Notes: generated by a model not told the origin, from the letters alone. Shown: positions 1-38,624, numbered from the stretch's first letter. The stretch: 38,624 bases of DNA from a virus (IMGVR_UViG_3300007509_000019:1-38624), one strand, 5' to 3'. Made by a program: numbers and translations.

Positions 1-303
1 GCAGAAGTCATTACAATGGAATCAATATCAGAGGCGTTCAACAAATGCTTCATTGCTGATTTCATATTTACTATTTCTCGAACGATTGATGATAAAGTTG
101 TAAACGGTGGCAGAATGTTTATTGCCAAGAACCGAAATGGTCCAGATGGTCTCGTTTACCCGCTCTTTATGGATACGTCTAACGTTTGTATAAAGGTACT
201 GGAGCCATCGGAAGAGAATGAAACAATTGAGGTTAGTGCTAAAAAGCAAAAGGAAAACCTCTACGAGAAGTATAAAAAGTTTAAAAAGGATAAGGAGATT
301 TAG
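1..303 (+). CDS. C-terminal end of a DnaB-like replicative helicase (partial)
   Basis: The frame is open to the left edge, so this is the last ~100 codons of a longer gene. The visible part has IADFIFTISRT, then GGRMFIAKNRNGPDG and a 'DTSNVCIKVLE' strand. This matches the end of the RecA-fold domain in SF4 (DnaB/gp41-like) replicative helicases, where an arginine-rich KNRNGP segment follows the conserved 'seen as a switch' strands. A lysine-rich tail (KKQKENLYEKYKKFKKDKE) follows. Walker A and B lie outside the window, so ATPase activity is inferred. It sits 2 nt before the ribonucleotide reductase gene, in a replication and nucleotide operon. A RecA/UvsX-type ATPase is the main alternative. 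Confidence 0.6.
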   Translation, partial: AEVITMESISEAFNKCFIADFIFTISRTIDDKVVNGGRMFIAKNRNGPDGLVYPLFMDTSNVCIKVLEPSEENETIEVSAKKQKENLYEKYKKFKKDKEI

Positions 304-305
304 GG

Positions 306-3300
306 ATGTATGATGCACAGAAAGCGCGTTTAGCAACACTTGAGTATTTTAATGGTGATGAATTAGCAACCAATGTTTTTATGACAAAATATTGTTTACG
401 GGACAACAAGGGTCATTTTCTAGAACTGACACCTGCTGATATGCATGCTCGAATGGCACGTGAGTTTTCCAGAATAGAAGATAAATTTGGCACAGATCAA
501 CCGGGACACCTCTCGGAGGAAGAAGTCTATTCTTATTTTGAAAATTTTAAATATATTGTACCGCAGGGCTCCCCCATGATGGGGATCGGCAATAACGAAG
601 TAGCGGTTTCCTTGTCTAATTGCGTCGTGGTGGACAGTCCTGAGGATAACGTATCATCAATCATCGATACCGGCAAGGATCTGGCCAACCTATTTAAGCG
701 TCGCTGCGGCGTAGGACTTGACATCTCACATCTGCGCCCCGAGGGCGCCCCCGTACACAACTCTGCTCGTACTACTACCGGCGCTTGGAGCTTTGCTGAC
801 TTCTATTCATATGTTTGTCGTATGATTGGACAGAACGGTCGCCGTGGAGCTTTGATGATTTCCATGGACATCCGTCATCCCGACATCGAAAAGTTTGTTA
901 CCATGAAACATGATCTCATGAAAGTCACGGGCGCGAATGTGTCTGTTAAAATAAGTGATAGTTTCATGGAGGCGGTGGAAAATAACGAAACGTTTACTTT
1001 ACAGTTTCCAATTGAAGGAGAACCTGAATTTACCCACGAAATCCAAGCTGTGGAATTATGGGAAGAGATTATCAACTCAGCAGCCAAAACAGCAGAGCCC
1101 GGTCTATTAATGTGGGACAATATCACCAAAAATCTGCCGGCTCATGAATATGCTCAATTTAAAACGCTTACGACGAATCCTTGCATTGTGGGCGAGACTC
1201 TTATTGCAGTTGCCGATGGCAGGAATGCTGTAAGTATTCGTCAGTTGGCGGAGGAAGGCAAAGATGTACCGGTTTATTCTACTAATACTAAAACCGGCCA
1301 GGTAGAAATTAAGTTGGGCAGAAATCCACGGAAAACCGGTAGTCATAAGGAGGTGTGGAGACTTACTCTGGACGACGGCTCTTATCTGGACGCAACTCCC
1401 GACCACAAGATTCTCACGAAAGAATTAAAATATATTTCCTTGAAGGCATTGCAAGAAGGACAGTCAGTATTCCCGTTTTATTCTTTCGATAGCAACAAAT
1501 ACCGACAGGTTTGTGGTGTTGGGGCAAAAATGCTCGGCGGAGCACGGAGAAATCGACGACAGTATCGGGTGATACACGAGTTTTATAATGGGATTGTCGA
1601 CGCTAAAAAATATGCCATCCATCACAGCGACTTCGATTGTAAGAACGACAACATTAACAATCTCATTACTATGACTCACGAAGATCACCGCGATCTGCAT
1701 TCTAAGCTAATGATGGGAGAAAATAACCCATATCATCATATGACAGATGAGTGGAAATTCAATTTTGCCTCTCACCCGGGAGAGAAAAATCCTAAATACT
1801 CGGGACATTCAAATGATGAACTGCTTGATTCCGGGCGGCTTCTATTTGAGAAGCATGGCAAGATTACAAAGAAAATGTGGGTTAAATACGCAAAAGAAAA
1901 TGGGTACCCACAACATTTAGGTAATGACTTCCGTTTTGGCACATTCACAAACTTTAAAAATCAAGTTGCCTCCAATCACAAAGTTAAAAGTGTGGAATAC
2001 CTTGGTTACCAAGACGTTTATAATATTACCGTAGATGATAACCATAATTATCATATTATAACGTCACACGAAGATGAGAAGTTTATTAAATCTTCTGGTT
2101 TGTGTATAAAGAATTGCGGAGAAATACCCCTGTCTGCTTACGACAGTTGCCGGTTAATCTCCTTGAATCTCAAGCACTTAGTAAAAAATGCGTTCGAGGA
2201 GAGTGCTGCCTTTGATTTTAATAAACTAAAGGAAATTGCTGCAGTTGGCATGAGATTGTCAGATGATCTAGTTGAGCTTGAACTTGAAAAACTAGAGAAT
2301 ATTAAAAACAAGGCGGACACAGAAGACGAGAGGGTTTTGTGGGGCAAATTATGGCAAGCGGCGCACGACGGTCGACGTACCGGTCTGGGCACGCATGGCT
2401 TGGCTGATGCTATAGCACGTCTTAACCTGAAGTATGATTCTGCTGACGCTATAGCCATGATTGACAAGATCTTTGAAACTATACGAAATGCAGCGTACGA
2501 AGAGAGTGTTTACCTCGCTCAAGAACGCGGCGCTTTCCCTGCCTTTGACTGGTCTCAGGAGAAGCGAAACGCGTATATAAAAAGGCTCCCGAAAAATCTT
2601 TCTGAGAAAATTGAGACTTTTGGACGTCGTAACATCGCTATATTAACAAACGCACCAACGGGATCAGTCTCCATACTGAGCCAGACATCGTCTGGACTAG
2701 AACCGGTATTCCGGAACTCTTATACTCGCCGGCGCAAGCTTTCACACAACGAACAACACTTAGAAGCTGATTTTGTTGATGATATGGGCGATAAGTGGGT
2801 TGAGTATGAGGTATTACACCATAACGTACAGGAATGGCTTCAGATGCAAGAAAACACTGATGTACCTATCCCCGCTCTCTTCGTAGAATCGAACAATATC
2901 GAAGGAATGGCGCGAATTGCTGTACAAGCAGCCATTCAACAACATATAGATCATAGTATTAGTTCGACCATTAACCTACCTAAAGGTACTGCGGCTAGCG
3001 TCGTTGGCGACCTTTACATGGAAGGCTGGCGCCGAGGGCTAAAAGGCTTGACTGTATACGTCGAGGGTTCCCGCTCTGGCGTGCTTGTGACCAATAAGAG
3101 AGAGGATTCCACACAATTTCCACAGCATACAGCACCAAAGCGACCCATCGAGCTGCCCTGCAACATTCATCATGCGACTATTCATGGTAAAAAATGGGTC
3201 ATTATGGTAGGGCTTATGGATGATAAGCCATATGAGGTAATGGGTGGTCTTTCTAATTTAATTGAAATTCCCAAAAACCGCGCTAGCGGGATTTTAGTCA

Positions 3301-3662
3301 AGCATCCCAGAAAGACGATGAATTCGATTTATGATTTGCATATCGGGACAAACGGAGATACGGTGATAGTAAAGGATTTAGTGAGCGCCTTTGACAACCC
3401 AAACCACAGTGCTTTTACCCGCATGATCTCGCTTGGCTTGCGCCATGGAGCTAGTATCCAGTTTACGGTGGAACAGCTTCAGAAAGACCGCGACTCTGAT
3501 ATGTTCAGTTTTGCTAAGTGTGTTGCTAGAGTATTAAAGAATTATATCCCCGACGGACAGACGGCCACTGAAAAGACTTGTACGGAGTGTAATACCGAAG
3601 GACTAATATATGTGGAAGGCTGTATCACTTGCAAGAACTGCGGCTTTGCCAAGTGTGGTTAG
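306..3662 (+). CDS. nrdJ: Adenosylcobalamin-dependent (class II) ribonucleotide reductase, intein-containing
   Basis: This enzyme reduces ribonucleotides to deoxyribonucleotides with a B12-derived radical and supplies dNTPs for phage replication. The precursor is 1118 aa; removing a 311-aa intein (residues 293-603) leaves 807 aa, normal for NrdJ. The N-exteins carry the PQGSPMMGIGN substrate-site region and SLSNC. The spliced junction recreates NPCGEIPLS, whose Cys (residue 604 of the precursor) is the family's thiyl-radical cysteine. Downstream are PTGSVSILSQTSSGLEPVF and a C-terminal zinc ribbon, CTECNTEG...CITCKNCG, with a final redox Cys pair. AAGGAG at 291-296 supports the ATG. No small-subunit or activase gene is visible, as expected for class II. 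Catalysis depends on intein removal. Confidence 0.93.
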   Translation: MYDAQKARLATLEYFNGDELATNVFMTKYCLRDNKGHFLELTPADMHARMAREFSRIEDKFGTDQPGHLSEEEVYSYFENFKYIVPQGSPMMGIGNNEVAVSLSNCVVVDSPEDNVSSIIDTGKDLANLFKRRCGVGLDISHLRPEGAPVHNSARTTTGAWSFADFYSYVCRMIGQNGRRGALMISMDIRHPDIEKFVTMKHDLMKVTGANVSVKISDSFMEAVENNETFTLQFPIEGEPEFTHEIQAVELWEEIINSAAKTAEPGLLMWDNITKNLPAHEYAQFKTLTTNPCIVGETLIAVADGRNAVSIRQLAEEGKDVPVYSTNTKTGQVEIKLGRNPRKTGSHKEVWRLTLDDGSYLDATPDHKILTKELKYISLKALQEGQSVFPFYSFDSNKYRQVCGVGAKMLGGARRNRRQYRVIHEFYNGIVDAKKYAIHHSDFDCKNDNINNLITMTHEDHRDLHSKLMMGENNPYHHMTDEWKFNFASHPGEKNPKYSGHSNDELLDSGRLLFEKHGKITKKMWVKYAKENGYPQHLGNDFRFGTFTNFKNQVASNHKVKSVEYLGYQDVYNITVDDNHNYHIITSHEDEKFIKSSGLCIKNCGEIPLSAYDSCRLISLNLKHLVKNAFEESAAFDFNKLKEIAAVGMRLSDDLVELELEKLENIKNKADTEDERVLWGKLWQAAHDGRRTGLGTHGLADAIARLNLKYDSADAIAMIDKIFETIRNAAYEESVYLAQERGAFPAFDWSQEKRNAYIKRLPKNLSEKIETFGRRNIAILTNAPTGSVSILSQTSSGLEPVFRNSYTRRRKLSHNEQHLEADFVDDMGDKWVEYEVLHHNVQEWLQMQENTDVPIPALFVESNNIEGMARIAVQAAIQQHIDHSISSTINLPKGTAASVVGDLYMEGWRRGLKGLTVYVEGSRSGVLVTNKREDSTQFPQHTAPKRPIELPCNIHHATIHGKKWVIMVGLMDDKPYEVMGGLSNLIEIPKNRASGILVKHPRKTMNSIYDLHIGTNGDTVIVKDLVSAFDNPNHSAFTRMISLGLRHGASIQFTVEQLQKDRDSDMFSFAKCVARVLKNYIPDGQTATEKTCTECNTEGLIYVEGCITCKNCGFAKCG
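1182..2114 (+). other. Intein with HNH homing endonuclease inside nrdJ
   Basis: This in-frame insertion runs from Cys293 (CIVGETLI, block A) to Asn603 (GLCIKN), with Cys604 as the +1 nucleophile. Block B is DGSYLDATPDHKILT (His367), and block F is DVYNITVDDNHNYHI. The centre carries an HNH-like nuclease core: H439/H440, N451-N452 and H461/H465 in 'IHHSDF...NNLITMTHEDHRDLH'. It is followed by GENNP- and GEKNP-type segments resembling NUMOD DNA-binding motifs. The penultimate splicing residue is Lys, not the usual His. Homing into the exact codon of the radical cysteine is typical of inteins sitting in essential active sites. Confidence 0.93.
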
Positions 3663-3674
3663 AAAGGAAAACAA

Positions 3675-3953
3675 ATGACACTAACACCAGTAAATAACTA
3701 CCTCACGGTCCGAACCGTCGAGGACACAGAGACAGAAGAGAGCGGCATCCTGCTACCCCAGGATTACCGCGCAGTAGAAAGCCCATTTGCAGTGGTTGAA
3801 GTAGTCAACTGCTCGGGCGAGAACGGAACCCTTTGGGGCACCGGATTGCAACTTGTTGTGGAAGCACATATGCTCCGCGACATCCAGCACAACGGCGAGA
3901 CCTTCACGGTCATCAAGGAAAACCACGTAATCGGTATTTTATCGGATAGTTAG
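3675..3953 (+). CDS. groES: GroES-like co-chaperonin
   Basis: This 92-aa protein has the co-chaperonin length and fold pattern: PVNNYLTVRTVE at the N-terminus (family: PLhDRVlVkr), an ESGILLPQDYR strand and mobile-loop region, and a C-terminal KENHVIGIL matching the family's 'ese.dILAiv'. It would cap the GroEL-like ring encoded at 17660, or the host GroEL, as gp31 does in T4. It starts 12 nt after nrdJ with an AAGGA ribosome site. The mobile loop is short and divergent, so the preferred partner ring cannot be read from sequence. Confidence 0.82.
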   Translation: MTLTPVNNYLTVRTVEDTETEESGILLPQDYRAVESPFAVVEVVNCSGENGTLWGTGLQLVVEAHMLRDIQHNGETFTVIKENHVIGILSDS

Positions 3954-3981
3954 ACTATTTATAATACCGGGAGATATTGAG

Positions 3982-4374
3982 ATGAGCAAATATTCAAGTT
4001 TTAAAAGCCACCAGTTAATTACAGAGAACTGGCGCAAGTTCTTGGGGGAGGATAAAATCCCTGAAGATTATCCCGGGTGGTACCCTGGCATTGATGATGA
4101 CCTCGCAGCCGATGCGGCGGCACAGTCCGAGCACGACCGCGTCGCCTCGGCGAACAGGGCTCGGATTGAAGCTGAGATTGATGCCGCTGGCGGTGAGGAT
4201 CGTCGCGACGGGTTGCTAGGAATTCAAAGCACGCTGCAGCACTTCGAAAAGAATGCTCCCGATAAGGTTAAGAACTATAAAATTAAGCAGGCGGATGCCA
4301 TCAAGGAGCTGGCAAAGATGAAAGCCGCGGGAGAAGCTGCTTACAACGCTGCGATAGCAGAGTTAGACTCGTAG
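3982..4374 (+). CDS. Small acidic/alanine-rich protein with N-terminal L-x-E motifs, possible internal virion protein
   Basis: This 130-aa protein has no recognised family. The N-terminus, FKSHQLITENWRKFLGED, contains I13-T-E15 and L21-G-E23, which fit the (L/I)-x-E cleavage rule of T4-type prohead proteases. The remainder is charged and helical, with Ala-rich heptad-like stretches (AAGEAAYNAAIAELD). A GGGAGAT ribosome site precedes the ATG. A TATAAT at 3960-3965 could serve as a -10, but it lacks a good -35. Proteins starting the same way lie at 13968, 15776, 21355, 26238 and 29095. An internal or scaffold role is inference. Confidence 0.75.
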   Translation: MSKYSSFKSHQLITENWRKFLGEDKIPEDYPGWYPGIDDDLAADAAAQSEHDRVASANRARIEAEIDAAGGEDRRDGLLGIQSTLQHFEKNAPDKVKNYKIKQADAIKELAKMKAAGEAAYNAAIAELDS

Positions 4375-4393
4375 AAAAACCTATAACTAATCC

Positions 4394-4422
4394 TTGACCT
4401 AAGCAATCATCAGTGTTATACT
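4394..4422 (+). promoter_or_regulatory. Sigma-70-type promoter (TTGACC, 17 bp, TATACT)
   Basis: The -35 TTGACC (4394-4399) and -10 TATACT (4417-4422) are separated by exactly 17 bp in the gap before the 4429 gene. Six bases follow the -10, then ATGATG. The predicted start of transcription therefore coincides with the start codon, giving a leaderless mRNA. No ribosome-binding sequence precedes the ATG. Confidence 0.8.
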
Positions 4423-4428
4423 AGCACT

Positions 4429-5157
4429 ATGATGAAACTGCCTCCTCTTGAATACACCTTTGACAACATAGTCCTTGGGTGGCGAGAGGAGGCGGTTTCG
4501 TTTGCGCGAGAGCACGGCTATCACCTGATTGTGAATAGCGAGCAGCGCCCTTTCCACCACTTCGTTGGATATCAAGACATCAAAAGCAAATGGTACGAAG
4601 GCATCTTCGATCTCGGGATGAGATCGTTGCTTCCCATTCCCTTTGACGTTCAGACAATTGGGCTGGACGAGGAGAAACTGAAGGTGGTTACCGAGGGCAA
4701 CACCAAAGTAATGATTAACTTCCAGAAACTTCACATCTTTGATTTAGATAACTGTGGCAATCTGGGGGTAGACGAGGTTATAGGGGATTATTTGGTGCAC
4801 GATATGTTTGATATTGCTGCGGGATCACGATTGGGACGAGATATCCTGATCAATTTACGCAATAGTTTCGTAAAAACAATTCAATTTGTTCCATCAAATC
4901 GTATAGATAGGAATACAAGCGGCGATTTCAAAGATATCATTACTACAAGCATCATAAGTGCTGAAGATATCAAGAGCTTTGACTGTTCTGAAACCGTGAT
5001 TCGTATTCTCTTGAATCGCAAACTTAAAGAGTATGAAATTAAGCAGCCAAATGGGAGAAGCCTCATAATTGAACACTCGTTTCGACATACCATGAAGAAC
5101 TCGTTTCATTTTGATACAGACGGAGATTTGGATGAGAAAATAGTTCTGCATGAGTAA
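4429..5157 (+). CDS. Protein of unknown function, co-transcribed with nucleotidyltransferase-like gene
   Basis: This 242-aa protein is not recognised. It has an N-terminal segment with HGYHLIVNSEQRPFHHFVGYQDI, then LHIFDLDNCGNLGVDEVIGDYLVHDMFD, and no membrane segment. The last 8 nt overlap the next gene, so translation is probably coupled to it. It follows a strong promoter and starts at or next to the predicted transcription start (ATGATG, second codon also Met). Its pairing with a sugar-nucleotidyltransferase-like gene may mean a shared job, but nothing in the sequence shows it. Confidence 0.8.
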   Translation: MMKLPPLEYTFDNIVLGWREEAVSFAREHGYHLIVNSEQRPFHHFVGYQDIKSKWYEGIFDLGMRSLLPIPFDVQTIGLDEEKLKVVTEGNTKVMINFQKLHIFDLDNCGNLGVDEVIGDYLVHDMFDIAAGSRLGRDILINLRNSFVKTIQFVPSNRIDRNTSGDFKDIITTSIISAEDIKSFDCSETVIRILLNRKLKEYEIKQPNGRSLIIEHSFRHTMKNSFHFDTDGDLDEKIVLHE

Positions 5158-6001
5158 GTTGAATATGCCAGCAATTATTCCAGTCGCCGGAATGATGTCT
5201 GAATTTGGTATGGAATGGGACGCGTCCCTTGTACCAGTGGGACCCAATTATACGGCTATAGAGGCAGCGGTTTATGAGTGTTTGCATGCCGGCTGCTCGT
5301 CTATATGGATTGTGGCCAATGATGACATCGCACCCTTAATTCGTTATCGACTCGGGGAATGGGCGACTGATATCGATAGTATTATTCGCGGTACCTTCGT
5401 CCGGTTCGGGGCTAAAAAACACCAAGAAGTCCCCATCTATTATGTACCGATCCACCCCCGTCATAGAGATAAGGTAGATTGTTATGCATGGTCTATTATA
5501 TACGGTATTAATGTGGCTTATTGGGTAATGTTGCGCCTGGGGCGCTGGAGTACCCCGGATCAATATTATGTATCTTTTCCTCTCGGCATGCTCGACCCCA
5601 AGGAGGTTTTGACCCACCGTTCGCGAGTGCGAAAGAAAGCCCCGGCATACTTTTCCCGTAACGGTAAAACTGTTAAAGATGGAGAATTATTAAGCTTCGT
5701 TTTAGAATCAGAGGAATGGCGTAGAGCTAAAAGTATGATTACCACCAATGCAGCTGTTTGGAAGGCGCCACCCCCAGGAGAGATGCCCAGTGAGAAGCTT
5801 CCGATTGAGGAACAAAAGAAATCATTAAGATTTACATTGGCAGACGTTTTTGGAGGTGGTCCCCCCGGCACAGAAATAGAACTAAAAAGCTTTTATGACT
5901 TGACAACTTGGTCAGGATATGGTAAATTTATAACATCGGAACAAGGTAAGAAAACCAAGCGTCCGAACACAAACACAATGTATAGGGGAAGAAGTAAATG
6001 A
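5150..6001 (+). CDS. GT-A/sugar-nucleotidyltransferase-like protein
   Basis: The 283-aa product begins PAIIPVAGMMSEFG and continues with PNYTAIEAAVYECLHAGCSSIWIVANDDIAPLI. This is the Rossmann-like start of NTP_transferase enzymes (sugar-1-phosphate nucleotidyltransferases): a glycine-rich nucleotide loop followed by a 'helix, then IWIV' strand. Later segments (VPIYYVPIHPRHRDKVDCYAWSIIYGINVAY and PDQYYVSFPLGML) are like those of a family I recognise from large marine phages. The usual GxGxRL loop is degenerate (AGMMSEFG), so activity is uncertain. It ends with ATGA overlapping dnaE. It could complete a mannose route with the genes at 20450 and 25499. Confidence 0.65.
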   Translation: MSKLNMPAIIPVAGMMSEFGMEWDASLVPVGPNYTAIEAAVYECLHAGCSSIWIVANDDIAPLIRYRLGEWATDIDSIIRGTFVRFGAKKHQEVPIYYVPIHPRHRDKVDCYAWSIIYGINVAYWVMLRLGRWSTPDQYYVSFPLGMLDPKEVLTHRSRVRKKAPAYFSRNGKTVKDGELLSFVLESEEWRRAKSMITTNAAVWKAPPPGEMPSEKLPIEEQKKSLRFTLADVFGGGPPGTEIELKSFYDLTTWSGYGKFITSEQGKKTKRPNTNTMYRGRSK

Positions 6002-9000
6002 CAGACAAGAAGATTCCTTTCGTAGGACTCCACGCACACAGCGTTGCAGGTTCTATATTTGATGCCATCGGGTATCCCGATGAGCACATGGATTTTTGCT
6101 ACGAGAACGGGGGCGAAGCGCTCGCCCTCACAGACCATGGGAACATGAATGGGTTCTCGCACCAGTTTTTACACTGGCAGAAGATGAAGGCTGAAGGAAA
6201 AGAATTCAAGCCAATCTTTGGGGTGGAGGCATACTTCCTACCATCGATTGATGAGTGGCGCGATGATTATGAGCGCATCAAGGAAGACAAGAAGCTCGCG
6301 AAGTCACTTGCGAAGCAGGGCGATACCTCCGGCGCAACCGTTGAGGACGAAGACGCATCTAAGAAGGCCATTAAGTCGGTCATCAATCGACGACGACACT
6401 TAGTGTTGCTAGCACAGAACCAAACGGGATTGAATAACCTATTCAAGCTCATTTCAGAAAGTTATGACGAAAAGAACTTCTACCGTTATCCCCGCGTCGA
6501 TTACAATCTGCTCGATAAGTATTCCGAAGGCGTCATCGCGTCATCGGCTTGTTTGGGCGGACCCTACGCCGGCAACTACTGGGAGAATCGCGACGAGGGA
6601 CCAGAGGCTGTGAGAGAAGCGATGAGGGAAACAACCCGTCGCTTCGTGGAGGTCTTCGGTGATCGCTGGTACGGTGAACTCCAGTGGAACAACATTCCAG
6701 AACAACATGAACTCAATCAGCACATCATCGAAGTATGCAAGGAGTTCGATGTTACACTAATTTCGACAGCAGACAGTCATTATCCCGACCGCGATGCTTG
6801 GAAGGATCGTGAGTTATACAAGCGCTTAGGCTGGCTTGGTAAAGGAACCCCCGCGTGGGCAGAGGATAATACGGAATTACCCCCAGGTGTTGAAGAGATT
6901 GGATATGAACTGTATCCCAAGAACGGAAACCAGATGTGGGAATCCTATAAACACTACGCAGAAGTAGGCGGCATTGAATACGACGATGAATTGGTAATGA
7001 ACTCTATTACTGAGACCCACAATATTGCGTTCAATCGTATCGAGGATTTCGTGCCTGATACTACAGTCAAGCTTCCAGACTTTGTGGTACCCGCGGGATT
7101 TACGGATGCGGAAGCGCTGGTAAACTACGCCCTGGAAGGCCTGCGGCAACTCAATCTTCATGAGAATAAGGAGTACATAGAACGCTTACAAATGGAGCTT
7201 AATGTAATCGAGGACCGAGGGTTCAGTAAATACTTCTTGACTATGAAGGCTATTGCCGACAAGGCTAACGAGGTCCAGCTAACCGGACCCGGGCGAGGGT
7301 CTGCGGCAGGTTCATTAGTAGCGTACGTATTAAATATCACACAGATTGACCCCATCAAATATGGGCTTCTTTTCGAGAGGTTCCTGCGCAAGGATGCGAC
7401 GGACTACCCCGACATTGATTATGATGTGGCGGAGCCGATGGAGCTGAAGGAAATGCTTATGGAGGACTGGGGCAAGAACTCGGTCATCCCAATTTCAAAC
7501 TGGAACACACTTCAGCTGAAGTCTCTAATCAAAGACATTTCAAAGTTCTATGGAATTGAGTTCGGGGAAGTAAATAAGGTCACATCAAGTATGATTTTTG
7601 AGGCAACTCCCGCCGCAAAGATGAAGCATGGGATCAAGGCGGGAGTGTATGCCCCAACTTGGCAGGAAGTTATGGAACTGTCTCCATCCTTGCGCGGCTA
7701 CCTAATAAAGTATCCGCACATCAAGACGCACGTCGAGGCATTGGTCGGACAGGTTCGTTCCTGCTCCCGCCACGCCGGCGGCGTATTGATTGCCGATGAC
7801 TTGAACGAGCATATGCCCATCATTAGTTCCGGCGGTGTTAGACAATCACCATGGGCTGAGGGGCAAAACCTTCGCCACTTGGAGCCACTCGGTTTTATCA
7901 AGTTCGATCTGTTGGGTCTCTCGACACTTCGAATGATCGAAGGAGCAATTCGGCACATCCTGAAGCGACACTACGACAACCCAGACCCGACATTCGACGA
8001 CGTAAAGGCGTTCTATAGCGAGCACCTCCACCCCGACAAGATCGATTTCGAGGATCAAAAGGTGTATAGGAACATATTCCAGAAGGGAAACTTCGCCGGT
8101 ATTTTTCAGTTTACTGAACAGCGCGCACAAGAATTCTGCGCGAACGCAAAGCCGAAGTCACTAGTTGATATCTCAGCTATCACTTCGATCTATCGCCCAG
8201 GTCCACTTTCCGCCAACGTGCACGAGCAATACATTCAAGCCAAGAGCATGCCGCACGAGATTGATTATCTCAATGAGCATGTGGAGGATGTTACAAAGGA
8301 AACTTACGGGTTCCTTATCTTCCAGGAGCAGATCGCATTGCTCGCCCACAAGCTCGGGAAGGGCTTGACACTGGACGAGGGCAATATGCTCCGCAAGGTG
8401 TTGACGAAGAAGGGCACAGGCAAGGGAGCCAAGCTCAAGAACCAACTCAAGCAGAAGTTTATCAACGGCTGCGTTGAGAAGGGCATTCGCCACAGTGAAG
8501 CCGAGGATATGTGGGAGAGGTTTGAATACTTCTCGGGCTACGGTTTCAACAAGTCACATGCTATATCGTACTCGGCAATCTCGTTCCAGTGCGCGTGGCT
8601 CTACAACTACTACCCCGTAGAGTGGATGGCTTCGTTCTTGGACAAAGAACCAGAGAAGCGTAAGGAGAAGGCTATCAACATCGCGAAGTCGAACGGATTT
8701 GAGATTGTGGAGGCCGACATTAACACCTCATCGTTTGTGTGGGAGATTGATCCCGATAATCCGAAGCGACTTTATCAACCCCTAGCAGGACTCAAGGGTC
8801 TTGGCGACGCTGCAATTCAGCAGATCGTCGACAATCGACCATTCAATACTGTTGAGGAGTTTCTATTCCATGACGACATCGTATATAGCAAACTGAATAA
8901 GAAGGCATTGGATGTCCTGGTTCGCTCCGGAGCATTGAATAACCTCATGGACGAGCGCTTTAGCGGGCGAAAGCACTTCTGGTCTGCGGTGGCAGTCGAC

Positions 9001-9438
9001 AGGGTGTATAGTAAGAAGAAGTTCTTGGAGAATATCGAGACATATAAGGATGAGGGAGATTTCGACGTCGAAGAGGAAATCGACAATCTCACGACGCTCA
9101 CTGGGATATTCCCAATGCACCTGGTAATGACTGAAGAGGTCAGAACTCGCCTTGAAGCAAATTATGTCCCTCCTGTATCCGACTATGATCCTGACTTGGG
9201 ATTAGTATGGTTTATTCCGCGTGAGATCATTCGAAAGAAGACAAAGAATGGAAAGCCCTATTGGATTGTCGCCGTAATTGATTCAAATTCGGTGTTGACA
9301 AAGTTCCGATGTTGGGGTATAGTAGAGGGTAAGGATAGGATTCACTTAAATCGTCCTTATATGGGTAAACTAGATTTCGACCCAGCGTGGGGGTTCTCAA
9401 CCCGATCGATTAGAAGAAATCTGAGATTGTTAGGATAA
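5998..9438 (+). CDS. dnaE: DNA polymerase III alpha subunit (DnaE type), replicative polymerase
   Basis: This 1146-aa C-family polymerase is close to the ~1160 aa of bacterial DnaE. The N-terminal PHP domain keeps its metal ligands (LHAHS, H12 and H14; LTDHGN, D46-H47). The palm has GPGRGSAAGSLVAYVL, PDIDYD with catalytic D472 and D474, and KFDLLGL with D637. RPGPL, the EEQI-type LAHKLGKG...MLRKVLTKKG fingers, FNKSHAISYSAISFQCAWLYNYYP and a helix-hairpin-helix (GLKGLGDAAIQQIVDN) follow. It would replicate the phage genome. Its start overlaps the previous gene (ATGA). The C-terminal OB/tau-binding region looks short, so clamp and loader contacts may differ from the host's. Confidence 0.96.
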   Translation: MTDKKIPFVGLHAHSVAGSIFDAIGYPDEHMDFCYENGGEALALTDHGNMNGFSHQFLHWQKMKAEGKEFKPIFGVEAYFLPSIDEWRDDYERIKEDKKLAKSLAKQGDTSGATVEDEDASKKAIKSVINRRRHLVLLAQNQTGLNNLFKLISESYDEKNFYRYPRVDYNLLDKYSEGVIASSACLGGPYAGNYWENRDEGPEAVREAMRETTRRFVEVFGDRWYGELQWNNIPEQHELNQHIIEVCKEFDVTLISTADSHYPDRDAWKDRELYKRLGWLGKGTPAWAEDNTELPPGVEEIGYELYPKNGNQMWESYKHYAEVGGIEYDDELVMNSITETHNIAFNRIEDFVPDTTVKLPDFVVPAGFTDAEALVNYALEGLRQLNLHENKEYIERLQMELNVIEDRGFSKYFLTMKAIADKANEVQLTGPGRGSAAGSLVAYVLNITQIDPIKYGLLFERFLRKDATDYPDIDYDVAEPMELKEMLMEDWGKNSVIPISNWNTLQLKSLIKDISKFYGIEFGEVNKVTSSMIFEATPAAKMKHGIKAGVYAPTWQEVMELSPSLRGYLIKYPHIKTHVEALVGQVRSCSRHAGGVLIADDLNEHMPIISSGGVRQSPWAEGQNLRHLEPLGFIKFDLLGLSTLRMIEGAIRHILKRHYDNPDPTFDDVKAFYSEHLHPDKIDFEDQKVYRNIFQKGNFAGIFQFTEQRAQEFCANAKPKSLVDISAITSIYRPGPLSANVHEQYIQAKSMPHEIDYLNEHVEDVTKETYGFLIFQEQIALLAHKLGKGLTLDEGNMLRKVLTKKGTGKGAKLKNQLKQKFINGCVEKGIRHSEAEDMWERFEYFSGYGFNKSHAISYSAISFQCAWLYNYYPVEWMASFLDKEPEKRKEKAINIAKSNGFEIVEADINTSSFVWEIDPDNPKRLYQPLAGLKGLGDAAIQQIVDNRPFNTVEEFLFHDDIVYSKLNKKALDVLVRSGALNNLMDERFSGRKHFWSAVAVDRVYSKKKFLENIETYKDEGDFDVEEEIDNLTTLTGIFPMHLVMTEEVRTRLEANYVPPVSDYDPDLGLVWFIPREIIRKKTKNGKPYWIVAVIDSNSVLTKFRCWGIVEGKDRIHLNRPYMGKLDFDPAWGFSTRSIRRNLRLLG

Positions 9439-9440
9439 TC

Positions 9441-10448
9441 ATGATAGCAGATATAGTAATAGGACTCTCGTATGGTGACGAGGGCAAAGGAAAAGTAACT
9501 CATCATCTTTTGAAGTCAGGTGATTATACTCATTGTCTTCGGTTTAATGGAGGATGCAACGCAGGACACACCATTTATCATAATGGCAAGAAGTTTGTAA
9601 CTCACCACATTCCGGCGGGAGTTTTCTTTGGAATTAAGTCAATCATCGGCGCCGGCTGTGTGGTGAATTTGGAGCAATTTCAGAAAGAAATCAACGAGTT
9701 GGAAGAAAATGGAATTGAGACAACGGGTCTTATCTTTATCGCCCATAACGCTCATGTGATTACAGATAGGCATTTGGCTGAGGATACGCAAGATACAACA
9801 ATTGGCACCACGAAACGTGGCAATGGACCTGCATACCGCGATAAATACGGACGCACCGGACGACGCGCCGGCACCGTTGAGGAGTTGAAGTCGGGTCCTT
9901 ATCTTATTAGTCTGTATGAGGAACTACACAACACGCTCATCGAACCTCGTGTCCTCTGTGAAGGCGCCCAGGGCTTCGGCTTAGATATTGATTGGGGAGA
10001 CTACCCATATGTTACATCGAGCCACTGCACAACCGCCGGCGCGCTTCTAAACGGCATTCCACCCCAAGCTGTGCGACGTGTATACGGAGTTACCAAGGCT
10101 TATGACACGTACGTGGGTGCAAAGGAATTCCACGGTAAAGGTCGCCAATTTGATTTGCTGCAACAACTGGGAAATGAGTACGGAGCAACAACCGGCCGAC
10201 CACGACAATGCAACTGGCTCGATGTACGAATGCTCCGCCGCGCCATCACGATTAACGGTGTTACAGATGTCATTATTAATAAGGTTGACATTTTGCGAGA
10301 GGTTAATAAATGGAACTTGCGATCTTATACGGGAGACAAGATTTATATCCAAACTGGCAATGAACAATCATGGAAACAGTATATTAAAAGGTATCTAGAA
10401 GAGACACACGTAAACGTCGTGTTTTCAGAAAGCCCAGAAAGGATTTAA
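9441..10448 (+). CDS. purA: Adenylosuccinate synthetase, short archaeal-like form
   Basis: The enzyme condenses IMP and aspartate using GTP in AMP synthesis. Motifs are YGDEGKGK (D13), NAGHTIY (H43), GTTKRGNGPAYRDKYGR, EGAQGFGLDIDWGDYPYVTSS and EYGATTGRPRQCNWLDV, ending with INKVDIL. At 335 aa it is ~100 aa shorter than bacterial PurA and like archaeal forms, from which phage PurZ enzymes (2-aminoadenine synthesis) also derive. PurZ proteins I know replace the GDEGKG aspartate; here D13 is kept, favouring PurA chemistry. The usual TRVG arginine is Tyr (TYVGAKEF), a notable change. It lies 2 nt after dnaE and 1 nt before dut, with a CBS-less IMPDH 2 kb on. Confidence 0.92.
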   Translation: MIADIVIGLSYGDEGKGKVTHHLLKSGDYTHCLRFNGGCNAGHTIYHNGKKFVTHHIPAGVFFGIKSIIGAGCVVNLEQFQKEINELEENGIETTGLIFIAHNAHVITDRHLAEDTQDTTIGTTKRGNGPAYRDKYGRTGRRAGTVEELKSGPYLISLYEELHNTLIEPRVLCEGAQGFGLDIDWGDYPYVTSSHCTTAGALLNGIPPQAVRRVYGVTKAYDTYVGAKEFHGKGRQFDLLQQLGNEYGATTGRPRQCNWLDVRMLRRAITINGVTDVIINKVDILREVNKWNLRSYTGDKIYIQTGNEQSWKQYIKRYLEETHVNVVFSESPERI

Positions 10449-10449
10449 A

Positions 10450-10914
10450 ATGATTTTACAATACCACATGTTACGAGGAAATGACCACCCCCCAGTCAGG
10501 GCAAACCCCAGCGACGCTGGACTCGACTTGCGTTGGGTCCCGTCAGAGAATGCAGAGACTATCTTAAGAATTGAACCTGGAGAGAGTGTCCTGGTGCCCA
10601 CCGGATGCGTCTTCGGAATTCCCCATGGTTATATGATGGAGATAAAGAATAAATCGGGAGTCGCTTATAAACGCCAGCTATTGGTTGGTGCCTGCGTGGT
10701 AGACTCTGGCTATGAAGGCGAGGTGTTTGTTAACCTTCACAATACTGGGAAAGAAGCACAACTTTTGGAACCAGGAGACAAAGTTGCACAAGCAGTTGTA
10801 GTTCCGGTAGTTCATGCACGGTTTGTGGCATCTGAGACTCCCGATGTATACGACTGGTATCCTATCACCATCTCTAACAGGGGCAGCGGCGCCTTGGGAA
10901 GTACGGGAAAATAA
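10450..10914 (+). CDS. dut: dUTPase
   Basis: The enzyme hydrolyses dUTP to dUMP, keeping uracil out of phage DNA and feeding dTMP synthesis. At 154 aa it is a normal trimeric dUTPase, and the five motifs are visible in order: NPSDAGLDL, IKNKSGVAYK (usually RSSLA), GACVVDSGYEGEVFVNLHN, PGDKVAQAVVVPV and RGSGALGSTG (usually RGxGGFGSTG). Motifs 2 and 5 are slightly changed. Its AAGGATTT ribosome site lies in the end of purA. Confidence 0.94.
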   Translation: MILQYHMLRGNDHPPVRANPSDAGLDLRWVPSENAETILRIEPGESVLVPTGCVFGIPHGYMMEIKNKSGVAYKRQLLVGACVVDSGYEGEVFVNLHNTGKEAQLLEPGDKVAQAVVVPVVHARFVASETPDVYDWYPITISNRGSGALGSTGK

Positions 10915-11478
10915 ATGGCCAGTACTTTACCAAAGTCAAAAGCACGGAACCTCTATTTACCAGAGCAAGTAAATCAAGAGTCGATGAATAAGCTTACAAA
11001 AAGCATTATTGAAATTAATGAAGACGATGCCTATTTGAAAAAGCTGTACAGTATTCATGATATAGAATACGTCCCAAAGCCGATTAATATGTATATTGAT
11101 TCTTACGGCGGCGCAGTTTACCAATGCTTTGGACTTCTAGGAGTGATGGACAAGAGCGAGACCCCTATTCATACAATTGTGACGGGGGCAGCTATGTCCT
11201 GCGGCTTTATGATCCTCATCAGCGGACACAAGCGGTTTGGCTATGAGCACTCAACTCCTCTATATCATCAGGTTTCGACCGGCTTTCATGGGAAGGTCCA
11301 GGATATGGAAGAAAGTCTAGCCGAGACAAAGAGACTCCAGAAGAAGATAGAGGAGTTTACATTGCAGCGCACGAACATTCCGAAAAAGAAGCTACAGCAA
11401 GTTTTGAAGAATAAGATCGACTGGTACATGAGCGCCGAAGAAGCGCTTGGATTGGGTGTCATTGACGGCATTATATGA
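10915..11478 (+). CDS. clpP: ClpP-like serine protease, copy 1
   Basis: This 187-aa S14-type protease has the full triad: S95 in GAAMSCGFMIL, H118 in STPLYHQVSTG and D169 in KIDWYMSAEEALGLGVID. The oxyanion strand appears as YIDSYGGAVYQC. It could form a ClpP-like ring using host unfoldases, or be the head maturation protease, since phage prohead proteases are often S14-like. It starts directly after the dut stop and ends with ATGA overlapping the next gene. A second, divergent ClpP lies at 15135, and the two may form a mixed ring. Confidence 0.9.
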   Translation: MASTLPKSKARNLYLPEQVNQESMNKLTKSIIEINEDDAYLKKLYSIHDIEYVPKPINMYIDSYGGAVYQCFGLLGVMDKSETPIHTIVTGAAMSCGFMILISGHKRFGYEHSTPLYHQVSTGFHGKVQDMEESLAETKRLQKKIEEFTLQRTNIPKKKLQQVLKNKIDWYMSAEEALGLGVIDGII

Positions 11479-11729
11479 AAAAACTAAGAAAAGTTGACAA
11501 AGGAAAGCGCAAAAAACAACGCAAAGATGCTCAGAAGAAGATGGAAGAGCAAGTATCTCTTCTCTCTAATCATCCAAAGGAATGTTGTGTTTGCAAGAAA
11601 CTATTTACAAGGAACCACGATACGGTTAAGAATTGGATGGTTACAATTGTTAGCGAAAAGAAGAAAGTTCACCTAACATGTCCGGACTGCTGGGATACAG
11701 TGAAGGAGATAGCAAAATGTCAAGAATAA
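11475..11729 (+). CDS. Small zinc-ribbon protein
   Basis: This 84-aa basic protein has a Lys/Arg-rich N-terminus (KKLRKVDKGKRKKQRKDAQKK), then CCVCKKLF and, 28 residues later, CPDCWD. The two CxxC pairs suggest one zinc site. The basic tail suggests nucleic-acid binding. It overlaps clpP by ATGA and the next gene by 13 nt. The specific role is unknown. Confidence 0.8.
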   Translation: MKKLRKVDKGKRKKQRKDAQKKMEEQVSLLSNHPKECCVCKKLFTRNHDTVKNWMVTIVSEKKKVHLTCPDCWDTVKEIAKCQE

Positions 11730-12340
11730 GAGGGTTTCATGCCGAAATTATCAAAGAGCGTTTTGAAGAAATACTTGAGGATGAAAAGGGATATGATTTT
11801 TTCGACGCTAAAACACCATATAACGTTAATATTATTGGAATTCGAAATATGAATGGTAGGGTAAATCAATTTGATGATATAATCTTGGTAATTTATCGGG
11901 ATGCGTATAAACGCTGGATTGTTGACACGTACCAAGCAACAACTGATCCGGGTCTTTATTGGCTTAAAAACCCGATGAATGTTAATGGTACCGCTATCCT
12001 GTGCCCGGATCAATACCGCAGCGCATATAGGATAGATAAGCATCAGGGAAAGTATGACGCCTTGTGCCAACGTCTCGCGGCTGTTTCAGTTTGGCGCGAT
12101 GCTGATCGAGACTCGGAACACGACATGGGCGCCAATGCAACAGCCACGGGCTATTTCGGTATAAACATCCATAAAGCCGGTCGAAGCTCAACCCGGGTAG
12201 ATAAATGGAGCGCCGGTTGCCAGGTATTCAAAAACGACGGCGATTTCAAAGAGTTTATGAAGACAATGCGTACAGCAGAGTCCCGATTGGGAAACAGCTT
12301 TACCTATACTTTATTAGAAAGTACAGACATTGACAATTAG
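11717..12340 (+). CDS. YkuD-like (L,D-transpeptidase-like) protein, probable cell-wall enzyme
   Basis: The start is placed at ATG 11717, 8 nt after AAGGAG (11703-11708), giving 207 aa. The C-terminal half has GYFGINIHKAG...VDKWSAGCQVF, with H152, S165, G167 and C168. This resembles the HxG...S-x-GC signature of L,D-transpeptidase folds, where Cys is the nucleophile. NVNIIGIRN, ATTDPGLYWLKNPMNVNGTAIL and KHQGKYDAL are conserved in a family I recognise from phages and gut bacteria. There is no signal peptide, so it would need a holin or virion delivery to reach peptidoglycan. Endolysin-like activity is inference. Confidence 0.65.
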   Translation: MSRIRGFHAEIIKERFEEILEDEKGYDFFDAKTPYNVNIIGIRNMNGRVNQFDDIILVIYRDAYKRWIVDTYQATTDPGLYWLKNPMNVNGTAILCPDQYRSAYRIDKHQGKYDALCQRLAAVSVWRDADRDSEHDMGANATATGYFGINIHKAGRSSTRVDKWSAGCQVFKNDGDFKEFMKTMRTAESRLGNSFTYTLLESTDIDN

Positions 12341-13361
12341 AGAAGCACTATCATATGATGACGTTCTGTTGGCACCTCAGTATTCTGACATTCGAAGCAG
12401 AAAAGAAGTAAGCATTAAAACGGCATTTCGGGGTCCTTATGCAGCAGTATTGTTCGACCTTCCTATAATTGCTAGTCCTATGGACACTATATCCGAAGCA
12501 GAGATGGGAGTGGCGATGTGGGACAATGGCGGACTAGCCGTGATTCATCGTTATAATACAATTTCTGAGCAAGTTCAGATAGTTGATGAGGTAATCGTGG
12601 GTATGCGCGCTAACACCGCTGCAGCAATCGGAGCTTCTGGGGACTACTTAGAGAGGGCAGTCGCACTGTATGGTGCTGGGGCTCGGATTTTATGTATCGA
12701 TGTAGCACACGGACACCACGTTTTAATGAAGGACGCGCTAGCGAAACTGCGAAGCACTTTCGACGACCGAGTTCATATCATGGCTGGCAACGTTGCCACC
12801 TTGGAGGGTTACGATGATTTGGTCGCTTGGGGAGCCGATAGCGTGCGTTGCAATATTGGCGGCGGTTCTATTTGTTCAACTCGGATTCAAACTGGCCATG
12901 GTGTGCCAGGACTTCAAACCATTATTGATTGCGCGCGCACAGATGCTCGGAAAGTTCCCATCATTGCTGACGGTGGAATCCGAAACTCGGGTGATATTGT
13001 TAAAGCTCTTGCAGCTGGGGCTGACTTCGTTATGCTTGGTTCTTTGCTTGCGGGCACTGATGAAACTCCTGGCGATGTAATCAATACCCGCAAGGGTAAA
13101 TTTAAAGCTTATCGAGGTATGGCTAGCGCCGACGCACAAGTAGAGTGGCGTGGCAAAACATCCTCACTTGAAGGAATTGCCACCACAGTCCCATACAGGG
13201 GACCTGTGTCTGGAGTCCTTGATGAATTGCGCCGCGGCATCCGAAGTGGGCTTTCTTATTCTGGCGCGCGCACTATCCAAGAGTTACAAGCCCACGCGCA
13301 ATTTGTGAAACAAACAAGCAGCGGACAACTAGAAAGTTCAACCCATATACTAAAGCGATGA
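12330..13361 (+). CDS. guaB: IMP dehydrogenase/GMP reductase family enzyme without CBS domains
   Basis: This (beta/alpha)8 enzyme probably oxidises IMP to [23 protein letters not shown] marks the true N-terminus, so the start is TTG 12330, overlapping the previous gene by 11 nt. The catalytic loop is [19 protein letters not shown] (Cys in GSIC), followed by [26 protein letters not shown] and a GMAS flap. The C-terminus, [15 protein letters not shown], resembles IMPDH (TxxGxxESHxH) more than GMP reductase. At 343 aa it lacks the two CBS domains of cellular IMPDH and so their allosteric control. With purA it would pull IMP towards both purines. GMP reductase cannot be excluded. Confidence 0.88.
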
Positions 13362-13690
13362 GCGATCAAAGAGAAAACTATTCAATTTTGAGTTTTGGTA
13401 TAGATTCAAAATTACATGAGAATCTAAAGATAAGACTTTATTATGACCAAATCAGAAACCAAAGTCAGTTCTTCAGGATGTGTGCTGAATCATATTTGGA
13501 ACAGGACGAACTGTTCATGAAGTTTTTTGATGAGGCAAAGATACGGACAAAAGCACAGTCCAAAAATCGTGCTAACAAGTCACGCAAGTTGAGGGATAAG
13601 GGCAACGATTTACTCAAAAAACTCGCCTTGTCTGATGAAGAAGTTGAGAATATATTTGATATACTAGAAGAGGATTTACCAGAATTATGA
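13358..13690 (+). CDS. Ribbon-helix-helix-like small protein
   Basis: This 110-aa protein starts with ATGA overlapping guaB. Residues ~10-55 (LSFGIDSKLHENLKIRLYYDQIRNQSQFFRMCAESYL) look like a MetJ/CopG-type ribbon-helix-helix: a short strand, then two helices with an N-Q-S turn. The rest is a charged helix with a basic patch (KAQSKNRANKSRKLRDKG) and an acidic tail. It may be a dimeric repressor for its operon. Its target is not visible. Confidence 0.7.
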   Translation: MSDQRENYSILSFGIDSKLHENLKIRLYYDQIRNQSQFFRMCAESYLEQDELFMKFFDEAKIRTKAQSKNRANKSRKLRDKGNDLLKKLALSDEEVENIFDILEEDLPEL

Positions 13691-13929
13691 GAGATTGCGC
13701 AAAAGAATGTTACCTGACCAAAACCATATGTCAGAATAAAGAATGCAGATTGAGTATTGATTATGAAGAGGATTTAAACTGTACAATTGTAGCAGTACAA
13801 AGACACGGACCCATGACACTAGAAGAGATTGGCAAAAGACACCATGTAAGTACTGTAAGGATAAAGCAGATCGTGGATGCCACCCTCTTAAAATTAAAAA
13901 AGACATTCCTGAGGGAAAATACTATTTAA
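13687..13929 (+). CDS. Cys-rich sigma-70 region 4-like transcription protein
   Basis: This 80-aa protein has an N-terminal Cys cluster (CAKECYLTKTICQNKEC) that could bind zinc. A helix-turn-helix follows, MTLEEIGKRHHVSTVRIKQIVDATLLKLKK, which matches sigma-70 region 4 (LeEIGk..gvtreRIrQIe..alkkLr). Only region 4 is present, so it cannot act alone as a normal sigma factor; it might contact RNA polymerase or -35 elements as an appropriator or anti-sigma. I recognise similar proteins from marine phages. It overlaps the upstream gene by ATGA. Confidence 0.75.
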   Translation: MRDCAKECYLTKTICQNKECRLSIDYEEDLNCTIVAVQRHGPMTLEEIGKRHHVSTVRIKQIVDATLLKLKKTFLRENTI

Positions 13930-13967
13930 AAGTAGCATATTCGCGATATGTTAGGAGATAATCGACA

Positions 13968-14636
13968 ATGTCAAACAATAAGAATCTATTAAATGAATCA
14001 CAGATCCGCCAATTTATGAAGTTGGCGAGTCTCACCCCCCTTGCACCCGGGTTTGTGGAGGGCTTGAAGGCTCCCGCTGCTCTGGAGGAAGAGGAGGATA
14101 TCAAAGAAGGCCACGGAAACGGCAAACTCGAAGGCAATGAAGCGGACGTCGGACTCGGCCGAAGGCGCGACCGCGCAGGAAAGCTAGAAGAAGTCGACGA
14201 GCTTGCTGATGCCGAGGATGATTTAGAGCACGCTGACGACCTTGAGGACGACGCTGCCGAAGATCTTGGTGACCTGGATGTTGGCGACGAAGAAGTCGAG
14301 ATGGATGTTGAGGTTTCTGAAGGCCCCACCGAGGAAGAGGTTCTCGCAGCGCTAGAGGTTATTGCCCGCGCCGCAGGAGTCGAGGGTCTGGAGATGGACG
14401 TAGAGTCGACCGGCGAGCCTTCCGAAGAAGAGGTCGTTGACGTCGAGGAGCCCCTGGATCTGGAAGAGCCTGGACTGGACGTCGAAGAGCCCCTGGATGT
14501 CGCGGTTGAAGACGAGGTCGAACTCCAAGAGGGCGACGAGGAAGAAGTCACGACTGAAGCAACTGATGAACTCGTCGAGCAGATCACCAAGCGTGTCGCT
14601 GCCCGCATTCTCAAGAACGCACTCACAAAGAAGTAA
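13968..14636 (+). CDS. Highly acidic scaffold/internal-like protein
   Basis: This 222-aa protein has a short N-terminal module, NKNLLNESQIRQFMKLASLTPLAPGFVEGL, with L8-N-E10, a (L/I)-x-E candidate cleavage site. Long Glu/Asp/Val runs follow (repeats such as VDVEEPLDLEEPGLDVEEPLDV, including DVEEPLD twice), then a basic helical end (LVEQITKRVAARILKNALTKK). An acidic disordered middle between two helices is typical of prohead core or scaffold proteins. TAGGAGATAA precedes the ATG. It is the last gene before a terminator. The function is inferred from composition only. Confidence 0.75.
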   Translation: MSNNKNLLNESQIRQFMKLASLTPLAPGFVEGLKAPAALEEEEDIKEGHGNGKLEGNEADVGLGRRRDRAGKLEEVDELADAEDDLEHADDLEDDAAEDLGDLDVGDEEVEMDVEVSEGPTEEEVLAALEVIARAAGVEGLEMDVESTGEPSEEEVVDVEEPLDLEEPGLDVEEPLDVAVEDEVELQEGDEEEVTTEATDELVEQITKRVAARILKNALTKK

Positions 14637-14645
14637 AGATAACGC

Positions 14646-14674
14646 TTGACTTTCAAGAGATACTGACGTATACT
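14646..14674 (+). promoter_or_regulatory. Sigma-70-type promoter (TTGACT, 17 bp, TATACT)
   Basis: TTGACT (14646-14651) and TATACT (14669-14674) are 17 bp apart in the gap between the acidic protein and the next gene. The expected start, ~14681, falls inside the 5' arm of the terminator hairpin at 14675-14705. It would drive the 14717-17599 genes. Confidence 0.8.
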
Positions 14675-14705
14675 AAAGGCTGTGGACACCCCACAGCCTT
14701 TTTTT
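14675..14705 (+). terminator. Intrinsic terminator immediately downstream of a -10 box
   Basis: An 11-bp perfect stem, AAAGGCTGTGG (14675-14685) and CCACAGCCTTT (14691-14701), has a 5-nt loop and a T run to 14705. It would stop transcripts arriving from the 13968 gene. RNA starting at the overlapping promoter (~14681) would lack about half of the 5' arm, leaving only TGTGG/CCACA, and should read through. Confidence 0.88.
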
Positions 14706-14716
14706 ATGGAGCTTAA

Positions 14717-15145
14717 ATGTATGAACTAGCCTTTGCTGAACTTATGGCGTTTGTGGTCTTGGGCTTCGCAGCCGGGATCTTCGTTAGTGTTTGGTTGTCT
14801 CGTATCTTGGAGGTAGTACACATGTGGCGCTTTTGCCAAGAAATAATAGCACATTGTTTATTGATGTGCACGAAAATAATGGAGGATATAGCGTTTCTTT
14901 CAGAGGTTAAGCGCAAGCACATGCGAGAATCAGATTTTACTGATGAGCAAATTCAAAAGTTTGAAGAAGTGGATTCCCGGGTACTGACGAATTGGAAAAA
15001 TTCTGTTATACTGTCTTTGCTCAGTGCAGCCCCCCCGAGGTTTCGCTCTTTAATGCCTTTTACAAACTGGAAAGAAGCTATTAGATTTCTTGATGAACTA
15101 CACCGCGACGCCATTGCCGATCGGAGGAAGAATTATGAACTATGA
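14717..15145 (+). CDS. Membrane-anchored small protein of unknown function
   Basis: The 142-aa product opens with one hydrophobic segment (residues ~4-32, AFAELMAFVVLGFAAGIFVSVW) and is then soluble and helical. Charged segments follow (EVKRKHMRESDFTDEQIQKFEEVDSRVLTNWKNSVI). GGAG at 14708-14711 sets the ATG. Its last 11 nt overlap the second clpP. The family is not recognised beyond similarity to small phage membrane proteins. Confidence 0.78.
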   Translation: MYELAFAELMAFVVLGFAAGIFVSVWLSRILEVVHMWRFCQEIIAHCLLMCTKIMEDIAFLSEVKRKHMRESDFTDEQIQKFEEVDSRVLTNWKNSVILSLLSAAPPRFRSLMPFTNWKEAIRFLDELHRDAIADRRKNYEL

Positions 15146-15749
15146 TGATGATCATGAGACCGGAGAGGAAGAATCAGAAGAAGAAATCCTATATGAAGAA
15201 GAGCGTCCAGAATCTCCCCTTATAGGCTTATGCTCGGACATCGAGGAAGAGTCGATGAAAGAGATCGCCTTAAGTCTGTTAACCCTCAACGAGGGGAAAA
15301 TAATTCACCCTGATGGCACTGTTTTTGAGGATACTCAAGATATCGAATTCTTTATTTGCTCTAGCGGCGGGTCTGTCAATGATATGTTTGCCATCTATGA
15401 TTTAATGGAATTGGTAAAAAGAAATCGAGACATTGCCACTTTCGGCTATGGACGTGTTGCGTCAGCAGCTGTTCCTCTTTTAGCTTCTGGAACCACTGGA
15501 AAGCGGCACATTGCAAAGCGAGCAAGGGTCATGCTCCATCACTGTTCCAGCGAATTGGCGGGCTCCCACGCTACACTCCGGTCCAACTTCACAGAGTTGA
15601 AAAAAGTAGAAGCCATGATGATCGAAGCCTTGGCAGAGAATTCGAATCTTTCCGTCAAAGAATACTATGACATTCTATCGAGGAATACTGATGAATATTT
15701 TTCAGCCCAAGAGGTGTTAGAAATGGGTCTTGTTGACAAAATCATCTAA
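15135..15749 (+). CDS. clpP: ClpP-like serine protease, copy 2
   Basis: The start is ATG 15135, after CGGAGGAAG, giving 204 aa. A 35-residue acidic extension (DDDHETGEEESEEEILYEEE) precedes the protease fold. The triad is S110 (GYGRVASAAVPLLASG), H135/H136 (RVMLHHCSSE) and D186 (RNTDEYFSAQEVLEMGLVD). ICSSGGSVNDMFAIYD is the oxyanion strand. It differs strongly from the first copy, so a duplication, if any, is old. The acidic N-terminal tail is unusual for ClpP, which has short axial loops, and could be a propeptide. Housekeeping protease or head protease are both possible. Confidence 0.88.
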   Translation: MNYDDDHETGEEESEEEILYEEERPESPLIGLCSDIEEESMKEIALSLLTLNEGKIIHPDGTVFEDTQDIEFFICSSGGSVNDMFAIYDLMELVKRNRDIATFGYGRVASAAVPLLASGTTGKRHIAKRARVMLHHCSSELAGSHATLRSNFTELKKVEAMMIEALAENSNLSVKEYYDILSRNTDEYFSAQEVLEMGLVDKII

Positions 15750-15775
15750 TTAGTATTAGCCTACGAGGATAACCC

Positions 15776-17599
15776 ATGAATATTGATACACTAGTCGAGA
15801 ACTTTTACCAGAAAGCCGATAACGAAGACTTGATTAACGAAGTCCTCAAATTTTTGCTTATAGAGGCAGATGTTTCTGTGCCCCCCAAGGCAACCTTCGA
15901 GTGGTCCATGATCCCAGACATCCCAATCTCCGAGATCGGCTGGTCGGACGTTACCACCACCGAAGATGGGGAACAGATTCTCGGACCCCAACGTGCGTTG
16001 TTGCAGCAATATCTGGATAATATTGGGAGTCCCGATGACACCTTCGAAGCGCAGATCAAATCCCTTCAGAAATTCTATGGGCCGCAAGGTCCGGCAAACA
16101 TTATGACCGGCGCCAAGAATAACACGGATGCCATTACTAAACTTATTTCTTATCTTGTGTTCTACAAGACTCTTACCAAAGTGGTGACGAACTTTAATGC
16201 GTCGTCCGCAGGGTTTACTTTTGAAGCTTTCCTCGCTACTCTCTTGCACGGGGAACAGATCAAAGCTAATACGGGAACTATTGCAGACTTTAGAACGGGT
16301 GACAACGTACCGGTAAGTCTTAAGCTTTATGCAGAGAAGACCCTCAAGGTGGGGGGAAGTTTCCGCGACCTAGTGAGAGACTTGAGAGAGCCTAAATTTG
16401 ATCACCCCGCTGATGGCGGTGCAGGCATGCGGTATGTGGTATGCACCAAAGACATCAGCGGCGAGGGACTCCAACAGAAGGGGGGGATTAGATTCTATCA
16501 GTTTGATTTTACACTTGACAATGTGTTTAATATTCTCGCGTCCTCCATGGATAAGTCTCAGAAGAATATCTGGCTCCCCGCTGCGTATGTGGCTGCGGTA
16601 AAGAAAGGCGGAACCCTAGATTTCAATAGTACGCTTCCGTCAGTGGATATGCATACCCCAGAGGATTTGGAATCAGATTTTATTAGGAATTTCAAGGATC
16701 TTCTCAAAGCAACCAGTGTCACACTCGCCAAAAACGAGATAGCTTTGCCACAGCGACCAGAGGCACTAGACCCCTCCTTCCCCAGCGAGAAAGATATTGA
16801 GTACCTTTTAGATGTTATTGGCTATGCCAAAAAGGACGATTACTTTAGTCTCGCTCCCGCCGTTAAAGTTAAGGAGGGAGAAGAGCCTCCGCCGCGCGAG
16901 GTCATTCGTGGTATTTCGCTTATGAAGGCTGACCCGCTTAGTGAACTAGCTAGGAGCCTATACATTAACAATCCGGAACAAAGCCCTGATCGCGATACAA
17001 AAAAGGTTCCTGGAAAACGGAGCTTTGGGTTTCTTGGAAAGAGGCTAGCCGCCGCCAACGCAATGATCGTGGGCTCTCTTAAGGCCGCCGAAATGAAGCT
17101 CAAGCGCAAGCAAGCCCTGCAGGAAGCCCAGTGGGTTACAGACATGGATGATCTTAAGGTGTTTTATAAAGAGTTGCCCTTTGATGAAAAGAAACAGGCG
17201 CTTCTTAACACCTATGGTTTCTTAAACGAAGAACAGTTTGACCTTAACCGAGCACAAGCCACGGAACCCGGGGCACCCATCTTTTCTCAGGAGTTGGGAA
17301 ATATTCTAATTGGTGGCGATATCGTGGAAAAGATGCTCAAGAATGTATCGTCTCTCTTAAATGACGAAATCTTTTCTGTATTTACCTCACTTAAAACATT
17401 ATCGGATAGTCTGAACGGATTCTTTGCAGGAGGTCTGAGCGACAACAATAAAGCTATGACAGCAATAGCTAGCGCCCAAGACATTCAGAAGAAAACTGCC
17501 GAAGCTAGCGGGACAAAGAGCAGCAGCGCTGCAGCCGCTGCTCCAGCCATGGCAGGTCCTCAGCCTGCATCCCAGCGCAAGTATATTCAAGAAGAATAA
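15776..17599 (+). CDS. Large virion-like protein with conserved GFTFEAFL...SLKLY domain
   Basis: This 607-aa protein has N-terminal (L/I)-x-E sites (I20-N-E22, L28-I-E30) like the other candidate internal proteins. Residues ~140-200 hold SSAGFTFEAFLATLLHGEQ...IADFRTGDNVPVSLKLY...VGGSFRDLVRDL, which I recognise as a block conserved in large marine phages. Its E...D...SxK order is reminiscent of a PD-(D/E)XK nuclease core, with Ser in place of the second acid. The middle is helical, and the C-terminus is a low-complexity Ala/Ser/Pro tail (KSSSAAAAAPAMAGPQP). Structural or internal location is inferred. Confidence 0.72.
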   Translation: MNIDTLVENFYQKADNEDLINEVLKFLLIEADVSVPPKATFEWSMIPDIPISEIGWSDVTTTEDGEQILGPQRALLQQYLDNIGSPDDTFEAQIKSLQKFYGPQGPANIMTGAKNNTDAITKLISYLVFYKTLTKVVTNFNASSAGFTFEAFLATLLHGEQIKANTGTIADFRTGDNVPVSLKLYAEKTLKVGGSFRDLVRDLREPKFDHPADGGAGMRYVVCTKDISGEGLQQKGGIRFYQFDFTLDNVFNILASSMDKSQKNIWLPAAYVAAVKKGGTLDFNSTLPSVDMHTPEDLESDFIRNFKDLLKATSVTLAKNEIALPQRPEALDPSFPSEKDIEYLLDVIGYAKKDDYFSLAPAVKVKEGEEPPPREVIRGISLMKADPLSELARSLYINNPEQSPDRDTKKVPGKRSFGFLGKRLAAANAMIVGSLKAAEMKLKRKQALQEAQWVTDMDDLKVFYKELPFDEKKQALLNTYGFLNEEQFDLNRAQATEPGAPIFSQELGNILIGGDIVEKMLKNVSSLLNDEIFSVFTSLKTLSDSLNGFFAGGLSDNNKAMTAIASAQDIQKKTAEASGTKSSSAAAAAPAMAGPQPASQRKYIQEE

Positions 17600-17606
17600 A
17601 AACTCC

Positions 17607-17634
17607 TTGACATTGTGCGGTGGTGTGTTATAAT
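17607..17634 (+). promoter_or_regulatory. Sigma-70-type promoter for groEL (TTGACA, 16 bp, TATAAT)
   Basis: Consensus TTGACA (17607-17612) and TATAAT (17629-17634) are 16 bp apart, 8 nt after the previous stop codon. It points at the groEL gene with a short leader (~19 nt). Both boxes are perfect matches, so strong constitutive expression by host polymerase is likely. No CIRCE or heat-shock sigma motif is visible. Confidence 0.88.
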
Positions 17635-17659
17635 AAATAAATAGAATGAGAGGTGACAT

Positions 17660-19234
17660 GTGACTAATTGCAAATTTGAGTCTCGTGCAGCATTGAGTGC
17701 AAAAGTATTAAAGGGAATCAACACCCTTGCGGATAATGTAGCAGCGACACTGGGACCCAAGGGTCGTAATGTTATTTTGCACGAAAAGGGAAAGACTCCA
17801 TTCATCACTAAGGATGGTGTGACTGTTTCTGCTTTTGTCCACGCTGACGATGAATTTGAGAATGCCGCCATGCAGATTCTAAAGCAAGCAACATCACAGA
17901 CTAACACCATGGCAGGCGATGGCACCACCACCGCAACAGTGTTAGCCAGAGAAATTATCACGAAGGCTCAGAGATACATCACAGCCGGGGCATCCCCCGT
18001 TGAACTCAAGCGCGGCATCGATTCAGCCGTGACGCATCTCGTATCTGAGCTAAAAAACGCTGCAACTCATATCGAAACTTTAGATGATGTGGAGAATATA
18101 GCAACCATCTCAGCGAACAACGACCGGACAGTTGGCAAACTAGTTGCCACCGCAGTCGACAAAGCTGGGAAAGATGGCTCGATTACAATTGAAGAGTCTC
18201 GAACAGTCGAAACCAATTTAGACGTTATTGAGGGATTCCGTCTGGAAGCTGGATATGCTGCTTCGGCTTTTGTAACCGATGAACGAAGAGGCGCAGTACA
18301 TTATGATGCACCACTTCTTCTCGTAACCGACACCAAGATCGACAACGTAGAACAGATTCTACCAGCATTGGAGATTGTTTCTAGAGACGGCCGACCTCTT
18401 ATTATCGTTGCCGAAGATATCGAAGGTCAGGCATTAGCCGCTCTGATTATGAATACGGTCCGCGGTTCACTGAAGATTGCCGCTGTGAAGGCGCCCTTTT
18501 ATGGTACGCGCCGACGCGATATTTTGTCAGACCTGGCACTTTCTACCGGCGCAGAATTTGTTTCGCGGGATTCAAAGATCGGTCTGCGTGATATTAAGCT
18601 GCAGCACTTTGGTCAATGCCGTTCGATTGATATCACCACAGTTGGCACCACCATAGTCGGAGGTAAAGGAAGTTTTGAGGAGATAGACAGCCGCATCGCG
18701 CTCTTGAAATCAGAACTTCAAGCCACAGAAGATATACGAGAATGCACCAAGATTCAGGAGCGTATCACGAAGTTGGCTTCTGGCGTCGCAGTGATAAACG
18801 TTGGCGCGGCAACTGAGGTTGAGATGATTGAGAAGAAGCACAGGATTGAGGACGCACTGGAAGCCGTCAAATCGGCTCAACAAGAGGGTATAGTTCCTGG
18901 AGGTGGGGTGGCACTGATTAGGGCTGCGCAGAGCCTGGGCATAGTCTCAGTGGAGAACGCGGATCAACAGTATGGAGTAGACATTGTTGCAGACGCGACG
19001 TCCGCGCCATTACGCCAAATGGCATTAAACTGCGGATTGTCTCCGGATTTGCTATTAAGCCAGGTGAATGATCTGGAAGACAATTATGGATATGACTTCC
19101 GTAATGATACCGTCGTCAACATGATAAAGAGTGGCATTGTAGACCCGGTAAAAGTAACGCGCGTGGCATTGCAAAACGCGGCGTCGGCAGCTGGTACATT
19201 GATTACAACTTCTCATGCCATTGTAGAAGTGTGA
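17660..19234 (+). CDS. groEL: GroEL-like chaperonin
   Basis: This 524-aa group I chaperonin folds proteins inside an ATP-driven ring. Equatorial ATP-site motifs are ATLGPKGRNV, TKDGVTV (D52) and AGDGTTTATVLA (D87, the same number as in E. coli). EVEMIEKKHRIEDALEA and PGGGVALIRA follow. The Gly-Met tail of bacterial GroEL is absent; it ends SHAIVEV. The start is GTG 17660 with GAGAGG upstream; an ATG at 17658 runs straight into a stop. The GroES partner is encoded 13.7 kb upstream in a different operon. Phage GroELs can act without a co-chaperonin, so dependence is open. Confidence 0.95.
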   Translation: MTNCKFESRAALSAKVLKGINTLADNVAATLGPKGRNVILHEKGKTPFITKDGVTVSAFVHADDEFENAAMQILKQATSQTNTMAGDGTTTATVLAREIITKAQRYITAGASPVELKRGIDSAVTHLVSELKNAATHIETLDDVENIATISANNDRTVGKLVATAVDKAGKDGSITIEESRTVETNLDVIEGFRLEAGYAASAFVTDERRGAVHYDAPLLLVTDTKIDNVEQILPALEIVSRDGRPLIIVAEDIEGQALAALIMNTVRGSLKIAAVKAPFYGTRRRDILSDLALSTGAEFVSRDSKIGLRDIKLQHFGQCRSIDITTVGTTIVGGKGSFEEIDSRIALLKSELQATEDIRECTKIQERITKLASGVAVINVGAATEVEMIEKKHRIEDALEAVKSAQQEGIVPGGGVALIRAAQSLGIVSVENADQQYGVDIVADATSAPLRQMALNCGLSPDLLLSQVNDLEDNYGYDFRNDTVVNMIKSGIVDPVKVTRVALQNAASAAGTLITTSHAIVEV

Positions 19235-19243
19235 ATCTAATTA

Positions 19244-19252
19244 TGGTATAAT
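19244..19252 (+). promoter_or_regulatory. Extended -10 promoter (TGG-TATAAT)
   Basis: TGG directly precedes a perfect TATAAT (19247-19252), the extended -10 form that tolerates a poor -35. No -35 is seen at 17 bp; TTGTAG lies 20 bp upstream. It sits between the groEL stop and the next ATG (19265), with GGAGAGG between. Confidence 0.5.
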
Positions 19253-19264
19253 CGGAGAGGCTTC

Positions 19265-19552
19265 ATGGACGAAGAAGAGCACAGACAACAACTAACTGTG
19301 GTGATGACTGAGATTTCTACCAAGATGCAGGTTCTTTTGGACAAACAAGATGAATTGGCATCCAATATATCAAAGATTAAAGAGGCTGTTTATAATCCAG
19401 ATCAAGGCATATATGCTCGTCTGACCAACTTATCCGGGCGTCTGGACCAGATTGAGAAGTGGAAAAATAATAACAGTAAAATTTTATGGATTGTAGTCAC
19501 CGGTGGTGCAGGTCTTGCACTTACTACCATTTGGCAAACGATTTTTAATTAA
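19265..19552 (+). CDS. Coiled-coil protein with C-terminal membrane anchor, holin-like
   Basis: This 95-aa protein has an N-terminal helical coiled coil (QVLLDKQDELASNISKIKEAV ... RLTNLSGRLDQIEKW) and one C-terminal membrane segment (ILWIVVTGGAGLALTTIWQTIF). Coiled coil plus tail anchor is the layout of XhlA-type lysis proteins and many phage membrane accessory proteins. GGAGAGG supports the ATG. A holin or lysis role is inference; the YkuD-like gene at 11717 would be a partner. Confidence 0.65.
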   Translation: MDEEEHRQQLTVVMTEISTKMQVLLDKQDELASNISKIKEAVYNPDQGIYARLTNLSGRLDQIEKWKNNNSKILWIVVTGGAGLALTTIWQTIFN

Positions 19553-19571
19553 CATATAAAGGAACAATACA

Positions 19572-19934
19572 ATGAGAGTTAAATTATCATATACAGTAGA
19601 AGAAGAAGATGTTCTAGAAGAAGCTGCCAAGATCGTGAATCTTTCGGCGGACGACATGCAGCAGATGATAGAACTATTTTCAGCTACACAAAAAGAGTTG
19701 AAGGGAGAGTCCGACGATGATAAGATTGTTAATATCAACAAATCATTGGAGATGATCGAAGAGTTTCGCAAAGCCCTTCTAAGTGTCGACACGCGTCTGA
19801 GCGAGGTGACAGAAATTATAAAAGGGTATGACGAATATCATAGGTCGCTCAGCGAACCAGCGCCTCGTATCCGAGAGGATCACCTTGCATCAAGCTTTGT
19901 CGACGAAGACCCGGAACTGTTTGGCGCCGACTGA
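19572..19934 (+). CDS. Helical protein of unknown function
   Basis: This 120-aa protein, MRVKLSYTVEEEDVLEEAAKIVNLSADDMQQ, is charged and helical with an acidic end. It resembles small proteins in large phages by its opening, but no function is known. AAAGGAACAA precedes the ATG. The stop overlaps the next start (TGATG). Confidence 0.75.
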   Translation: MRVKLSYTVEEEDVLEEAAKIVNLSADDMQQMIELFSATQKELKGESDDDKIVNINKSLEMIEEFRKALLSVDTRLSEVTEIIKGYDEYHRSLSEPAPRIREDHLASSFVDEDPELFGAD

Positions 19935-20164
19935 TGAAAGAAAATTATCAGATCGGAGATTTAGTTCATGTCCCCCAATCAGTTAGGCTTCTCAACTACG
20001 AAGATGACCCAGGCGCCCAACTCAATATTCCCACACGCGTTTTAAAAACAAATACTCCCACTTTAGGGGTTATCACCAATATTCTCACGCAGGGATACAT
20101 AAAGATATATTGTGAAGGGGACAGCTGGTCAGTCAGAGACGAAAGTGTATATAAGCTATCATGA
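19934..20164 (+). CDS. Small GDLV/SH3-like protein
   Basis: This 76-aa protein begins NYQIGDLVHVPQ and continues as short strands (TPTLGVITNILTQGYIKIYCEG, then SWSVRDESVYKL). The 'h-GDLV, GVV, strand, L' pattern fits an SH3/KOW-like barrel. Similar small proteins cluster at 29983-38102. It overlaps its neighbours at both ends (TGATG, ATGA). Confidence 0.75.
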   Translation: MKENYQIGDLVHVPQSVRLLNYEDDPGAQLNIPTRVLKTNTPTLGVITNILTQGYIKIYCEGDSWSVRDESVYKLS

Positions 20165-20445
20165 TAAAGTTTGTGGAAGTAGCGCCATCCCCAACACGCA
20201 GTAGTGATTATATTTTAAACGAAGTGTGGATCAATCAGTCACACGTTGTAAGGATTCAAAGTGCTAATGAATTTAAGAGGCTCTTATATGAGGGAAGGCT
20301 CCCCTCTGATTTGGATCAGAATCATGAGTTTACATCTATAGTTATTAATATGGGGGGGATAATAGAGAATCATGTGGTCGTGGGAGATATTTCTAGTGTA
20401 GCTGGCTTACTCAATCACACCTCTCGTACTCTATTGAAAGGATAG
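20161..20445 (+). CDS. Hypothetical protein
   Basis: This 94-aa protein is not recognised. It has mixed strands (VWINQSHVVRIQSA, TSIVINMGGIIENHVVVGDISSVAGLL), without cysteine clusters or membrane segments. It is coupled to the previous gene by ATGA and lies 4 nt before the cupin gene. Confidence 0.65.
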   Translation: MIKFVEVAPSPTRSSDYILNEVWINQSHVVRIQSANEFKRLLYEGRLPSDLDQNHEFTSIVINMGGIIENHVVVGDISSVAGLLNHTSRTLLKG

Positions 20446-20449
20446 AAAT

Positions 20450-20848
20450 ATGTTAACAAAAGCAAGCAAAGTCACCAAGCCATGGGGTCATGAAGAGATA
20501 TGGACTCAGACTTCTCGATATGTGGGGAAAATTTTGTTTATAAAGCGCGGCCAGCGCCTATCACGACAATACCACAAAGTAAAAGAGGAAACTATTATGG
20601 TTCTCGAAGGAACACTCACCTGTGAGCATGGACCTTATTTTGATGGCGACAAGGTATATACAGAAAGAATGAGCCCGGGCGATATATTTCACGTGCCCAC
20701 AGGCACAATTCATCGATTTTGTGCTGAGGGCGGAGACGTGAGAATTGTTGAGGTGAGCACCCCAGAGATAGGAGACGTGGTGCGCCTTGAAGATGATTAC
20801 CGACGCATTGAAGAGTTACCAGACCCGCTACCTGAAAGTTGGAAATAA
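20450..20848 (+). CDS. Mannose-6-phosphate isomerase-like cupin
   Basis: This 132-aa single cupin matches the C-terminal domain of type II phosphomannose isomerase/ManC: KPWGHEEIW, then GQRLSRQYHKVKEETIMVLEG with the metal His/Glu set, MSPGDIFHVPTGTIHRF, and VSTPEIGDVVRLEDDYRR. It probably interconverts fructose-6-P and mannose-6-P. Together with the phosphomannomutase at 25499 it suggests sugar-nucleotide synthesis. AAAGGATAG precedes the ATG. A binding-only cupin is the alternative. Confidence 0.85.
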   Translation: MLTKASKVTKPWGHEEIWTQTSRYVGKILFIKRGQRLSRQYHKVKEETIMVLEGTLTCEHGPYFDGDKVYTERMSPGDIFHVPTGTIHRFCAEGGDVRIVEVSTPEIGDVVRLEDDYRRIEELPDPLPESWK

Positions 20849-20852
20849 CCAC

Positions 20853-20880
20853 TTGACAACAGAATCTCCAGTGTTATAAT
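20853..20880 (+). promoter_or_regulatory. Sigma-70-type promoter for hsp20 (TTGACA, 16 bp, TATAAT)
   Basis: Perfect TTGACA (20853-20858) and TATAAT (20875-20880) boxes are 16 bp apart, starting 4 nt after the cupin stop. The predicted start (~20887) is the first base of a small hairpin at 20887-20906. It drives hsp20 and possibly the 21355 gene. Confidence 0.87.
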
Positions 20881-20886
20881 ACACCA

Positions 20887-20906
20887 TGTAAGCGGTACAG
20901 CTTACA
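20887..20906 (+). promoter_or_regulatory. 5'-terminal hairpin of the hsp20 mRNA
   Basis: TGTAAGC (20887-20893) and GCTTACA (20900-20906) form a 7-bp stem with loop GGTACA. It begins at the predicted +1, leaving the AAGGAG ribosome site (20911-20916) free. 5' hairpins of this kind protect mRNAs from RNase E. A binding site for a regulator is the alternative. Confidence 0.5.
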
Positions 20907-20922
20907 ATTCAAGGAGATTTAT

Positions 20923-21333
20923 ATGTACCCCGTTCTTAATAACAACCTGCTGCGAAACCAGCGCAACCTGATCGACACTCTGTTCGGTGAGGACTTTTTC
21001 AGCACACCCACTTCGGCTGTGATTGATGATTATTCGGTGCGCACTAATGTGTCCACCACTGATGAGGAGTATCGTATTGATATCGTTGCTCCCGGCCTCG
21101 ACAAGAGCGACATGAATGTGAAGGTTGAAAATAGCCAGCTTTATGTTTCTTATGATAATGAGAATACTGATAAGACCGAGCGAGTTTACTATCGTTCGTT
21201 CACCCGTTATTGGAAGCTGCCCGTCGATGTGGACGCAACCTCTATCCGCGCCGACTACAAGCAGGGCATTCTGTCCGTCTTCGTTCCCCGCGAAGCCCCT
21301 GCTAACAATTCCATTGATATTGACATTAAGTGA
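20923..21333 (+). CDS. Hsp20/alpha-crystallin small heat-shock protein
   Basis: This 136-aa holdase has an alpha-crystallin domain from ~residue 38 (YSVRTNVSTTDEEYRIDIVAPGLDKSDMNVKVENSQLYV), ending in ADYKQGILSVFVP. It has the C-terminal IDIDI dimer/oligomer motif. It prevents aggregation, here probably of virion proteins during mass synthesis. It has its own strong promoter and an AAGGAG ribosome site. Small Hsps are common in T4-like marine phages. Confidence 0.94.
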   Translation: MYPVLNNNLLRNQRNLIDTLFGEDFFSTPTSAVIDDYSVRTNVSTTDEEYRIDIVAPGLDKSDMNVKVENSQLYVSYDNENTDKTERVYYRSFTRYWKLPVDVDATSIRADYKQGILSVFVPREAPANNSIDIDIK

Positions 21334-21354
21334 TATAAAAACTATTTATAGTTG

Positions 21355-22971
21355 ATGTATCTGCGTCAATCTAATAAATGGAAAGAATGGTTATTGCAGG
21401 AGGCGATCGAACAAGCTGCCGGTTTGCCTCCTGTAGTAACCCAATTTCTAAGACAATTAGACCACAACCTTGGTCCCGTCGACGGCGGTCATCTAGTTTG
21501 GATCGGTAAAAGCGTCAGAGAGCAGCGTCACCCCCAATTATTTACGCGCGAAGAGCTTTATGAAATCAGGCGCCACCTTAAGCAAGCGGTGCGCACCACC
21601 CTACAGAAGCGCGGAATTGACGACAACGAAGTCTTCGGTGAACTTTGGGCTGAGGCTCTTGCCCCACTGATAAAGTTCAGGGCACAGATTGATAAGCAAA
21701 GCCCCAACATTGCGGACATAAAGATATTCAAAAAGAAGTTTCTGAAGAACCTGCGTAAGTTGGAAATTGAGCCCGAGTTTATAAAAGAGCTTGATTCTTA
21801 CGTTGACGAACGCATGGAAATAGGCGTACGCAATCACTTTCAGGAGTGGATTGAGCCCATCATGGAGCTCTTGAAGGAGGATCCTCTGTCTTACGATGAC
21901 TTACGAGAAGAGAGCGGACTGGAGATGGCTGCTATTGCTGCCGCAGAGCTCGCGGCCAATGCCCCTAAAGCAAAAGAACAAATAATCCACGAGTTTGATA
22001 ACGGATATTTTTGGTATGATATTAGAAGTAATCACTGTGATTTTGAAGCCAAAAAGATGGGGCACTGTGGTAAGGGGGAACATGGGACTTTAGTTTCTTT
22101 GCGCAGCGGCGAAGGACGAAGTGTCAAACCCATGATCACTATGGACTTTGACGGTAGCGCTATCTATCAAATCAAAGGCAAAGCCAACAGCGCCCCGGCG
22201 GAAAAGCTCTGGCCTTATATTCACTGGTTTATTGAGAACATGGGCGTTGAACGTATTCTTGAGGATGGCCGCGGCAGCGCTGACGGCGAAGGTTTTTTCA
22301 AACTGCTGCAGCATCTGGTCAAAAAGTATGGCAAGGAAGGGACGAAGCAAATCAGGTTCGAGGAGTCGTGGACCGAAGAGGCCGACGAACTACTTAATCA
22401 ATTTGAGCCAACGATTGAAACCAACACTAAAACCTTCTTAGAATTGGATCGCGCCGAGGAAGGCGCCGATGGTGAGGTAGGTGTTGTCCTGCGACACCAA
22501 GTTTTCTGGCCGGTTAAAGATGTCATCGTAGATGAAGATGCCGATCGTTTAACTTGGGAGATCAAGCAGGATGCTCAGGCGTATGCTAACGACACTCTTT
22601 ATCCCAACCCGCGCGTTCTCCGCGCCGATGTCTTTCCGCGAGGCGTTCAGGACGGGTATCCTGAGTCCGCCGTGCTTCGTATCGAGCTTTATTGGTCAGA
22701 TTCTTTTGAGCCCAAAGATCTCAACAATGACGAGCAAGTAAAACATGAGATAGGGCGCCTTCTAGAGTTCCTAGACGAAGTCCAACACATTTCCCAGTGG
22801 CTTGTCAATCCCACCGCGATACGCCCAGACGCCAACTTTGATTACGGAGCGTTCAAAGAGCGAGTCCGAATGAGACTAGAGGCGTACGGGGTTTACGGCG
22901 GCCGCGACACTTCGGCGCCGGCTCTCCAAGAGCAGCGCATTATACAGCAGTGGCATAAAATTATTAAATAA
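21355..22971 (+). CDS. Large virion-like protein with PcfJ-like MGHCG/SLR/KGKAN domain
   Basis: Starting at ATG 21355, this 538-aa protein has a short N-terminal helix, WKEWLLQEAIEQ, containing L14-Q-E16. Residues ~215-305 read FDNGYFWYDIRSNHCDFEAKKMGHCG...TLVSLRSGEGRSVKPMITMDFDGSAIYQIKGKANSAPAEK. I know this block from large marine phages; it resembles PcfJ-like proteins (CVG..., fslR, QxrGxxN). The C-terminal part is acidic and mixed. No ribosome site precedes the ATG; TTGACA (21320-21325), 17 bp and TATTTA end 6 nt before it. The biochemical role is unknown. Confidence 0.72.
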   Translation: MYLRQSNKWKEWLLQEAIEQAAGLPPVVTQFLRQLDHNLGPVDGGHLVWIGKSVREQRHPQLFTREELYEIRRHLKQAVRTTLQKRGIDDNEVFGELWAEALAPLIKFRAQIDKQSPNIADIKIFKKKFLKNLRKLEIEPEFIKELDSYVDERMEIGVRNHFQEWIEPIMELLKEDPLSYDDLREESGLEMAAIAAAELAANAPKAKEQIIHEFDNGYFWYDIRSNHCDFEAKKMGHCGKGEHGTLVSLRSGEGRSVKPMITMDFDGSAIYQIKGKANSAPAEKLWPYIHWFIENMGVERILEDGRGSADGEGFFKLLQHLVKKYGKEGTKQIRFEESWTEEADELLNQFEPTIETNTKTFLELDRAEEGADGEVGVVLRHQVFWPVKDVIVDEDADRLTWEIKQDAQAYANDTLYPNPRVLRADVFPRGVQDGYPESAVLRIELYWSDSFEPKDLNNDEQVKHEIGRLLEFLDEVQHISQWLVNPTAIRPDANFDYGAFKERVRMRLEAYGVYGGRDTSAPALQEQRIIQQWHKIIK

Positions 22972-23119
22972 ATTCTATAAAGGGTTCAAGCTCTCTAGTT
23001 ATTAGTAGACGTAATAAGTCAGAAAGGGCTTGATAGGTTGTATGCAAAAGAATGCATCCCGCGGGAGTTGCAGGTGGAGTACAGTGTAGTGATGTAAGGC
23101 CTAACACGGAGATGAGTTC

Positions 23120-23950
23120 GTGCGTAGGTGGATTAAAAACTTTATAATATTAACTTCTTTACTTTTAGTAAGTTGTACTACCCCCCCTTTACTTTCGTCT
23201 TCTGATAGCCCCCCTCTTCTTAAAACAGCCCACCCCGTTGAGGTGGAAAGTGTATTTGGAGAGGTTTTTCACGTTTTTGATGCGGCAAACCTTTCCCTTA
23301 GTGAGCAACGAGGCCGCCAAGCCGCTGTAAAAGTTCGATCTCTCTTACAAGACGGCCACGGATCAGGAACCTATATGATCGCCTACGGCCGTCGCATCGT
23401 TGTCACGGCGGCTCACGTTGTCCGGAGCGAGAGTGTCATGGCTATCGACGGTCGAGACGGTGAGTCGGTCGTAGGCAAGGTTGTTTTTACTGACAAAGAC
23501 GCAGACATCGCATTTTTGGTAATCCCCGAACTCTCGACACGCACCGCAATCCGGTATCGCCCGCAGCGCCATTATGATGAGCGCCTCGTAGGGACCAAAC
23601 TAACTTACACCGGATTCCCCTCACACCATGATCTTCTCACCATTCGGGGATACGTCTCTGCGTTAGAGCACGAAATGGTGGTCACCAACATGTTCGGCTG
23701 GTTCGGCTCGTCGGGCTCCGGCGTGCTGGATCCCCACGGCCGCTTCGTAGGAATTGTTTCAGGGATTGATGTGGGTAGAGTAGGCGTCTTTGGAATGAGG
23801 ATCCCTCTGGAATCTATTGTGTGGGTGGCACCGGTTAGCATGATAGATCACGAAGTTCTTAAGACGCGTATTATTACAGGGGAACTTCCGGGTCTTGTCA
23901 ACGCGTTTCCAGGAGCCCAAGCGCCGCGGCGAGGGGGAGTGAAGGACTAG
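23120..23950 (+). CDS. Trypsin-like serine protease lipoprotein
   Basis: This 276-aa protein has a lipoprotein signal peptide (FIILTSLLLVSC, lipid Cys19). A chymotrypsin-fold protease carries H99 (VVTAAHV), D129 (DKDADIAFLV) and S198 (FGSSGSGVLDPHG). It should be anchored in the host envelope facing the periplasm or outside. The start is GTG 23120 after CGGAG; the ATG at 23112 is out of frame. The VWA lipoprotein follows 4 nt later, so they probably act together. Possible roles are cleaving envelope proteins, blocking other phages or degrading released host protein. None is shown by the sequence. Confidence 0.87.
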   Translation: MRRWIKNFIILTSLLLVSCTTPPLLSSSDSPPLLKTAHPVEVESVFGEVFHVFDAANLSLSEQRGRQAAVKVRSLLQDGHGSGTYMIAYGRRIVVTAAHVVRSESVMAIDGRDGESVVGKVVFTDKDADIAFLVIPELSTRTAIRYRPQRHYDERLVGTKLTYTGFPSHHDLLTIRGYVSALEHEMVVTNMFGWFGSSGSGVLDPHGRFVGIVSGIDVGRVGVFGMRIPLESIVWVAPVSMIDHEVLKTRIITGELPGLVNAFPGAQAPRRGGVKD

Positions 23951-23954
23951 GGAC

Positions 23955-25013
23955 ATGAAACGCTTACTCGCACTATCCATACTCTTTATACTGGGGGGAT
24001 GCATCGAGGGGGATTATGCTCTTTATAGTCTGCACCAACCAGAGACGGTTGTAGTAGAAGTTCCAGTCGAAGTCCCAGTCGAAGTCGAAGTCCCCGTTGA
24101 AGTCCCAGTCGAAGTCGAAGTCCCTGTTGAAGTTATCGTGGAAGTTCCCGGCGAAGGGGGCGACGTTTGGATCGACTCCTTTGAGCAGCCGTATACTGTT
24201 AACGGCATTGATATCGTTTGGCTGATTGATCAGTCTGGCTCGATGTGGCAACACGCTCAGTCGGTTGTAAATGGAATTGAGGCCATGATGCTAGCGCTGC
24301 CGCCTACTGGCTGGCGTTTGGGAATTAGTACGACAGCATGGCAAAACTCCGCCAGCATCCAAGAGTTCCCCTTGATACCGGGAGACACAGTTCAGGATGC
24401 GTGGAATGCTTATGGCAATATTGGAAATTACGGGCTAGAAGCAGGCTTCGATTCTTTATATTCCTATATCGAAGATAACACCTACAATTCCACGTGGTTG
24501 CGGGAGGATGCAGGCCTGCTGGTGGTGTTCGTGAGCGATGAAAACGAACAGAGCAATCATCATTTTACTAACAGCGCGCTTGGCCTAGTCGACTTTATAA
24601 ACTGGTACGGGGCCGAACGAAACTCTGTTTTTGTCGCTAGCATTGTTAACTTACCCAACGCGGAGTCGGTGTGTCCCCACAACGTTCCTCCCTACTATGT
24701 TGGCAGTCGCTATATTGATGCCACCAACCATTTTGGAGGGGTCGTGGTTGACATTTGTTCACCCGATTGGGCGCCCGGTGTGCAAGAGGCAGCTACACAA
24801 GTGCAGCCTTACGATAGCTGGGAACTTACCCACACACCCATTGAGGACACCTTGATTGTTTTTGTAGATTTTGTGGAGTTTACCGATTGGACTTACGATG
24901 CACTAAGTAATACGGTGGAGTTTACCAGTACTCCGCCAGAAGGGAGTTTGGTTGAGATAGGATACGTAATCGATAGTGCTACAGGCGACGACGATGATTC
25001 GGCTGGAAATTAA
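23955..25013 (+). CDS. VWA-domain lipoprotein with EVPV repeat stalk
   Basis: This 352-aa protein has a signal peptide with lipobox LGGC (Cys16). A Val/Glu/Pro stalk (residues ~31-65) follows, then a von Willebrand A domain whose MIDAS starts IVWLIDQSGSM (D92, S94, S96). The MIDAS site binds metal-dependent ligands. The end, GDDDDSAGN, is a tail type I associate with marine Myxococcota-like lipoproteins, hinting at the host or at gene capture. It could be a surface adhesin, or a substrate or partner of the adjacent protease. Confidence 0.87.
   Translation: MKRLLALSILFILGGCIEGDYALYSLHQPETVVVEVPVEVPVEVEVPVEVPVEVEVPVEVIVEVPGEGGDVWIDSFEQPYTVNGIDIVWLIDQSGSMWQHAQSVVNGIEAMMLALPPTGWRLGISTTAWQNSASIQEFPLIPGDTVQDAWNAYGNIGNYGLEAGFDSLYSYIEDNTYNSTWLREDAGLLVVFVSDENEQSNHHFTNSALGLVDFINWYGAERNSVFVASIVNLPNAESVCPHNVPPYYVGSRYIDATNHFGGVVVDICSPDWAPGVQEAATQVQPYDSWELTHTPIEDTLIVFVDFVEFTDWTYDALSNTVEFTSTPPEGSLVEIGYVIDSATGDDDDSAGN
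24069..24128 (+). repeat. Two tandem 30-bp repeats encoding the EVPVEVEVPV stalk
   Basis: Copies 24069-24098 and 24099-24128 differ at one base (C/T at 24125), so the duplication is recent or homogenised. Shorter GAAGTCCCAGTC-like units flank it from ~24055 to 24147. Copy number is likely to vary, which would change stalk length. Confidence 0.85.
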
Positions 25014-25042
25014 GAATTTTTGATATAAAGGAAATTATTTAA

Positions 25043-25312
25043 ATGAAAAAAGAAGAAAGAGCATTAGTTCTGAAAGAAAAATGGAGCAGCGGAGCACACG
25101 ACGCGCCGTCGCCTCGATCACTCGATATGGTAGAACTAACTGAGGATTGCTATATGGGAAATCCATTTCCCTTATCGCTGAGCGCACAAAAAAGATTATT
25201 AGAATTAATCTATCACCGAAAGTCAGGTATAATTACTAGACAGGAGATAATCGATGTCCTCTATAATCAAGAGGTTGCTAAACCGAGTGCTACTTTTAAG
25301 CGACTTTACTAG
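25043..25312 (+). CDS. Hypothetical protein
   Basis: This 89-aa protein is not recognised. It has a short charged start and a helical C-terminal half (AQKRLLELIYHRKSGIITRQEIIDVLYNQEV), perhaps a small helix-turn-helix-like fold. AAAGGAAAT precedes the ATG. Its last 59 nt overlap the next gene, an unusually long overlap for this window. Confidence 0.6.
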   Translation: MKKEERALVLKEKWSSGAHDAPSPRSLDMVELTEDCYMGNPFPLSLSAQKRLLELIYHRKSGIITRQEIIDVLYNQEVAKPSATFKRLY

Positions 25313-25499
25313 TCGGCTTAAAACACTCGAAGATAAAATAAGCGATTTAGAACACCTAGCCGACGAGAATGAATCGTTATGGAACATGCTAGACGAGCAA
25401 CGAGAGATGGATAAAGTATTTGTCGGCACTCCCGAAGAGTTCGAAGAAGAGATGACCGATATGATGCTTCGGAATATGAAGCCGCGCGGCGATGCATAG
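25254..25499 (+). CDS. Coiled-coil hypothetical protein
   Basis: This 81-aa protein is mostly one helix (LKTLEDKISDLEHLADENESLWNMLDEQREM) with an acidic Met-rich end. CAGGAGATA 7-14 nt upstream supports ATG 25254 inside the previous gene. Its stop overlaps the GTG of the phosphomannomutase gene (TAGTG). The function is unknown. Confidence 0.65.
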   Translation: MSSIIKRLLNRVLLLSDFTSRLKTLEDKISDLEHLADENESLWNMLDEQREMDKVFVGTPEEFEEEMTDMMLRNMKPRGDA

Positions 25500-26236
25500 T
25501 GGAAACAATATATATATTTGATGTCGACGGAACATTAACGGAGCCCCTCATAGAAATAACTGAAGAGTTCGCGGATGTGTTTTTAACATGGCTCCGGGAC
25601 AATAATAAAAAAGTATATTTAGCAACCGGTTCAGATATCAAGAAGACTACAAAACAATTGTTTTCTTCTTTTATTGATCAATGCGAGGGTGTTTTTACCT
25701 GCTCTGGAAATGTTTATTATTCTAAAGGCAAGCTGGTCTACCAAAATATGTTTGATATGCCTCCTACATTTATTAAGGATCTGGAGCTTTATCTATTACA
25801 CGGCTCTGGGTGGAAAAAGAGGACGGGTAACCATATCGAGATCCGCAAAGGAATGGTCAATTTCAGTACAGTCGGAAGAAATGCTTCTCCTAATTTGAGA
25901 GAAGCATACCAGAGGTGGGATAAAGTCAGCCGCGAGCGCGAGGACATCGTGACATATATCACGGAGTTATATCCGGAGGTAGAGGCTTCCATCGGAGGCA
26001 CTATTTCGGTTGACATCTATCCCAAAGGAGCCAACAAAGCTCAAGTGGTGGACAAACTCTATGAAATACATGGAAAAGATATTTCCATTATTTTTGTGGG
26101 AGATAGAAATGTACCAGGCGGAAATGATTGGCCGTTAGCGCAGCGGCTAAAGAAAATGCCAAATTGCAGATGGTTTCAGGTGCGAAGTTATCACGACACG
26201 CAAGCATTAATCGAACACAACGAACTATTTAGTTAG
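25499..26236 (+). CDS. Eukaryotic-type phosphomannomutase (HAD family)
   Basis: This 245-aa HAD enzyme would convert mannose-6-P to mannose-1-P. FDVDGTLT (D8, D10) is the nucleophile motif, and ATGSDIKKTTKQL follows. The cap matches eukaryotic PMM closely: KKRTGNHIEIRKGMVNFSTVGR (family: KRGtFiEfRnGMlNvSPiGR), SIGGTISVDIYPKGANKAQVV and FVGDRNVPGGNDWPLA (family: FFGDkT.pGGND). The start is GTG 25499 overlapping the upstream stop. PMM of this type is rare in bacteria and phages. A general HAD phosphatase is less likely given the cap motifs. Confidence 0.85.
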   Translation: METIYIFDVDGTLTEPLIEITEEFADVFLTWLRDNNKKVYLATGSDIKKTTKQLFSSFIDQCEGVFTCSGNVYYSKGKLVYQNMFDMPPTFIKDLELYLLHGSGWKKRTGNHIEIRKGMVNFSTVGRNASPNLREAYQRWDKVSREREDIVTYITELYPEVEASIGGTISVDIYPKGANKAQVVDKLYEIHGKDISIIFVGDRNVPGGNDWPLAQRLKKMPNCRWFQVRSYHDTQALIEHNELFS

Positions 26237-26237
26237 T

Positions 26238-28334
26238 ATGAAAAGACACCTACAATCATTTAAGGACTTCCTACTAGAAGCTGACGACCCCAGCTATTCA
26301 CAGGAAACCTTTTATTTTACCGTCCTCATCTCTATGGCAAAAGACATCGGCGGCTCCCGGGACGAGACTAAGAATGATATTCGCGCCCTCGCTGAGATTT
26401 TAACAGTTACCTTGGTCGAATCCGAGAAAGGCGGAGTCCAACGCGATATCGGCACTAAGTATTTATCAACGTTAAAGATTCACGTACGAAAACCAAAAGA
26501 TCGTAACAAAGAGATCTTAATGAAGCAAATTGTAAGAGCTATCAATGCTTTGCGTGGCGTTACAGTGTTGCGTTATAAAGAACGTAAGCCCAAGCAACGT
26601 CGAACGCCATTTCACGGCAAGTATAAGATTACCGAGGGAGACTACTATCAGTCTAGGAAGCATAAATCTGATATTGAGAAGCGCTTTGATAGAGTTGCCA
26701 AATCAGCACCAAAGAAAAAAGGTAGTAACCCATATAACCAAGAGCCTCCAAAGGGATCTCCGGGAGTTGATAAGTCAGGATACCCAGGGTTTGGTCCCGG
26801 ACCAAGAGCTAGTGTTCATGAAGCAATCCTTGACGAAGCCATGAAGACCCCCGCAGATCTGCCAGCAGATATCGTGGTAGCCATCGACAAATCCAAGGCA
26901 CCCCGGAGCTACCGGGCTTACTACGCCTTAAAGGACGACCCCAGCACCCCGTTGAAGGCAGGTGACCTAGACCGAATGGAAGCGGGCATTGAGGTTTATG
27001 GAAACATCTATGCTGCTTTGGGACAGGATTTCCCCTACGAGGGGCACTACGTTATAACCTCAGTAAAGGCTGCGGATAAATATGGTCCGTTGCTGTATGA
27101 TGTCATGATGGAACTGGCTGGAAAGGCGGGACTCAAGCCTGACGTGCACGGGGACCTATTTGCGCCGGGACTTAAGAACGATACGGAAAGTCTAACGGAT
27201 GACGCCTCTGCAGTGTGGAAATATTATAACAGTTTTAAGATCGGCGACGACGGGGAAAAACATCCTCTCCGACCGGACGTCATAGCTCAAGAGCTGGGTC
27301 CGCAAGGGGAGCCTTTACCAGAAGAGTTTTACCACCTTGTTATGCCCGAGAAGCAAGTGAAGGATCACGAAGAGGGTCGAGCAAAAAACGAGCATCTTGC
27401 AAAAGTATATTATAAAAGAGGTACCCCGGTACTAGACGCGCTCAAAGAAGCTGGCAAATTAGCAGATGCCAGCGATGCCCCGGAGCCCTCAGCACGTGAG
27501 GAACTAACCGATTTAGCCAGTGAACTGGACATTCCTATCGTCAAGAGAGACATGAGCAGGTTTGATCGTTTACGATCGCTCCAGGAGGATGTTCTCGTTA
27601 CAATAGGGGAAGAAGCCGACAACGATGGGCTTATGGCTTTTGGCGTTCAACCCGAGCTGAATCATAAAATATGGAATGATAAAGATAATATATATCCCGG
27701 TGTCAAGGGCGCGCTTATGGATATTGTTGATGAGTTTCTTGAGGGACTTGACATTGATGCTGATATCAAGGACGTCATCTTAACCGGATCGATTGCTAAC
27801 TATAATTGGTCGAAGTTTTCAGATATTGATTTACATATTTTGGTAGACTTTTCAGAGGTAAATGATAATCAAGCAATGGTGAAGCGCTTCTTCGATGCCG
27901 TGCGCTCCCGGTGGAACAAGTTGCATGATATTCGAGTAAAGGGTCATGAAGTGGAAATATATCTTCAAGACGAGCATGAGCCCCATACCTCCACTGGAGT
28001 GTATTCCCTCACGAATGACGAGTGGATTGTAAAACCACAGAAGATCAAACCAGAAATCGATAAAGCAACAGCTAATAAAAAGATGCTTTCGATTGTGAAA
28101 GACCTTGACAAATTAAGTTCTTTATATGATAATAGATTATACGACGCATCACATACTATGGCAGAAAGAATAAAGCTGAAAATAAGCAACATGCGTAAGA
28201 GCGGATTAGAAAGATCAGGTATATATTCCCCAGAAAATATTGCTTTCAAAATGCTCCGGAGAAGTGGAGATATCGAAAGATTATTTGATATTTATACTAA
28301 ATCCTATGATAAAGTTTATAGCCTGGATCAATGA
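26238..28334 (+). CDS. Multidomain virion-like protein with capsid-targeting-like N-terminus and nucleotidyltransferase domain
   Basis: The 698-aa protein opens MKRHLQSFKDFLLEADD; L12-L-E14 resembles the T4 internal-protein leader (MKTYQEFIAE). Residues ~18-110 look like an ACT-like alpha/beta domain (DIRALAEILTV...YLSTLKIHV). A basic, Pro/Gly-rich linker follows. Around 265-315, GHYVITSVKAADKYGPLLYDVMMELA...DDASAVWKYY is a GNAT-like block I know from phage virion proteins. The C-terminal domain is a pol-beta-type nucleotidyltransferase: LTGSIANYNWSKFSDIDLHILVDF, with EVEIYLQ as the third acid. It could be an injected modifying enzyme. Its substrate is unknown. It overlaps the Nudix gene by ATGA. 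Confidence 0.75.
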   Translation: MKRHLQSFKDFLLEADDPSYSQETFYFTVLISMAKDIGGSRDETKNDIRALAEILTVTLVESEKGGVQRDIGTKYLSTLKIHVRKPKDRNKEILMKQIVRAINALRGVTVLRYKERKPKQRRTPFHGKYKITEGDYYQSRKHKSDIEKRFDRVAKSAPKKKGSNPYNQEPPKGSPGVDKSGYPGFGPGPRASVHEAILDEAMKTPADLPADIVVAIDKSKAPRSYRAYYALKDDPSTPLKAGDLDRMEAGIEVYGNIYAALGQDFPYEGHYVITSVKAADKYGPLLYDVMMELAGKAGLKPDVHGDLFAPGLKNDTESLTDDASAVWKYYNSFKIGDDGEKHPLRPDVIAQELGPQGEPLPEEFYHLVMPEKQVKDHEEGRAKNEHLAKVYYKRGTPVLDALKEAGKLADASDAPEPSAREELTDLASELDIPIVKRDMSRFDRLRSLQEDVLVTIGEEADNDGLMAFGVQPELNHKIWNDKDNIYPGVKGALMDIVDEFLEGLDIDADIKDVILTGSIANYNWSKFSDIDLHILVDFSEVNDNQAMVKRFFDAVRSRWNKLHDIRVKGHEVEIYLQDEHEPHTSTGVYSLTNDEWIVKPQKIKPEIDKATANKKMLSIVKDLDKLSSLYDNRLYDASHTMAERIKLKISNMRKSGLERSGIYSPENIAFKMLRRSGDIERLFDIYTKSYDKVYSLDQ

Positions 28335-28738
28335 TAAAAATCAAAGTGAAAAGAGGTAACCGGAGCCTCGGAGGCGCAGTTGTGTTGATCATAGACGAGA
28401 ATAAAAGGGTGTTAATTCTCAAAAGACCGCCGGGGATTAATTGGGCTCCGGATGTATGGGGGCTCCCTGGAGGCGCAATTGAGCCGGGTGAAGCCCCCCT
28501 GGAAGCAGCAGTTCGGGAGACCAAAGAAGAGACAACTCTCGATGTACGAGATTTAAAGGATTTAAAGTTAACACTTGACAAAGGGCTCCACGTCTACTAT
28601 ACTAGTAAATACAGTGGGAAGGTTCAGATCGACTTTGAGCATGAAGACTGGCGGTGGGTGTCGAGAAATGAGATCGAAAATTACGATCTCGTCCCGCGCC
28701 TACTAGATATGTATGATTGGGTATTAAAGTATGGCTGA
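28331..28738 (+). CDS. Nudix hydrolase
   Basis: This 135-aa protein has the Nudix box GAIEPGEAPLEAAVRETKEETTL, with all acidic residues (REx2EE) in place; the usual Gly after EE is Thr. Upstream is VLILKRPPG...WGLPGG, the substrate strand. It cleaves nucleoside diphosphate-linked compounds; the substrate could be an NDP-sugar, dNTP or RNA cap. It is translationally coupled by ATGA to a nucleotidyltransferase gene, which suggests acting on a linked compound, but that is inference. Confidence 0.92.
   Translation: MIKIKVKRGNRSLGGAVVLIIDENKRVLILKRPPGINWAPDVWGLPGGAIEPGEAPLEAAVRETKEETTLDVRDLKDLKLTLDKGLHVYYTSKYSGKVQIDFEHEDWRWVSRNEIENYDLVPRLLDMYDWVLKYG
28575..28603 (+). promoter_or_regulatory. Possible internal promoter inside the Nudix gene (TTGACA, 17 bp, TATACT)
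   Basis: A full TTGACA (28575-28580) and TATACT (28598-28603) with 17-bp spacing lie within coding sequence (TLDKGLHVYYT). It is as good as the intergenic promoters here. It would start ~120 nt before the 28731 gene. Chance occurrence is possible. Confidence 0.4.
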
Positions 28739-29117
28739 TAAAGAAGAAGAACTGGAAAGCGTCGAAGAAGCCCCTCCACCTACAGAACAACTGAAGCCAA
28801 AGAAGCTTCCGCGGCTAGCCCCCGAGGGTATTAGAACCTTCACCGTCGCTCGTCAGTATGACGAGAGCGGTGTCTCAGGAGAGGGCGTAGTGATCGAGGG
28901 AGTTACGTTGGCCACTGGGCAGTGCGTGGTACACTGGTTGTATCCTCCCCCTCGCGGTGGCATTGCAATCTTCGATTCTATGAACGATTTCATTAAGGTA
29001 CACATCTTGCCTCATCCCTCGAACCGTACAATTATTACCTACGATGATGGCGAACAAGAGCGCTTTGGACTATTTAGTGAAGAGGAAAAGACCGATGAAG
29101 AAAAAGATTCTAACTGA
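28731..29117 (+). CDS. Conserved protein of unknown function (TVARxYDxSGVSGxG family)
   Basis: This 128-aa protein has an acidic Pro-rich start, then RTFTVARQYDESGVSGEGVVIEGVTLATGQCVVHWL...AIFDSMNDFIKVHI. This domain is shared by small bacterial and phage proteins with no known activity. It is a beta-rich fold by pattern. It overlaps the Nudix gene by 8 nt and the next gene by 23 nt. Confidence 0.78.
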   Translation: MADKEEELESVEEAPPPTEQLKPKKLPRLAPEGIRTFTVARQYDESGVSGEGVVIEGVTLATGQCVVHWLYPPPRGGIAIFDSMNDFIKVHILPHPSNRTIITYDDGEQERFGLFSEEEKTDEEKDSN

Positions 29118-29745
29118 ACAGCGCCTGTGTGAATTGGCAGGGATTAAAGAGGCAGGTATCCGCCGAACACCTAGCGGAGGCTGGGAAGGTCCTACGGGGA
29201 CTCTCGACATGGACAAAGAAGAGGCGCCCGCAGAACCTGCTGATCCGGACGCTACTCAAGCTCCGTCGACGGTACCAGGGGAACTTGATAAAAGGACTCC
29301 CGACATGCCAGTCGCCCTAGCTAAAAAAGTGGGACAAGAATTGGTGGATTGGTTTTTTACAACCCCAGCCGCAGATGCTGCCATGGAGAAGGCTCACAGT
29401 TTGATTGGGGATGTGGAAAAGAAGATGCAGGATGCTCACCATAAGCTAGATACCGAGGACTCTCAAAAAGACCGAGCCGCGCAGGCTGAAATTCAGGCTT
29501 TAAGTAAAATACAAAACAGTGATGAGTATCACGCTGCCGAACAACTCCATGGACTCGCGCGAGCACTCGCCGGCGGAGTTCCGCCTGTGGTCGCCAAAGC
29601 GCAGGAGCTGCGCACCGCAGGGGAAGCCATTATAGATGCGGGCGGATTTACTGAAGCGGGTCAGGGGCTATTGAAAATGTGGAACAGTCTCGATAGAGGG
29701 GGACTCCGCGCAGTCGACTGGGCTAAGGATGTGAATATAAAATAA
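29095..29745 (+). CDS. Candidate internal/scaffold protein with N-terminal L-x-E motif
   Basis: Starting at ATG 29095, this 216-aa protein opens KKKILTEQRLCELAGIKEA (L6-T-E8). A Pro/Asp-rich disordered stretch follows, then long amphipathic helices (VGQELVDWFFTTPAADAAMEKAHSLIGDVEKKMQ) and an Ala-rich end. Layout and leader match the proteins at 13968 and 3982. The first 23 nt overlap the previous gene. A head-core role is inference. Confidence 0.72.
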   Translation: MKKKILTEQRLCELAGIKEAGIRRTPSGGWEGPTGTLDMDKEEAPAEPADPDATQAPSTVPGELDKRTPDMPVALAKKVGQELVDWFFTTPAADAAMEKAHSLIGDVEKKMQDAHHKLDTEDSQKDRAAQAEIQALSKIQNSDEYHAAEQLHGLARALAGGVPPVVAKAQELRTAGEAIIDAGGFTEAGQGLLKMWNSLDRGGLRAVDWAKDVNIK

Positions 29746-29747
29746 GT

Positions 29748-29776
29748 TTGACACATGCTTAACATTTTGTTATACT
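29748..29776 (+). promoter_or_regulatory. Sigma-70-type promoter (TTGACA, 17 bp, TATACT)
   Basis: TTGACA (29748-29753) and TATACT (29771-29776), 17 bp apart, begin 2 nt after the previous stop. The predicted leader is ~13 nt and contains TAAGGAT before ATG 29796. It starts the small-gene block at 29.8-30.4 kb. Confidence 0.87.
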
Positions 29777-29795
29777 TAAACAGTAAGGATAAAGA

Positions 29796-29996
29796 ATGGT
29801 TTTTCACGGCGACTACGAGATAGAGTTTGAGATTCACAAAGAACGAGAAGATAGTTGGCGCACAGATCATCTGGGACATATGCCTGGGATGACTGCACAA
29901 GAGGCACTCGCCCGATGGGTTGCCCAACACAACACAGAAGTACAAGAAGCGGAGCACCTAAGCGCCATCCCAGTGATTAACGGTGGCAAAGTTTAA
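29796..29996 (+). CDS. Small hypothetical protein
   Basis: This 66-aa protein (FHGDYEIEFEIHKERED...AQEALARWVAQHNTEVQEAEHL) has two strands followed by a helix. It shows no recognised family. It has its own promoter and ribosome site, and its last 14 nt overlap the next gene. Confidence 0.7.
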   Translation: MVFHGDYEIEFEIHKEREDSWRTDHLGHMPGMTAQEALARWVAQHNTEVQEAEHLSAIPVINGGKV

Positions 29997-30195
29997 GCCC
30001 GGCGATTTGGTTGAGTTGCAGGACAGTCGCATGCTCACGACCACCTGCCGTGTGGGGGTTGTAACAGAAGTACGCCGGGTAGAATATGTAGAAGCAGACG
30101 CCACGATGACAGTGGTTCGGGCGTTCTTTGGTCCGGACGAATTGACATTATCAGAAAATGATTTTGTTTTAGTGAGGAAAATAGATGAGATATAA
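29983..30195 (+). CDS. Small GDLV/SH3-like protein
   Basis: This 70-aa protein, KFKPGDLVELQDS...CRVGVVTEVRRVEYVEADATMTVVRAFFG...LTLSENDFVLVRKI, has the barrel-like strand pattern of the family also found at 30950, 36765, 37181, 37471 and 37899. The start is GTG 29983, overlapping the upstream gene; no closer ATG preserves the GDLV start. It overlaps the lipoprotein gene by 11 nt. Confidence 0.75.
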   Translation: MAKFKPGDLVELQDSRMLTTTCRVGVVTEVRRVEYVEADATMTVVRAFFGPDELTLSENDFVLVRKIDEI

Positions 30196-30421
30196 AGCAA
30201 TGATTTTAATTATGGCAGGCGTTTGGCTAGCCGGATGCGCCCACATGAGCTTATCAAACGATAACGGAACATGCCCTCCGGGATTTCCGATAAAAGGGAA
30301 CGCCAACTCTGGAATCTATCATTTACCTCAAAACAAATTTTATGTCCGCACCCGCGCAGAGTTCTGCTTTGATAGTGAGAGCGCAGCAAAAGTAAGAGGG
30401 TATGTCCCAGCAAAGCGTTAA
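30185..30421 (+). CDS. Small lipoprotein with a 'sunset'-type domain
   Basis: The 78-aa product has a lipoprotein signal (ILIMAGVWLAGC, Cys18). A compact domain follows: CPPGFPIKGNANSGIYHLPQNKFYVRTRAEFCF...AAKVRGYVPAKR. The pattern 'PIKGN...IYHLP...Y..T....CF...A...GY..AKR' is the domain NCBI calls sunset, often attached to secreted nucleases. Here it stands alone and membrane-tethered. Possible superinfection or envelope role, unproven. Confidence 0.78.
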   Translation: MRYKAMILIMAGVWLAGCAHMSLSNDNGTCPPGFPIKGNANSGIYHLPQNKFYVRTRAEFCFDSESAAKVRGYVPAKR

Positions 30422-30428
30422 TTTTCTC

Positions 30429-30457
30429 TTGACATCCTCTTGACACTCTGCTACACT
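30429..30457 (+). promoter_or_regulatory. Sigma-70-type promoter (TTGACA, 17 bp, TACACT)
   Basis: TTGACA (30429-30434) and TACACT (30452-30457) are 17 bp apart, just after the lipoprotein stop. A second TTGACA at 30440-30445 lies in the spacer but is too close to the -10 to be used. TAGGAG follows before ATG 30480. Confidence 0.82.
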
Positions 30458-30479
30458 AAGAGAGTAGGAGATTATAAAA

Positions 30480-30950
30480 ATGGATAGTCAGAAGACGAAC
30501 GAGCTTTATGAAAAGTTTCCTCACCTATATCGCGAACGAACAGCACCGCTGGAGAGTTCGCATATGCCGTGGGGATTCCAGTGCGAAAATGGATGGTATA
30601 AGATAATTTATGAAATGTCTAAAAAGATTGACAAGATTTCGCCAGAAGGAGAACACGCGCCAGCAATTTCGCTGGTTTCGCGACACGAAGACGGGACGCT
30701 ATATGTTGCGGTCAGTAATATTACGCCCCCCGTCGCGGATATTGTGACAAGCGCAACAGAGCAGTCCCGATTGACTTGTGAGTTCTGCGCTTATACGCCG
30801 GCGTTCCTTCGAACCACGAAGGGTCCTCACAAGGGTCACATCGCCTGTGGACGCTGTTTGCGTAAGGCAGCGCCCGCTCCCAAGGGCAAGACACCGAAAC
30901 GGCGCACCAAGCCGCGTAGAGCGCCTGATACGATTGTGGTGAAGCGCTAA
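30480..30950 (+). CDS. Conserved phage zinc-binding protein (MPWGFxCxxGWY type)
   Basis: This 156-aa protein has FPHLYRERTAPLESSHMPWGFQCENGWYKIIYEMSKKID, then AISLVSRHEDGTLYVAVSN, and EQSRLTCEFCAY...HIACGRCLRK with two CxxC pairs. The same order of blocks occurs in a widespread phage family of unknown function. The last 30 residues are strongly basic (KGKTPKRRTKPRRAP), suggesting nucleic-acid contact. Its own promoter and TAGGAG precede it, and its stop overlaps the next ATG (TAATG). Confidence 0.85.
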   Translation: MDSQKTNELYEKFPHLYRERTAPLESSHMPWGFQCENGWYKIIYEMSKKIDKISPEGEHAPAISLVSRHEDGTLYVAVSNITPPVADIVTSATEQSRLTCEFCAYTPAFLRTTKGPHKGHIACGRCLRKAAPAPKGKTPKRRTKPRRAPDTIVVKR

Positions 30951-31198
30951 TGGAAGTGTGGAAGGACACTAATTTTAAGGTGGGCGACTTAGTACGCGAC
31001 ACGCTAAATAAAGGCCGCGGCAATTATGGGCTTGGTGTAGTGGTAACTGCCGACACTGGCGGTCTTATAGGAGAAGCGGTCGACCCATATCGATATGCGG
31101 ATGCAGACCAAGATATTCCTGGTAAACGCTACGATGTTTATTTTACAAAATTTGAGAAAACAATAACATTTCATGGAGATTATCTTGAAAAAGTATAG
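30950..31198 (+). CDS. Small GDLV/SH3-like protein
   Basis: This 82-aa protein, NFKVGDLVRDTLNKG...YGLGVVVTAD...KRYDVYFTKFEKTITFHGDYLEKV, has the same GDLV start, GVV strand and terminal 'YLEKV' strand as the family. It is coupled by TAATG to the upstream zinc protein and overlaps the next gene. Confidence 0.75.
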   Translation: MEVWKDTNFKVGDLVRDTLNKGRGNYGLGVVVTADTGGLIGEAVDPYRYADADQDIPGKRYDVYFTKFEKTITFHGDYLEKV

Positions 31199-31487
31199 TC
31201 CATCTAATTATGTTTTTAATCGATTAAGTGAACTGTGTGGCAACTCGCCCACACACTATTTGATGGACGAAGAAACTAAAAACTACACATCGAAGCGCAT
31301 TCGTGAGTTAAAGGGAGAAATAGTCGAATGGGATATCCCCGACGACCGGGTGGCGAAATACTGCTCTCAGAGAATACGGGAATTAAGATTTGAATCACAT
31401 GTGAAAGAATTAAAACTATCCCTTGACAATCGCAAGCTGGGGTGCTACACTATAAACATAATGGGAGATACAGATGCAGATTACTAG
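31185..31487 (+). CDS. Small hypothetical protein
   Basis: The preferred start is TTG 31185 with GGAGAT 6-11 nt upstream (100 aa); ATG 31173 in the same frame would add four residues. It contains a repeated helix-like unit: YTSKRIRELKGE and YCSQRIRELRFE, spaced ~26 residues. No family is recognised. Its 3' end carries the promoter of the next gene (31423-31451) and overlaps that gene by 14 nt. Confidence 0.65.
   Translation: MKKYSPSNYVFNRLSELCGNSPTHYLMDEETKNYTSKRIRELKGEIVEWDIPDDRVAKYCSQRIRELRFESHVKELKLSLDNRKLGCYTINIMGDTDADY
31423..31451 (+). promoter_or_regulatory. Sigma-70-type promoter inside the end of the upstream gene (TTGACA, 17 bp, TACACT)
   Basis: TTGACA (31423-31428) and TACACT (31446-31451) with a 17-bp spacer lie within the last codons of the 31185 gene. 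The predicted leader (~16 nt) contains GGGAG before ATG 31474. Confidence 0.78.
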
Positions 31488-31812
31488 CTTTTCTGAACCA
31501 ACACTTTTTAAGAATTTTACTTGGACTCAAACTGCGATCAGAGAATGGGAGGAAGTCTGGCATTCTTTGTGGAAGATCGGTGTTATGTGGGAGTGGCAAA
31601 ATTCAGATAGGTATGCGCGCAAGCGCGGCGATATCTATAATTTGTTTGCCGTACATAACGATCCTGAGCGACTGGACATGGCGACACCTTTGCCCGGTCT
31701 CCACATAATTTCAGAGATGCATGAGTATTTGTTAGATCTCCCGACAGATGACCCCGCAGCCGACCATGCAACAAATCTTATCAGAAAGTGGATAAAGAAT
31801 CATGATGGATAG
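31474..31812 (+). CDS. Trp-rich hypothetical protein
   Basis: This 112-aa protein is unusually rich in Trp in its first half (FTWTQTAIREWEEVWHSLWKIGVMWEWQNSD), with helices following. No membrane segment or family is recognised. GGGAGATA supports the ATG. It overlaps the membrane protein gene by 11 nt. Confidence 0.7.
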   Translation: MQITSFSEPTLFKNFTWTQTAIREWEEVWHSLWKIGVMWEWQNSDRYARKRGDIYNLFAVHNDPERLDMATPLPGLHIISEMHEYLLDLPTDDPAADHATNLIRKWIKNHDG

Positions 31813-32050
31813 ACTTAAAAGATTTCTAAATGCCAGCGCCGAGGTCTTTGCGATGCTCTTGGTGCTTGCGGGAGGTATAGCATATATCGCGATGACCGGT
31901 CTGACACTGACTTTTGTCATTAATGAACTTAGGCTGGACACGTATATAGGAATAGGAACGGGAGTGGAGATTGTTATGTTGATCTTCCTGTTAGTTTGGG
32001 TCCCAGCGCTGGCACTCAGGGCAACGCGTTCCAGCTCTAAGCGAAGATAA
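31802..32050 (+). CDS. Small membrane protein with two predicted transmembrane helices
   Basis: This 82-aa protein has hydrophobic segments at ~16-40 (VFAMLLVLAGGIAYIAMTGLTLTFV) and ~52-73 (GTGVEIVMLIFLLVWVPALALRA), with a basic C-terminus (RSSSKRR). It could be a holin, an exclusion protein or an anchor; the sequence does not decide. It directly precedes the ParB/methylase/nuclease operon but has no shared promoter. Confidence 0.72.
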   Translation: MMDRLKRFLNASAEVFAMLLVLAGGIAYIAMTGLTLTFVINELRLDTYIGIGTGVEIVMLIFLLVWVPALALRATRSSSKRR

Positions 32051-32064
32051 GAGTATTTTTTCCC

Positions 32065-32092
32065 TTTACAAATGCAAAAGGGATGTTATAAT
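32065..32092 (+). promoter_or_regulatory. Promoter of the ParB-like/methylase/nuclease operon, with embedded inverted repeat
   Basis: TTTACA (32065-32070), 16 bp, and perfect TATAAT (32087-32092). TCCCTTT (32061-32067) and AAAGGGA (32077-32083) form a 7-bp inverted repeat over the -35 and spacer, a position suited to an operator. The leader is ~100 nt, far longer than others here, and includes GGCCA-T-TGGCC (32176-32186). Confidence 0.75.
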
Positions 32093-32129
32093 AAAGATAT
32101 CCGAAGTGGTCAAGGATTATAAAAAGACC

Positions 32130-32219
32130 ATGTTCCAAAAGTCCTCACCTGCTACGGCTACCGAGGCATTACAAAGGCCATTGGCCGACAAGGAGAAATT
32201 ATGGAACTTACTAGTTTAG
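32130..32219 (+). CDS. Possible 29-codon leader ORF overlapping the ParB-like gene start
   Basis: An ATG at 32130 opens 29 codons (starting MFQKSSPATATEAL) and stops at 32217-32219, 18 nt into the ParB-like gene. A ribosome site is weak (AAGGA 13 nt upstream). It could be a leader peptide coupling translation, or merely the open frame of the leader. Confidence 0.3.
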   Translation: MFQKSSPATATEALQRPLADKEKLWNLLV

Positions 32220-33274
32220 AGCAGACGCTCGCCGAAGACGGTTTTGATATGGGCGACCTCATCCGCCCGGGATTTAATGATAAGGGTACTATCGATCTAG
32301 ATGATTTTAACGCAGTACCAAAATCAACATTTAAAGATTGTGTATTTTCACATTATGAGTGGCTCGACTTAGAGACTTTAGACATCGAGTCTGAGGATTT
32401 TTTGAATGTAGGAATCCGCGAAGGCAGCGACTTTGAAGTGCGCTGCGATAGTTTTCGAGTATCTTTCAGGAATGATGGTTATATCATAACCGAAGAGCCC
32501 CCCTGCACCGACACCGATGGTGATATTATTGAGGGGCGTACTCGCTTAACCGCAGCCAAGCGTAATGGCGAGAAGTGGATGCCCGTAGCGGTGTATAGCC
32601 GCGCCGACAAATCCGTTCGGAATACTACAACGAATGGACTTAGGGCGAATATGAAGCGGCGCCCACAGTATGCTGCGACATTCGCTGATTTTGTGGCAGC
32701 AGGAGTTCACCTCATTAACAGCGGGGAACTGGAGAATACTGTGGAAGCTGTAGATGCGTGGCTTCTCAAGGACGTAGACATCAAGAAGTGTTTTGACAAC
32801 AGTATCAATGGAACAATAACGAAGATACGAAACGCTATTATGAAAAGAGCGTCTCAAGACGACTCCCTGATTCTTACGATGGATGCGGCAGCTTGCCACA
32901 AGTGGATTAAGAAAAATCTTGGACTGGACAAGAGTGAGTATGTTCTTGTCAACATGGCTGATAATGAAACCTATTCAGAGCGAGCTTGGAGACATGTCCG
33001 CGACATCATTAAGGACGACCGCGAACCAGCTCAGATTATTTATTACACAACTTCTATCTCGCCCACCGAAGCGCGGACATCCCTGAAGAAGTCCATGAAG
33101 TATTTGGAAGATTTGTATCTTGATTCGTGGGAAGTCGTGAATAGTCAACTACCAGAAGCTATCCAGATTAGTGCAACGAGTTATCGTCCCTATACATTCT
33201 TGGGAGCCATCCCTCAGATCGTTCAGCACCGTTCGTACGGCACTGCACGTTTGGTGAAGGTTGATAAGTACTGA
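32201..33274 (+). CDS. ParB/Srx-like protein, first gene of a methylase/nuclease operon
   Basis: This 357-aa protein has, at 109-132, IIEGRTRLTAAKRNGEKWMPVAVY. This matches the ParB-N/DGQHR-type motif (dGxxRlxAa...g...pv.vy), with E111 and R113/R115 at the active or nucleotide-binding positions. The remainder is helical with no clear ParB helix-turn-helix. CAAGGAG supports the ATG. The stop overlaps the methylase start by 1 nt (TGATG). ParB-like domains bind or hydrolyse CTP/ATP or cut DNA, and DndB-like ones modulate modification. Here it may guide or control the methylase and nuclease. No chromosome-partition partner (ParA) is visible. Confidence 0.75.
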   Translation: MELTSLEQTLAEDGFDMGDLIRPGFNDKGTIDLDDFNAVPKSTFKDCVFSHYEWLDLETLDIESEDFLNVGIREGSDFEVRCDSFRVSFRNDGYIITEEPPCTDTDGDIIEGRTRLTAAKRNGEKWMPVAVYSRADKSVRNTTTNGLRANMKRRPQYAATFADFVAAGVHLINSGELENTVEAVDAWLLKDVDIKKCFDNSINGTITKIRNAIMKRASQDDSLILTMDAAACHKWIKKNLGLDKSEYVLVNMADNETYSERAWRHVRDIIKDDREPAQIIYYTTSISPTEARTSLKKSMKYLEDLYLDSWEVVNSQLPEAIQISATSYRPYTFLGAIPQIVQHRSYGTARLVKVDKY

Positions 33275-34236
33275 TGCCCAAGACACCTTTGCGATATCCA
33301 GGCGGAAAGTTTCGCGCAGTCGAGACAATCATGCCTTACATCCGCAACCTAGATTGTGGGGAGCTTTGCTCCCCCTTTCTGGGGGGCGGTTCAATTGAAT
33401 TGAAGTGTGCAGAAGAGGGGATGACCGTTCATGGTTACGATCTATTTCAGCCACTCGTGTGGTTTTGGGAAGCGCTGCTTTCAAACCCTCAGAAATTGCT
33501 GGACCATATTGAAGGATATCGAGAGAATGTTCGTCACTATACATCGCCAGAGGTTTTTGCAACTGAATGGTCTAAGAAGTGCAGTGGCAAATGTTCGATG
33601 ACTAAAGATTCAAGCGAATATTGCAATAATCATAAGAAGTTGGATATTATCTGGAAGGATAAAATGCTCGGCGCCTCAAAAAAGAATTTTGAAATTGTAC
33701 GAGAGTTAACAAATAGTCGCACCGCTGTCACCGGACAAAATAAGCTTTTCGAAGCTGCAGCCCAATACTATATTGTTAATCGTACGAGTTTCTCGGGCGC
33801 CACCACATCAGGTGGTTGGTCATGGAAGGCCAGTTGGGCACGGCTCACACAAAGTACGCTAGATAATCTTATTAACTTTGAGATAGATAACTTTATAGTG
33901 AAGCGCGCGGACTTCAAGGATGCAATTGTTGCCCACCCTGATGCTGGTCTGTATCTTGATCCCCCTTATTGCCTTAATAAGGAAAAGAAGCCTGCACAAG
34001 GCGACCGAGAAACTCTATACGGTGCTGACGGCGATCATCATGGCGGTTTCGATCATATAGGTCTCAGCAATATCTTAAAGCAGCGTAGTGGATGGGTATT
34101 ATCTTATAATAATTGTGATTATATTAAAAATCTTTACAGTGGATATAAAATCATAGAGGCTGAATGGGCATACGGTATGAAAAATGTTGGTTCCCAAACT
34201 ATGGGTAAGTCATCTGAGCTGTTAATTATAGGGTAA
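33274..34236 (+). CDS. D12-class N6-adenine DNA methyltransferase (Dam type)
   Basis: This 320-aa enzyme methylates adenine in DNA using S-adenosylmethionine. It has PLRYPGGK (5-12), the SAM motif SPFLGGGSIELKC (33-45), VNRTSFSGATTSGGW (168-182) and the catalytic DPPY (229-232). An insert at ~100-120 carries C103, C107, C117 and H120, a possible zinc site not typical of Dam. TGATG and TAATG overlaps couple it to both neighbours. The target sequence cannot be read. It may protect phage DNA from the adjacent nuclease or from host enzymes. Confidence 0.92.
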   Translation: MPKTPLRYPGGKFRAVETIMPYIRNLDCGELCSPFLGGGSIELKCAEEGMTVHGYDLFQPLVWFWEALLSNPQKLLDHIEGYRENVRHYTSPEVFATEWSKKCSGKCSMTKDSSEYCNNHKKLDIIWKDKMLGASKKNFEIVRELTNSRTAVTGQNKLFEAAAQYYIVNRTSFSGATTSGGWSWKASWARLTQSTLDNLINFEIDNFIVKRADFKDAIVAHPDAGLYLDPPYCLNKEKKPAQGDRETLYGADGDHHGGFDHIGLSNILKQRSGWVLSYNNCDYIKNLYSGYKIIEAEWAYGMKNVGSQTMGKSSELLIIG

Positions 34237-35246
34237 TGAAGATGAAAGCGATTGATCCAAAGTTGACCGGCGCAGAGAGATCCGCAGTAATTCTTGCTCA
34301 GCTCCGCGAAGCTGTAGACGTTCCAAAAGACGCGGCTTATAAACAAGGGGCAGAAACCATACACTTCACAAACTTTGGAAGTCTCGAAGATCGTCATATT
34401 ATAATTGAGGCGATGATACGTAGAGGACTAGCATCGAAGGGAAGGACAAAGCGTTATGGGATGTATGACCATGCTGTAACCAACTTTTATATTCTGCGTA
34501 AAAGTGGAAAGAAGAAGTTTATTTCTATTACTCTCAACCATGGCGGTACAACTCCTGCAAAGCACGGACTAGCCGCCGAGAAGGAGGCGGCAGACGCCAT
34601 GACTAAGTTTTTTGCTAGTAATGATTTGAGCACGGAGTATACAGCAGAGGCATCCGGCGGGAATGGACATGGTAAAGATGTAAAAATTAAAAATCCCCAG
34701 ACAGGACACGTGGTGCGCTCCTATGAAATCAAAGCCAGTGATGGTTCGCGTACGGACTATGGACAATGTGTGCTCTCGTACGATTTGCAGACAGGGTGGA
34801 TACAGGAAACCGGGCAAGAAAATGAGGCTCTCAAGTCCGCTTTCGCGATACTTCAGCCCAAGTTAAATGCTGCTGTGCGCCCCGACCAAGCACCAGTAGG
34901 ACCAAGGTTTGACGACAATGGCGCCGCTCTGTTTTGGCATTCCTACATGCCCGATAGAACTAACAGTGTTAGCGGCGATGTAGTAAGCGTAAAAATCCCG
35001 CCCCAACTTATTGAAGACTATTATGCTGCCAAAGGAAATGATTACATCATTGTTGGAGACAACGTTTATTCTTTGGGAGGACCAAAGTTGTCGTCTCTAT
35101 CCTCAGCGATACAGGATGCAACTGCTCTCTTTAGAATCAAATATCATGGTCCCAAATATTCTTATACGCTAGCCTTACGAGCCAACTTCAAGGAAACTTC
35201 ACACACAGACTTTAACAGTGCGATGAAGATAATATATCTAACTTAG
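34236..35246 (+). CDS. PD-(D/E)XK-like nuclease, candidate restriction endonuclease
   Basis: In this 336-aa protein the core fits a PD-(D/E)XK fold: helix GLAAEKEAADAMTKFF (E115/E117), then GKDVKI (D148), a 14-residue gap, YEIKAS (E164, K166) and DYGQCVL (Q177). The N-terminal ~100 residues hold a winged-helix-like FTNFGSLEDRHIIIEAMIRRGLASKGR. The C-terminal part is beta-rich. It is coupled by TAATG to the adenine methylase, the arrangement of type II restriction-modification. A DNA-repair or virion nuclease is the alternative. No overall family is recognised. Confidence 0.7.
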   Translation: MKMKAIDPKLTGAERSAVILAQLREAVDVPKDAAYKQGAETIHFTNFGSLEDRHIIIEAMIRRGLASKGRTKRYGMYDHAVTNFYILRKSGKKKFISITLNHGGTTPAKHGLAAEKEAADAMTKFFASNDLSTEYTAEASGGNGHGKDVKIKNPQTGHVVRSYEIKASDGSRTDYGQCVLSYDLQTGWIQETGQENEALKSAFAILQPKLNAAVRPDQAPVGPRFDDNGAALFWHSYMPDRTNSVSGDVVSVKIPPQLIEDYYAAKGNDYIIVGDNVYSLGGPKLSSLSSAIQDATALFRIKYHGPKYSYTLALRANFKETSHTDFNSAMKIIYLT

Positions 35247-35257
35247 ATATTTCTTTG

Positions 35258-35286
35258 TTGACAGGCGCCTCCGTATATGCTATGCT
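35258..35286 (+). promoter_or_regulatory. Sigma-70-type promoter for the tRNA cluster (TTGACA, 17 bp, TATGCT)
   Basis: TTGACA (35258-35263) and TATGCT (35281-35286), 17 bp apart, lie 12 nt after the nuclease stop. The expected start (~35293) precedes tRNA-Lys by ~17 nt. All four tRNAs and the small genes between them lie downstream on the same strand. Confidence 0.85.
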
Positions 35287-35309
35287 GTAAGCACAATGGA
35301 GAAGTTCAG

Positions 35310-35385
35310 GGGCCGTTAGCTCAACAGGCAGAGCAAAAGACTTTTAATCTTTAGGTTCAGGGTTCGAGTCCCTGACGGCTCACCA
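35310..35385 (+). tRNA. tRNA-Lys (anticodon UUU)
   Basis: A 76-nt cloverleaf: acceptor GGGCCGT/ACGGCTC (one G-U), D arm GCTC...GAGC, anticodon arm AAAGA-CTTTTAA-TCTTT with UUU, and T arm CAGGGTTCGAGTCCCTG. CCA is encoded. It reads AAA/AAG, frequent in these genes. Confidence 0.95.
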
Positions 35386-35393
35386 AAAATAAT

Positions 35394-35483
35394 ATGATTA
35401 TGAACGTAGTATACTTAACAAGCATAGGGGGAACAGCCGCCATGATAGGTTGGATTATCTGTCGCCCCATGAGAAACAAATGA
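35394..35483 (+). CDS. 29-aa membrane peptide between tRNAs, first of a coupled pair
   Basis: This short ORF begins ATGATTATG and encodes a single hydrophobic stretch (VVYLTSIGGTAAMIGWIIC) with a basic end (RPMRNK). It has no good ribosome site. Its stop overlaps the next start (ATGA), the same coupling as real genes here. It may be a toxin-like or lysis-accessory peptide, or fortuitous. Confidence 0.4.
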   Translation: MIMNVVYLTSIGGTAAMIGWIICRPMRNK

Positions 35484-35569
35484 TTAGTATTATTGAAATT
35501 ATTGGACTTATGTTGTGCGTGACAGGGACTGCTGCGTATGTTTATTATCAATTGCAGATCGACAGCTAG
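35480..35569 (+). CDS. 29-aa membrane peptide between tRNAs, second of a coupled pair
   Basis: ATG 35480 overlaps the previous stop. One transmembrane segment (IIEIIGLMLCVTGTAAYVYY) is followed by a short polar tail (QLQIDS). It ends 8 nt before tRNA-Leu. Two equal-length, coupled, hydrophobic ORFs are less likely by chance than one. The function is unknown. Confidence 0.42.
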   Translation: MISIIEIIGLMLCVTGTAAYVYYQLQIDS

Positions 35570-35577
35570 AAATGAAT

Positions 35578-35663
35578 GGCGCGGTGGTGGAATCGGTATA
35601 CACAGCAGACTTAAAATCTGCCGGTCTTAGACCTTGCGGGTTCGAGTCCCGCCCGCGCTACCA
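35578..35663 (+). tRNA. tRNA-Leu (anticodon UAA)
   Basis: An 86-nt class II tRNA with a long variable arm (CGGTCTTAGACCT): acceptor GGCGCGG/CCGCGCT (one G-U), D arm GGTGGAATCGGTATACAC, anticodon arm GCAGA-CTTAAAA-TCTGC (UAA), and T arm GCGGGTTCGAGTCCCGC. CCA is encoded. It reads UUA/UUG. Confidence 0.95.
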
Positions 35664-35669
35664 AATATT

Positions 35670-35864
35670 ATGAAAGATTATAAACCACACATTACGATGC
35701 TTAAAGTTGAGATAAAAAATGGGGACGAGAGTGTCCTGACGGTAGATCTCAGTGACGACTTCGTACAATGGTTTAAAGTAACTCACAATTTGAAACGATG
35801 GGCACCCAAGCAGTTTAAGAACTGGCTCATCAAAGTATTACAAGGTGACACAAGAAAGAGTTAG
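35670..35864 (+). CDS. Small hypothetical protein after tRNA-Leu
   Basis: ATG 35670 gives 64 aa (KDYKPHITMLKVEIKNGDES...). The frame also runs back into tRNA-Leu, so upstream starts are rejected. Strands are followed by FVQWFKVTHNLKRWAPKQFKNWLIKVLQ, a basic helical end. No ribosome site is clear; Met at 35697 is an alternative. No family is recognised. Confidence 0.5.
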   Translation: MKDYKPHITMLKVEIKNGDESVLTVDLSDDFVQWFKVTHNLKRWAPKQFKNWLIKVLQGDTRKS

Positions 35865-35912
35865 CCGGTGCTTACGAACCTAGGAGAATACTCACAATGA
35901 CTTACGCCCGAT

Positions 35913-35989
35913 GGGACAGTAACTCAGTAGGTCAGAGTAGCGTTCTTATAAAGCGCCGGTCCCGGGTTCAAGTCCCGGCTGTCCCACCA
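35913..35989 (+). tRNA. tRNA-Ile (anticodon UAU, reads AUA)
   Basis: A 77-nt cloverleaf: acceptor GGGACAG/CTGTCCC, D arm ACTC...GAGT, anticodon arm GCGTT-CTTATAA-AGCGC (UAU), and T arm CCGGGTTCAAGTCCCGG. CCA is encoded. A UAU anticodon reads the rare AUA codon directly, without lysidine modification of a CAU anticodon. Confidence 0.93.
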
Positions 35990-35990
35990 A

Positions 35991-36065
35991 TGCGGTGTAG
36001 CTCAATGGTAGAGCATCCGGCTGTTAACCGGACGGTTGCTGGTTCGAGCCCAGCCGCCGCAGCCA
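35991..36065 (+). tRNA. tRNA-Asn (anticodon GUU)
   Basis: A 75-nt cloverleaf one base after tRNA-Ile: acceptor TGCGGTG/CGCCGCA (first pair U-A, one G-U), D arm GCTC...GAGC, anticodon arm TCCGG-CTGTTAA-CCGGA (GUU), T arm GCTGGTTCGAGCCCAGC, discriminator G, CCA encoded. Confidence 0.94.
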
Positions 36066-36084
36066 CTTTACAGGAAAGAGAGAA

Positions 36085-36393
36085 ATGAGAAGACCTTTTA
36101 TAAATGAAGCAGTAGTTTGCGCGGATGGATTTAGAATGTCCGTTCAGGGCAACGAAAGTGCATACTGCGAACCACGCCTAAATAATCAAAAGAAGTATAA
36201 TCTGGTGGAAGTGGGCTACCCCTCCGAAGAAGAGGCCCTCATTATGCCGTGGGCTGAACACCCGGCTCAGCCTACTGATACGGTTTATGGCTATGTTCCT
36301 GTGGGCGTGGTTACAAATGTTATTGTAAAACACGGCGGAATGGTAAGCGGCCAAGTCCCGCCGGGCGTTATTCCGGTACGGCCCAATGATTAG
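36085..36393 (+). CDS. Conserved small phage protein of unknown function
   Basis: This 102-aa protein has CADGFRMSVQGNESAYCEPR, then YNLVEVGYPSEEEALIMPWAE and TDTVYGYVPVGVVTNVIVKHGGMVSGQVPPG. The block order resembles a small family I know from large marine phages, function unknown. AGGAAAGAG precedes ATG 36085, 20 nt after tRNA-Asn. Its end overlaps the lipoprotein gene by 8 nt. Confidence 0.78.
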   Translation: MRRPFINEAVVCADGFRMSVQGNESAYCEPRLNNQKKYNLVEVGYPSEEEALIMPWAEHPAQPTDTVYGYVPVGVVTNVIVKHGGMVSGQVPPGVIPVRPND

Positions 36394-36775
36394 AAATCTT
36401 TTCATCTTCTGTTTGTTTATAATGACAGGTTGTGTTCTTTATGTAGAGGATAGCGGCATTTCGTCACACACAACTTCAGGCTACGGCGATGTGTGGCTTG
36501 AATTGCCATTTATTAGCTGCCAATACGATGCTTATTGGGATGTTTCGGATTGGATATTTGAAATTTATGCGGACTCCAATCACGGCCCCTATGAGGTGAT
36601 GGAAGTGGGTTTTTACATTAACAATTATGATTATCAACACATGGATTACGTGGGGAACGGCTTGTGGTATCGAAATATTGTAAGCACTTATTACGATTGT
36701 GATAGATACTATCATTTTGATTTTGTCGCCGCCGACTATGACGGATTTGAAGGGTATTATATTTATGAGTGGTAA
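36386..36775 (+). CDS. Aromatic-rich lipoprotein
   Basis: This 129-aa protein has a lipoprotein signal (LFIFCLFIMTGC, Cys16). The mature part is acidic and very rich in Tyr, Trp and Phe (DYQHMDYVGNGLWYRNIVSTYYDCDRYYHFDF), predicting a small beta-sandwich. It is the fourth lipoprotein in the window. The surface role is unknown. It overlaps both neighbours. Confidence 0.75.
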   Translation: MIRNLFIFCLFIMTGCVLYVEDSGISSHTTSGYGDVWLELPFISCQYDAYWDVSDWIFEIYADSNHGPYEVMEVGFYINNYDYQHMDYVGNGLWYRNIVSTYYDCDRYYHFDFVAADYDGFEGYYIYEW

Positions 36776-37037
36776 GAAATCTAATTTTAAGTTTCAGCTA
36801 GGGGATTTGGTCGTGCCAACTGTCGCGAAAGAGATGGGTCCCGACAAGGGCCCGAGCAAAGTTACCGGATTGCAATTGAATGGCTATGTAATAATAGAGC
36901 CCATTGGCACCGCGTGTAGACTTCTAGTGGAGGCTAAAGATTATGAGAAATTTGAAGGAGAAGTTGGTGAGCTTAATGACCAAAATACTCCGATACCTTC
37001 CTGGTGGGGAACTGCACCGCTGCTATCACAGAAGTAA
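36765..37037 (+). CDS. Small GDLV/SH3-like protein
   Basis: Starting at ATG 36765, inside the end of the lipoprotein gene, this 90-aa protein reads NFKFQLGDLVVPTVAKEMGPDKGPSKVTGLQLNGYVIIEPIG. It follows the family strand pattern, then has a polar end with SWWGTAPLL. The internal ATG is chosen because GDLV should lie within ~10 residues of the start. Confidence 0.72.
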   Translation: MSGKKSNFKFQLGDLVVPTVAKEMGPDKGPSKVTGLQLNGYVIIEPIGTACRLLVEAKDYEKFEGEVGELNDQNTPIPSWWGTAPLLSQK

Positions 37038-37131
37038 CCAGTCCACCAGATGTATAAATCGCCTTAATCACTGGGGCAAATGTGAGGATGCGTGGAGATT
37101 CAAGTGGAAATCTCAGCCCCCCAAGCTCTAA
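36976..37131 (+). CDS. Small Cys/His-rich protein
   Basis: This 51-aa protein (ATG 36976; ATG 36943 in frame would add 11 residues) has a compact GELHRCYHRSNQSTRCINRLNHWGKCEDAW. The C-x8-C-x8-C spacing with interleaved His suggests one zinc site, like small phage 'C.N..NH.G.C' proteins. It overlaps the previous gene by more than 60 nt, so support is moderate. Confidence 0.5.
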   Translation: MTKILRYLPGGELHRCYHRSNQSTRCINRLNHWGKCEDAWRFKWKSQPPKL

Positions 37132-37145
37132 AAATAAAAAAACCT

Positions 37146-37174
37146 TTGACTTCTTTGCGCCTCTGTGCTACGCT
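37146..37174 (+). promoter_or_regulatory. Sigma-70-type promoter with ATG at the predicted start site (TTGACT, 17 bp, TACGCT)
   Basis: TTGACT (37146-37151) and TACGCT (37169-37174), 17 bp apart. Six bases later ATGATGATG begins at 37181, the expected first transcribed base. The spacing is identical to that at 4422-4429 and 38134-38141. Confidence 0.78.
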
Positions 37175-37180
37175 GTAAGC

Positions 37181-37384
37181 ATGATGATGGTAGGAGATTT
37201 GGTGCGCTTGGTAGCGCCCGAGGACAAGTTCCACGATGCAAAGGGTATCGTTGTCCGGTGTGTTCACGGGCCTACCTATAAGCAGGGACTTCACTATGAG
37301 GTTCAGACCTTCGATGGGCACACTATCATCGCCTTGGACTCTGAGTTGGAACTGCTTGAAAATGAAGTGGAAATCCCGAGTTAA
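37181..37384 (+). CDS. Small GDLV/SH3-like protein, probably leaderless
   Basis: This 67-aa protein begins MMMVGDLVRLVAPEDKFHDAKGIVVRCVHG...YEVQTFDGHTIIAL, and GDLV directly follows the Met run. An in-frame GTG at 37202 has AGGAG before it, but using it would remove the conserved GDLV. So one of the ATGs at 37181-37187 is the likely start, with no room for a ribosome site. It overlaps the next small gene. Confidence 0.78.
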   Translation: MMMVGDLVRLVAPEDKFHDAKGIVVRCVHGPTYKQGLHYEVQTFDGHTIIALDSELELLENEVEIPS

Positions 37385-37484
37385 GAAAATCGGCACAGAA
37401 GCGGTGGAAATAGGGCTCGCTCTTTTCTGTATCGCAATCCTTAAATACGAAGACTTTATCAGGAAAAGAAATGAAAATCGGTGA
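37362..37484 (+). CDS. 40-aa single-span membrane protein
   Basis: ATG 37362 opens a 40-aa protein: a basic start (KWKSRVKKIG), one hydrophobic segment (AVEIGLALFCIAILKY) and a basic end (FIRKRNENR). It overlaps its neighbours by 23 and 14 nt, like other genes in the block. It may be an anchor or regulator peptide. Confidence 0.5.
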   Translation: MKWKSRVKKIGTEAVEIGLALFCIAILKYEDFIRKRNENR

Positions 37485-37662
37485 CTTGGTAAGACACTCA
37501 TGGTCGCTCGGCATCACCGTGCGTAAGTTGCAATATGAAACAGACGACGACAACGTTCTAAATTGGGACGGCGCAGCCGCTTGGTGGGTTCAGTTTACAA
37601 ATGACGAAAGCCCTACCTGGGCCTACGAAGAAGAACTAACCCTAGTAACAAAAGGAAACTAA
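37471..37662 (+). CDS. Small GDLV/SH3-like protein
   Basis: This 63-aa protein, MKIGDLVRHSWSLGITVRKLQYETD...AWWVQFTNDESPTWAYEEELTLV, is the most compact member. It gives the bare pattern: GDLV start, short barrel strands and an 'EEELTLV' last strand. AGGAAAAG precedes ATG 37471. Confidence 0.8.
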   Translation: MKIGDLVRHSWSLGITVRKLQYETDDDNVLNWDGAAAWWVQFTNDESPTWAYEEELTLVTKGN

Positions 37663-37899
37663 ATGAGCAACTATCATTTGTACCCCGGGGACATGTTCCG
37701 CACCAACAATGGTCTGGGACTTATCGTAAAGAAAAGCGGGGGCTATTTCACCTACTCAACTGTGGGGTCTGACCAGAGGCTGGCTTGCCAAACAATTGAA
37801 ATAAAGCGGTTCTATCGTTATTGTGACGATATGAGCCACGGACAAATATTGGAAGTGATGCTGCTTCCAGACCGGAAATACCGGAGAAAGAGAAAGTAA
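37663..37899 (+). CDS. Small GDMF-type protein, divergent GDLV relative
   Basis: The 78-aa product, YHLYPGDMFRTNNGLGLIVKKSGGYFTYSTVGS, follows the same strand layout with GDMF in place of GDLV. A basic end (DRKYRRKRK) suggests nucleic-acid contact. It begins directly after the previous stop and ends with TAATG. Confidence 0.7.
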   Translation: MSNYHLYPGDMFRTNNGLGLIVKKSGGYFTYSTVGSDQRLACQTIEIKRFYRYCDDMSHGQILEVMLLPDRKYRRKRK

Positions 37900-38102
37900 T
37901 GGATATTGGCGACAAAGTACAACATTTTGGAACAGGTTCGGTCGGAACCGTAATTGATAGCAGCTATGAGGTGGAGACACCATTCCAGCAGTTGTGTGTT
38001 CAGTGGGAAGACGACTTGGCACCGCATAAGGATTCATGGGAAAGGCGCGAAGCCCTCTCCATCATTCCGCACGCACCCTACGACTTCACGATTACCGATT
38101 AG
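37899..38102 (+). CDS. Small GDKV/SH3-like protein
   Basis: This 67-aa protein, MDIGDKVQHFGTGSVGTVIDSSYEVETPFQQLCVQWEDD, is a GDLV-family relative with GTGSVGTVID as the turn. The start overlaps the upstream stop by 1 nt. It is the last of the run before the 38106 promoter. Confidence 0.75.
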   Translation: MDIGDKVQHFGTGSVGTVIDSSYEVETPFQQLCVQWEDDLAPHKDSWERREALSIIPHAPYDFTITD

Positions 38103-38105
38103 GTC

Positions 38106-38134
38106 TTGACAGCAGCCGCTTCCCGTGGTATGCT
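38106..38134 (+). promoter_or_regulatory. Sigma-70-type promoter with ATG at the predicted start site (TTGACA, 17 bp, TATGCT)
   Basis: TTGACA (38106-38111) and TATGCT (38129-38134), 17 bp apart. The sixth base after the -10 is followed by ATG 38141. It begins 3 nt after the previous stop. Confidence 0.83.
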
Positions 38135-38140
38135 GTGGTT

Positions 38141-38167
38141 ATGAGTATGAAAGTTGGCGAAGAATGA
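38141..38167 (+). CDS. Eight-codon leaderless upstream ORF
   Basis: ATG at the predicted transcription start opens MSMKVGEE, whose TGA overlaps the next gene's ATG (ATGA, 38164). Its MKVG resembles the start of the GDLV proteins, so it may be the remnant of one. It could deliver ribosomes to the downstream gene. Confidence 0.35.
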   Translation: MSMKVGEE

Positions 38168-38454
38168 ATAAAGATACAAAAGGTAGTCACCCAGCCCCAA
38201 GTGAGGATAGTTTGGAACTAAGAATCAAAGAATTAGAAGAAGAACTCGCAACAGCAACTCATTGTTGGGGCGTAGTATCGGAGAGGCTTGATTGGCTGGA
38301 AGACAGAATGGCACCAGAAAATGCAGGAAAATCATTTGTGATTGAGCTTTGTGATGATTATCGTGATAGGTTTTTCGAAATCAAAGAAGAATGCATTCAA
38401 TCCCCATCCAACGGAAGATCCAGACCAGCAAAAACTGCGAGGGTAAAGAAATGA
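38164..38454 (+). CDS. Coiled-coil hypothetical protein
   Basis: This 96-aa protein has an N-terminal coiled coil (LELRIKELEEELATATHCWGVVSERLDWLEDRM) and a basic tail (RPAKTARVKK). The start is ATG 38164, coupled to the eight-codon ORF by ATGA. No independent ribosome site is seen. The function is unknown. Confidence 0.65.
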   Translation: MNKDTKGSHPAPSEDSLELRIKELEEELATATHCWGVVSERLDWLEDRMAPENAGKSFVIELCDDYRDRFFEIKEECIQSPSNGRSRPAKTARVKK

Positions 38455-38624
38455 GATCGTGGATTGAAAAATTAGAACAAGAAAATAACGAACACCAAAG
38501 AGAGATTTTACGTTTAAAATCACTTTGTCGCAGAGCAGCAGAAGAGATTAGAGATCTTGACGATATGATAATCAAAAGTATCGAAGATAACAAAGTAATA
38601 GAATACCCAGAAGAAGATAAAGCA
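38451..38624 (+). CDS. Coiled-coil protein, runs off the window
   Basis: ATG 38451 overlaps the previous stop (ATGA). The 58 visible codons (SWIEKLEQENNEHQREILRLK ... EEIRDLDDMIIKSIED) form one acidic amphipathic helix, similar in style to its upstream neighbour. The end lies beyond the window. Confidence 0.6.
   Translation, partial: MRSWIEKLEQENNEHQREILRLKSLCRRAAEEIRDLDDMIIKSIEDNKVIEYPEEDKA

Follow-up and report, generated by a model that had tools for sequence, protein, structure and literature searches.

Type II restriction-modification systems with D12 (alpha-class) adenine-N6 methylases of the DpnII/Dam type have a methylase gene adjacent to, and translationally coupled with, the gene for a PD-(D/E)XK nuclease. 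HhaI, which is partnered by a cytosine methylase, recognizes GCGC. Among viruses, the chloroviruses PBCV-1 and NY-2A encode adjacent methylases and restriction enzymes, and many orphan methylases are present in chloroviruses (PMC7019647); chlorella viruses and giant viruses were named in 2023 as exceptions to restriction enzymes being prokaryotic (PMC10101028). A ParB-like domain tied to an adenine methylase has been described in a Wolbachia prophage, whose methylase is predicted to carry the domain at its N-terminus (PMC3089641).

The locus analyzed here lies on a 38.6-kb virus fragment from a marine phage (IMGVR_UViG_3300007509_000019:1-38624), the whole of which is referred to as the window, and consists of three genes preceded by a promoter-like site and a conserved leader (Table 1). 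The second and third genes probably constitute a phage-borne Type II restriction-modification-like module, the first encoding a ParB-like protein that is separable from them and has a promoter and leader RNA of its own. A first-pass annotation had proposed a three-gene operon under one promoter, and the open reading frames are indeed all on the same strand with one-base overlaps at both junctions (TGATG and TAATG), the junction sequences being kept in relatives. The promoter-like site ahead of them is the best of 12 found in a consensus scan, with shuffles of the region giving 7.0 +/- 2.6 sites, and relatives have a similar site at the same place. The trio does not behave as the fixed unit that the annotation implied: the complete gene order was seen in the window and otherwise only in two viral contigs that share one sequence (L004/L019 and L005/L021), the ParB-like gene is found mostly with a methylase and without the nuclease, and methylase-nuclease pairs are mostly without the ParB-like gene. 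On this evidence, the ParB-like gene is separable from the pair.

Table 1. Features of the locus, in window coordinates
Feature	Coordinates	Strand	Basis
Promoter-like site TTTACA-N16-TATAAT, TG before -10	32065..32092	+	Consensus scan, 11 of 12
Conserved structured leader	32097..32186	+	Covariance model
Ribosome-binding site AAGGAGA	32190..32196	+	Read from sequence
ParB-like gene, 357 aa	32201..33274	+	Weak ParB PHROG match, viral homologues
D12-class adenine-N6 DNA methyltransferase, 320 aa	33274..34236	+	Pfam PF02086, PDB 7m6b, motifs
PD-(D/E)XK nuclease, putative restriction endonuclease, 336 aa	34236..35246	+	Homology, invariant active-site columns

The proposal of a Dam-type methylase is well borne out. 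The gene 2 product matches the Pfam MethyltransfD12 family at 9.7e-22 (78.4 bits, against a curated cut-off of 22) and the PADLOC Type II methyltransferase profile at 5.6e-44, and its closest solved relative is PDB 7m6b (7e-28), with the DpnII structure also matched. Motif I (PFLGGGS, of the form PF.GGGS) and motif IV (DPPY) are conserved in 14 relatives, and judged from its sequence the assignment of gene 2 as a D12-class adenine methyltransferase is solid.

The window nuclease has no family match in Pfam, PHROGs, PADLOC, or NCBIfam, and its family was reached by way of the ParB homologues, which led to a 370-aa gene in L004/L005 and from there to 20 viral contigs. The L005 homologue was the productive query, viral scans with the window nuclease alone or with its mixed alignment having returned nothing; the two proteins align with a Smith-Waterman score of 82, against a mean of 35 (sd 4.8, maximum 52) in 1000 shuffles. 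Across 21 diverged representatives there are 16 invariant columns, seven of which make up the predicted PD-(D/E)XK site: G111, E115, D148, E164-x-K166, D174, and Q177 in window numbering, including all of the residues singled out in the first-pass annotation. A PDB sequence search run with profiles of the nuclease and ParB returned no relevant match. When bacterial and archaeal genomes were scanned with the alignments of the two proteins, no relative of either turned up; each of these scans relied on a pair of short peptide patterns, which makes the result weak evidence that relatives are absent. This is a marine-phage nuclease family absent from the libraries searched.

The window protein is the most diverged member of the family and its own predicted structure failed (pLDDT 36.8), so its fold is transferred by alignment from an AlphaFold model of a short relative's core, built with the family alignment (pLDDT 84.6, pTM 0.78). 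In that model E27 lies in a helix, D53 beside a strand, and E68/K70 in a strand, the alpha-beta-beta order of the PD-(D/E)XK superfamily. The best PDB fold match of the core is R.HhaI (probability 1.00, E 1.9e-3, TM-score 0.39; 209 aligned columns, 12% identity), followed by the archaeal Hjc resolvase and then I-Ssp6803I. Together, the sequence family and the model indicate that the gene 3 product belongs to the PD-(D/E)XK nuclease superfamily. A distant branch of 259-aa proteins, represented by cyanophage P-TIM40 and 59 viral contigs, is followed in most cases by DUF6267 and has no methylase in the stretch examined; since it stands alone in this way, the fold is evidently used elsewhere too.

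Several further genes are worth recording. The DUF6267 proteins beside the cyanophage nucleases contain KWDGAPA or KYDGAPA, resembling the KxDG motif of nucleic-acid ligases (L039 5641-6831; L042 3709-4608). A second nuclease-like family, P0005/P0009, with the pattern D..[SC]VKM.GPIQLSSAEG, is encoded at L003 5316-6912 and L042 2809-3639; in L003 it follows ParB-methylase genes together with another D12 methylase, and in cyanophage S-RIM50 it lies between mazG and DUF6267, the slot occupied in P-TIM40 by the P0003-type nuclease. At L037 4997-5761 a nuclease gene runs across two frames next to an intact methylase gene, representing either a decaying nuclease or a sequencing error. In the Synechococcus phages S-SCSM2R (L040 2435-3897) and Sf-CH11 (L041 2468-3891) an annotated endonuclease, GIY-YIG in Sf-CH11, overlaps a D12 methylase, and forms another phage restriction-modification-like pair.

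The methylase and nuclease genes are constant companions. A D12 methylase directly adjoins the MTase-type nuclease in all 20 viral contigs (19 upstream and one downstream), and the junction sequence between the two genes is kept from the window to relatives whose nucleases are 26-31% identical; in L038 the pair is kept with the gene order reversed. Distances among the methylases correlate with those among the nucleases (Mantel r 0.59, p 0.0002, n 11, a p value that ignores the shared ancestry of whole phages). The ParB-like gene follows a different course: L005 and L014 are 84% identical in ParB and 48% in methylase, whereas L005 and L003 are 64% identical in ParB and 81% in methylase. The IQ-TREE phylogenies conflict accordingly, with the L005 ParB grouping with those of L006/L014 (99% bootstrap) and its methylase falling outside a fully supported clade that holds the L006/L014 methylases. 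The alignment of L005 and L014 DNA ends 190 bp into the methylase and resumes at the UvsX-like gene, so that the nuclease behaves, together with the body of the methylase, as a single unit of exchange. In the comparison of L021 and L020, where the flanks are more than 97% identical, the promoter, leader, and ParB gene are swapped for an unrelated 385-aa gene, with the replacement boundary exactly at the methylase start codon. The L003 methylase groups with the nuclease-linked ones, and L003 has a different putative nuclease and a second D12 methylase. The co-variation and joint movement of the two genes support a Type II restriction-modification-like module, as does retention of the D/ExK residues. 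The first-pass annotation, which made this comparison, had looked to loss of those residues, or to occurrence solely as virion proteins apart from a methylase, as evidence to the contrary; within the clade neither is seen, and it is the distant cyanophage branch that lacks a methylase.

Gene order and coupling, active-site conservation, obligate neighborhood, block exchange, leader conservation, and the family-core fold are all features that can be read from the sequences; what the proteins do is suggested by family and architecture. The D12 enzyme would deposit N6-methyladenine at some site in the DNA of the phage itself, and the PD-(D/E)XK enzyme would cut DNA without that mark, the two presumably sharing a recognition site. 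The target would most likely be host DNA, and possibly that of co-infecting phages, and cutting of host DNA could feed a phage equipped with genes for nucleotide synthesis. The phage does encode a ribonucleotide reductase, adenylosuccinate synthetase, an IMP dehydrogenase/GMP reductase-family enzyme, and a dUTPase, which would fit recycling of host DNA. Weighing against a restriction function are the TM-score of only 0.39 to R.HhaI and the poor model of the window nuclease, together with the many ParB-methylase loci that lack the nuclease and the cyanophage branch that lacks the methylase.

We note further that the adenylosuccinate synthetase (PurA-like, with GDEGKGK and a weaker PurZ match) and the IMP dehydrogenase/GMP reductase-family enzyme, at window positions 9441-10448 and 12330-13361, are a possible purine supply or base-modification route. 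The large subunit of the ribonucleotide reductase (306-3662) contains an intein with an HNH endonuclease domain inside, and the window also encodes a GroEL-type chaperonin (17660-19234) and a ClpP-like protease (10915-11478), the latter possibly a head maturation protease.

An alternative that we consider unlikely is that the nuclease serves the phage in recombination, repair, or packaging, as an enzyme of the Holliday-junction or flap type, that the methylase is an orphan shielding phage DNA from host enzymes, and that the two are neighbors through a shared replication/recombination region. A UvsX-like gene is next door in most relatives, as this would predict, but it is also beside ParB-methylase loci that have no nuclease, and therefore belongs to the locus; in the window it is tRNA genes, and no UvsX-like gene, that follow the nuclease. 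The match to Hjc and the position of the cyanophage homologues beside the ligase-like DUF6267, with no methylase in the stretch examined, are likewise what a repair enzyme might show, whereas movement of nuclease and methylase as a block, the reversed order of the pair in L038, and rapid divergence atypical for a core repair enzyme are not.

A more specific version of the restriction-modification module has similarly low probability, namely that the nuclease is packaged in the virion, injected, and degrades host DNA at once. The chlorovirus PBCV-1 packages its restriction enzymes (PMC7019647), and T4 internal proteins use N-terminal signals (PMC12373910) of the sort suggested by the nucleases of several relatives, which begin MKPLMKDWRKFLKE or MKPIVEGWRRYLRE, a capsid-targeting-like N-terminus. 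In these phages the motif is over-represented at protein N-termini, with 8 occurrences in 8,520 residues compared to 2 in 79,576 elsewhere. However, the nucleases of L033 and L038 have a weak motif or none, and that of the window lacks WRxFL, having only QLREAVDVP at the matching place, such that the motif is only a lead. The form ..WRKFL.E is also noted at window 3982-4374 and in L048 and L054, the eight N-terminal instances falling in the first 30 residues, and is possibly a capsid-targeting leader.

Any relationship of the gene 1 product to ParB is a distant one. It has a ParB-type box, CTDTDGD..EGRTRL.AA, at about residues 102-120, and matches a PHROG ParB-like profile weakly at residues 99-137 (0.011 for the window protein, 0.0045 at best in relatives), with no Pfam or PDB match in profile searches. 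Homologues are present in 15 viral loci at 54-57% identity, and remote homologues are found in cyanophages P-SSM3 and RN05-S (hhalign probability 99.9%, E 2e-34, to the pair); one homologue is annotated as ParB/RepB/Spo0J. The earlier description as ParB/DGQHR-like is weakly backed, as to ParB, by these profile matches; there is no DGQHR match, and the suggested link to DndB is not borne out by searches of NCBIfam and PADLOC (no match at E 1). Nothing indicates a partition system, with no ParA in a non-exhaustive set of window open reading frames and no repeated parS sites, GGCCATTGGCC having one exact copy in the window. The slot before the methylase is variable, as L033 demonstrates: at 3400-4134 the gene-1 position encodes a different protein with CxxC pairs (FTCPCCEKE and FVCRTCAHK), perhaps HNH-like. 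In L020/L022 the slot is taken by a 384-385-aa gene that looks ParB-like by eye, for which homology is not claimed, the profile comparison giving 0.6% probability. The ParB-like protein may regulate the coupled methylase by binding DNA or RNA, with control exerted at the leader, where an invariant palindrome directly adjoins the ribosome-binding site.

That leader, of about 90 nt, lies between promoter and ribosome-binding site in all ParB-type loci, and comprises a stem at the 5' end, a hairpin that displays TGCTACGGCTA, and an invariant palindrome, GGCC-N3-GGCC, right in front of the ribosome-binding site. A covariance model built from nine other phages, with the window left out, finds the window leader as its sole match (57.5 bits, E 1.7e-9). 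The TGCTACGGCTA hairpin has nearly fixed geometry in all ten leaders and shows compensatory changes, with stems CCTC/GAGG, CAAGCG/CGCTTG, AAGCAC/GTGCTT, AAAGTGC/GCACTTT, and AAAGTGT/ACACTTT, and RNAalifold identifies four pairs with two-sided changes. The window's 4-bp hairpin is not significant alone (p 0.23), its support coming from the whole covariance model. The core pattern occurs in 14 of 2.9 million viral contigs, in every case directly upstream of this ParB-like gene, and Rfam 15 gives no match (to E 10 for the window, and at the gathering score for eleven related loci). It has one exact copy in the window and is not a repeated parS-like site, and a weak match in L033 (E 0.38), where TGCTACGGCTA is lacking, is attributed to chance. 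These comparisons indicate a previously uncatalogued conserved structured RNA element; because the palindrome does not vary, GGCC-N3-GGCC may be either an RNA hairpin or a DNA operator. It is a considerably more doubtful step to suppose that the leader acts in cis as a new regulatory RNA, either resembling a riboswitch or targeted autogenously by the ParB-like protein or methylase, and that it sets the timing of phage-DNA methylation relative to the release of a restriction nuclease delivered by the virion, with ParB as a nucleotide-dependent switch. If this is true, marine tailed phages would have a restriction-modification weapon that is both regulated and injected.

There is little likelihood that the pair is a selfish, homing-type mobile element, in which a site-specific endonuclease spreads the cassette between phages and the methylase protects its carriers. 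The patchy presence, differing positions (beside UvsX or tRNAs), precise exchange boundaries, and fold matches to I-Ssp6803I are in keeping with mobility, but homing enzymes normally have no dedicated methylase and interrupt their target, and no intron, intein, or target duplication is seen at the cassette; the homing and restriction readings are compatible, since restriction-modification systems are themselves mobile. Least credible of all is a modification-dependent system in which the nuclease cuts methylated DNA and is gated or directed by a ParB-like relative of the GmrSD-type ParB_n/DUF262 regulators. Type IV enzymes do contain ParB_n-type domains (PMC12373910), and a viral nuclease that depends on m6A is known (PMC10101028), but a nuclease attacking the mark made by its own partner would be fatal to the phage, and most methylase-nuclease pairs lack a P0001-type ParB-like gene.

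The restriction-modification-like module invites comparison with several known systems. It shares with those of the DpnII/Dam type the adjacent, coupled methylase and PD-(D/E)XK nuclease, and differs in being phage-borne, in a nuclease family outside the searched libraries, and in the ParB-like gene and structured leader in front; to R.HhaI its likeness is that of the family-core fold. The chlorovirus systems have the same virus-encoded adjacent pair, and virion packaging of the nuclease may be a further likeness, but they belong to viruses of eukaryotic algae. If the interpretation is correct, a methylase-nuclease block circulating among marine phages would offer new restriction enzymes and a route to studying how host DNA is taken over, or rivals are excluded, by these phages, and the leader RNA is a compact, testable regulatory element. 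The resemblance to the Dnd system is limited to a loose motif (DGD..EGRTR), and no phosphorothioation genes were seen in the window. With the Wolbachia prophage methylase the association of a ParB-like domain and an adenine methylase is held in common, whereas here the two are separate genes, with a leader RNA and sometimes a nuclease.
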